Assembly: GCA_001767195.1 (NCBI GenBank)
Contig: MEKU01000005.1
Location: forward strand, 98,126-141,217
Source of the DNA: Acidobacteria bacterium RIFCSPLOWO2_02_FULL_67_21
Lineage (GTDB): Bacteria > Acidobacteriota > Vicinamibacteria > Vicinamibacterales > UBA2999
Length of the DNA stretch: 43,092 nt
Direction: 5' to 3'
Below are positions 1-43,092 of this stretch, in pieces. The notes beneath the pieces were generated by a model. That model ran no database searches, was not told where the DNA came from, and worked only from the letters and a program-made list of their open reading frames with translations. The translations under genes and the position numbers were made by a program. Numbering within the stretch: the stretch's first letter is position 1; the number at the start of each line of letters is the position of its first letter.

Positions 1-1
1 G

Positions 2-2269
2 GCCACCATTGAGATCGCGTACGCCGGCGTCCTCAACGACAAGCTGCGCGGCTTCTACATCAGCCGCGCCAACGGCCGCAAGTACGCCGTGACCCAGATG
101 GAGGCGACCGACGCGCGCCGGGCGTTTCCGTCATTCGACGAACCCGCGCTCAAGGCCACCTTTGACGTCTCGCTCATGGTGGACGCCGCCGATACCGCGA
201 TCTCCAACGGGGCGCAGGTGTCCGATACGCCGGGGCCGGAGCCCGGCACGCACACGCTGAGGTTTGCGACGACGCCGAAGATGTCCACGTATCTCGTCGC
301 GATGATCGTCGGCGACTTCGCGTGCCGCGGCGGCGCATCTGCCGGCGCCGCCGCCATCCGCGTCTGCGCGACGCAGGACAAGCTCCACCTGACCTCGTAT
401 GCGCTCGAGGCCGCCCAGCAGCAGCTCGCCTTCTTCAACGACTATTTCGGCATCCCGTACGCGTTCGGCAAACTCGATCTGATCGCCCTGCCCGACTTTG
501 CGGCCGGCGCGATGGAAAATGCCGGCGCGATCACCTTTCGCGAGCGGCTGCTGCTGATCGACCCGGCGCGGGCCTCGCTGGCCACGCGCAAGTCGGTCGC
601 CTCGATCATCTCGCACGAAATCGCCCATCAGTGGTTCGGCAACCTGGTCACGATGAAGTGGTGGGACGACATCTGGCTCAACGAGGGCTTTGCCACCTGG
701 ATGGCCAGCAAGCCGGTAGGGCGCTGGCGTCCCGAGTGGCGCGTCGAGCTGGACGACGCCGCGGATACGCAGACGGCGCTCGGCATCGATGCCCTGCGCA
801 CCACGCGACCGATCCGGATGCGCGTCGAGACGCCCGACCAGATCAACGAGGTCTTCGATGGAATCGCCTACGAGAAGACCGCGGCGGTGCTGCGGATGAT
901 CGAGGCCTTTGTCGGCCCGGAGGTCTTCCGAAAGGGCGTGGCGTCGTACCTGCGCAAGCATGCGTTCTCGAATGCCGCCGGGGAAGACTTCTGGACGGAA
1001 ATGGCGCGGGTGGCCGGCCGGCCGGTCGACCGGATCCTCGCCGGGTATGTCGAGCAGCCCGGCGCGCCGGTCATCTCCGTGGAGACGCGATGCACCGGGA
1101 CCAGTCCGTCGATCACGCTCGAGCAGGAGCGGTTTGCGGGAACCCCCGATCCCCCGGATGCGAGCGCCTCCGGGCTGTGGACGGTGCCGGTCTGCTTCAA
1201 GACCAGCGAGGGCGCCCCGCGGTGCGAGGTCCTCGACAGCCGGCGGCGCATCCTCCAGTCGCCCGGCTGCGCGAATGTCTTCGCCAATGCCGAGAGCCGG
1301 GGCTACTACTTCACCGAGTACGCCCCCGAGGCGATCCGAACGCTGACGCGCAGTGCCGGAGGGCTGGCGCCGGTCGAGCGACTCGGCCTGGTCGGCGACG
1401 AGTGGTGGATGGTGCGGAGCGGCCGGCACGACATCGGCGTCTATCTGGATCTGGCGGCGTCGCTCGCGGGCGATGACGCCGCGGCGGTCACCGACACGAT
1501 TGCCAGCCGGCTCTCGTTCACCGGCGAGTACGTCGTGGGGCCGGCGCAGCGCGCCTCGTACGAGGCCTGGATCCGCGACCGCTTCGGCCCGGTCCTGGGG
1601 GCGCTGGGGCTGCCTGGACCTGCGAGCGATGACGAGGAGCGATACAGCCGGCGCGCGGAGCTGCTGACGCTGGTCGGCGTCACCGGCAACGACCCCGCCG
1701 TCCGGCAGCGCGCCCGCGAGCTTGCCAGGGACTACATCCGCGTTCGCACGTCGCTGCCTGGAACGCTCGCACCCGTCGTCTTACGCGTCGCCGCCGTGAA
1801 CGGCGATCTTGCGCTCTACGAGGAGTACGTTGCGCAGCTCGGCGCTGCAGGCGGCGATCCCGAGGAGTACTACCGGTTCTTCGGCGCGCTTCCGTGGTTT
1901 CAGGAGCCGTCGCTCGTGCAGCGCACGCTGGCCTTTGCCGTCTCGCCCGACGTTCGCTCGCAGGACACCGGCACGCTCCTCGCCGGGCTGCTCGGCCGTC
2001 CGCTGTCCCGCGACGCGGCGTGGGCCTTCGTCAAGGCGCAGTGGCCGGCGCTCACCGCCAGGCTCGGGACGTTCCAAGGCATCCCCGGCATCATCGGCGC
2101 GCTCGGCAGCTTCTGCGCGGCCGGCGACGCCGAGGACGTCCGGCGGTTCTTCGCCGCCAATCCCATCCCATCGTCCGAGCGCTCGCTGCGGCAGTCGCTC
2201 GAGCGGATTGACGCATGCGCGGCGGTCGCGGACCGACAGGCGCCCGCGCTCGCCTCCTGGATGAATTAG
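2..2269 (+). CDS. M1 family metallo-aminopeptidase, 5' partial
   Basis: Zinc aminopeptidase of the M1 (ERAP/PepN-like) family, which removes N-terminal residues from peptides. The reading frame is open from base 2, and the residues before the first possible start already match the conserved family core ([21 protein letters not shown]), so the true start lies upstream of the window. Visible motifs are the exopeptidase signature GAMEN (506-520), the zinc site [10 protein letters not shown] beginning at 614, and the third ligand in NEGFATW from 680. A long ERAP1-like C-terminal helical region follows and ends at the TAG at 2267-2269. A REP-like palindrome begins about 11 bases downstream. Family assignment is secure. 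Substrate and whether it is exported cannot be judged because the N-terminus is missing. Confidence 0.96.
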
Positions 2270-2279
2270 CGTGCTCATT

Positions 2280-2322
2280 CGTACGTAGTGCCGGGCTTTA
2301 GCCCGGCTAAAGCCGGGCACGA
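2280..2322. repeat. REP-like palindrome, family A
   Basis: A 33-bp near-perfect palindrome (2288-2320) with arms GTGCCGGGCTTTAG and CTAAAGCCGGGCAC, flanked by GTACGTA. The same core recurs near 11306, 14430, 19664, 22662, 22714 and, as a half copy, 36410. It lies between two convergent genes and could act as a transcript-end hairpin. It has no T-run. Confidence 0.85.
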
Positions 2323-2357
2323 CTACCGACTACCACCTACCAGCTACCAGCTACTCC
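2323..2357. repeat. CTACCA-type dispersed repeat, family D
   Basis: Short tandem variants of CTACCACCTACCAGCTACC directly follow the REP-like palindrome. The same type of sequence, in both orientations, fills the gap at 20904-21010. The TAG stop codon of the minus-strand propeller gene (2351-2353) is formed by this repeat. Confidence 0.7.
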
Positions 2358-4027
2358 AACGGCTCCAGCTTGATGATCGTCGCGCTGTGCGTCGCACCCA
2401 CCCAGAACGCGACGGGTTTGGCCGAGTTGTCCACGACGACCCGCCGGACGTTGGTCGCCCTCGGCAGGCCGTATTCGACGTACTGTCCGCTCTTCGGGTC
2501 GAGGCGAAGGATGCGATCGTTGTACTCCCCGCCGGCCCAGACGTCGCCGTTCCGATCGATGGTGACGTCGTAAGGCCATGCCCCCGGCGTCGGCGGCGCC
2601 CACTCCTGGAACGCCTGCGTCTTCGTGTCGAACATGCCGATCTTGTCGGCACGGTTCTCGCCGAACCAGATGCGGGCCTGCGAGTCGATCATGCCGCGCC
2701 GTGGACCCGATCCAGGCGTGGGCGTCTTGAAGATCCTGATATCGCCGGTCTTGGCATCGATGCGGCCGACGTCCTCGCGTCCGATGACGAGGAAGTAGAC
2801 GTTGTTCTGCGGATCGGAGACCACGTCATAGATGTTCGGACGCGGAATCGCGTACGGCTCGAACACCTCGAACTTCCCCGTCTTCGTATCCACGCGGAAG
2901 ACCCGATACGTCCCCGCGTCCTGGAACCAGACCTTGCCGTCCACGTGGGAGTTCTCGGGGCTGATCTGGTTGATCTGCACGTGCGGGCCATTCAGCTCCG
3001 GCGGCAGGCTCCACGTCTGGAAGGTCTCCGTCTTCCGATCGAACTTGCCGACCGCCGCCTGATACAGCATCCCGAGCCAGAGGTTCTGGTCGCGATCGAG
3101 GCGCAGCGCCAGGCTGCCGGTCGGGGCGCCCGGCTTGACCACCGGCACCTTGTATTCCGTGATCTTCCCGCTCTTCGGGTCGAGCTTCCCGAGAATCTGT
3201 TCGCCGAAGCCCGCGTACCACGCCATCCCATGGGAATCGACGACGACGTCGTGCGGCTGGCGGGTCCGTGCCGGCAGGTCGTACTCCGTGTAGATCACCT
3301 GCGTGGCGCGCCCCTTCGGCCGCGGCAGCGTCTTGAAGCTGTAGGTCCATTGCGGCGAGGCGCTCAGGTTCGCCGTGGCGAGGTACTCCGCCTGCCGGCG
3401 GCGCGAGACCCGCTGCTGCTCCGGGTTCGGCGGGCCGCCGCCAACCCGCTCGGCCGGCTCGCGCTGCGGATGCAGGGGGAATGCGAGCGGCGGATAGGTC
3501 CCCATGCGCTCGATGACCGCCTCCCAGGCATCGGCGTCATGCCGCGAGCGCATCACGCGCTCGAGGGTGTGGCAGTGGGCGCAGCCGCGGATCGAAGCTT
3601 TCTGCGCATCGGTTCCGGGGATGCTCATCAGCCACTCGGTGTTCGACAACTGCGCGGCGACGTCCCCGGCGGTCCGCAGCGTGAGATCCGCCGTCGCCGT
3701 CTGCCCGGCCGTAATGGTGACGGCCCCGGGGCCGTCCAGCTCGTATCCCGTTGCCCGGATGCGCAGGGCGTACTGCCCCGGCTCGAGCCGCGCGCGCGGG
3801 AAGCGATACCGTCCCCGGGCGTCGCTGACCACGGTGGTGGCGATGGTCGAGCCGGCCCGTCTGGCCGTCACCATCACGCCTTCCATCGCGCCTTCCTGCG
3901 CGGAGGTCACGGCACCTGAGAGGGCGGCGGCATCCTGCGCGGCCAGTTGGACCCGGGCGCGAGGCGCCGCGAACACACAGGCCGCAACCATGGCGGCAAT
4001 CAGAACCGGAATCCGTCTGGCGCGCAT
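2351..4027 (-). CDS. Exported streptogramin-lyase-like propeller with carboxypeptidase-regulatory domain and CxxCH motif
   Basis: 558-residue exported protein. Residues 1-30 look like a signal peptide (MRARRIPVLIAAMVAACVFA). Residues about 36-120 form a carboxypeptidase-regulatory-like beta sandwich (RGRYRFPRARLEPGQYALRI). A CAHCH motif at 149-153 is a c-type haem attachment site. Residues about 240-555 are beta-propeller repeats of the Vgb/virginiamycin B lyase type (PHDVVVDSHGMAWYAGFGEQ, repeats of KTGxxxxF/Y). The ATG at 4027 is preceded by AGGAGG six bases upstream. Related multi-domain proteins are usually called streptogramin lyase or 'carboxypeptidase regulatory-like' by homology only. 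An antibiotic-inactivating role is not supported, and the haem motif suggests a redox role. The stop codon lies in a dispersed repeat. Confidence 0.85.
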   Translation of the reverse strand: MRARRIPVLIAAMVAACVFAAPRARVQLAAQDAAALSGAVTSAQEGAMEGVMVTARRAGSTIATTVVSDARGRYRFPRARLEPGQYALRIRATGYELDGPGAVTITAGQTATADLTLRTAGDVAAQLSNTEWLMSIPGTDAQKASIRGCAHCHTLERVMRSRHDADAWEAVIERMGTYPPLAFPLHPQREPAERVGGGPPNPEQQRVSRRRQAEYLATANLSASPQWTYSFKTLPRPKGRATQVIYTEYDLPARTRQPHDVVVDSHGMAWYAGFGEQILGKLDPKSGKITEYKVPVVKPGAPTGSLALRLDRDQNLWLGMLYQAAVGKFDRKTETFQTWSLPPELNGPHVQINQISPENSHVDGKVWFQDAGTYRVFRVDTKTGKFEVFEPYAIPRPNIYDVVSDPQNNVYFLVIGREDVGRIDAKTGDIRIFKTPTPGSGPRRGMIDSQARIWFGENRADKIGMFDTKTQAFQEWAPPTPGAWPYDVTIDRNGDVWAGGEYNDRILRLDPKSGQYVEYGLPRATNVRRVVVDNSAKPVAFWVGATHSATIIKLEPLE

Positions 4028-4190
4028 AGAAAACCTCCTGGTGACGCTTCACTCCCCCGAAGGACCTCAGAATAGTCGGCCCATGGATGCCGGGTGTCAA
4101 GCGACGCAGAAGACGCCCTGAAAAACCCTCTGCGCCAACCGCGGGCAAGGTCGCGCGCGTCCAGGGCCGCTCGGGTATGATGCGACAGAC

Positions 4191-4757
4191 GTGGGTCGTC
4201 ACATTCTCGCTGCATTCATCCTGGCGCTGGCCGGCCTCGTGCCGGCCGGCGCCACCTCCTACGCTCCGGTGAGCTTCGGAGAGCTCGTCGCCCGCGCCGA
4301 CGTCATTTTCGTCGGCGAGGTCGTGGACGTGCGGCCGCTTCCATTCACGACCCGCGACGGCACGATCATCAAGACCCGCGTCGTCTTCCGCGTCTCCGAT
4401 CCAATCTGGGGCACGTCCGCCGCACTCGAGGTCTTCGACTTCTTCGGCGGCGAGTGGGGCGGCGTCGGCATGGCGATCGCCGAGATGCCCACCTTCGCGG
4501 TCGGCGACCGCCGTGTGGTGTTCGCACGGCGCGAGCGGAGCATCAACCCCATCGTGGGATTTAGGCAGGGGCTCCTGCAGGTCCGCCGCGATGCCGCCGG
4601 CGCCGATCGCGTGCTGACGCTCGATGGGAGACCGATCGACGCGCCCGAGAGCATCGGCGCACAGCGCGCCGGACGGACCGGTGTGCCGGCGGCGCCCATG
4701 CGTCTTGCGGACTTCCGCGCCCGCATCGGGCGCGCCCTCGCAGGGCGACGCCGATGA
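4191..4757 (+). CDS. Exported protein of unknown function, coupled to matrixin gene
   Basis: 188 residues beginning at a GTG, with an N-terminal hydrophobic stretch (HILAAFILALAGLVPAGA) that reads as a signal peptide. The mature part begins with SFGELVARADVIFVGEVVDV and a beta-rich region, and ends in an Arg-rich tail. I do not recognise a named domain, though the early segment resembles small exported beta-barrel proteins found with matrixins. Its TGA overlaps the ATG of the metalloprotease gene (4754), so the two are translationally coupled and probably act together in the envelope or outside the cell. An inhibitor or chaperone of the protease is one possibility, unproven. Confidence 0.75.
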   Translation: MGRHILAAFILALAGLVPAGATSYAPVSFGELVARADVIFVGEVVDVRPLPFTTRDGTIIKTRVVFRVSDPIWGTSAALEVFDFFGGEWGGVGMAIAEMPTFAVGDRRVVFARRERSINPIVGFRQGLLQVRRDAAGADRVLTLDGRPIDAPESIGAQRAGRTGVPAAPMRLADFRARIGRALAGRRR

Positions 4758-5479
4758 GAGCACGGCTGGCGATCCTCGGCGCGGCGGCGCTCGTGATGCT
4801 CATCACCCAGGCCCCGACCGCCTACTGGGCTCACGGCCAGCGCTGGGCGTCTGGCTCAGCCATCGTGATGCAGCTGCAGCTCGGCCTGCCGATGCAGCCG
4901 CTCAGCGACGGCCACCCGAGCTGGGATGCCGTGGCCGCCGGCGCGCTCGCGTCATGGAATCAGGTGCTGAACGAAGTGGGGTTCGACGCCGTTGCCGACT
5001 CGGTTGAAGGAGCCGGCCTGCAGAACGAGCTCAACAACGTGCTGTGGGGCGATGATGTCTACGGCGACGCGTTCGGGGATGCGATCGCCATCACCAAATG
5101 GCTCTACATCGTTCCCGACAACATCACCGTCGAGGCCGACGTGGTCTTCGACCGGGCCAGGGCCTGGGACTCGTACCGCGGCGCCCTGCGGCGCGCGCCG
5201 CAGGGCGGCACGCTCAACGACTTCCGCCGGGTGGCGCTGCACGAGTTCGGCCACGCGCTCGGCCTGGGGCATCCGGACGAGCATGAGCAGTCGGTTCCGG
5301 CGATCATGAATCGGCAGACGGGAACCCTCGACGATCTGCAACCCGACGACATCGAAGGCGTCCAGTCGATCTACGGCGTCCGCCCCCCGGCCGACGTCGC
5401 GCCCCCGGGCGCAGCCGCGCCGCCAGCCGCGACCGATCCGCCGGCCGAAGGCGAGCCGCTCACCTTCGGCCGCCGCTGA
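4754..5479 (+). CDS. Matrixin-type zinc metalloprotease (M10 family)
   Basis: 241-residue secreted protease. An N-terminal hydrophobic segment (LAILGAAALVMLITQAPTAYWA) is a probable signal peptide. The metzincin motif HEFGHALGLGH at residues 163-173 gives three histidine zinc ligands and the catalytic glutamate, followed by PDEHEQSVPAIMN, where the methionine fits the Met-turn position. LQPDDIEGVQSIYG, typical of the matrixin C-terminal helix, is present. The tail after residue 210 is Pro/Ala-rich. There is no haemopexin domain and no clear cysteine-switch propeptide. The ATG overlaps the stop of the preceding gene. Confidence 0.92.
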   Translation: MRARLAILGAAALVMLITQAPTAYWAHGQRWASGSAIVMQLQLGLPMQPLSDGHPSWDAVAAGALASWNQVLNEVGFDAVADSVEGAGLQNELNNVLWGDDVYGDAFGDAIAITKWLYIVPDNITVEADVVFDRARAWDSYRGALRRAPQGGTLNDFRRVALHEFGHALGLGHPDEHEQSVPAIMNRQTGTLDDLQPDDIEGVQSIYGVRPPADVAPPGAAAPPAATDPPAEGEPLTFGRR

Positions 5480-5551
5480 TCTCGCTCAAGCGCAGCCGCC
5501 CTTACCACTCGACCTGCAGCGCGATGGTGCCGGTCGCCCCATTGAGGCGCC

Positions 5552-6382
5552 CTACTGCCTCGGCAGGCTGATGTTGATGGCTGAGGTCTGCGCGGCCGTC
5601 ACGGTCACCTCCGCCGTGTAGCTGCGGTAGCCGTCCTTCCGCACCTCGATCCGATGCGTACCGGGCGCCACCTGAACCACGAGCGCCTCGTCGTCCTGCG
5701 GCCCTTCCCATCGCTCACCGTCGATCAGCACTTCCGCATCGCCGGGCTGGACACGGATGGCCAGCGCGCCAAAGCTGGCGTCGCCGCGGATTACCTCGCC
5801 CTCGTCGCCGCCGCGTGGCCTGGCGGGCGGCGGGCCGCTCCGGCGCGCCGGATCGCTGCGCGGCGCGGCCGACGGCCGCGGCTCCCCCACCTCGCCTGCG
5901 GCGAGCGGTTCCATCGCGTGGCGGATCCGGAACGTCCCGTGGTCCTGAAGGAAGATCTTCTGATGAACCGACCTGTGCCCCGCCAGGTACAGCGTGACGT
6001 CGTGCTCGCCCGGCTCCAGGTGCAGCCGCTGGAACATTCCGTCGAAGTCGTCGACCGTGCCCGCGTAGTACCCGTCCACGTACACCTCCGTCTCCCGCGG
6101 CGACACCTGCAGCCGAACCGAGGCGGTGTCGTCGTAGTACGGGCGGCCGTACGCGTATGGCGGATACCCCCCGTACGGATACGGATACCACCACGGGTCG
6201 TAGAAGGAGTCGTAGTAGAACGGCGAGAGGAACAGCGGGCGGTAGTACGCGGCAACCACGACGCCGCCGCGGCGCGGCGGGGCGGCGCGGCGGCCCTGGG
6301 CAGACGCGGCGTCCTGGATCATGGGCGCCGTCAGGAGCGCTACGGTGCCGAGGGAGAGCATCAGCAGTCGCATCGATCGCAC
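5552..6382 (-). CDS. Exported PEGA-domain protein
   Basis: 276-residue exported protein with two PEGA-type beta modules. Residues 1-29 form a signal peptide ending near ASAQG. A Tyr/Pro/Gly-rich segment (about 45-85, YYDSFYDPWWYPYPYGG) follows. The first PEGA-like module is at about 88-150 (RLQVSPRETEVYVDGYYAGTV). A Pro/Arg-rich linker leads to the second module at about 205-275 (AIRVQPGDAEVLIDGERWEG, then GTHRIEVRKDGYRSY). The GTG at 6382 is chosen because GGAGG lies seven bases upstream; an ATG three codons further is possible. PEGA domains are thought to be surface or envelope binding modules. The ligand is unknown. Confidence 0.88.
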   Translation of the reverse strand: MRSMRLLMLSLGTVALLTAPMIQDAASAQGRRAAPPRRGGVVVAAYYRPLFLSPFYYDSFYDPWWYPYPYGGYPPYAYGRPYYDDTASVRLQVSPRETEVYVDGYYAGTVDDFDGMFQRLHLEPGEHDVTLYLAGHRSVHQKIFLQDHGTFRIRHAMEPLAAGEVGEPRPSAAPRSDPARRSGPPPARPRGGDEGEVIRGDASFGALAIRVQPGDAEVLIDGERWEGPQDDEALVVQVAPGTHRIEVRKDGYRSYTAEVTVTAAQTSAINISLPRQ

Positions 6383-6486
6383 GGGGCAACCTCCGGAGAA
6401 GTGGACATTGAGGGTCGTTCACCGGTGCTGCAGGCAACGCCCGTGCCGCAAATGAGGTGCGCTAAGTGATTGCGATCATGAGATGC

Positions 6487-6564
6487 GGCAGATCGCTCGC
6501 GGCATTGCCCGCGTCATCCCACCTGGACACCGTGTCGTGGGTGGAGCACGCCGTGCGATCTGCC
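6487..6564. repeat. Nested inverted repeat between hipA and the PEGA gene
   Basis: Outer arms GGCAGATCGC (6487-6496) and GCGATCTGCC (6555-6564) are perfectly complementary. An inner hairpin is built from CCCACCTGGACAC and GTGTCGTGGG. It lies downstream of hipA and upstream of the PEGA gene, both on the minus strand. It may fold in the hipA transcript 3' end or mark an island boundary. There is no T-run. Confidence 0.55.
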
Positions 6565-6618
6565 ACACATTTGCCATAGTGCGGCACACACCTGAAGATT
6601 GTAAGTATCGCAAACAGG

Positions 6619-7911
6619 TCATCGAGACAGATCCTGATGGTGCTCCTTGATGCGCGTCACCTCCGACCCGGTCACATTCGCCTGCGTGGCAAAGTCCGGC
6701 CACGAAGACACTGTCTCACTAACGTGTTGCAGGACTTGAGGGGCAGTGCCGACACCAAAGCGATCCGCGACCGCCAGTAAATCATCCCGAGAGATAGCGG
6801 CGAATTTCCCATTCACCGACATCAGGTGCTGGTACGTCCACTCCCCCTTCGGATTGTAGGCGTACGTCACGTCGTACGCTGGCACCAGTTCCCACGCTCC
6901 ATCCTCGCGAAGGAGAAACGACACGTTCTTCGTGTGGTCATCACAATTTGCCGCGATGACGTTGAAGGCGATACGCCTGAAGGCTTCCTCCTTCGCGTCG
7001 TATCCCAACCCAAGCCGATCAATCGTCAATAGCAACTGGCTGACGTCGTGTGTGGCTTTGTGACGGTAGTCCAGATGCGCGAGGCCGCAGAGCGTCTGCA
7101 CATGGTGCTTTGCGTTTCCATCACGGTCGAACCGCTTGGTCATGAAATGGGCACGGCCATGCTCTTCCAACAATCGGCACGGCGACATCGTGATTCCCGC
7201 GGCGCAGGCCATCAGGTGATAGGCGTACTCGATGCGTCCGTAGTCCTGGCTGACACCGAGCCTTTCATCAATGCCCACACCATCGAACTTGATCAGCCAA
7301 TGTTCGAACCCTGCTTGCACATCGAACTGCCCTGCGCGGATCTCGCCGGTCGCCGGATTCCACGAAATGACGGCCTTCGCCCGTGCTCCTCCAGCAGACG
7401 TACCGACTTGAATGATTTGCGCCAGAGCGGCCTGGCCGTGCGCGTCAGTGTCGATCTCGCCCTGCACGGCGCGCCGTGCACCTTCGACCAGCGCAGACAG
7501 TTCAATCGCGGTGCTCGGCTTTGATGCTTTGGGACCAAGCGCGGGCTTGAACTCCAGGGCACCCATACCCCGCTTGCCCATGTAGGCCAGGCGATCGAGC
7601 GACGTGATCTGCGATTTGGCGACACCCTCGCGCGCCATCCATGCGTCAATCAGGGCATTCCCGAAGTCGTCAGGCAGCGCGTCGGCGAGCATCCCCGGCA
7701 GCCGCCTATAGGTCAGCTCGGGAAGATCGGCAAACACGAATGGTTCATTCGCCGCGGTGAGCGGCATCGTCAGGGGCGCCAGTTCAATTCCTGAGCGAAC
7801 GAAGGCAGGTTGGTACTCGAACGCGTAGTACCCGAGTCTCGGATCGCGCGCGACGGCACCCACGGCCTTGCGCCAGATGCGGACCTCGACGACGGAGACT
7901 GGGGTGTACAC
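6619..7911 (-). CDS. hipA: HipA-family serine/threonine kinase toxin
   Basis: 430 residues, close to the 440 of E. coli HipA, a kinase toxin that phosphorylates glutamyl-tRNA synthetase and induces dormancy. The N-terminal HipA_N-type region covers about 1-125. The Ser-Gly loop equivalent is TSAGGARAK (171-179), where E. coli HipA autophosphorylates. The catalytic loop is NCDDHTKN (322-329), with D324 aligning to the catalytic Asp, and the metal-binding Asp is D347 in PAYD. All key residues are present, so the protein looks active. The start is GTG at 7911 with no better in-frame start upstream. It lies 16 bases downstream of the antitoxin gene. The target in this organism is not known. Confidence 0.93.
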   Translation of the reverse strand: MYTPVSVVEVRIWRKAVGAVARDPRLGYYAFEYQPAFVRSGIELAPLTMPLTAANEPFVFADLPELTYRRLPGMLADALPDDFGNALIDAWMAREGVAKSQITSLDRLAYMGKRGMGALEFKPALGPKASKPSTAIELSALVEGARRAVQGEIDTDAHGQAALAQIIQVGTSAGGARAKAVISWNPATGEIRAGQFDVQAGFEHWLIKFDGVGIDERLGVSQDYGRIEYAYHLMACAAGITMSPCRLLEEHGRAHFMTKRFDRDGNAKHHVQTLCGLAHLDYRHKATHDVSQLLLTIDRLGLGYDAKEEAFRRIAFNVIAANCDDHTKNVSFLLREDGAWELVPAYDVTYAYNPKGEWTYQHLMSVNGKFAAISRDDLLAVADRFGVGTAPQVLQHVSETVSSWPDFATQANVTGSEVTRIKEHHQDLSR

Positions 7912-7927
7912 GCGGGTCTCGTGTCTT

Positions 7928-8242
7928 CTACGACTTCTTCGTTCTGAGATGCCTGGGGGATGCGCGCTGACGTGGCGCCTTGGTCTTGAGCATCTGTACG
8001 GGGCTGATCGAGACGGCGGGCGCGAGCGCGCGAAGCCACTCGACCCTGTTCAAGACCCGCAGAACCTGGATCAATGAGCGAAGCGTCGCTCCCCTCCCAC
8101 GCTCAAGGTTCTTGACTGCGTTCAGGGCGATGCCGGCTCGATCGGCCAGCTGCTGTTGGTCGAGATTCTGCCGAAGTCTTAGAACACGGATCTGCCTGCC
8201 CAGCTCAACTTCCCACTCGTCCGAGGTCGTCAGCACATCCAC
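7928..8242 (-). CDS. hipB: HipB-type XRE antitoxin
   Basis: 104-residue helix-turn-helix protein and presumed antitoxin and repressor of the hipBA operon. The HTH is in VLRLRQNLDQQQLADRAGIA through KNLERGRGATLRSLIQVL, followed by a basic C-terminal tail (KTKAPRQRASPRHLRTKKS). The frame is open further upstream to a TTG at 8272. I prefer GTG at 8242 because AGGG sits eight bases before it and because one arm of a likely operator (8258-8265) would otherwise be coding. The toxin gene follows directly. Confidence 0.88.
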   Translation of the reverse strand: MDVLTTSDEWEVELGRQIRVLRLRQNLDQQQLADRAGIALNAVKNLERGRGATLRSLIQVLRVLNRVEWLRALAPAVSISPVQMLKTKAPRQRASPRHLRTKKS

Positions 8243-8257
8243 ATCAGTAGCCCTAAA

Positions 8258-8295
8258 TAGGTCTATTATCAATATACATGATGCTTGTAGACCTA
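8258..8295 (-). promoter_or_regulatory. Putative hipBA operator/promoter
   Basis: Perfect 8-bp inverted arms TAGGTCTA (8258-8265) and TAGACCTA (8288-8295) flank a very AT-rich 22-bp core just upstream of the hipB start. On the minus strand the core carries -10-like hexamers (TATATT, GATAAT). HipB-type proteins repress their own operon by binding paired palindromic half-sites, so this is the natural operator candidate. The local AT content stands out against the GC-rich surroundings. Confidence 0.6.
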
Positions 8296-8511
8296 AACGA
8301 GGATGTAAACTTCGCTACTTATGACATCTCGTCGCGCGCGCTTCAGCGGTCGATTGGGTAACAACCTGCACCCATGACCCACCTGGGCCGAATGTTCGAA
8401 AGGTCCTGTCCTTACGTGGCTGCTGGAGCCGTAAACTCCCCGCGCCCTCACGACGATAAGGAGTCCTGGAACCCACCACGGCAGTAGATCCGGCTTCTCA
8501 GGAGTTTAGCT

Positions 8512-8958
8512 GTGCAAATATTGGGCTGTGCTCGTGCTCTCTGGCTTGGCGTGCCGCTCATGCTCAGCTCAACCCTAGTCGTCGTCGCGACGACTCCCCA
8601 GGGCGCTCGCGGTGAACCCACCACGACGGCAGTGGCGCTGGCCAGTGGCCGCGACACCTTCCGCCAATTTTGTGCCCCGTGCCATGGCGTCGACGGCAGG
8701 GGGCACGGGCCGATCGCGGCCATCCTGACGACGCCGCCCACCGATCTCACGACTATGAAACGACGCAATATGGGCGTGTTCCCGCTTGCCACTTTCGAGG
8801 CGATGATCACGGGGGCATCCCATCTCGCGACGGCCGCCCACGGTTCGGAGCAAATGCCGATCTGGGGACCGACGTTCAGCGCGATTGATGGCAACCCGAC
8901 ATTGGCGCGGGCGCGAGTCGCAAACCTGGCGGCCTACATGGAATCCTTACAGCAATAG
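8512..8958 (+). CDS. Small exported c-type cytochrome
   Basis: 148 residues. An N-terminal signal peptide (about 1-33) precedes a single mono-haem cytochrome c domain. The haem attachment site is CAPCH at 54-58 (ASGRDTFRQFCAPCHGVDGRG) and the likely axial methionine is M115 in EQMPIWGP. It ends with a helix (LANLAAYMESLQQ-type) typical of class I cytochromes. The GTG start at 8512 is supported by AGGAG about eight bases upstream. No oxidase or dehydrogenase gene lies next to it, so its redox partner is unknown. The neighbours are accessory genes. Confidence 0.92.
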   Translation: MQILGCARALWLGVPLMLSSTLVVVATTPQGARGEPTTTAVALASGRDTFRQFCAPCHGVDGRGHGPIAAILTTPPTDLTTMKRRNMGVFPLATFEAMITGASHLATAAHGSEQMPIWGPTFSAIDGNPTLARARVANLAAYMESLQQ

Positions 8959-8995
8959 GTATCGCGAGATACAGATCTCATGAGATCAGGGCCGT

Positions 8996-9781
8996 CTAGG
9001 GATACCACTGACCCGACCGCACCTCGGTCGACGTCCCCGTCATCGCGTCCCGGAATGCCTGAAGGCTTTGGGCGATCGTGCCGCCGCCAGGAAGCCCCTG
9101 TGGCTGGGCGCTCGCGTTGGCAGCGCGCGCCGCGGAGTCCTGATCGTAATGGTAGATATAGACCACGGCAGGATTGAGAATCTTCACGCACTCGGCGACG
9201 GCCGCCGGCATCATCCGTTCGACCGGAATGTTCATCGGCATGAACGCGACGTCGATGTTCTTCAGCGCTCGTACTTCCGGTACGCACTCGGTCACGCCAG
9301 CCAGGAAGATCCGCTTGCCGCCAAGCGTGATGACGTAGCCGTTCGCCTCGCCCTTCGGATGTTCCGGAGCCCCCGGTTTGATGTCATAGGCCGCAATCGA
9401 TTCGACCCGGACGCCGGCGGCGGTCGTCGATTCGCCATTGGGGAGCACGATACCGTCCGGTATGCGTGACGTGCCATTCGCCGCGATGACGACCGGCGCG
9501 CCAGGCTTGCGGAGTTGCTGGATCGCCTTCACATCCAGGTGGTGCCCGACATCATCGGTGATGAGGATGAGGTCGGCCGGCTTCGCGCGCGAGAGATCGC
9601 CGGCGCTCCAGGGATCAACATGGATGACCTTCCCCGCATACTCGATCTGCACGCTGGAGTGAATGATCGGCGTGATCTCGATATTGCCACCGTTCGCCGG
9701 AAACGTGTCGGCGGCTATTGCCAGGCTGGCGGTTACAAGTACCACGAGGATTGCGATTGAACTACGCATCGTTTCCCTCAT
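8996..9781 (-). CDS. Exported UlaG-like metallo-beta-lactamase-fold protein with degraded metal motif
   Basis: 261 residues with a signal peptide (RSSIAILVVLVTASLAIAAD). The fold signature of the UlaG-like MBL group is clear: VQIEYAGKVIHVDPW, ADLILIT, GGKRIFLAGVTE, DVAFMPMN and VVYIYHYD. The usual THxHxDH metal motif reads TDDVGHHLD at residues 75-83, so the first two histidines are Asp and Val. The usual SGDTE reads AGVTE. Two family-typical metal ligands and the bridging Asp are therefore lost. It may be a non-catalytic or differently liganded family member. It converges with the cytochrome gene. Confidence 0.82.
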   Translation of the reverse strand: MRETMRSSIAILVVLVTASLAIAADTFPANGGNIEITPIIHSSVQIEYAGKVIHVDPWSAGDLSRAKPADLILITDDVGHHLDVKAIQQLRKPGAPVVIAANGTSRIPDGIVLPNGESTTAAGVRVESIAAYDIKPGAPEHPKGEANGYVITLGGKRIFLAGVTECVPEVRALKNIDVAFMPMNIPVERMMPAAVAECVKILNPAVVYIYHYDQDSAARAANASAQPQGLPGGGTIAQSLQAFRDAMTGTSTEVRSGQWYP

Positions 9782-9943
9782 ATGTGGAGATCAGGGTATC
9801 CGTGCCGTCTATTGTCATGCCGTCCGTCTGACGGACAGAACCGACCCGCGGCGCTCGCGAGTCACCGCGCCGCCGGGTCCAGTCCGGGTTGGGCACTGTA
9901 CGGCTGACGATGTACCATGGCATTGTAGAGTCCGGAGGTTCAG

Positions 9944-10171
9944 ATGCCCATGCTTGAATCAGTCGTGCAGAGTGACCCCGAGATCCTCGGGGGAACGCCT
10001 GTGTTCGCGGGCACTCGCGTCCCCATCAAGAACCTGTTGGACTACCTGGCTGCCGGCGATAGCCTCGAGAGATTCCTCGACCACTTTCCGACCGTCACCA
10101 GAGAACAGGCCGTTGCCGCCTTGGAAATTGCCAAGGACCTCCTGACCTCTCGTGCGCGTCCTACTCGATGA
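9944..10171 (+). CDS. DUF433 family antitoxin-like protein
   Basis: 75 residues with the complete DUF433 pattern: LESVVQSDPEILGGTPVFAG, then TRVPIKNLLDYLAAGDSLERFLDHFPTVT, then QAVAALEIAKDLL. DUF433 proteins have a winged-helix-like fold and are generally encoded just upstream of DUF5615 (PIN-like, Mut7-C type) proteins as presumed antitoxin-toxin pairs. GGAGG at 9934-9938 supports the ATG at 9944. The downstream partner overlaps its 3' end by 20 bases but is truncated. Confidence 0.92.
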   Translation: MPMLESVVQSDPEILGGTPVFAGTRVPIKNLLDYLAAGDSLERFLDHFPTVTREQAVAALEIAKDLLTSRARPTR

Positions 10172-10232
10172 ATCGCTTCCCAGACCCCTGGCTGAACTGC
10201 TCGTAGGCCACGAAGCCAGAACCGTTAAGTAG
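10152..10232 (+). pseudogene. Truncated DUF5615 (PIN-like) toxin partner
   Basis: A GTG at 10152, overlapping the DUF433 gene in another frame, opens a 26-codon frame. It begins VRVLLDESLPRPLAELLVGH and continues EARTVK, then stops at TAG (10230-10232). This matches the N-terminus of DUF5615 proteins (MRVLLDENLP...L..GHEV.TV), including the first catalytic-type Asp. The rest of the roughly 110-residue domain is not found in any frame downstream, so the gene is a remnant. The antitoxin therefore appears to be an orphan. Confidence 0.75.
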
Positions 10233-10792
10233 GCCGCTTCTCCCAAGTACCGTCGCAGCCATAGACCGCCAACGTCTATTGGGAGAGTGCGCTCTAACCC
10301 GTTGAATGCGCGGATTCTAGCACGCGCAACCGCCGCGCCAGGACGCCGCCATTACGTGCGAACCAGATGCCCAACAGCGCGGAATCGCCCGCAGCACACG
10401 CCCCAGGGCACGAAGCGCGACAAGTGCGGCGGCTGCAGCCTACTGCGCCCTACAGGCGATCCGCCGGGCTTCGCACATCTACAACGGCACGGTGCAGAAC
10501 GCGCGCGTGGGTCATTGTCCTCTGAGGCTCGCGGTAGCTGTGGCAGGTCCGCTCATTCAAGCCGGGAGGTGCGGCATGTCCGGAGGAAAACCGTAGTCAG
10601 CGTAAGCGCGACGCGAGGCTGGTGGCGGCAGCCGCGCAATCCGAGTGCGACGAACGGAGCCGGTTTTCCGGAGGACATGCCGCGCCTTCCGGCGATCCCG
10701 CCGGGTCCGCGGCTCGATGGCATGCGGCTCGCCGCGGAACCGGCCTACCTGCAAAGCCTGGCCCCGGCGCTACGACGAAATGAAGGTGACGC
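10233..10792. other. 560-base gap without convincing gene
   Basis: Both strands are open in places because of high GC, but no frame gives a recognisable domain or a supported start. The stretch follows the truncated DUF5615 gene and contains the large imperfect inverted repeat at 10561-10693. It reads as decayed or non-coding accessory DNA. Confidence 0.55.
10561..10693. repeat. Large imperfect inverted repeat
   Basis: The 32-base arms at 10561-10592 and 10662-10693 are complementary at 27 of 32 positions. They share GCGGCATGTCC and end in AAAACC/GGTTTT, with a 69-base spacer. The central part of the arms differs as GGAGG against TCCGG, that is, in a short block. Possible readings are a small non-autonomous mobile element or a structured RNA. 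It is not related to the other repeat families in the window. Confidence 0.65.
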
Positions 10793-12736
10793 TCAGGCGG
10801 ATTTGGCAAAGTAGTCGATCACCGCCGCGGAGGCCCTGGGGCCGATCACGGCGGCGAGCTCTTCGCGCGTGGCGCGGCGGACGCCCGCGAGGCTGCCGAA
10901 CGCCTCGAGCAGCGCGCGCCGGCGCCGCGGACCGATGCCGGGCACCGCGTCGAGCTCCGACTGCAGGTCGCGCATCGAGCGCGCCTTGCGGTGGAACGTC
11001 ACCGCGAAGCGGTGCGCCTCGTCCCGGATGCGCTGCAAGAGCAGCAGCGCCGGGTCATTCTCGGCAAGCGCCACCGGCTCAGGCCGGTCGCGGAGGAAGA
11101 GCAGCTCTTCCCGCTTGGCAATCCCGACCGCAACGAGGTTCCCGAGCCCCACCGACTCGAGCGCGTCATACGCGGCGGTCAGCTGCCCCTTGCCGCCGTC
11201 GATCAGAATCAAGTCCGGAAACGGGCCGCCATCCTCGACGAGCTTGCGGCAGCGCCGCTGGACCACTTCACGCATTGCAGCGAAATCATCGTTGCCGGCC
11301 CGTTCGGCCCGGCTGAAGCCGGGCACTACGTACGCCGGGGTTTGCGCGTTGGGCTTTGGGCCCGCCTTCGCTTCGCTTCGGCGAGGTCTCGCCGGAGCCT
11401 GCGGCGGAGGCGGAATTTGGGATTTGGGATTTGACAGGCCCCTGATCCGGAACTTCCGGTATTCCGCCCGCTTCATGCGCCCGTCTTCGCAGACGACCAT
11501 CGACGCCACCGTCTCGCTCCCCTGGATGGTCGAGATGTCGAAGCACTCGATCCGCCGCGGAATGGCGGGCAGGCCGAGCGTGGTCCGTAACGTTTCGAGC
11601 GCGTCGAAATGCGCCGCCGTATTCTCGTTGAAGCGCGTGCGGTAGGAGAGCTCGGCGTTCCGCGTGGCCAGTTCCACGAGCGCCCGCTTGTCGCCCCGCT
11701 GCGGCACCAGGAGGCGCACGCGCCGCCCGGCGCGCGCCGACAGCCAGGCCTCGATCGCGTCGGCATCCTCCACCTCGACCGGCAGATGGATGTCGGCTGG
11801 CGGAATCCGGTCCTCGTAGAACTGCTGCAGCGCCGCCTGCAGCACGTCGGCGTCGCGCACGGCCACGCCGCCCGGCTCGGTCGCCAGCTCCACACGCTCG
11901 ACGACCCGCCCGCCGCGCATCGCAAACACCTGCATGGCGCCGCCGCTCGGCCCCACCTTGAGCCCGAAGACGTCGCGATCGCCCAGGCCCGGCGTGGCGA
12001 CCTTCTGCTGACGGTCGCTCAGGATCTCCACCGTCCGCAGCGCGTCGCGCAGCTGCGCCGCCTCCTCGAAGCGCTCGCCGACGGCCGCGTCGGCCATCCG
12101 GTCGTGCAGCGTAACAATCAGATCGTCGTTCCGCCCCTCCAGCAGGAGCCTCGCATCCTCCACGGCGTCGCCGTAGCGCTCCTGGCTGCAGAGCTCGGCC
12201 ACGCAAGGCGCAATGCACCGCTTGATGTCGTACTCGAGGCAGGGCCGGGCCCGCTCCCCGGTGATCACCTCATTGCACGACCGGATCCCGAACAGCCGGT
12301 GCGCCAGCCCCATCGTCCGGCGCGCCAGCTTCGCGGGCAGAAACGGGCCGGCATAAAAGTCTCCGCCCTTCTCGACGCGCCGGGCCACCAGGATCCGCGG
12401 GAACGGCTCGCTCGTGGTCAGCTGCAGGTACGGGTAGTTCTTGTCGTCGCGGAGCAGGATGTTGTACCTGGGGCGACGCTGCTTGATGAGATTGTTCTCG
12501 AGCGCCAGCGCCTCCATGACCGAGTCGGTGACGATGACCTCGATCGAGGCGATCTCGTCGAGCAGCGCGTCGTGCCGCGGGCTCATGCCGGCGGCGCCCA
12601 GGTAGCTGCGCACACGATCCCTGAGCGCACGCGCCTTGCCGACGTAGATGGTCTCGCCAGCCGCATTGCGCCACAGATACACGCCAGGCTGTTCGGGCAG
12701 CCGCGCAATCTGCTCCCGCAGGGACATGATAGACAT
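10793..12736 (-). CDS. uvrC: Excinuclease ABC subunit C with repeat-derived insert
   Basis: 647-residue nucleotide-excision-repair endonuclease, which makes the 3' and 5' incisions after UvrAB loads UvrB on damage. The GIY-YIG nuclease is at about 15-95 (PGVYLWRN, IYVGKA, catalytic-type E80 in ALENNLIKQRRPRYN). A UVR motif (RFEEAAQLRDALRTVE) is at about 205-230. The RNase-H-like nuclease has D400 in ECFDISTIQGSE and a later LIDGGKGQL. A C-terminal helix-hairpin-helix (VPGIGPRRRRALLEAF) is present. Residues 435-482, between YRKFRIRGL and DDFAAMREV, are not found in normal UvrC and are translated dispersed repeats (see separate entries). All catalytic motifs remain, so the protein may still work. 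Confidence 0.96.
   Translation of the reverse strand: MSIMSLREQIARLPEQPGVYLWRNAAGETIYVGKARALRDRVRSYLGAAGMSPRHDALLDEIASIEVIVTDSVMEALALENNLIKQRRPRYNILLRDDKNYPYLQLTTSEPFPRILVARRVEKGGDFYAGPFLPAKLARRTMGLAHRLFGIRSCNEVITGERARPCLEYDIKRCIAPCVAELCSQERYGDAVEDARLLLEGRNDDLIVTLHDRMADAAVGERFEEAAQLRDALRTVEILSDRQQKVATPGLGDRDVFGLKVGPSGGAMQVFAMRGGRVVERVELATEPGGVAVRDADVLQAALQQFYEDRIPPADIHLPVEVEDADAIEAWLSARAGRRVRLLVPQRGDKRALVELATRNAELSYRTRFNENTAAHFDALETLRTTLGLPAIPRRIECFDISTIQGSETVASMVVCEDGRMKRAEYRKFRIRGLSNPKSQIPPPPQAPARPRRSEAKAGPKPNAQTPAYVVPGFSRAERAGNDDFAAMREVVQRRCRKLVEDGGPFPDLILIDGGKGQLTAAYDALESVGLGNLVAVGIAKREELLFLRDRPEPVALAENDPALLLLQRIRDEAHRFAVTFHRKARSMRDLQSELDAVPGIGPRRRRALLEAFGSLAGVRRATREELAAVIGPRASAAVIDYFAKSA
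11306..11333 (-). repeat. REP-like family A copy inside uvrC
   Basis: This 28-base stretch is, on the minus strand, identical to 14430-14457, an intergenic REP copy. In uvrC it is read in frame as [10 protein letters not shown], near the end of the 48-residue insert. Confidence 0.9.
11388..11433 (-). repeat. AAATCCC-type family B copy inside uvrC
   Basis: 46 bases that, on the minus strand, match the intergenic stretch 17562-17607 at 45 positions, the first 38 without a mismatch. In uvrC they are read in frame as [16 protein letters not shown]. With the REP copy at 11306-11333 they account for most of the insert. Confidence 0.9.
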
Positions 12737-12835
12737 CTGAATTTACGGATTGATGAATTTACGAATTGACGGATTCGAGTGCCACACTACAATGCGTAAA
12801 TCTGTAGATTCGTAAATCCGTCAATGGCTGAAACC
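12737..12835. repeat. TTTACG-type dispersed repeat, family C
   Basis: This AT-rich stretch in the divergent uvrC/phosphatidyltransferase gap has tandem copies of GAATTTACGRATTGA on the left and inverted copies (CGTAAATC, TTCGTAAATCCGTCAAT) on the right. The arms can pair. It must also contain the promoters of both genes or transmit them. Confidence 0.7.
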
Positions 12836-12852
12836 TCTAATTATAACAACCG

Positions 12853-13623
12853 ATGACCTTTACCGGCCTGGTGGGAACCGTGTGCATGTTCCCGCTCCGC
12901 GCGATCATTGCCGCCTCGGTGGCGCTCGGCATCCACCCCAACGTGCTGACGCTCGTGGGCGTCATCCTGAATGTCGCCGCCGCCTGGGCCCTCGGCCTCG
13001 ACCGTTTCGTGCTCGCCGGCTTCTTCATGATCGCCGCCAACCTCTTCGACTTCATCGACGGCAAGGTCGCCCAGATCACCAGCACGTCGTCCCGGTTCGG
13101 CGCCTTCTGGGACTCCACCCTCGATCGCTTCTCCGACATTGCGCTCTTCCTCGGCCTGATCTACCTGTATGCGACACTGCACCGGACCGACTACGTCATG
13201 GTGGCAGCGCTGGCCATGATGTTCTCGATCATGACCAGTTACACCCGCGCGCGCGCCGAATCGCTCATCGACAGGTGCAAGGTCGGGTTCATGGAGCGTC
13301 CCGAGCGGATCGTACTCTTCATGATCGGCGCGTTCACGGACCGCATGGCGGGCGTGCTGTGGGTGATCCTCGTGCTGTCGATCGTCACCGTGGTCAATCG
13401 CATGCACTTCACCTACCTCGCGCTGAACAACCGCGCGATGCCGTCGGGATCCAATCCTGCAGCGCGCGTCCTGTGGCGCGCATTCTTCTGGAGGGACGAG
13501 CGGTCGACCGTGCCCTACGACGCATGGGTGATTGCCATCCTCGCCTTCGTGTGGCTCACGCCACCCGGCTGGCTCGGCGATCCGACAGCCATTGGCGCCG
13601 GCCTCTGGGCGCTGCTGCAGTGA
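12853..13623 (+). CDS. CDP-alcohol phosphatidyltransferase family membrane enzyme
   Basis: 256-residue integral membrane enzyme that transfers a phosphatidyl group from CDP-diacylglycerol to an alcohol acceptor. The family motif DxxDGxxARx8GxxxDxxxD is present as DFIDGKVAQ...GAFWDSTLD with D66, D69, D87 and D91. The usual Arg after Ala is Gln (Q74). The later SYTRARAESLIDRCKVGFME and ERPERIVLF resemble phosphatidylinositol-phosphate or archaetidylinositol-phosphate synthases more than PgsA or PssA. About five or six membrane segments are visible. The next gene overlaps its stop by four bases. The acceptor alcohol is uncertain. Confidence 0.88.
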   Translation: MTFTGLVGTVCMFPLRAIIAASVALGIHPNVLTLVGVILNVAAAWALGLDRFVLAGFFMIAANLFDFIDGKVAQITSTSSRFGAFWDSTLDRFSDIALFLGLIYLYATLHRTDYVMVAALAMMFSIMTSYTRARAESLIDRCKVGFMERPERIVLFMIGAFTDRMAGVLWVILVLSIVTVVNRMHFTYLALNNRAMPSGSNPAARVLWRAFFWRDERSTVPYDAWVIAILAFVWLTPPGWLGDPTAIGAGLWALLQ

Positions 13624-14384
13624 CCGATGTCCAGCGCGCGCTCGAGGCGCTCGGGACGTTTGGCCCCGTCCTGGCGGCCAAGCTGTATCGCGTGAAGCTC
13701 GATCCCCCGCCGGCCGTTCCCATGCTCCCCTGTCTCGACCACGAGGCGATGCTGCATCAGGTCGTGCCGCCGCATGCCGCCGCGTACGTGCAGGACAAGG
13801 CGTCGGGCGACCTGCACGAAGTAGTGTTCATCCCCGAGCGCTGGCGGATCGAGGTCGACACGGTGTCGACGGCCGGGTCCAATACGCCCGAGTCGCACGC
13901 CCGGCTGCTCGCGCTGCTTGCCGCGCAGTTCCCGGGCGACCGGGTCGTCATCAGCGGGCCCTCATGGTGGCGCGGCGACCGCCGCGTCGTGGCGGCCTGC
14001 CGGGCGCAGGTGTCGCTCGCTGACGTGCTGCTGGGCCGCGATATCGGCGCGGTGAAGACCGCCGTCGACCGGCTGCAGACCGTCGGCGCACTGATGGAGA
14101 AGCAGTCGCGGGTGGCGTCGTGGGCGGTGCGGACCGTGACCGGACCCATCCTCGCGGTCGCCGGGTTCGTCACCTATCAGGGGCTTGGGCTGTTTACGGG
14201 GCGGCTGGGCGAGCGTGGCGTGACAACGCTGCGATACGTCGTCGTCAGCCTGCTCGGGACCGCGTTCCTCTACTTTGGCCTCAAGGCGGTGCACCTGACG
14301 GAGATGTCGAACCGGGTCTGGAAGCGGGCCGCGGAGTACAGCCTGATTCTGGCGGAGCGACGACGGCTGCAAGGGCTCGGCTAA
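13620..14384 (+). CDS. Membrane-anchored protein of unknown function, coupled to phosphatidyltransferase
   Basis: 254 residues starting at the GTG that overlaps the previous gene's TGA (GTGA). The soluble N-terminal part (about 1-165) includes LPCLDHEAMLHQVVPPHAA and PGDRVVISGPSWWRGDRRVV, with no domain I recognise. Two membrane helices follow (about 180-200 GPILAVAGFVTYQGLGLF; 215-235 TLRYVVVSLLGTAFLYFGL). A charged C-terminal segment ends the protein. Overlap with the phosphatidyltransferase implies joint expression and perhaps a role in lipid or lipid-linked metabolism (inference). The TAA stop lies inside a REP-like palindrome. Confidence 0.8.
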   Translation: MTDVQRALEALGTFGPVLAAKLYRVKLDPPPAVPMLPCLDHEAMLHQVVPPHAAAYVQDKASGDLHEVVFIPERWRIEVDTVSTAGSNTPESHARLLALLAAQFPGDRVVISGPSWWRGDRRVVAACRAQVSLADVLLGRDIGAVKTAVDRLQTVGALMEKQSRVASWAVRTVTGPILAVAGFVTYQGLGLFTGRLGERGVTTLRYVVVSLLGTAFLYFGLKAVHLTEMSNRVWKRAAEYSLILAERRRLQGLG

Positions 14385-14457
14385 AGCCGAGCACTACGAG
14401 AGAGATGCGCCGAGCACTACGAGAGAGATGTACGTAGTGCCCGGCTTCAGCCGGGCC
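14379..14457. repeat. REP-like family A cluster with 21-bp direct repeat
   Basis: This intergenic block between convergent genes contains GGCTAAAGCC, then two direct copies of CCGAGCACTACGAGAGAGATG (14387-14407 and 14410-14430), then a complete REP (14430-14457). It supplies the TAA of the upstream gene (14382-14384), and its last base is part of the TAG of the downstream minus-strand gene. Confidence 0.85.
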
Positions 14458-15305
14458 TACTGCGGGCGCGGAGGCGCCTTCTTCAGCAGGAACTCCTCCG
14501 GGTTGACCATCCCCTCATAGCAGGCCGATTCCCAGAACTCGTCCGGCGGGCGCCGGCGATGCGCCACGCGGATGGTCCACGGCCGCGTGAAGACCGTCGG
14601 GTCGATCATCGTCGCCTCGTAGACGAGATTGTCCCGATCCGCCAGCCTGAAGCGCTCGAGAACGTGCACGTTGTCGCTGTAAAAATCGCCGAGGTACGTG
14701 AGCCGGGCGCCTCTCACGCTCGTGGTGTCGACCACCAGAGTGTCCCCTTCCCATCGCCCGCGGCCGTCGCCCATCCAGAGCGTGACGCTGGATGGGACAT
14801 GCGGCCTGCCGTCCAGCGGAATGACGCGGTACGCGTGGTACTGCTCCCAGGTGAAGACGACCTGTCCCGGCGTCTGAACGATCTTGAACGGCGGCACGAT
14901 CGTGTAGAGACGCGGCACGCCCGAGAGCAGGCACCGGTGCTGCGTGTCGATGTGCTCGGGCCGGGTCGGCCAGTCGTGGTCGAAGGCCTGCTGCTTCTGC
15001 CGTGCGGCGGCCCAGGGCTGGTATGGCACGAGGCCGTCGGGCGGATCGATGATGCGGCTCGGCACGCGCCGGGCCGTCCCCTCGAACGAGTCGGCCTGAT
15101 TGACCGGATTGGTCAGCGAGAGTGAGCCCGGCAGGACGGCGGCCCACACACCCTGCAGGTTCGGCTTGCCGTCAGGCAGCCGCTCGATCGGCGGCGGCGG
15201 ACCGGCCGGCGCAGCGCCCTGCCCGCGCCCCTGCGCCGGCGCCGGCCCGGCCGTCCACACCAGCACTGCGATCCCGATCGCCCACGTCCGGTGCCTGCTG
15301 ATCAT
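14457..15305 (-). CDS. Exported protein of unknown function, paralogue of its upstream neighbour
   Basis: 282 residues with a signal peptide (TWAIGIAVLVWTAGPAPAQG). The mature protein shares a clear scaffold with the upstream gene: DGKPNLQGVW, LVPYQPWA, CLLSGVPRLYTIVPPFKIVQ, WMGDGRGRWEGDTLVVDT, VHVLERFRLAD and VFTRPWTI. I recognise this as a widespread exported family in Acidobacteriota, with no established function. The conserved GRWEGDTLVVD and TRPW segments suggest a beta-rich binding or catalytic fold. The ATG at 15305 overlaps the upstream TGA (ATGA). The stop codon abuts a REP element. Confidence 0.82.
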   Translation of the reverse strand: MISRHRTWAIGIAVLVWTAGPAPAQGRGQGAAPAGPPPPIERLPDGKPNLQGVWAAVLPGSLSLTNPVNQADSFEGTARRVPSRIIDPPDGLVPYQPWAAARQKQQAFDHDWPTRPEHIDTQHRCLLSGVPRLYTIVPPFKIVQTPGQVVFTWEQYHAYRVIPLDGRPHVPSSVTLWMGDGRGRWEGDTLVVDTTSVRGARLTYLGDFYSDNVHVLERFRLADRDNLVYEATMIDPTVFTRPWTIRVAHRRRPPDEFWESACYEGMVNPEEFLLKKAPPRPQ

Positions 15306-16087
15306 TTGACGCCTCGCATCTCCGGATACGGGTAGTACTGCTCGATGTCGAAGGCATAGCACTCGTAGTCGAGCAGCTGCGCGCCCGGGTCCTTGTGGCG
15401 GTACAGGACCATGCTCATGTTCCACGGGCGCGTAAACACCTTGGCGTCCTCGACCGTGAGGTCGTACCGGATATGGTCGGGGCCCATCGGGGTGTACCGC
15501 TCGACCAGATGCATCACCTCGCTGTGGAAGTTGCCCGCGCGGTCGAACCAGTTGCCGTCCTGGAAGTGCACGACGTCGACGACCAGGCTGTCGCCCTCCC
15601 ACCGGCCGCGCGAGTCGCCCAGCCACCACTCGATCGGGCCTTTCGGGTGCGGCGAGTCCATGAAGATGTAGCGGATCGCGTGCGCGTACTCGTACAGGAC
15701 GGTGATTTCCTTCGGCGTCTGGACGATCTGAAATGGCAGCGGCGTGTAGGTGAGCCGCGGCACGCCGGGCAGGTGGCACCTGGCTTCAGGGTCGAGCGTC
15801 GCACGCTGCTCGTAGTTGGCGCGCCTCTTCTCGAGCGCCCACGGCTGATATGGGAGGTCGCCGCCGATGACGACCCCGACACCTCCCGGGACGCCTTTCC
15901 GGGCGGCGTGCGGCTGGATGTCCCAGGCGGCGGTGTTCAAGACCTGCCAGAGACCTGACAGGTCGGGCTTGCCGTCGGCCGTACGGGGGATCGTCGAGGT
16001 GGCAGGCTGCGCAGGACCGCCCTGGGCGGTGAGGCAGACAGGCAGCCAGAGGAGAGCGAGCATGAGGTGCGCGCGCCCGGGCCGCAT
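15302..16087 (-). CDS. Exported protein of unknown function, first of a tandem paralogous pair
   Basis: 261 residues with a signal peptide ([17 protein letters not shown]). The same scaffold as the next gene is visible in order: [94 protein letters not shown]. Translation of the downstream paralogue is coupled through an ATGA overlap, so the two are likely made together and may form a complex. Function is not known. Confidence 0.82.
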
Positions 16088-16099
16088 CGAGGCGGAGTA

Positions 16100-16951
16100 T
16101 TACCCTACCGCCGCCTTTTTCGCAACCTGGGATCGTGGGGCCTTGGCCTTGGCCTTGGCCGGACGCTTCTTCTCCTTGCTTACCGAATCGAGGCTGCGGC
16201 GAAGCGCCTCCATCAGGTCCACGACCTTCGGCGGCTCCTGCGCTTCGAGCGACACGATTTCCTCGCCGGCTATCTTGGCGTCGATGATCTGGCGGAGCCC
16301 CTCGGTGTACTCGTCCTTGTAGTCCTTCAGGTTCAGTTCGGCATCGAAGGTGGCGATCACCTGCTTCGCCAGCTTCATCTCCTCGGGCTTCACCTTCGAC
16401 GGCACCGAGTTGAGCTCGTCCACCTGGTCGATGCTGCGGATCTCGGCATCGTGATGCAGCGTGTACATCACGAGCCCCTTCTTCCGCGGCTTGATCGCCA
16501 CGAGATATTCGCGCCCGTAGAGCGCCACCTTGCCGATGCCCGCCTTCCCGGTCATCCCGTCCCGCATCACCGCGAACGCTTCGGCGGCCATCGGGCCGTC
16601 GGGCGCCAGATAGTACGCGCGGTCGACGTAAATCGGATCGATCTCGGCCGCGTCCGCGAACTGCACGAGGTTGATGACACGGGTCGATTCGACGCGGACC
16701 TTCTGCATGTCTTCGTCGGTGACGATCACGTAGCGACCCTTCTCGAACTCGTAGCCCTTGGCGAGCTCCGTATTGGCGACCTCACGCTGACACTGCGGGC
16801 ACCACCGCTTCTGCTGGATGCGCGTCTGGCACTCGGCGTGAAGCTGGTTGAACGAGAGCGTGGCGGCCGACTCGGTGGCCGGGAACACTTTGACCGGGAT
16901 GGTCACCAGGCTCACCTTCAGGAAGCCTTTCCAGGTTGGACGAATCGCCAT
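16100..16951 (-). CDS. ku: Ku protein (non-homologous end joining)
   Basis: 283 residues. Bacterial Ku forms a homodimeric ring that binds DNA double-strand ends and recruits ligase D. The family start [21 protein letters not shown] is intact, as are [54 protein letters not shown] and the C-terminal [16 protein letters not shown]. The lysine/alanine-rich tail ([17 protein letters not shown]) is typical of the DNA-binding extension and is encoded by a short GGCCTT tandem repeat. No ligD gene is present in this window. Confidence 0.96.
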
Positions 16952-16978
16952 ACAGCGCGCTTATCGGCTCAGAGGCCC

Positions 16979-17542
16979 CTAGACTGCATCCTGATCGCTC
17001 CGGCTCCCCAGGTCCAGCCCGGCGCCGCCGATGTGGATGTCGTGCGCCTTGATTCGGTCCCTGAGCAGCCGCCGCGCCTGCCCGTAGAGGTGGCCGGGCA
17101 CTTCGAGGTGCCTGGCAATGCTGCGGAAGCGCGAAATCAGGATCAGCGTCACCGACTCCCCCTCTTTCCAGGAGACGGCCGAGATCTGGCCCCAGGGCAT
17201 GAACCCGCTGTCGGACCAGACGCCGTCCTGATAGAACCCCCGCGCGATCCGGGTGCTGAGCGGCACCGCGTAGCCGAAGTACAGGAACATCATCACCTCG
17301 CCGAACAGCTGCCCCGGCGAGCGGCCGAGGATGAAGATCTTCACGATCAGCAGCAGGCCGAGCACGGCGCCGAGCGCCAGCGCGAACCCGTAATAGCGCG
17401 GTTTCGGGTTCTCCCAGATCAGCAGGGCGGAGGACTTTCGGCTGTGGAAGCGGAGCAGATCCGCCGTGACCTTGACGTTGGCCGCAAAGAACCCCACGCC
17501 GAACATGAAGAGCAGCTGCGGCAGCAGGAACTCCGGCGCCAT
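16979..17542 (-). CDS. Small membrane protein, DUF5673-like
   Basis: 187 residues with three hydrophobic segments near the N-terminus: [40 protein letters not shown] and a weaker one at [12 protein letters not shown]. The soluble C-terminal part reads [19 protein letters not shown] and [20 protein letters not shown], a pattern resembling DUF5673/PH-like bacterial membrane proteins. I cannot assign a role. It follows Ku's promoter region on the same strand with a 27-base gap, but a functional link with Ku is not shown. Confidence 0.75.
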
Positions 17543-17561
17543 ACGATCAGGGTGACATACA

Positions 17562-17607
17562 CAAATCCCAAATCCCAAATTCCGCCTCCGCCGCAGGCTA
17601 CGGCGAG
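17562..17607. repeat. AAATCCC-type dispersed repeat, family B
   Basis: This is the intergenic copy of the element also found inside uvrC (11388-11433, 45 of 46 bases identical). A shorter diverged copy lies inside uvrA (29841-29870). It lies in the divergent promoter region between the small membrane protein gene and the DUF255 lipoprotein gene. Confidence 0.88.
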
Positions 17608-17647
17608 GCTGATGGTGCAGAATGTGAGGGCAGGAAGACCTGTCCCG

Positions 17648-19681
17648 ATGAGCCCCGCCCGCCGTCTGCTGCTCCTCGCGCTGTGCGCCGCCGGCGCCGG
17701 CTGCCACCAGGCGGGCCCCCAGGCCAATCGCCTGATCGCCGAGAAGAGCCCCTACCTCCAGCAGCATGCGCACAACCCGGTCGACTGGTACCCCTGGGGT
17801 GCTGAAGCGTTCGAGAAGGCCCGGCGCGAGGACAAGGCCATCTTCCTCTCCATCGGCTACTCCACGTGCCACTGGTGCCACGTGATGGAGGCCGAGTCGT
17901 TCTCCAATCCGGAGATCGCCGCGTTCATGAACCAGCACTTCGTCTCGATCAAGGTCGATCGGGAGGAGCGTCCCGACCTCGACCGTCAGTACATGAACTA
18001 CGTGATCGGGGTGAGCGAGGGCGGCTGGCCCATGTCGCTCGTCCTGATGCCGGACCTGCGGCCGTTCTTCGGCGCCAATTACCTGCCGCCCGACGATCGC
18101 GACGGCCAGGTAGGCTTCCGCACGCTGCTGCAGCGCATCGCCACGCTCTGGGAGACCCGCCGGAGCGACGCGCTGCGGGCCGCGGCCGACGGCACACAGG
18201 CGCTCGAGGCGCGGAGCGCGCTGACGCGCGGAGCGGCCACGGCGCCGGATGAGGCGGAGCTCGATCGCACGTTCGAGGATCTCAGCGCCAGCTTCGATGC
18301 CTCCGCCGGCGGCTTCGGCGGCGCGCCGAAGTTTCCCCGGCCGGTGGTGCTGAACTTCCTGATGCGCTACTACGCGCGCACCGGGTCCGCACGCGCGCTG
18401 GACATGGCGCTGGAGACCCTGCGGGCCATGGCGCGCGGCGGCATCCGCGATCATCTGGGCGGAGGCTTCCATCGGTATGCCGTCGATCGCGAGTGGCGCC
18501 TTCCCCACTTCGAGAAGATGGTGTACGACCAGGCGCAGCTGGCCGCCGCCCTCGTGGATGCCTATCAGGCCAGCGGCGATGCCCTCTTTGCCGATCTCGC
18601 GCGCGAGACGCTCGACTACGTCCTCCGCGACATGCGCGATCCCGAGGGTGGCTTCTACTCGGCCGAGGGCGCCGCGGTCCTCAGCGAACGTCACTCCGTC
18701 GAGGAGACGGCGGGTCGCTTCGGCGTCTCCGGGCGGGACGTGCGTGCCAGGCTGGCTGCCGCGCGGCAGATCCTCTTCCACGCGCGCGGCTCCCGGCCCC
18801 GCCCGGCACGCGACGACAAGGTGCTTGTCGCCTGGAACGGCCTGATGCTGTCGGCGCTCGCGAAGGCCTCGGTCGTCCTCGACGGACCGACGTATCGCGA
18901 CGCCGCGGTCGCCGCCGCCCGCTTCCTCGAGCGCCGCCTCTACGACCCCGCCACGGAGACGCTGGTACGGCGCTATCGGGCGGGCGATGCCGCCGTCGCC
19001 GCCCTCCTGGAGGACTACGCCTTCCTGATCCAGGGGCTGCTGGATCTCTCTGAAACGTCCTTCGACCCACGCTGGCTCGCGTGGGCGCTGCGGCTGCAGG
19101 CGCAGCAGGACCGCTGGTTCTGGGACGACCGGGAGGGCGGCTACTTCTCCACCCGCGCGGATGCCGCCGACCTGCTCACCCGGGTCAAGGAGGAGTACGA
19201 CGGCGCCGGGCCGTCGGCGAACTCGGTCTCGACGATGAACCTGCTGCGATTGTGGCAGTTGACGGGTCAGCAGAGGTGGCGCGACCGGGCGGACGCAACG
19301 TTCCGTGCGCTCTCGCCACGGGTCGCCCGGTCGGGCCTGGCGCTGCCCCAACTGCTGGCCGCGCTCGAGTTCTCGCGCTCGCATACCACGCAGATCGTCA
19401 TCGCCGGCGACCGCGACGCGCCAGACACGCGCGCGCTCCTGAAGGTCGTCCACGATCGGTTCATCCCGAACCGGATCCTCGTGCTCGTCGAGGAGGGGCG
19501 GCAGCAGGAGCTCGTCGCCGCACAGGTGCCGTTTGTCTCGGGAATGGGCCGCCGCAGCGGCCGGGCCACGATCTATATCTGCGAGAACTCCGTGTGCCGG
19601 CTGCCGACCGCCGACCCGGCCGTCGCCGCGCGCCTGCTGGACGGCGCCCGGGGACATAACCAACGTAGTGCCCGGCTTTAG
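17648..19681 (+). CDS. DUF255/YyaL-type thioredoxin-fold lipoprotein
   Basis: 677 residues. A lipoprotein signal ([15 protein letters not shown]) precedes the conserved DUF255 start [21 protein letters not shown] thioredoxin-like domain carries CHWC at residues 74-77 in [16 protein letters not shown]. The remainder is the (alpha/alpha)6-type region seen in YyaL/spermatogenesis-associated protein 20 homologues ([54 protein letters not shown]). The biochemical activity of the family is not established. The ATG is chosen because the lipobox follows it at the right distance. The final residues (QRSARL) and TAG stop are encoded by a REP element. Confidence 0.93.
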
Positions 19682-19708
19682 CCGGGCTGAAGCCCGGCAC
19701 TACGTACG
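19664..19708. repeat. REP-like family A palindrome at the DUF255 gene end
   Basis: Arms CGTAGTGCCCGGCTTTAGCC and the complement of GGCTGAAGCCCGGCACTACG differ at two positions. The element overlaps the last codons and TAG stop (19679-19681) of the preceding gene and lies before the convergent thymidine kinase gene. Confidence 0.88.
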
Positions 19709-19736
19709 GAGCTGGAGCCCGCGGGGGATGCTCCGC

Positions 19737-20318
19737 TCAGCCCCGGCTGCCGTCGAGCCTCGGATCGAAGCACCGGCGGCACCGCGCCTCGTAGGTCCCC
19801 TGGGTGCCGAGCAGCACGCGGTCCTCGCTCGCCACGAGCCGCTGCGTGTGGTTGGCGGGATTGCCGCACACCATGCAGATCGCGAGCGTCTTGGTGATGA
19901 ACTCGGCGACGGCCAGCAGCTGGGGCATCGGCTCGAACGGCCTGCCCAGATAATCCTGATCGAGCCCGGCCACGATCACCCGCTTGCCGCGGTCCGCCAG
20001 CGCGTTGCAGACGGCCGGCAGCTCGGCGTCGAAGAACTGTCCTTCGTCGATCCCGACCACCTCGGTGTCGGCCTCCACCTGATCGAGCAGCGCGCGGGCG
20101 CCCGTCACGGCGGTCGACGGAATCCGCATCTCGCTGTGCGACACGATGTGATCGTCGGCGTAGCGGGTGTCGAGGACCGGCTTGAAAATCTGCACCTTCT
20201 GACGGGCTATCTGCGCCCGTCGCAGCCGGCGGATCAGCTCCTCGCTCTTGCCGCTGAACATGCTGCCGACGATGACTTCGATCCAGCCCTGATTGGCGTC
20301 GCGCTTGACGATGTCCAT
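19737..20318 (-). CDS. tdk: Thymidine kinase
   Basis: 193-residue type II thymidine kinase that phosphorylates thymidine to dTMP in nucleotide salvage. The P-loop is GSMFSGKS (18-25), the catalytic base is E92 in GIDEGQFF, and the lasso/zinc domain contains CMVC and CRRC cysteine pairs. [11 protein letters not shown] is the substrate-binding segment. It lies 14 bases downstream of the EF-P gene on the same strand, so the two are probably co-transcribed. Confidence 0.96.
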
Positions 20319-20332
20319 GGGACAGTAGACAG

Positions 20333-20896
20333 TCAGGCTCTCGACAGGTACTCCCCGGTTTCCGTGTTCACCCGGATCGTATCGCCTGGGTTGACGAACG
20401 GCGGCACCTGCACCACAAGGCCGGTCTCGAGCGTCGCCGGCTTGACCTGCGCGCTGGCCGTGGCGCCCTTGATCCCCGGCACCGTGTCGAGCACCTTGAG
20501 GTCCACCGTCTGCGGGAGCTCGATCCCGACCGGCTCGGTCCCGTAGAACTCGACCAGAATCGTCATCTCGGGCTTGAGGAAGCTCACCGAGTCGCCGAGC
20601 GCCTCGCTGGAAATGTGGACCTGCTCGTACGAGCTCGTGTCCATGAAGTAGAAGTCGTCACCATCCCGGTAGAGATACTGCATCTCGCGCTCGTCGAGCG
20701 TCGCCCGCTCGATGAGATCCTCCGAGCGGAGCTTCTGGTCCACGAGCGTCCCGCTGCGGATGTTCCGCAGCTTCACGCGGACGAAGCCGCGCAGGTTGCC
20801 GGGGGTGACGTGCTGGAGCTCGAGAATCCGCAGCAGATCCTCGCCCATCTTGACCAGCATGCCCTTCTTCAGCCGCGTTGCCTGTACTGTCGCCAT
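20333..20896 (-). CDS. efp: Elongation factor P with Asn at the modification position
   Basis: 187 residues with all three EF-P domains: the KOW-like domain I (about 1-65), OB domain II ([20 protein letters not shown]) and C-terminal OB domain III ([31 protein letters not shown]). EF-P relieves ribosome stalling at proline runs. In E. coli, K34 in PGKG is beta-lysylated, and some lineages use Arg there. Here the loop reads [10 protein letters not shown] with N34 at the tip, so neither lysine nor arginine modification is possible at that position. R36 is close by. The upstream GGAG is near the edge of a CTACCA-type repeat. Confidence 0.94.
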
Positions 20897-20903
20897 GATC
20901 TCC

Positions 20904-21010
20904 AGGTGGTAGGTGGTAGGTGGTAGCCGGTAGCCAGCAGTGAACGCTCCATCCTATCAACTACCCACGATCGACTACCATCTCGTGCTACCGGCCTACC
21001 GGCTACCAGC
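20904..21010. repeat. CTACCA-type family D inverted repeat region
   Basis: Three tandem GGTGGTA units (from 20904) are followed by GGTAGCCAGCAG. Inverted versions (CTACCACC-like, CTACCGGCTACCAGC) appear at 20971-21010. It fills the divergent efp/hsp20 promoter region and resembles 2323-2357. Confidence 0.7.
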
Positions 21011-21032
21011 CGGGAGGTGCTAGCATCAAAAC

Positions 21033-21431
21033 GTGGCGTTTGCACGCTGGGATCCGATTCGCGATCTGCTGGCCATCCAGCAGCGGCTCGCCCAGTTCGC
21101 GCCAGGGCCCACAGGGTGGGTTCCCCCGGTCGACCTCCACGAGACCGCGGAGCAGTACATCCTGATCGCCGAGGTGCCGGGGCTGCAGCGCGACGACCTG
21201 GAGATCCGGCTGCACGACGGCCACCTGGTGCTCTCCGGCGTCCGGCGCGAGCCGCCCGTCGCGTGCGAGCAGTATCACCGGATCGAGCGCGGCCACGGGT
21301 CGTTCAGCCGGACGTTCCACCTGCCGCTCCCGGTGGACGCGGACCGCATTGTCGCCGACCTGCGCGACGGCGTGCTCACGATTAGCTGCCCGAAATCCGA
21401 CTCGGTCTCGCGGCGTATCCAGGTGAAGTAG
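21033..21431 (+). CDS. Hsp20/alpha-crystallin small heat shock protein
   Basis: 132-residue ATP-independent chaperone that holds unfolding proteins. It starts with WDPIRDLLAIQQRLAQF, as many bacterial Hsp20 proteins do, followed by the alpha-crystallin domain VDLHETAEQYILIAEVPGLQ, LHDGHLVLSGVR, and GSFSRTFHLPLPVDAD, then DGVLTISCPK. The C-terminal IXI motif is reduced to RRIQVK. The GTG at 21033 is the only reasonable start. It lies four bases upstream of the HtrA-type protease gene, forming a protein-quality operon. Confidence 0.94.
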   Translation: MAFARWDPIRDLLAIQQRLAQFAPGPTGWVPPVDLHETAEQYILIAEVPGLQRDDLEIRLHDGHLVLSGVRREPPVACEQYHRIERGHGSFSRTFHLPLPVDADRIVADLRDGVLTISCPKSDSVSRRIQVK

Positions 21432-21435
21432 TCCG

Positions 21436-22614
<1,179 letters not shown>

Positions 22615-22661
22615 GGCTGAAATACCCGAGATGGTCGTACGGTCGGCGGCCGATTCCGGTC

Positions 22662-22768
22662 AGTAGTGCCCGGCTCTAGTTTAGCCGGGCTGAAGCCCGG
22701 CACTACGTACGGGTACGTAGTGCCCGGCTTTAGAGCCGGGCGGAAGCCCGGCACTACGTGCGGGTACG
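22662..22768. repeat. Tandem REP-like family A pair
   Basis: Two palindromes, 22662-22709 and 22714-22768, each pair AGTGCCCGGCT with a later AAGCCCGGCACT. The first contains an extra CTAGTTTAG and the second TTTAGAG, so they are related but not identical. The second reaches the TGA of the minus-strand leuA gene (22769-22771). Confidence 0.88.
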
Positions 22769-24019
22769 TCAGACCCCGTGCCCGTAGCCGGTCTCGTGCA
22801 GCGCGTGCGGCGCGGCCGACGGCGTATCGAACGGATCCACCGGCGCGGCGGCCTGCGGCTGGGACGTCCGGACGCTGCTGACGACGGCGACGATGTCGTC
22901 GTCGGTGAGCTGCTTGCGGTCGTCGGCAATCGCCATCAGCGCGCGGTAGACCTCGATGAGCTCCGCGCCCTCGACCTCGAGCCCCAGGTCGTTGCAGCGC
23001 TTCTGCACCGCGTGGCGGCCCGAGTGTTTGCCGAGCACCAGCGGGTTCCACGGGGCGCCGACGTCTTCCGCACGCATGATCTCGTAGGTGCGGCGGTCCT
23101 TCAGGATGCCGTCCTGGTGGATGCCGGCCTCGTGCGCAAAGGCGTTCCGGCCGACGATGGCCTTGTTGACCTGCACGCCCTGGCCGGTGAGCTTCGTGAC
23201 CATCTCGCTCGACGGGTAGATCTCCTTCTGCTCGATGCCGACGGCGTACTGCAGGCGATCGCGCCGCACGTGAAACGCCATCACGATTTCTTCGAGCGCC
23301 GCATTGCCCGCACGCTCGCCGATGCCGTTGATGGTGCACTCGACCTGCCGCGCGCCGCCCTGCACGGCCGCAATCGAATTGGCGACCGCCAGGCCGAGAT
23401 CATCGTGGCAGTGGGCGCTGAAGACGACGCCATCGGCGGCCGGCACGCGCTCGCGTATCCGCGTGAAAAAGTCGCGCGTCTCGTCGGGCGTGCCGAACCC
23501 GACGGTGTCGGGCAGGTTGATCGTGGTGGCGCCGGCCGCGATGACCGCGTCGACCACCCGGCACAGGAACTCGAAGTCGCTGCGGGTGGCATCCTCCGCC
23601 GAAAACTGCACGTCGTCGGTATGCTGACGCGCGAAGCGGACGGCGTCGACCGCGCTCTCGAGGCACTGCTCCCGGGTCATGCGAAGCTTCGCCTGGAGGT
23701 GCAGATCGGAGGTGGCGATGAACGTGTGAATGCGCCCGCGCGCGGCCGGCTCGATCGACCAGGCGGCCTTCTCCAGGTCGGCGCGATGGCAGCGGGCCAG
23801 ACAGGCGATCACCGGCCGCCGGATCTCCATCGAGATGCGGCGCACCGCTTCGGCGTCGGCCGGGGAGGCGATCGGGAACCCCGCCTCGATGATGTCGACG
23901 CCCAGCCGGTCGAGCTGGCGGGCGAGCTGCAGCTTTTCGGACACACGAAGCGAGAAGCCGGGCGCCTGCTCGCCGTCGCGGAGCGTCGTGTCGAAAATGC
24001 GGACGCGGTTCTCGCTCAT
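22769..24019 (-). CDS. leuA: 2-isopropylmalate synthase lacking the regulatory domain
   Basis: 416 residues. Catalyses the first step of leucine synthesis, acetyl-CoA plus 2-ketoisovalerate. The HMGL-like TIM barrel is intact: RIFDTTLRDGEQAPGFSL, IEAGFPIASPADAEAV, metal-binding HCHDDLGLAVANS and NGIGERAGNAALEE. Subdomain residues (FAHEAGIHQDGILKDRRTYE, LGKHSGRHAVQKR) follow. Typical LeuA is about 515 residues, ending in a leucine-binding regulatory domain. Here the protein ends after a 30-residue Pro/Ala tail, and a REP pair begins at the stop. The ATG at 24019 has GGGAG upstream. Homocitrate or citramalate synthase is less likely given leuCD nearby. Confidence 0.9.
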   Translation of the reverse strand: MSENRVRIFDTTLRDGEQAPGFSLRVSEKLQLARQLDRLGVDIIEAGFPIASPADAEAVRRISMEIRRPVIACLARCHRADLEKAAWSIEPAARGRIHTFIATSDLHLQAKLRMTREQCLESAVDAVRFARQHTDDVQFSAEDATRSDFEFLCRVVDAVIAAGATTINLPDTVGFGTPDETRDFFTRIRERVPAADGVVFSAHCHDDLGLAVANSIAAVQGGARQVECTINGIGERAGNAALEEIVMAFHVRRDRLQYAVGIEQKEIYPSSEMVTKLTGQGVQVNKAIVGRNAFAHEAGIHQDGILKDRRTYEIMRAEDVGAPWNPLVLGKHSGRHAVQKRCNDLGLEVEGAELIEVYRALMAIADDRKQLTDDDIVAVVSSVRTSQPQAAAPVDPFDTPSAAPHALHETGYGHGV

Positions 24020-24105
24020 GGTCAACTCCCAGCCTGCCCCGCCGTAGCGCAAGGCGCGAAGGCGGGTCCCTGCCAGTAGACGCGACCCGGGGCCATAATG
24101 TCAAA

Positions 24106-24140
24106 ATGATAATTATTCTCGTTGAATCAATTATTATTAT
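24106..24140. promoter_or_regulatory. AT-rich imperfect palindrome between leuA and lysR
   Basis: ATGATAATTATT and AATTATTATTAT flank CTCGTTGAATC in the divergent leuA/lysR gap. LysR-type regulators bind imperfect dyads with T-N11-A cores in just such gaps. This is the only AT-rich stretch here, so it is the likely promoter and regulator site for both genes. Confidence 0.55.
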
Positions 24141-24153
24141 GGGCTGAAGCCGC

Positions 24154-25050
24154 ATGGAACTGGGCGAATTGCGGGTTTTCCTCCGGGTGGCGGCCGAGCG
24201 CAGCTTCTCGCGCGCCGCCATGAAGCTGCACCGGACGCAGCCGGCCGTGAGCCAGGCCGTGCGCCGGCTCGAGGAGAGCGTCGGCGAGCGGCTCTTCGAC
24301 CGCGCCACCAAGGACGCCACCCTGACCGATGCCGGCCGGCTCCTCCGCGACTATGCCGAGCGGCTGCTGCGCCTGTCGGAAGAGGCCGAGTCGGCCGTCA
24401 AGGAGCTGCGCGACCTGCGCCGCGGCCGCGTGCTCATCGGCGTGAACGAAGCCTCGGTGCACGTGGCGCTCCCCCTCATCCAGCGGTTCCGCGACGCCCA
24501 CCCGCTCGTCCATGTGGACGTCCGGCGGATCCCAGCGCGCCAGATCGGCGCTGAAGTCGCCCAGGGCAGCCTCGACTTCGGCGTGCTCACGTTCCAGCCC
24601 GCCGAGACGCGGCTCGGCTCGATCGTGCTCGGCCAGGACGAGCTCGTCATGCTGGTGCACCCCGGCCATCCGCTGGCGCAGGCGAAGGAAGTGACGCTGG
24701 CCGAGTGCGGGCGCCAGACGGTCATCGCCCACAACGACCCGTCGCACGTGCGCGATCGGGTGCTGCGGCTCTTCGAGCAGCACCGCATCCCGGCGAACAT
24801 CCTGATCTCGCTGCCGAGCCTCGAGGGGATCAAGCGTGCGGTGAGCATGAAGATGGGGGTGGCGCTGCTGCCGCGCCGCTGCGCGGAGCTCGAGATCGCC
24901 CGCGGCGAGCTGGTTGCGCTGCCGATGCCGGAGATCCGCCTCCGCCGCCAGGTGCGGCTCGTCTACCGGCGCGGCGGCGAGCGGTCGCACGCCTCGGCGG
25001 CGTTTCTGGCGTTAATCGAGAATCACCGGGGCGAGCGCGCGTCGTCGTAG
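24154..25050 (+). CDS. LysR-family transcriptional regulator
   Basis: 298 residues. The N-terminal winged helix-turn-helix (about 1-60: MELGELRVFLRVAAERSFSR, RTQPAVSQAVRRLEESVGE) is followed by the linker helix and a periplasmic-binding-type effector domain from about 90 (RRGRVLIGVNEASVHVALPL). It is divergent from leuA and flanked on its other side by convergent leuCD, so control of the leucine locus is likely. The effector cannot be told from the sequence. Confidence 0.92.
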   Translation: MELGELRVFLRVAAERSFSRAAMKLHRTQPAVSQAVRRLEESVGERLFDRATKDATLTDAGRLLRDYAERLLRLSEEAESAVKELRDLRRGRVLIGVNEASVHVALPLIQRFRDAHPLVHVDVRRIPARQIGAEVAQGSLDFGVLTFQPAETRLGSIVLGQDELVMLVHPGHPLAQAKEVTLAECGRQTVIAHNDPSHVRDRVLRLFEQHRIPANILISLPSLEGIKRAVSMKMGVALLPRRCAELEIARGELVALPMPEIRLRRQVRLVYRRGGERSHASAAFLALIENHRGERASS

Positions 25051-25051
25051 A

Positions 25052-25071
25052 GGCGGGCCGTCAGGCCCGCC
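25052..25071. terminator. Hairpin between lysR and leuD, containing the leuD stop
   Basis: A perfect 8-bp stem GGCGGGCC/GGCCCGCC with loop GTCA, starting right after the lysR stop codon. The minus-strand TGA of leuD (25061-25063) is in the loop, so LeuD's last codons are inside the hairpin. It could end both convergent transcripts. There is no T-run. Confidence 0.6.
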
Positions 25072-25681
25072 CCTGGAATCCCGTCACGTACGGAAGACGC
25101 TGCCCGACCGCGTCCACCTCTTCGTAACGCTCCAGCAGCAGCCCGGTCGTATCCCAGGCGCCGGTCGTCAGCGCGTCCCGTGCGTGCGCGGGGAGCGCGA
25201 TCGGACAGCTGAAGCCGTCGAGCGTGCACGTGCCGGCCTGCAGATCCAGCCGCAGGCGCACCGCCGGCTGCGCCTCCACCCGCGTCATCAGCTCGCGCAC
25301 GTGCTCGGGCGCCGCGGTGACGCACGCCAGACCGATCATCAGCGAGTTGCCGAAGAAGATCTCCGAGAACGACTCGCCCAGCACGGCGCGGATCCCCCAC
25401 CGCTGCAGGGCCTGGGGCGCATGCTCGCGCGAGGAGCCGCAGCCGAAGTTCCGGTTGACCAGCACGATCGACGCGCCGCGGTACTGCGGGTTGTCGAAGG
25501 GATGCCGCGACGCCGCAGCGCCGGCGGCGCCGGCCCGCTCATCCTCGAACAGGTGATCCTCGAGGCCGTCGAAGGTCACCGAGCGCAGAAAACGCGCCGG
25601 GATGATCCGGTCGGTATCGACATCGTCGCCGCGCATGGGGAGCGCGGTGCCTTCGATCCTGGCGATCTTCTGCGCGCCCAT
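25061..25681 (-). CDS. leuD: 3-isopropylmalate dehydratase small subunit
   Basis: 206 residues. Forms the isopropylmalate isomerase with LeuC and supplies the swivelling domain that binds substrate. Family segments are GDDVDTDRIIPARFL, VLVNRNFGCGSSREHAPQAL and FGNSLMIGLACV. The ATG overlaps the leuC TGA by one base (TGATG), so translation is coupled. An alanine-rich insertion (ERAGAAGAAASRHPF) lies between the first two conserved segments. The C-terminus falls in a hairpin. Confidence 0.95.
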   Translation of the reverse strand: MGAQKIARIEGTALPMRGDDVDTDRIIPARFLRSVTFDGLEDHLFEDERAGAAGAAASRHPFDNPQYRGASIVLVNRNFGCGSSREHAPQALQRWGIRAVLGESFSEIFFGNSLMIGLACVTAAPEHVRELMTRVEAQPAVRLRLDLQAGTCTLDGFSCPIALPAHARDALTTGAWDTTGLLLERYEEVDAVGQRLPYVTGFQGRA

Positions 25682-27096
25682 CAGGCCTCCACCTGCTCGG
25701 CCACCAGACCGCGAACATCGGTGATTTCGCCGGCAACGGCGGCGGCCGCCACCATCGCGGGACTCATCAGCAGCGTACGGCCCGTGGGACTCCCCTGCCG
25801 CCCCTTGAAGTTGCGGTTCGAGGACGAGGCGCACACCTGCGGCCCGACGAGCTTGTCCGGATTCATGCCAAGACACATGGAGCAGCCGGCCCCGCGCCAC
25901 TCGAATCCGGCGTCGCGGAAGATCTGATCCAGCCCTTCCTGCTCCGCGGCACGCTTGACCGATGCGGAGCCGGGGACGACGAGCGCGTTCACGTGCGGCG
26001 CCACACGATGGCCACGGACGATGCGCGCGGCCTCGCGCAGGTCGGACAGCCGCGAATTGGTGCACGACCCGATGAACGCCACGTCGATCTTCATGCCGGC
26101 CACCGGCTCGCCCCCCTTGAAACCCATGTAGCCGAGCGCATCGGCAACCGCCTTCGCGTCGCTGCCGGCGGCACGCTCGGTGGGGACGCGGCCCGTCACC
26201 GGCACCGACTGGCCCGGGTTGACGCCCCAGGTCACCACCGGCGCCTGCTCCCCGGCCCGCAGCACCACGTCGTCGTCGTACCGTGCGTCGCGGTCCGACG
26301 CGATCGCCTGCCACCATGCGCGGGCGCGATCGAAGGCCTCCCCCTCGGGAGCGAACGGCCGTCCCTTGAGGTACTGGAACGTCGTCTCGTCGGGGTTCAC
26401 GTAGCCGACACGCGCGCCCCCCTCGATCGACATGTTGCAGATCGTCATCCGCTCGTCCATCGACATCCGCTCGATGGTGTCGCCCGCGTACTCGTAGGCG
26501 TAGCCGACGCCGCCGCCGACGCCGAGCCGGTTGATGATCGACAGGATGACGTCCTTGGCATAGACCCCGGGCGACAGCAAGCCGGTGACGCGGATGCGGC
26601 GTACCTTCATCGGCTCCATCGCCAGACACTGCGACGCCAGGACGTCGCGCACCTGGGACGTGCCGATCCCGAGCGCGACGGCGCCGAACGCGCCGTGCGT
26701 CGACGTATGGCTGTCGCCGCAGGCAATCGTCATCCCCGGCTGCGTCAGGCCGAGCTCGGGGCCGATCACGTGCACGATGCCCTGGCGGCTGTCGTCGAGC
26801 CCGGCCAGGCGGATGCCGAACTCGCGGCAGTTGCGCTCGAGCGACGCAATCATGTCCTCGGCCAGCAGGTCGAGAAACGGGCGGGCCCGCTCGCGCGTCG
26901 GCACGATGTGATCGACGGTTGCAAACGTCCGGTCCGTACGGGCAACGCGCCATCCCCGCGCACGCAGCGCGTCGAACGCCTGAGGTGAGGTCACCTCGTG
27001 GACCAGGTGAAGGCCGATGAACAGCTGCGTCTGGCCGGTCGGAAGCGTGCGGACGGTGTGGAGGTCCCACACCTTCTGCAGCAGTGTTTTTCCCAT
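25681..27096 (-). CDS. leuC: 3-isopropylmalate dehydratase large subunit
   Basis: 471 residues, the normal bacterial LeuC length. An aconitase-family [4Fe-4S] enzyme that isomerises 2- to 3-isopropylmalate in leucine synthesis. The cluster ligands are C345 in GSCTNSR and C405 and C408 in GCSMCLGMN, matching E. coli positions within two residues. [17 protein letters not shown] and [20 protein letters not shown] are conserved active-site segments. It forms a coupled pair with leuD. The mpg stop lies 18 bases downstream of the leuC start, on the same strand. Confidence 0.97.
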
Positions 27097-27113
27097 GGAT
27101 CTATTTCAATGTA

Positions 27114-27719
27114 TCACCGGGACACGGCTGGATGCCCGGTCACCCAGCAGCGCCAGGGCCGCTCCACGCCGACGCGGATGCCGATCCGCGGCCCCCACGA
27201 GACCGCCGCCGCCTCACCACTCCAGTCTTCAATCGCAAGCCGGCCGCTCGACACCAGGTCGAGCCGGTTCTGCGCCAGGGTGATACCCAGTGCGCGGGTG
27301 AGATTGCCGGGGCCCCGGCAGAGATCGTGGTCGGAGAGGTCGCCGCCCGGCCGGGCGCGGCGGCGCCGCATCGCCGCGAGCCCTTCGAGCGGATGCAGCG
27401 CGCGGACCAACACGGCGGCCGGGCATCCTTCCGTCTCCGTGACGGCGTTCACCAGATAGTGGATCCCATAGTTGAGGTACACGTATGCCACGCCCGGTGG
27501 ACCGTAAAGCGGCGCATTGCGCACGGTCGGGCCGGGCGCGGCGTGACACGCCGGATCGTCCTCGCCGATATAGGCCTCGGCCTCGACAATCATGCCGGCG
27601 GCGAGGCCGCCCCGCATCCGATGCACGAGCACCTTGCCCAGCAGCTCCTTGGCGACCACCAGCGTGGGCCGGTTGTAAAACGACCGCGGGAGCACGGGAT
27701 AAATGGGGTCGGAGGTCAT
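27114..27719 (-). CDS. mpg: 3-methyladenine DNA glycosylase (AAG/MPG family)
   Basis: 201 residues. Removes alkylated purines in base excision repair. Conserved segments are LPRSFYNRPTLVVAKELLGK, IVEAEAYIGEDDPACHA with the catalytic Glu, NAPLYGPPGVAYVYLNYGIH and LCRGPGNLTRALGI. The frame is open to 27770, but everything before MTSDPIYPVLPRSF is encoded by a long inverted repeat. I place the start at the ATG at 27719, which lies in that repeat; a GTG at VLPRSF is an alternative. It sits downstream of uvrA on the same strand, so two repair genes are linked. Confidence 0.93.
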   Translation of the reverse strand: MTSDPIYPVLPRSFYNRPTLVVAKELLGKVLVHRMRGGLAAGMIVEAEAYIGEDDPACHAAPGPTVRNAPLYGPPGVAYVYLNYGIHYLVNAVTETEGCPAAVLVRALHPLEGLAAMRRRRARPGGDLSDHDLCRGPGNLTRALGITLAQNRLDLVSSGRLAIEDWSGEAAAVSWGPRIGIRVGVERPWRCWVTGHPAVSR

Positions 27720-27775
27720 TTTTCGAGGACACATGTGCCGATGTCCTCGAAAAATGACCTCCGACCCCATTTATC
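27698..27775. repeat. Perfect 34-bp inverted repeat bridging uvrA and mpg
   Basis: Arms 27698-27731 and 27742-27775 are complementary at all 34 positions around a 10-base spacer that includes CATGTG. The right arm holds the TAA of uvrA (27771-27773) and the left arm holds the proposed ATG of mpg (27717-27719). AAATGGGGTCGGAGGTCATT-type motifs at the ends suggest a REP/RAYT-type mobile palindrome. That affiliation is from memory of similar elements and not verified. Confidence 0.92.
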
Positions 27776-30695
27776 GTATGGCATACGCATGCGTCCGGCT
27801 CGACGCGAGCACCTCGCGCAGCGCACGGCCGGTATACGACGCGTCAACCGCGGCCACACGCTCAGGCGTACCGGTGGCGATGACCTGCCCTCCACCCTCG
27901 CCCCCCTCGGGCCCGAGATCGATCACATAGTCGGCGGTCTTGATGACGTCGAGATTGTGCTCGATCACGAGCAGCGTGTGGCCGGCCTCCACCAGCTTGC
28001 GAAACGCGGCGAGCAGCTTCGAGATGTCGTCGAAGTGAAGGCCCGTCGTCGGCTCATCCAGGATGTAGAGCAGCCGCTCGCCGCCGAACGAGGCCAGGTG
28101 CGCCGCGATCTTGATCCGCTGCGCTTCTCCGCCGGAGAGCGTCGTCGCCGGCTGTCCCAGCCGCAGATAGCCGAGCCCGATTTCCTCGAGCACCTGCAGC
28201 CGGCGCAGCACCTTCGGCGACGTGCTGAAGAAGGTGATGGCCTCGCGCACGGTCATGTCGAGCACCTGGTGCACGTTCTTGCCCCGGTAGCAGACCTCCA
28301 GCACCTGCGGCTTGAAGCGCCTGCCGTCGCACTGGTCGCACGGGACGAACACGTCGGCCAGAAACTGCATTTCCACGCGCACTTCGCCCTCACCCTGACA
28401 GGCCTCGCAGCGGCCGCCCGGGACGTTGAAGGAGAAGTGGCTCGACGTGAGCCCCCGCGTGCGCGCGTCCTTCGTCGACGCGAACAGCGCGCGGATCGGA
28501 TCGAACGCCTTGAGGTACGTCACCGGGTTCGAGCGCGGCGTCCGCCCGATCGGCGCCTGGTCGACGAGCACCGCGTCGCTGATGTACTCGAGCCCCTCGA
28601 GCGCTCGAAACGCCCCGACCCGCCGATCCCAGCCGCCCTTGGCCCGCTTGATGGCTGCATAGAGGACGTCATGGACGAGCGTCGACTTGCCGGAGCCGCT
28701 CACGCCGGTCACGCAGGTGAGCGTGTTGAGCGGGACCTCGACGTCGATCTGCTTGAGATTGTGCTCGCGGGCGCCGAGCAGCCTGATCTTCTGGCCAACC
28801 CCCTTCCGCCGCGCCGACGGCACCGGGATGGCCAGCTCCTGGCGCAGATACTTGGCGGTCAGCGATCGTGCCTCCTGCAGGAGCCCGGGGAGATCGCCCG
28901 AGTACACGACCCGCCCCCCCTGCTCGCCGGCGCCAAGCCCCATGTCGACGATGTGATCGGCGACGCGGATCATGTCCTCGTCGTGCTCCACGACGAGCAC
29001 GGTGTTCCCCTGGTCCCGGAGCTGTCTGAGAATCTCGATGAGACGCTGGTTGTCCCTCGAGTGCAGCCCGATCGACGGTTCGTCGAGCACGTACAGCGTG
29101 CCCACGAGCGCCGAGCCCAGGGAGGTGGCCAGGCTGATGCGCTGCGCCTCGCCGCCCGAAAGCGTCGACGACAGTCGATCGAGGGTCAGGTAATCGAGCC
29201 CCACATTCACGAGAAACGCCAGGCGCCGGCGGATCTCCCGCAGGACCTTGTCGGCAACCGCAACCTCCTTGTCCGTCAGGTCCAGCTGGTTGAAGAACTG
29301 CTGCCCCTCACGGACCGTCAGCGCCGACACCGCGTCGATCGTCCGGTCCGCAATCCGGACGTCGCGTGCCTCGCGCCGGAGCCGTGCGCCTCCGCAATCC
29401 GGACACGGCAGGTACCCCCGATACCGGCTGAGAAAGACGCGGACGTGCACCTTGTACTTCTTGCGCTCCAGCCACCGGAAGAAGCCGCGGACGCCGTCGT
29501 AGTCGGTCGACGGGTCTCCCTCGACGACGTATGCGCGCTCGGCATCGGTCAGATCGCGCCACGGCACATCGAGGCGCACGCTCGCCTTCCGGGCCGTCCG
29601 CTTCAGCTCCGCCAGCTGCGCCCGGTAGTGAGGCTTGCTCCAGGGCTCGATCGCGCCCTGATTGATCGACTTCGACGCGTCGGGCACGACCAGCCCCATG
29701 TCGAGCTCGATGATGTTGCCGAACCCGTGGCAGGTCGGACAGGCGCCGAACGGGTTGTTGAACGAGAACAGCCTCGGCTGCGGGGCCTCGTAGGCGATCC
29801 CGCATGCGCGACACTCGAAACGTTCTGAGAACTCGACCCTCTGGGGTTTGGAATCTGGGATCTGGGATTTGTCGCCGTCTCCGAGCACGATTGCAAATGC
29901 CGCCCCACCGCCTTCCCGGTACGAGGTCTCGATCGAGTCGGTCAGCCGGCTGCGCATGTCGCCGTCGATGCGCACGCGGTCGACCACGACCTCGAGGGTC
30001 GAGCGGCCGCTCAAGGCCGAGAGATCGATATCATCAAACGCCACGGCCTGACCCTCGACGAGCAGGCGGCCGAAGCCGCGGCGGCGCAGCGCGTTGACCG
30101 TCTCGACGATCGCGTCGAGCCCTGGGGCGGCAACCGGCCCGTTCTTCCCTTCCGAGTCGGTATCGCCCTCCTCACCTGTATCGGCATCGGCAGGCAGCAG
30201 CGCGACGACCGGGATCTCGTAGCCGATGAGCAGGCGGCTCCCGGCGGGGAGCGCCGCGAGCCGGCCCGCGACGATCTCGGCCGTCTCGCGCGTCACCTCA
30301 CGACCGCACTGGCGGCAGAACGTCCGCCCGATCCGCGCGTACAACAACCGCATGTAGTCGTGGATCTCGGTCATCGTGCCGACCGTGGACCGCGGGTTGC
30401 GAACGCTGTTCTTCTGCCGGATCGCAATCGCCGGGCAGATCCCCTCGATGCGGTCGACGTCGGGCTTCTCCATCCGCTCGAGGAACTGGCGCGCGTACGC
30501 CGACAGCGACTCCACGTAGCGCCGCTGCCCTTCGGCGTAAATCGTGTCGAAGGCGAGCGACGACTTGCCCGACCCGCTCACGCCGGTAATGACCGCCAGC
30601 GCACCCGACGGCACGGTGACGTCGACGTTCTTGAGATTGTGCGTGCGCGCACCGCGGACGACGAGAGGGCGGCGGGCCGGGGGGGTGTGGGACAT
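27771..30695 (-). CDS. uvrA: Excinuclease ABC subunit A with small repeat-derived insert
   Basis: 974 residues (E. coli 940). Damage-recognition ATPase of nucleotide excision repair. Two ABC ATPase modules are seen with Walker A GVSGSGKS (first at 38-45) and LSGGEAQRI signatures. Zinc-binding cysteines appear as CRACG/CPTCHGFG, CPDCGGARL and CEACQGEGE/CDQCDG. The frame is open upstream to 30869, but MSHTPPARRPLVVRGARTHN at 30695 fits the family start. Residues 276-285 (KSQIPDSKPQ), just before EFSERFECRACG, are encoded by an AAATCCC-type repeat. The stop codon lies in the inverted repeat shared with mpg. Confidence 0.97.
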   Translation of the reverse strand: MSHTPPARRPLVVRGARTHNLKNVDVTVPSGALAVITGVSGSGKSSLAFDTIYAEGQRRYVESLSAYARQFLERMEKPDVDRIEGICPAIAIRQKNSVRNPRSTVGTMTEIHDYMRLLYARIGRTFCRQCGREVTRETAEIVAGRLAALPAGSRLLIGYEIPVVALLPADADTGEEGDTDSEGKNGPVAAPGLDAIVETVNALRRRGFGRLLVEGQAVAFDDIDLSALSGRSTLEVVVDRVRIDGDMRSRLTDSIETSYREGGGAAFAIVLGDGDKSQIPDSKPQRVEFSERFECRACGIAYEAPQPRLFSFNNPFGACPTCHGFGNIIELDMGLVVPDASKSINQGAIEPWSKPHYRAQLAELKRTARKASVRLDVPWRDLTDAERAYVVEGDPSTDYDGVRGFFRWLERKKYKVHVRVFLSRYRGYLPCPDCGGARLRREARDVRIADRTIDAVSALTVREGQQFFNQLDLTDKEVAVADKVLREIRRRLAFLVNVGLDYLTLDRLSSTLSGGEAQRISLATSLGSALVGTLYVLDEPSIGLHSRDNQRLIEILRQLRDQGNTVLVVEHDEDMIRVADHIVDMGLGAGEQGGRVVYSGDLPGLLQEARSLTAKYLRQELAIPVPSARRKGVGQKIRLLGAREHNLKQIDVEVPLNTLTCVTGVSGSGKSTLVHDVLYAAIKRAKGGWDRRVGAFRALEGLEYISDAVLVDQAPIGRTPRSNPVTYLKAFDPIRALFASTKDARTRGLTSSHFSFNVPGGRCEACQGEGEVRVEMQFLADVFVPCDQCDGRRFKPQVLEVCYRGKNVHQVLDMTVREAITFFSTSPKVLRRLQVLEEIGLGYLRLGQPATTLSGGEAQRIKIAAHLASFGGERLLYILDEPTTGLHFDDISKLLAAFRKLVEAGHTLLVIEHNLDVIKTADYVIDLGPEGGEGGGQVIATGTPERVAAVDASYTGRALREVLASSRTHAYAIR
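29841..29870 (-). repeat. AAATCCC-type family B copy inside uvrA
   Basis: On the minus strand this reads AAATCCCAGATCCCAGATTC and continues CAAACCCCAG. The first 21 bases differ at only two positions from the copies in uvrC and at 17564. It is translated as KSQIPDSKPQ, in the same frame as KSQIP in UvrC. Confidence 0.75.
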
Positions 30696-30843
30696 GCTGG
30701 ATGGTGACTGTGGCGAATCTCGAGCGCGTCGTAAGCAATCCATGTTACTACCGAGCCCGGCCGGCGCGGTATCCCGGCTCCCTGGCGGTCTTCCCCGGCG
30801 GTCTTCCCTGGGCAGGCGGCCGCACGCGATACCATCGGAGGGC

Positions 30844-32553
30844 GTGCAGGAGCCCGGGCTCATCCTCACCCTTGCCGCAGCGCTCGGCGCTGCGCTCGTC
30901 TTTGGCTATCTGACACAGCGGCTCGGCCTGTCGCCGATCGTCGGCTATCTCATCGCCGGCGTCGCCATCGGGCCGCACACGCCAGGCTTCATCGGCAACG
31001 CCGAGCTGGCCGAGCAGCTCGCCGAGATCGGCGTGATCCTGCTGATGTTCGGGGTCGGCCTGCAGCTCCACGTCGAGGAGCTGCTGGCGGTCCGGCGGGC
31101 GGCCGTGCCCGGCGCCGCGGCCTGCATGAGCGTCGCCACGCTCTTGGGGGCCCTCGCGGCCCGTGGCGCCGGGTGGACCTGGACGTCGGCCCTCGTCTTC
31201 GGCCTGACGCTGTCGGTGGCCAGCACGGTCGTGCTGGTGCGCGTGCTGTCGGATGCGCGGCAGCTCCACACCTCCTCCGGCCACATCGCCGTGGGCTGGC
31301 TGGTGATCGAAGACGTGATCACGGTCGTCATGCTCGTGCTCCTGCCTGCTCTCGTCGGGACCACCGTGACGCCCGGCGGCGTCGCCGCCAGCATCGGCGC
31401 GGCCCTGCTGAAGGTGGGCGTGCTGGTCGCCCTCGCCGTCGTGGTCGGCGTTCGCGCGATTCCCCGCCTGCTCGATCTCGTGGTGGCCACCCGCTCCCGG
31501 GAACTGTTCACACTGATGGTGCTGGTGCTGGCGCTCGGCATCGCGGTGACGTCCACGATGGTCTTCGGCGTGTCGATGGCGCTCGGCGCCTTCATCGCCG
31601 GTCTGACGGTGGGCCGATCCGACTACAGCCTGCGCGCTGCCACCGAGGCCCTCCCGATGCGGGAGGCGTTCGCCGTGCTGTTCTTCGTCTCCATCGGCAT
31701 GCTGCTCGATCCGCTCGAGCTCCTCACCGTTCCCTGGCTCACCCTCGCGGCGCTCGTCATCGTCGTCTTCGCCAAGCCGATCGTCGCCGCGCTCATGCTC
31801 GCGGCCATGCGCTATCCACTCCATGCCGTGCTGACGGTACCGTCGGCGCTGGCGCAGATCGGCGAGTTCTCGTTCATCCTGGCGGCGCTCGCCCGCGACC
31901 TGGGGGTGCTGCCCGAGGCCGCGCTCGATATCGTGGTGGCCGTGTCGATCGGATCGATTGTCATCAACCCCCTCGTCTCGAGGGCCGTGCGCCCCGTCGA
32001 GCAGCGGCTCATGCAGACGCGGCTCTTCCGCGGAATGGGAGCGCGCGACACGCCGGCCGGCCGCGGCGAGAAGTCGTCACTGCAGCCGGAAGACCGCGCG
32101 GTGGTGATCGGCTATGGCCCGACCGGCCGGACCGTGGCGCGCCTGCTCAGGGAGAACGGCATCGCGCCGACCATCATCGATCTGAACCTCGACACGGTGC
32201 GCGCATTGCGCCAGGAAGGGGTCTCGGCCGTCTATGGGGACGCCCGCGATCCCGACACGCTGGTGACCGCGGGCGTGCGCCACGCCGCCACGCTCATCGT
32301 CAGCGGCGCCGACAGCAGCGCACCCGAGGCGATCAGGGCGGCGCGGGAGCTGAATCCGGCCGTTCACGTCTTTGCGCGCGGCGCCTACCTCCGCGACGTC
32401 CCGCAGCTGCGGCGGGCCGGGGCGGAGCATGTCTTCTCGGGCGAGGGGGAGGTGGCCCTGGCCATGACCGAAGCCGTCCTGCGGCGGCTCGGGGCGACCC
32501 CCGATCAGATCGACCGGGAGCGGCACCGGGTCCATGGCGAACTCCTTGGGTAA
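30844..32553 (+). CDS. CPA2-family K+/H+ (or Na+/H+) antiporter with RCK domain
   Basis: 569 residues. Twelve or more membrane segments form a KefB/YbaL-like cation/proton exchanger ([75 protein letters not shown]). A cytoplasmic RCK/TrkA-N domain follows from about 418, with the nucleotide-binding GYGPTG motif (423-428), then [20 protein letters not shown]. Such domains bind NAD(H) or nucleotides and gate transport. The GTG at 30844 is chosen because it begins the family sequence, though GGAGG is only two bases away. The gene is divergent from uvrA. Confidence 0.92.
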
Positions 32554-32626
32554 ATTTCCCCGCCGGGGCTATACTCAAGCTTTTGCAATTGAAGCTCGGG
32601 CAACTCGAAGTGGAGGAGGTTGGTTC

Positions 32627-33190
32627 ATGCGCGTACTGTTCACATTAGGCCTCTTGGCAACGCTGGCGACCGGCGTCATGGCGCAGACTGCGGCAGAGCT
32701 GAAAGTGGGCGACATGGCCCCGGACTTCACGCTGCAGGGCACCGACGGCAAGACGCACAAGCTGTCCGATTTCCGCGGCAAGCAGGCGGTCGTCGTGGCG
32801 TGGTTCCCCCGCGCCTTCACGCAGGGGTGCACGATTGAGTGCAAGTCGCTCGCGGACAACGGCGAGCGGATCCGGAAGTACGACGTCACCTACTACATGG
32901 CGAGCGTCGACCCGCTGGAGGACAACATCAAGTTCGCCAAGGCGACCAGCGTCAAGCTCGGCGAGCGGATGGTCGAGAAGAAGGAAGCCGACTTCCCGAT
33001 GCTGAGCGACCCGACCAAGGAAGTGGCGACCCGCTACGGCGTGCTCAGCGAGCGCGGCACTGCCCTGCGGTGGACGTTCTACGTCGACAAGACCGGCCGG
33101 ATTGCCGCCATCGACAAGATGGTGAAGCCCGAGACGTCGGCCGAGGACATGATCGCAAAGCTCGGCGAGCTGAAAGTTGCGATGCGGTAG
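32627..33190 (+). CDS. Exported peroxiredoxin (AhpC/TSA, BCP-like)
   Basis: 187 residues. A signal peptide ([20 protein letters not shown]) precedes a peroxiredoxin domain: [40 protein letters not shown]. The peroxidatic cysteine is C68, with a second cysteine at C72, close to the spacing of BCP-type resolving cysteines. It is unusual in having Gln where Pro is common (FTQGC). AGGAGGT at 32614-32620 gives a strong ribosome site for the ATG at 32627. A Rho-independent terminator follows. It probably protects the periplasm or envelope from peroxides. Confidence 0.93.
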
Positions 33191-33227
33191 GACGTCCGGC
33201 CGTTCGGGACGTTCCAGTCGTTCTTCA

Positions 33228-33280
33228 GGCGGGTGTCGCGCCGAGCTCGGTTCTTCGAGGCGCGGACCCGCCTTTTGTTT
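33228..33280 (+). terminator. Rho-independent terminator after peroxiredoxin gene
   Basis: The stem pairs GGCGGGT (33228-33234) plus CGCGCC (33237-33242) with GGCGCG (33259-33264) plus ACCCGCC (33266-33272), followed by TTTTGTTT. It lies 37 bases after the stop codon. Confidence 0.85.
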
Positions 33281-33285
33281 GTGTG

Positions 33286-33333
33286 GGGCGGGTTCCGCCG
33301 CGCGCGAGCAGCGCATCGCGAGGCGGACCCGCC
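33286..33333. repeat. GGCGGGTTCCGCC hairpin repeat, family F
   Basis: GGGCGGGTTCCGCC (33286-33299) pairs with GGCGGACCCGCC (33322-33333) around a 22-base GC-rich loop. The same arms recur at 41643-41688 with a different loop. The terminator just upstream uses similar arms. Confidence 0.75.
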
Positions 33334-33358
33334 ATGTTACGATCCATGTCGCACGCTG

Positions 33359-33434
33359 GCCGGCGTAGCTCAGTTGGTAGAGCAGCTGATTCGTAATCAG
33401 CAGGTCGTCGGTTCGAGTCCGACCGCCGGCTCCA
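33359..33434 (+). tRNA. tRNA-Thr (anticodon CGU)
   Basis: 76 bases with a perfect 7-bp acceptor stem (GCCGGCG with CGCCGGC), D arm TAGCTCAGTTGGTAGAGCA, anticodon stem GCTGA/TCAGC with loop TTCGTAA (anticodon CGT, reading ACG), variable loop, T arm with GGTTCGAGTCC, discriminator T and encoded CCA. It is complete and normal. Confidence 0.98.
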
Positions 33435-33630
33435 ATTAGAATCAATCACTTAGCACCGCCCTTCGCACGCCCTATCCCGCACTCTTTGAAAGGATGCAGT
33501 CGACGAACACGCGACTGTGCGCCGCAGACCATGAGCGCTGCACACGGTTCGCAACGCCAAAGGGGTGGCCTACGGCTCGGTCGCCGCGGCGCCGGAGGGA
33601 CGACACGACGCCTCTTACCGGCCCAGAGGG

Positions 33631-33780
33631 TCACACCACACGCCGGCCGCTCACAAACTGGACGAGCAGCAGCACGAGCGCAATGACCAGCAAGACGTGA
33701 ATGAACGCCCCAATCGTGTAGCCGCTCACAAAGCCGAGCAGCCACAGGACCAACAAAACGACCGCGATCGTATACAGCAT
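33631..33780 (-). CDS. 49-residue Lmo0937-family membrane peptide
   Basis: MLYTIAVVLLVLWLLGFVSG starts the peptide, followed by YTIGAFIHVLLVIALVLLLV and a basic end (QFVSGRRVV). Two hydrophobic helices separated by SGYTIGAFIH match the small Lmo0937/DUF-type membrane proteins found across bacteria, whose role is unknown. The ATG at 33780 has GAGGA upstream. The open frame extends further, but the family begins here. Confidence 0.85.
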   Translation of the reverse strand: MLYTIAVVLLVLWLLGFVSGYTIGAFIHVLLVIALVLLLVQFVSGRRVV

Positions 33781-34224
33781 CGGAGTGTTCCTCGCGCTTG
33801 GATGCAGTGCATGAGGCATACCGGACCGAAGGAGCAGGTGCATACGTTGGTCGCCGTCCCAGGGACGCGCGGCCGGCCAAAATCCCTGTGAATTTTCGCG
33901 CCTTCGAGAGGAATACCTCGTTTCTCATGCGTATCTGCGCGGCGCAGCCATTGCAAGGCGTCGTGGCACTTTCACGCCCGGCGACGAGGGATATGCAGAT
34001 GTTGGCAAAGACGATTGGTCCGAAGGTTTCGCGAAAGCGTATCTGGGAGCACCAACGCCCACCTGTAACTGGCCATCTGGCGCACAACGACACCTCGCGA
34101 CCAAAGCGCCTATTGAACGCCGATCTCGACGTGCTGGTAAGACAACTCACGGAAGACTGCACAGGACGCCGCCAGCAATTCGGTCGAGCAACGGAGTAGG
34201 ACTCTGGACGATACTTGGACATCC
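33781..34224. other. 444-base gap without convincing gene
   Basis: This lies between the small membrane peptide and the AI-2E-type gene. A frame at 33798-34199 is open but has no recognisable domain, no good ribosome site and unusual composition. No repeat from the families found elsewhere is present. It presumably holds the two divergent promoters. Confidence 0.5.
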
Positions 34225-36036
34225 GTGAAGCCCTGGGTGACGTTCGCCGGTGGCGTGCTTGTGGTCGCCGTTCTGTACTGGGCACAGGCCGTCCTCGTGC
34301 CGTTCGCGCTCGCCATTTTGCTCACGTTCGTCCTGGCGCCGCCCGTCACCTGGCTTCAACGGTGGGTCGGTCGGGTCGCTGCCGTCCTGTTAGCCGTGAC
34401 GCTGGTGTTCGCGGCTCTCGGGCTCGCCGCCTGGGGTCTGACCTGGCAGCTGGACCATCTGGTCGAAGACCTCCCCGGCTATCGTGCCAACATCCGAATC
34501 AAGATTGCCGACGTGCGCCTTGCTGGCAAGGGAGGCGCGGTCGAGAAGCTGCAGGAAACGTTGGCGGGCATCAAGACTGACCTGGAAACATCGGAGGCGC
34601 CGACAGGAACCGTGTTGCGGCCCCTCGTGGTGGCTTCCGACCAGGTGACCGGGTTCTTGGGCTTCGCGTGGCTCGGGCCCGTCGTTGGGCCGCTGAGTAC
34701 CGCGGGGTTCGTCGCGGCGATGGTCATCTTCATGCTGCTCGAACGCCGAAATTTGCGGGATCGCCTGATCGGGCTGATCGGCTACGGACAGCTCGCCACG
34801 ACCACGAAGGTATTCGACGAGGCCGGCAGTCGCGTCAGCCGGCAGCTGTTGATGCAATCCCTGGTGAGTCTGCTGTATGGCATCGCGGTCTTCGCCGGAC
34901 TCTACTTCCTCCACGTCCCCTACCCATTGGTCTGGGCGATGCTCGGTGCGGCGCTTCGATTCATCCCGTACCTCGGCCCCGTGCTCGCGGCGGGCGCACC
35001 GATCCTCGTCAGTCTCGCGGCCCTGGAGGGGTGGACGGGGCCGTTGATCGTCCTCGCGTTGTTCGTCGTCCTCGAGTTGTTCACGAATCTCGTGCTGGAA
35101 ACGGTGCTCTATGCGGGGGCGGTCGGCGTGTCGCAGGTGACGCTGCTCGTGTCCGTCGCGTTTTGGACGTGGCTGTGGGGACCGCTCGGGTTGCTCATGG
35201 CCTCACCGCTGACCGTGTGCCTCGTCGTGCTCGGCAAGCACGTGCCCGGTCTCGCGTTCGTCGGACTGCTGATGGACGACACGGCAGCGCTCGCACCGGA
35301 GTACGGCTTCTATCAGCGCCTGGTGGCTCGCGACCAGAGCGAAGCGGCCGAACTGATCGACAGCTGCATCAAGACCGGGCCGCCCGCATCCGTGTACGAC
35401 GGGCTGCTGCTGCCGGCACTCAGTTATGCGGAGCGCGACCGTCTCGAGCACCGGCTCTCCTTGGAAGAAGAAGCGGCGGTGATCGAGGCGACCCGGGAGT
35501 TGATCGCGGACGCGGCCGAGACCATCCGCCGCTACGCGGAGACGAAGCCGCCCGCCGAGGCCGCCACTCCCTCGGTCTTGGGACCGCGCGAGCCGCTGCG
35601 CGTACTGGGCTACGCGGTCAACGGGGCCGCCGATGAAGTGGCGCTCGCGATGCTGGCCCATCTGGTGGACGATCTGCCGATCGCGATGGAAATCGCCGGT
35701 GCGCGCATGCAGGCGGTGGAGTTGGTGTCGTTAGTGGGAAACCGTACGTTCTCTGTCGTGTGCTTCGCTGACCTTCCACCCAGCTCGTCGTCGAAGACAC
35801 GGTATCTGGTGAGGAGACTTCGCTCGGCACTGCCCGAGTTGCGAATCGCGGTGGGGCGATGGGGACCGCCGGCGCTGGCGGACGAGAACTCGCAGACGCT
35901 CCTGGACGCGGGCGCCAATCACGTCGCCTCTCTGTTGATCGAGAGTCGGAATTACCTCGGCGGCCTCCTGGAGATGCCGCGCCTTCCAGTTCCAGACACC
36001 GCGGACGCCCCCGACCTCACGGCACCACCAACCTGA
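34225..36036 (+). CDS. AI-2E/PerM-family transporter with extra C-terminal domain
   Basis: 603 residues. The first 365 are an AI-2E (UPF0118) membrane domain: PFALAILLTFVLAPPVTWLQ, paired helices, then LRFIPYLGPVLAAGAP and LVLETVLYAGAVGVSQVTLL. Family members export small molecules or ions. From about 370 a soluble extension begins with helices (YQRLVARDQSEAAELIDSCI, LEHRLSLEEEAAVIEATREL). It ends in an alpha/beta unit (RVLGYAVNGAADEVALAMLA, FSVVCFADLPPSSSSKTRYL, LRIAVGRWG) reminiscent of the B12-binding fold but without DxHxxG. The start is GTG at 34225. The extension may sense a ligand or regulate transport (inference). Confidence 0.87.
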   Translation: MKPWVTFAGGVLVVAVLYWAQAVLVPFALAILLTFVLAPPVTWLQRWVGRVAAVLLAVTLVFAALGLAAWGLTWQLDHLVEDLPGYRANIRIKIADVRLAGKGGAVEKLQETLAGIKTDLETSEAPTGTVLRPLVVASDQVTGFLGFAWLGPVVGPLSTAGFVAAMVIFMLLERRNLRDRLIGLIGYGQLATTTKVFDEAGSRVSRQLLMQSLVSLLYGIAVFAGLYFLHVPYPLVWAMLGAALRFIPYLGPVLAAGAPILVSLAALEGWTGPLIVLALFVVLELFTNLVLETVLYAGAVGVSQVTLLVSVAFWTWLWGPLGLLMASPLTVCLVVLGKHVPGLAFVGLLMDDTAALAPEYGFYQRLVARDQSEAAELIDSCIKTGPPASVYDGLLLPALSYAERDRLEHRLSLEEEAAVIEATRELIADAAETIRRYAETKPPAEAATPSVLGPREPLRVLGYAVNGAADEVALAMLAHLVDDLPIAMEIAGARMQAVELVSLVGNRTFSVVCFADLPPSSSSKTRYLVRRLRSALPELRIAVGRWGPPALADENSQTLLDAGANHVASLLIESRNYLGGLLEMPRLPVPDTADAPDLTAPPT

Positions 36037-36189
36037 TGGCAGTGGGTCGGCTTGAACTGACCCGCTACCTCCTGTTTCCAGCGACCAGTTCGCCGGCATG
36101 CAAGCTCTGGAGCGGCCAAGGCCCTGACGATTGGAGCGACTTCAGATACTCGACGAGCCTCCGTTGAGGCGATGCGTCACAATGTGCAC

Positions 36190-36288
36190 ATGAAGACGAT
36201 TTCCATCCGAGAACTGCACCGCCACATGCTGCAGGCCGCGAAGCACTTCCACGTGACAGGGGTGAACGTCCTCAGTGAGAGCAGTTGA
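36190..36288 (+). pseudogene. Phd/YefM-type antitoxin remnant
   Basis: A 32-codon frame beginning MKTISIRELHRHMLQAAKHF and ending in SESS. The start matches the conserved N-terminus of prevent-host-death antitoxins (MKTISIRELH), but the conserved DNA-binding and dimerisation remainder is absent or scrambled, and no toxin gene follows. Low-confidence decayed gene. Confidence 0.4.
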
Positions 36289-36409
36289 GGCATTTCACGG
36301 GGCCGAATTCGGTGGACGGATGGTGGACGGACGGGTGAAGACGGCCGGATCTGCGAGATCACGCGGTTCACGAATTTTCAGCAAATGCGCACGTCCGAAC
36401 GCACGCGAT

Positions 36410-36438
36410 GGCTGGGCTGAAGCCGAGCACCACGTACC
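36410..36438. repeat. Half REP-like family A copy
   Basis: GGCTGGGCTGAAGCCGAGCA is followed by CCACGTAC. This is a diverged copy of the REP arm seen elsewhere (GGCTGAAGCC, CACTACGTA). Confidence 0.65.
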
Positions 36439-36457
36439 GGCCCAAGTACGGGTCCCT

Positions 36458-36488
36458 TTGCCTCTGTGTCTCGGTGTCTCTGCGGTTC
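36458..36488. repeat. CTCTGTGTC-type dispersed repeat, family E
   Basis: Short tandem units of the form TGTCTC (TTGCCTCTGTGTCTCGGTGT then CTCTGCGGTTC) in a 263-base gap after the antitoxin remnant. I know this sequence type as a common intergenic repeat in soil bacteria. Only one copy is seen in this window. Confidence 0.5.
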
Positions 36489-36551
36489 GTGATCGGTGGG
36501 GATCCCACCGGCCGCGACGCGCGGCCGATGGGCTCTGAGCGCTGACGGCGC

Positions 36552-38024
36552 CTAGTTGGTCGCCGGCGGAGGTACGCTGGCTTCCTTCACGAACTGCGCG
36601 TACGGGGCGACCTTCGCGTGCAGCGGCACGATCCGGTCGATCCGGAGGTTGCGCGCCTTGACGGTCTCGAGGAACGCGCCCGCGAACATCTGCACCGGGT
36701 TCCCCGGGTTGTACACATCCGCCTCGACGAGCAGCCGCTGGCGCGGGAAGTACGCCATGAGCATCGTCTCCGAGTGCGGCCCCGTGACCGGGTAGAAATT
36801 CACGGTCATCGTCCCGTCGGTGTATTCACGCCCCTCCGCGCCCACGGTTTCGACCGTCAGCGGCTTGGGACTCTTCGCCAGCGCGTCGGGGTTGATCGTG
36901 TGCGGCCGCTTGGCAATCTCCTCGAAGAAGGCTGCATTCCCCTCGTGCGTGATCACGGTGAGCCCTTCCGCAATCGCCGCCCGCACACCGCCCGAATGGT
37001 CGAAGTGATGGTGGCTGTTGACGAGCTGCGTGAGCGGCTTGCCCGGCACGAGCTCGCGCGCCTTGGCGATGACCGCCAGCGCCCGGGCGTCGTTCTGCGG
37101 CGCCTCGATGAGCATCAGATGATCGCTGAACTCGACCAGCACGCTGTGGTGTGAGCCGCCGGCCAGATACCAGATGCCGGGCGCCAGCCGCTCCTCGGCG
37201 ACGGTGACGGGAGGGGCTCCACTCATCGCGGGCGCCGACGCCGCGGCCTGCGGCGCGGCCAGATCGCCGGCGTCGCCGCCGATCGTCGTGGACGACACCC
37301 GGATCTCGGCCACCGTCAGATCGTCCATGCGGGTCGTCAACCGCGCCGGCACCTGCAGCCCACCCGACGCCTGATAGCCGTCAAACGTCGTCGCCATCGC
37401 CACATCGCCGAGATTCGTGTTGTCGGTCCGCGTGATCACGCGCGTCGGCAGCTTGGTCATCGCGTCGATCGCCAGCGTGAACGCCGTGCCGTCGGCAGCC
37501 GTGACGTCGACCAGCGACTCGCCGCCTTCCGTCCGCGGATTGGTCAGCCTCGCCATCGGGTCGAGCGCGGCGCGCACGGCGGCCAGCGGGTGATGGTACC
37601 GCTCGGCACGCCGGTCGGCGGCGGCGGCATCCGGAATCCTGGCCGCGTTGCCGTTGGCCGCGACGTTGTACCCAACCGCGCCGTCGATGCCCTGCACCTG
37701 CTTCTGCGGCTGCGGGCCCTGGAAGAACGTGAAGGCCGGCTGCCTCGTGAGCTCGGTGCGGGCGCGGCCGGCCTCGAGGTCGATGACGCGCCGGTAGCCG
37801 GTCACGGTGAACGTCTGGCCGGAGGCCGATGGCGTGAGGTCCTGGCCCGGGTTGTACTGCGTGCCCTCGCCTTCGATCGCCATCCTCGTGGCAGCCCGGA
37901 CGGCGTCGGCGCCGCCCATGGCGCCTGCTGCGTCATTGACGACCTGCTGCTCGGGTGTCGCGCGCGCGCAGGACGCGGTGAAGACCGCAACCGCCAGCCA
38001 CGCGAAAAGTCCCTTCGATGTCAT
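36552..38024 (-). CDS. MBL-fold metallo-hydrolase lipoprotein
   Basis: 490 residues. A lipoprotein signal (FAWLAVAVFTASCAR) precedes an N-terminal beta-rich region of about 240 residues (TVTGYRRVIDLEAGRARTEL). The metallo-beta-lactamase fold starts at about 280 (LAPGIWYLAGGSHHSVLVEF). The metal-binding motif HHHFDH is intact at 338-343, followed by TGPHSETMLMAYFPRQRLLV and IVPLHAK. It resembles alkylsulfatase- or glyoxalase-like exported hydrolases; the substrate is unknown. It is probably anchored facing the periplasm. Confidence 0.9.
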   Translation of the reverse strand: MTSKGLFAWLAVAVFTASCARATPEQQVVNDAAGAMGGADAVRAATRMAIEGEGTQYNPGQDLTPSASGQTFTVTGYRRVIDLEAGRARTELTRQPAFTFFQGPQPQKQVQGIDGAVGYNVAANGNAARIPDAAAADRRAERYHHPLAAVRAALDPMARLTNPRTEGGESLVDVTAADGTAFTLAIDAMTKLPTRVITRTDNTNLGDVAMATTFDGYQASGGLQVPARLTTRMDDLTVAEIRVSSTTIGGDAGDLAAPQAAASAPAMSGAPPVTVAEERLAPGIWYLAGGSHHSVLVEFSDHLMLIEAPQNDARALAVIAKARELVPGKPLTQLVNSHHHFDHSGGVRAAIAEGLTVITHEGNAAFFEEIAKRPHTINPDALAKSPKPLTVETVGAEGREYTDGTMTVNFYPVTGPHSETMLMAYFPRQRLLVEADVYNPGNPVQMFAGAFLETVKARNLRIDRIVPLHAKVAPYAQFVKEASVPPPATN

Positions 38025-38103
38025 GTTGGTGCTCCTGTCGAGAAAAGTGGTGTACGACAGCCTCCGAGCATATCACCGCGCCTCGGCCGGCCGTACATGG
38101 CGG

Positions 38104-38143
38104 TACAAAAGAAACGGCCGGGCCCCCAGAGGGGCTCGGCCGT
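38104..38143 (-). terminator. Rho-independent terminator of the NHL propeller operon
   Basis: On the minus strand ACGGCCGAGCCCC pairs with GGGGGCCCGGCCGT around TCT, followed by TTCTTTTGT. It lies 27 bases after the stop of the second propeller gene. Confidence 0.85.
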
Positions 38144-38170
38144 GGACAAACGGTTCTCAGCGGAACGGCT

Positions 38171-39286
38171 CTACCGCATCGCGCCCGGCTTGAGCGTGAC
38201 GCGCTGCACGCGCCAGTTGCCGATCTCGCCGACAAGCAGCTCGTTCTCGCTGAGGCAGTGGAGCGAGTTGGTCGTGCCGAACTCCTTGAGGAGCTTGCCG
38301 GCACGCCCGAACCTCCCGACGATCCGGCCGTCGAGCGACATCTTGACGATCTCGCCGTCGTAGTCGAGGTTGTTCGGCGGGTTCGAGTTCGACACGTAGA
38401 GGAACTGGCGCGGACCCGGGGTGATGCACATGGCCCACGGGGACCCGACATTCCGGAACTGCGTCTTGAACGTTCCCTCGGTGTCGAACACCTGGATGCG
38501 CTTGTTGTCGCGGTCGGCCACGTAGACGTTGTTATTGGCATCGATCACGATCTGCTTGACCACGTTGAACTTGCCGTCCTCGGAGCCGCGTCCGCCCCAG
38601 TTCTTGATCCACTTGCCGTCGGGGTCGTACTTCGCGATGCGCGAGTTGCCGTAGCCGTCGGCGATGTAGATATTGCCCTGGGAGTCCCACGCAACGTCGG
38701 TCGGCCGGTTGAAGTTCTCACCATCCGGTCCGCCGGTCGGCGGCGGGGCGCCGCGGCCAGTTGCCGGAGGCGGCTCAGGCTGACGCGGCACGAGCGCGTA
38801 CGTATCAGCCAGCGTGCTGAGCGGCAGGTTCGGAATCCGCATCGCCTCCGGCTTGCGGCCGAAGATCTTCTGGATCCGCGCGTTCGCGTCGAACTGAATG
38901 ATCTGATTGGACAGCTGATCGACCACCCAGACGTTGTCGTTGCGGTCGACGCGCACCTGCTGCGCCTGCAGGAAGCCGTAGGCGCCGTTCCCCCACTCCC
39001 GGACGAACTTGCCGGTCCGATCGAACTGGTAGAGCTTGGCGCCGCCGTGCGAGACGTTCCGCGCACCCGCGGTCGTGACGACCGGCGTGCCGAGGCGAGT
39101 GAACACGAAGATGTCACCCTTCGAGTTGGATGCCACCCCAGCCGCCTCGCCGATGTACACATCGTGATTGAGCATCAGGGGCTCGGAGGCGTCGTACGGG
39201 ATCTCCGGGAAGTTGAGCTGTGCGTTCAGCGTGCCGCCGAACGCGAACGACGCCGCAAGAATCGCGGCCGGTATCAAACGTTTCAT
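38171..39286 (-). CDS. Exported NHL-repeat beta-propeller protein (second of tandem pair)
   Basis: 371 residues with a signal peptide (MKRLIPAAILAASFAFGGTL). NHL/6-bladed propeller repeats are seen as GVASNSKGDIFVFTRLG, QVRVDRNDNVWVVDQLSNQI, DVAWDSQGNIYIADGYGNSR, QIVIDANNNVYVADRDNKRI. A Pro/Gly-rich loop (PEPPPATGRGAPPPTGGP) separates blades. The fold matches peptidyl-alpha-hydroxyglycine amidating lyase-like propellers, but enzymatic activity is unproven. The ATG at 39286 has GGAGGG upstream. It is co-directional with the previous paralogue, only 12 bases apart. Confidence 0.88.
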   Translation of the reverse strand: MKRLIPAAILAASFAFGGTLNAQLNFPEIPYDASEPLMLNHDVYIGEAAGVASNSKGDIFVFTRLGTPVVTTAGARNVSHGGAKLYQFDRTGKFVREWGNGAYGFLQAQQVRVDRNDNVWVVDQLSNQIIQFDANARIQKIFGRKPEAMRIPNLPLSTLADTYALVPRQPEPPPATGRGAPPPTGGPDGENFNRPTDVAWDSQGNIYIADGYGNSRIAKYDPDGKWIKNWGGRGSEDGKFNVVKQIVIDANNNVYVADRDNKRIQVFDTEGTFKTQFRNVGSPWAMCITPGPRQFLYVSNSNPPNNLDYDGEIVKMSLDGRIVGRFGRAGKLLKEFGTTNSLHCLSENELLVGEIGNWRVQRVTLKPGAMR

Positions 39287-39298
39287 GGGTCCCTCCAC

Positions 39299-40354
39299 TT
39301 ACCGGCTCGAAGTTGTCGTCGTCTGGCGCAGCCGGATCTTCTGCACGCGCCACGCGGAGATCTCCGAGATGATGAGCTCATCCGGATTGCGGCAGTCGAT
39401 CCCGTGCACGGTCTGGAACTGCCCGACCGCTTTCCCCGCGCGCCCGAACTTCCCGACGACGCGGCCGTCGAGCTCCATCTTGTAGATCTCGCCGCTCACG
39501 TCCCACGAGGCAGCCGGGGTGTTCGAGTCGGGGTTCGAGTTCGACGAGAAGAGGTACTGATGCGGCCCGGGCGAAATGCAGACTTCCCACGGGGCGCCGA
39601 CGGTGTCGTAGATGGCGCGGAGCACCAGGTTGTTGTCGAACACCTGGATGCGGCGGTTGCCGCGGTCGGCGACGTACACGTTGCCCAGGGCATCCACCGC
39701 GATCGAGTGCGGGGTGTTGAACTGGTACGGCTGGTTGCCGCGGAGGTTGCTGCCGACCTTGCGGATGAAGCGGCCGTTCTTGTCGAACTTCACCACGCGA
39801 TGGTTGATGTACCCGTCGGGGATGAAGATGTTGCCCTGCGGATCCCAGGCGACGTCGGTCGGCCGGCCGAAGATGTACGGCTGGTCGGTCGGCGGATCGC
39901 CGGTCGGCGACTCGACAGCGCCTTCCACCGCTTCCGGCCGGCGCCCGAGCACCATGAGCACCTTACCCGCGGGGCTCATCTTGATGATCATGTTCGTGCC
40001 TTCGTCGACAACCCAGACGTTGTCCTCGGAGTCGACGCGCACCTTGTGGGCGAACTCGAAGCCGTAGCTCTGCGGGAGCCACTCCCGCACGAACTTCCCG
40101 TTCGCGTCGAACTCGTGCAGGCGCGTATCGTCCCGGCGGTGGTAGACGAAGATATTGCCCTTCGAATTCCGCGCGACGCCCATACTCTCGCCCAGGTACA
40201 CGTCAGGCGGGAACTGCAGGAAGTTCGGGACCGATTCAAACGGGATATCCGGGGCGGTCGCCCTCGCCGTCGCCGGGGGCGCCTGGGCCAGGAGCCGCCC
40301 TGAAAGCAGCAGTGCCGCAGCCAGCACGCAGCAGCCGATCACAAATCGTTTCAT
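39299..40354 (-). CDS. Exported NHL-repeat beta-propeller protein (first of tandem pair)
   Basis: 351 residues with a signal peptide (MKRFVIGCCVLAAALLLSGR). Propeller blades parallel those of the next gene: GVARNSKGNIFVYHRRDDTR, KVRVDSEDNVWVVDEGTNMI, DVAWDPQGNIFIPDGYINHR, SIAVDALGNVYVADRGNRRI, then CISPGPHQYLFSSNSNPDSN. The shared order of blades and the FGRAGK motif near the end show the two are tandem duplicates. The ATG at 40354 has GGAGG six bases upstream. A shared terminator follows the second gene. Confidence 0.88.
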   Translation of the reverse strand: MKRFVIGCCVLAAALLLSGRLLAQAPPATARATAPDIPFESVPNFLQFPPDVYLGESMGVARNSKGNIFVYHRRDDTRLHEFDANGKFVREWLPQSYGFEFAHKVRVDSEDNVWVVDEGTNMIIKMSPAGKVLMVLGRRPEAVEGAVESPTGDPPTDQPYIFGRPTDVAWDPQGNIFIPDGYINHRVVKFDKNGRFIRKVGSNLRGNQPYQFNTPHSIAVDALGNVYVADRGNRRIQVFDNNLVLRAIYDTVGAPWEVCISPGPHQYLFSSNSNPDSNTPAASWDVSGEIYKMELDGRVVGKFGRAGKAVGQFQTVHGIDCRNPDELIISEISAWRVQKIRLRQTTTTSSR

Positions 40355-40520
40355 CTGAGGCCTCCGCAAGGTCGTACACATTCCGCGTCGACGCAAGTCG
40401 TCCGCACGAAGTTATATACCGGCACACCGGTGCCTGTATATAGGCCCGTGCGGGCAGACTCGCCGTCGGCGACAAATTGAGCCATATTTTAGCCCCCGGC
40501 GCAAGAGGGGCGAAGGGCGT

Positions 40521-40732
40521 TCAGCGCCGTTTGCCGCCGGATCCCGGCCGGCGGGGCCGGTCGTGGGCGCGGTCGGGGACCGGGTCGGCCTCAACGACGG
40601 GCGATGCCCATCCTTCGGCGATGAGCGTGAGCGCATCGCGCGGGGACAGGTCAAGGGTACTCCAGCCTGAGCTCGCGACAGATCGACCCCGTTGATGAGA
40701 TCGGACAACTTCCTGATAAGACGAACTTTCAT
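40521..40732 (-). pseudogene. Small conserved protein gene with a -1 frameshift
   Basis: Reading from the ATG at 40732 gives MKVRLIRKLSDLINGVDLSR then AQAGVP. Adding one base in the CCC run (GGG at 40655-40657 on the plus strand) restores LDLSPRDALTLIAEGWASPV and a basic end GGKRR, for about 70 residues in all. Both halves match a small conserved bacterial protein (KLAxxxxGVDLS... LDLxxxxAxLLIAEGWA), whose function is unknown to me. Either the gene is broken or the assembly lost one base here. Confidence 0.7.
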
Positions 40733-40895
40733 CCCGTGCGACCCGTGGATACTCCTGATGACGTGGTCGGCAGATATATGCTTTTCCTTCGCGTGGACCG
40801 CCGGGGTGTCCAACTGTGCAACGCTTCTGAGCTCACACTGCCGGTTGGGTGCGACGTAGCAAACGCCGCGCCGATTTAGGGATGGACTGATAGAC

Positions 40896-41642
40896 ATGCG
40901 CCCCCAATGGGTCTTTGCCGCCGTGCTGGCCGCCGCCACGGCGGCGTCGTGGGCCTGGATCGTGCCGATGGCCCGCGACATGTACGGGCCGATGACCGGG
41001 CCGTCCGCCTGGATGATGGCCACGACCTGGGATGCGCGCCATCTCCTGCTCCTCTGGGCGATGTGGGGGGTGATGATGGCGGCGATGATGCTCCCCTCGG
41101 CCGCGCCGCTCCTGCTCCTCTACGCCGGCATGGGCCGGCGCGTGACCGTCACCACCGGCCCGGCACGCCTGGGCGTCTACGGGATGACCCTCGGGTACCT
41201 GCTGGTCTGGCTGCTGTTCAGCGCCGCCGCCACCGCGCTCCAGCGCGTCCTCAGCGCCCTGCTGGTCCTGACGCCGATGATGGAAGCCGCCACCGCCACG
41301 GCCTCGGGCGTGCTCCTGCTGCTGGCCGGCGCGTATCAGCTCACGCCGCTCAAGGCGCGCTGCCTCAGCACGTGCCGCTCACCACTGTCGTTCATCATGC
41401 AGCGCTGGCGCCCGGGGCTTCGCGGCGCATTCCGCATGGGCGCCGAGCACGGCCTGTACTGCCTGGGATGCTGCTGGGCGCTGATGCTGCTGCTCTTCGC
41501 CGGCGGCGTGATGCACCTGGGGGTCATTGCCGCGCTCACCATCTTCGTGCTCATCGAGAAGATGGCGCCCTTCGGCGCCCGCAGCGCGCCCATCAGCGGC
41601 GTCGCCCTCCTCGCGCTGGGGGTGTGGGTGATCCTGTCGTAG
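40896..41642 (+). CDS. DUF2182 membrane protein
   Basis: 248 residues with about six or seven membrane helices. Family features are the Met-rich segment LLLWAMWGVMMAAMMLPSAA (a predicted metal-binding helix), LSTCRSPLSFIMQRWRPGLR, GAFRMGAEHGLYCLGCCWAL and ALTIFVLIEKMAPFG. DUF2182 is described as a predicted metal-binding integral membrane protein and commonly lies next to DUF1326 genes. Here a DUF1326 gene converges on it. Function not established. Confidence 0.92.
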   Translation: MRPQWVFAAVLAAATAASWAWIVPMARDMYGPMTGPSAWMMATTWDARHLLLLWAMWGVMMAAMMLPSAAPLLLLYAGMGRRVTVTTGPARLGVYGMTLGYLLVWLLFSAAATALQRVLSALLVLTPMMEAATATASGVLLLLAGAYQLTPLKARCLSTCRSPLSFIMQRWRPGLRGAFRMGAEHGLYCLGCCWALMLLLFAGGVMHLGVIAALTIFVLIEKMAPFGARSAPISGVALLALGVWVILS

Positions 41643-41688
41643 GGCGGGTTCCGCCGGAGGCTCAGTCTCATCGACCGGCGGACCCGCC
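41643..41688. repeat. GGCGGGTTCCGCC hairpin repeat, family F, between convergent genes
   Basis: GGCGGGTTCCGCCGG (41643-41657) pairs with CCGGCGGACCCGCC (41675-41688) around a 17-base loop. The arms equal those at 33286-33333. Its position between convergent stops fits a two-way transcript end, but there is no T-run. Confidence 0.78.
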
Positions 41689-41692
41689 GACC

Positions 41693-42316
41693 TCAGTTCT
41701 TCCAGTCGAACTCGTAGAAGATCCAGTTCGATTTCTCGGCGCCGATTGAGATCCCGTCTGCGGCCGCGTGAAACGATCCCTGGCCGCACTCGCCCCGCGT
41801 CCAGATGAACCCGTCGGGCAGGTCGACGTTGGCCAGATGCTCTTCGCCCGTCACCGGGTTCTTGAACGCATCCCCGCGGCCTTCGGCAATCCCGTCCGCA
41901 GTGAACGTGCTCTTGCGCCCGTCACCCTGGATCGTGATCTTGGCCTTCTGGAGTCCCACGACCTCAAAAGTCGGCCCGAGCAGTTCCCACGGCATGCCCC
42001 CCAGCTTGCCGGTGAAAATCTGGGCCAGCATCTCCACCTGCTTGTCGGTGGTCGTCGCCGGATCGACGACGAACACGGCCTTGCCGCTCCCCTCGTGAAT
42101 GGCTTTCGGCCAGTCCACGATGGCCGCGCACTTCACGCCGGAGAGGTCGACGTCGCCGGCCTTGCCCTGCAGGATGTGGTATCCAACCAACGCCCGGCAG
42201 CTGCCGTCTTTCGAGTTCGGGAAACCGCCGAAGTTACAGCCGCAGCCGAAGTCACAGTTGCAGAACTCGTAACCGCGGCCGCTCATGGTCCATCGAGTTG
42301 CTGTTTCCGTCGCCAT
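41693..42316 (-). CDS. DUF1326 family protein
   Basis: 207 residues with the cysteine cluster YEFCNCDFGCGCNFGG (C19, C21, C25, C27) followed by DGSCRALVGYHI, as in DUF1326 proteins. These are predicted metal-binding soluble proteins, often encoded with DUF2182, which faces it here. The C-terminal NWIFYEFDW is also family-typical. A strong AAGGAG lies about eight bases before the ATG. The 1-Cys peroxiredoxin gene lies 27 bases upstream on the same strand, suggesting co-transcription and a metal or redox link (inference). Confidence 0.92.
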   Translation of the reverse strand: MATETATRWTMSGRGYEFCNCDFGCGCNFGGFPNSKDGSCRALVGYHILQGKAGDVDLSGVKCAAIVDWPKAIHEGSGKAVFVVDPATTTDKQVEMLAQIFTGKLGGMPWELLGPTFEVVGLQKAKITIQGDGRKSTFTADGIAEGRGDAFKNPVTGEEHLANVDLPDGFIWTRGECGQGSFHAAADGISIGAEKSNWIFYEFDWKN

Positions 42317-42343
42317 CGCTCAACTCCTTTCGGAAGATAGGTC

Positions 42344-43006
42344 CTACGACCGGGGTTGCGGGACGATGCGGAGGTACGGCCTCGGCGCCTTCCACCCCTG
42401 CGGGTAGACCTTCTTCGCCTCGTCGTCGGACACCGACCCGGCGATGATGACGTCATCGCCCTGTTTCCAGTTCACCGGCGTCGCCACCTTGTGCTTCGCG
42501 GTCAGCTGCAGCGAATCGATCACGCGCAGCACCTCGTCGAAATTCCGGCCCGTGGTCATCGGGTAGGCGATGATCAGCTTGACCTTCTTGTCGGGCCCGA
42601 TGACGAACACGTTGCGGACGGTCTGGTTGTCGGCGGGGGTCCGCCCTTCGCAGGTGCCGACCAGATCGCCCGGCAGCATCCCGTAGAGCTTCGAGATCTC
42701 CAGCGTCGTGTCGCCGATCATCGGATAGTTCGGCGCGTAGCCCTGCGTCTCCTTGATGTCGTTCGCCCATCGTACGTGGTTGTCGACGGGGTCGACGCTC
42801 AAGCCGATGACCTTCACGTTCCGCTTGTCGAACTCGGGCTTGAGCTTGGCCATGTAGCCGAGCTCGGTGGTGCACACCGGCGTGAAGTCCTTGGGGTGCG
42901 AGAACAGCACCGCCCAGGAGCTGCCGATCCACTCGTGAAAGCGGATGCGGCCTTGTGTGGTGTCCGCCTCGAAGTCCGGAGCGGTATCGCTTATGCGAAG
43001 ACTCAT
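42344..43006 (-). CDS. 1-Cys peroxiredoxin (Prx6 family)
   Basis: 220 residues, the usual Prx6 length with its C-terminal extension. The peroxidatic cysteine is C45 in DFTPVCTTE, followed by VDPVDNHVRWANDI, NYPMIGDTTLEISKLYGML and RTPADNQTVRNVFVI. The C-terminal domain is TPVNWKQGDDVIIAGSVSDD. An extra cysteine sits in GDLVGTCEGR. AGGAGG lies seven bases before the ATG. No gene is visible between 43007 and the end of the window (86 bases). Confidence 0.96.
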   Translation of the reverse strand: MSLRISDTAPDFEADTTQGRIRFHEWIGSSWAVLFSHPKDFTPVCTTELGYMAKLKPEFDKRNVKVIGLSVDPVDNHVRWANDIKETQGYAPNYPMIGDTTLEISKLYGMLPGDLVGTCEGRTPADNQTVRNVFVIGPDKKVKLIIAYPMTTGRNFDEVLRVIDSLQLTAKHKVATPVNWKQGDDVIIAGSVSDDEAKKVYPQGWKAPRPYLRIVPQPRS

Positions 43007-43092
43007 CGTGCGCCTCCTTTGGAAACCTGCGGATCATATTACTTGCGCCGGGGCCACGACTCGATACATTTCAGGCTGGTGTGGGCCGCCCC

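Follow-up and report, generated by a model that had tools for sequence, protein, structure and literature searches.

Dispersed hairpin repeats appear to occupy a single, predicted disordered loop of UvrC across an order of Acidobacteriota

INTRODUCTION

Why does the gene for a conserved repair enzyme, UvrC, contain dispersed repeats at a site that its reading frame crosses without interruption? A preliminary description of this DNA had proposed that two such repeats lie in frame inside uvrC, that the residues they encode have no place in normal UvrC, and had asked whether these residues form a loop between the halves of the nuclease domain. We analyzed the locus within the whole stretch of DNA (the window, 43,092 nt), to which all coordinates refer; residue numbers are those of the UvrC encoded in it. 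The reading that we favor, with a probability of about 0.8, is that the insert consists of mobile or self-renewing hairpin repeats in a disordered loop, where they are tolerated and translated and are swapped for one another. The features of the locus are as follows.

10793..12736, minus strand: uvrC, 647 aa, with GIY-YIG, UvrC RNase H and HhH domains (Pfam)
11291..11443, minus strand: repeat-filled loop, UvrC residues 432-482 (R432-N482), 51 aa, delimited by length relative to outgroups and by AlphaFold2
11306..11333, minus strand: GTAG-tagged REP (GTACGTAGTGCCCGGCTTCAGCCGGGCC), translated ..YVVPGFSRA, identical to 14430-14457
11336..11434, minus strand: full copy of the dispersed family B hairpin element with heptamers at its ends, 92% identical to a copy in its own genome
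11359..11415, minus strand: family B hairpin core, 57 nt, 83.9 bits at this site with covariance model R1
11412..11434, minus strand: AAATCCC heptamer array, translated ..NPKSQIP, a period-7 run

RESULTS

The UvrC loop and its order of elements

The window UvrC matched the PDB UvrC entries 3c65, 2nrt and 8b0q in sequence and fold, with its C-terminal half matching solved UvrC structures, and its nearest named UvrCs were from one Vicinamibacteria bacterium and one Acidobacteria bacterium. The loop follows a strand (427-431) and precedes a helix (484-502), with EYRKFRI before it and DDFAAM after it. The Pfam match to the UvrC RNase H domain was interrupted at approximately residues 434-479, the insert lying between the two halves of this domain, and AlphaFold2 returned pLDDT values below 50 for residues 436-480 with the flanking strand and helix well predicted. 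We accordingly rejected a folded extra domain in the loop; the model predicts a disordered segment around which the nuclease fold remains intact.

The frame contained no stop codon through the insert, and because the elements are open and frame-keeping they can be regarded as translated. On the coding strand, a short heptamer array (AAATCCCAAATCCCAAATTCC) is followed by the 57-nt hairpin, a C-rich heptamer-like stretch and then the REP. The insert had 55 BLAST matches in its own genome which, together with the 11 near-full hairpin copies described below, exclude chance. The two repeats were found in frame as first proposed; the REP adjoins family B and does not lie inside it.

Family B hairpins inside and outside genes

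The 46-base family B match that had been described is real (11388-11433 against 17562-17607, 45/46 bases, on the opposite strand), but it covers half of the element, the partner being itself incomplete.

17562..17607, plus strand: truncated half copy of family B, in which query positions 98-143 alone match

This half copy precedes the likely start of a thioredoxin-like protein in a 1204-aa ORF (16067-19681), in which the conserved protein seems to begin only in the second half. The full element spans 11336-11434 and therefore also fills the stretch of the insert that had been left unexplained. Insert positions 46-144 were 92% identical to a copy in the same genome (G000:C5:169326-169424), and other copies there were 87-92% identical over most of 11336-11434; the element is about 85-99 bp long, ends here in heptamers of the AAATCCC type and has about 10-11 near-full copies in the genome.

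Covariance model R1 found 11 copies in the genome at 72-86 bits (E <= 1e-11), as well as some three dozen of lower score; since the element is a palindrome, the latter were frequently hit on both strands. The fold z value of the hairpin core was -2.2 for the coding strand and -4.1 for its complement. RNAalifold detected zero compensatory changes among the family B copies of this genome, and the hairpin is therefore without covariation support within it.

Family B was also found in frame in other genes. Full copies were present in addA, encoding an AddA-type helicase-nuclease (at approximately residues 365-400, inside the UvrD domain), and in a metH-like protein between its two domains; a further full copy occupies the C-tail of a CDF cation transporter. 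The 2-oxoacid dehydrogenase E2 gene has a full copy in the linker and a weaker second one late in the catalytic domain, both in frame.

L043 1027-1104 and 1984-2060: two family B copies in the E2 gene

AddA, the metH-like protein and E2 share one frame of the element (..GSGETSPK..), and UvrC uses another. At the addA and metH-like positions, most relatives have a shorter and different segment. All five clear in-gene cases had the same direction (5/5), which is only suggestive of an orientation bias. Of the 11 strong copies, roughly half have no clear gene around them and are located upstream of genes or between them. Consequently, the term intergenic, under which both elements had been described, does not suit family B, given its copies in addA, the metH-like gene and E2; it does suit the REP, as shown next.

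The REP and a candidate transposase

The 28 bases of the REP at 11306-11333 are 100% complementary to 14430-14457. A GTAG tetranucleotide adjoins a short stem-loop (GTAG-TGCCCGGCTTCAGCCGGGC), as in REPs generally, and the copies are often inverted dimers, several of them overlapping inverted pairs with a 16-bp offset. The genome contained 31 REPs in 391 kb, mostly extragenic, and the uvrC copy was the sole one clearly deep within a gene. A gene for a Y1 tyrosine transposase (RAYT, PF01797) was found in the same genome (G000:C10:14767-15093), and REPs of the uvrC-copy family occur on both sides of it (L094 1313-2110). Judged by this sequence arrangement, the uvrC REP was probably spread by a REP-associated tyrosine transposase.

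Heptamer repeats in the genome and at other sites

The repeat background was sampled in approximately 0.4 Mb from each of two genomes, the window's own and that of a single-contig relative (G037). In both samples, 7 was the commonest tandem period among periods 2-15, as in the heptamer systems of Xanthomonas and Nostoc. The majority of the sampled arrays were intergenic or at the margins of genes, as far as a crude gene calling can place them. Arrays of the CTACCAC type occur at 2323-2352 and 20904-20933; one of the two adjoins a REP, and the other precedes what is likely an elongation factor P gene.

Two further repeats in the window concern uvrA and its neighborhood.

29832..29882, minus strand: uvrA loop, heptamer-derived in-frame segment (GDGDKSQIPDSKPQRVE), period-7 z 3.7
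27698..27775, no strand assigned: third palindrome family (GGGGTCGGAGGTCATTT..), perfect 34-nt arms

The uvrA site of several relatives (L267, L268 and L274) contains heptamers or another hairpin. The inverted repeat at 27698-27775 is located just upstream of the gene neighboring uvrA, and nine half-sites of it occur in 391 kb of the genome. The metH-like linker of G038 (L352) is 110 aa long and carries a REP-like hairpin and heptamers.

Period-7 signals at P <= 0.01 were found in 23/38 uvrC loops, 7/28 metH-like linkers, 4/22 uvrA loops, 1/11 E2 sites and 1/23 addA sites. By these counts uvrC is the most occupied of the five sites, although the rates are biased because all five were chosen for a repeat in the window genome, with UvrC as the starting point.

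The same loop across the order

We identified UvrC in 57 of 59 relatives. In the order to which the window genome belongs (in Vicinamibacteria, Acidobacteriota), the loop ranged from 5 to 62 aa (median 18; 51 sequences), compared with a median of 6 aa outside the order, where 60 of 61 UvrCs had loops of 5-11 aa. The residues of the window loop were absent from relatives. The single exception among the 61 is an Acidiferrales UvrC (L100) with a 30-aa loop at the same site. The length varied even within genera (8, 17, 27 and 44 aa in g21; 7, 9, 24 and 35 aa in g11). We also rejected the idea that the window genome alone has an insert here, since in relatives throughout the order the loop contains repeats unrelated to those of the window; for example, the loop of G026 (L027) consists of the third palindrome family, the one also present at 27698-27775.

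The DNA of long loops is composed of 7-bp arrays, often a G-rich array and then its reverse complement, and the heptamer unit differs by genus, as in the following inverted arms.

L022: GGGACCG..CGGTCCC
L018: GGGATTC..AATCCCC
L020: GGGAGTC..GACTCCC

We computed the pooled autocorrelation of the loop DNA of 37 relatives and obtained 0.489 at lag 7 versus 0.304 for shuffled sequences (z 22.3). Lag 14 was second highest and lag 3 was below expectation; codon periodicity cannot give a period of 7. Individually, 16 of 38 loops folded at z < -2 relative to dinucleotide shuffles.

The matching of the two arms raises the possibility that the hairpin is a selected nucleic-acid feature with arms that covary throughout the order: an mRNA structure, a signal for pausing or decay, or a signal in single-stranded DNA or G4 form. 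In 29 loops, the 5' half paired with its own 3' half by approximately 11 kcal/mol beyond the expectation from halves swapped between species (permutation P <= 5e-5), and the G-rich arm came first in 19 loops and second in none, both counts coming from sequences that are not phylogenetically independent. Among 14 inverted heptamer pairs elsewhere in the two sampled genomes, 11 were C-first and 3 G-first. Some loops are, moreover, very stable (L022, fold z -6.25). A self-renewing hairpin with covarying arms and a fixed polarity opposite to that of most other inverted heptamer pairs in the genome would, if under selection in mRNA or single-stranded DNA, have a role in uvrC expression or regulation. 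However, 13 of 51 loops are shorter than 12 aa, too short to form one, the window's own loop is weak in both respects (period-7 z 1.1, fold z -1.4), and templated repair of inverted arrays can keep arms matched without selection. We therefore regard a selected hairpin, and equally such a role in uvrC, as unlikely. What the constant polarity and the arm matching do suggest is that the hairpin is old and has been rewritten in place in much of the order; and as pairs in UvrC are G-first and those elsewhere mostly C-first, repeated random insertion is not by itself a sufficient explanation of the site.

Because 7 is not a multiple of 3, slippage by one heptamer unit in either direction would shift the uvrC frame and could turn off nucleotide excision repair as a form of phase variation, for which the near-perfect arrays of 3-5 units present in its coding sequence would be suitable substrates. 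No clearly frame-broken uvrC was found among the relatives (the matches in G006 and G008 each list one TAG), and most arrays are degenerate, which lowers slippage, so that we consider phase variation very improbable. An assembly chimera or mis-joined repeat deserves similarly little credence. Repeats are classic points of misassembly and the window genome is a draft of 107 contigs; however, the reading frame is kept, and the insert begins and ends precisely where relatives have a variable loop, among them G037 and G049, whose genomes are single contigs and whose loops measure 62 and 53 aa. That relatives have unrelated repeats there also makes a chimera unlikely. Mitochondrial bypass elements offer a parallel to hairpins inserted in coding sequence, but removal of the loop after transcription, by an intron, a ribosome bypass element or similar, can be practically dismissed, since it would not require the stop-free frame kept in nearly all loops of the order (51/52 open in one reading of the order, the remaining loop in a separate reading), and an Rfam scan of 10700-12800 returned zero families at E <= 1.

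DISCUSSION

A tolerated and exchanged set of translated repeats would account for the UvrC insert as follows. Two dispersed hairpin repeat elements may have landed, stacked, in a solvent-exposed, disordered loop of UvrC. Family B, with 7-bp repeats at its ends, probably spreads from one heptamer array to another through recombination or templated copying. An ancestral heptamer hairpin would have stayed at the site through repeated rewriting of its unit, and we infer that this rewriting proceeded by templated repair or conversion rather than by a fresh insertion each time. In some lineages, such as the window genome and G026, the ancestral hairpin may have been joined or replaced by other elements. 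Selection would need only to purge frameshifts and stop codons, and tolerance is the simplest account.

If this is the case, repeat DNA is a source of new sequence for a conserved repair enzyme, entering at a single fixed position throughout the order, from several unrelated families and with the frame kept. With some 50 natural variants, the order then lends itself to studying how palindromic repeats enter genes and what makes repair genes common hosts for them. A further lesson is that residues annotated as an insert in Acidobacteriota proteins may be translated repeats. The titles and abstracts that we searched, in which subscription journals are thinly covered, contained no description of the phenomenon for Vicinamibacteria or for uvrC.

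Three known systems bear comparison. Di Nocera, De Gregorio and Rocco (2013; PMC3733652) described GTAG-tagged REP hairpins translated in frame inside genes, with repair genes as frequent hosts (excinuclease ABC genes such as uvrA and uvrB, UvrD/Rep helicase and recBCD); inserts in one functional category sit at different sites there, except for recB in two Xanthomonas species. The uvrC insert shares the GTAG hairpin, the in-frame translation and the repair-gene host, and differs in that one uvrC site is used in many genera by several element families. Rickettsia palindromic elements (RPE), about 100-150 bp long, lie in frame in conserved proteins (Ogata 2000; PMC2229807). The analogy with them, already drawn in the preliminary description, is apt, as family B is likewise a hairpin found in frame in conserved genes and in intergenic DNA; we claim no homology, and here the genome is GC-rich, the elements are embedded in 7-bp arrays and they recur at one site. 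Rehm et al. (2015; PMC4692102) reported dispersed G-rich heptamer arrays (GGGAATC type) in Xanthomonas and Nostoc, often as convergent inverted pairs; those of Xanthomonas are 89-93% intergenic, and the prominent ones are not at the same genes in two species. The dispersed 7-bp arrays and inverted pairs are common to both cases, whereas the ones described here are found within uvrC again and again throughout an order. In-gene palindromes were thus already known, and the new part is a single fixed site in uvrC that is filled by changing repeat families order-wide.
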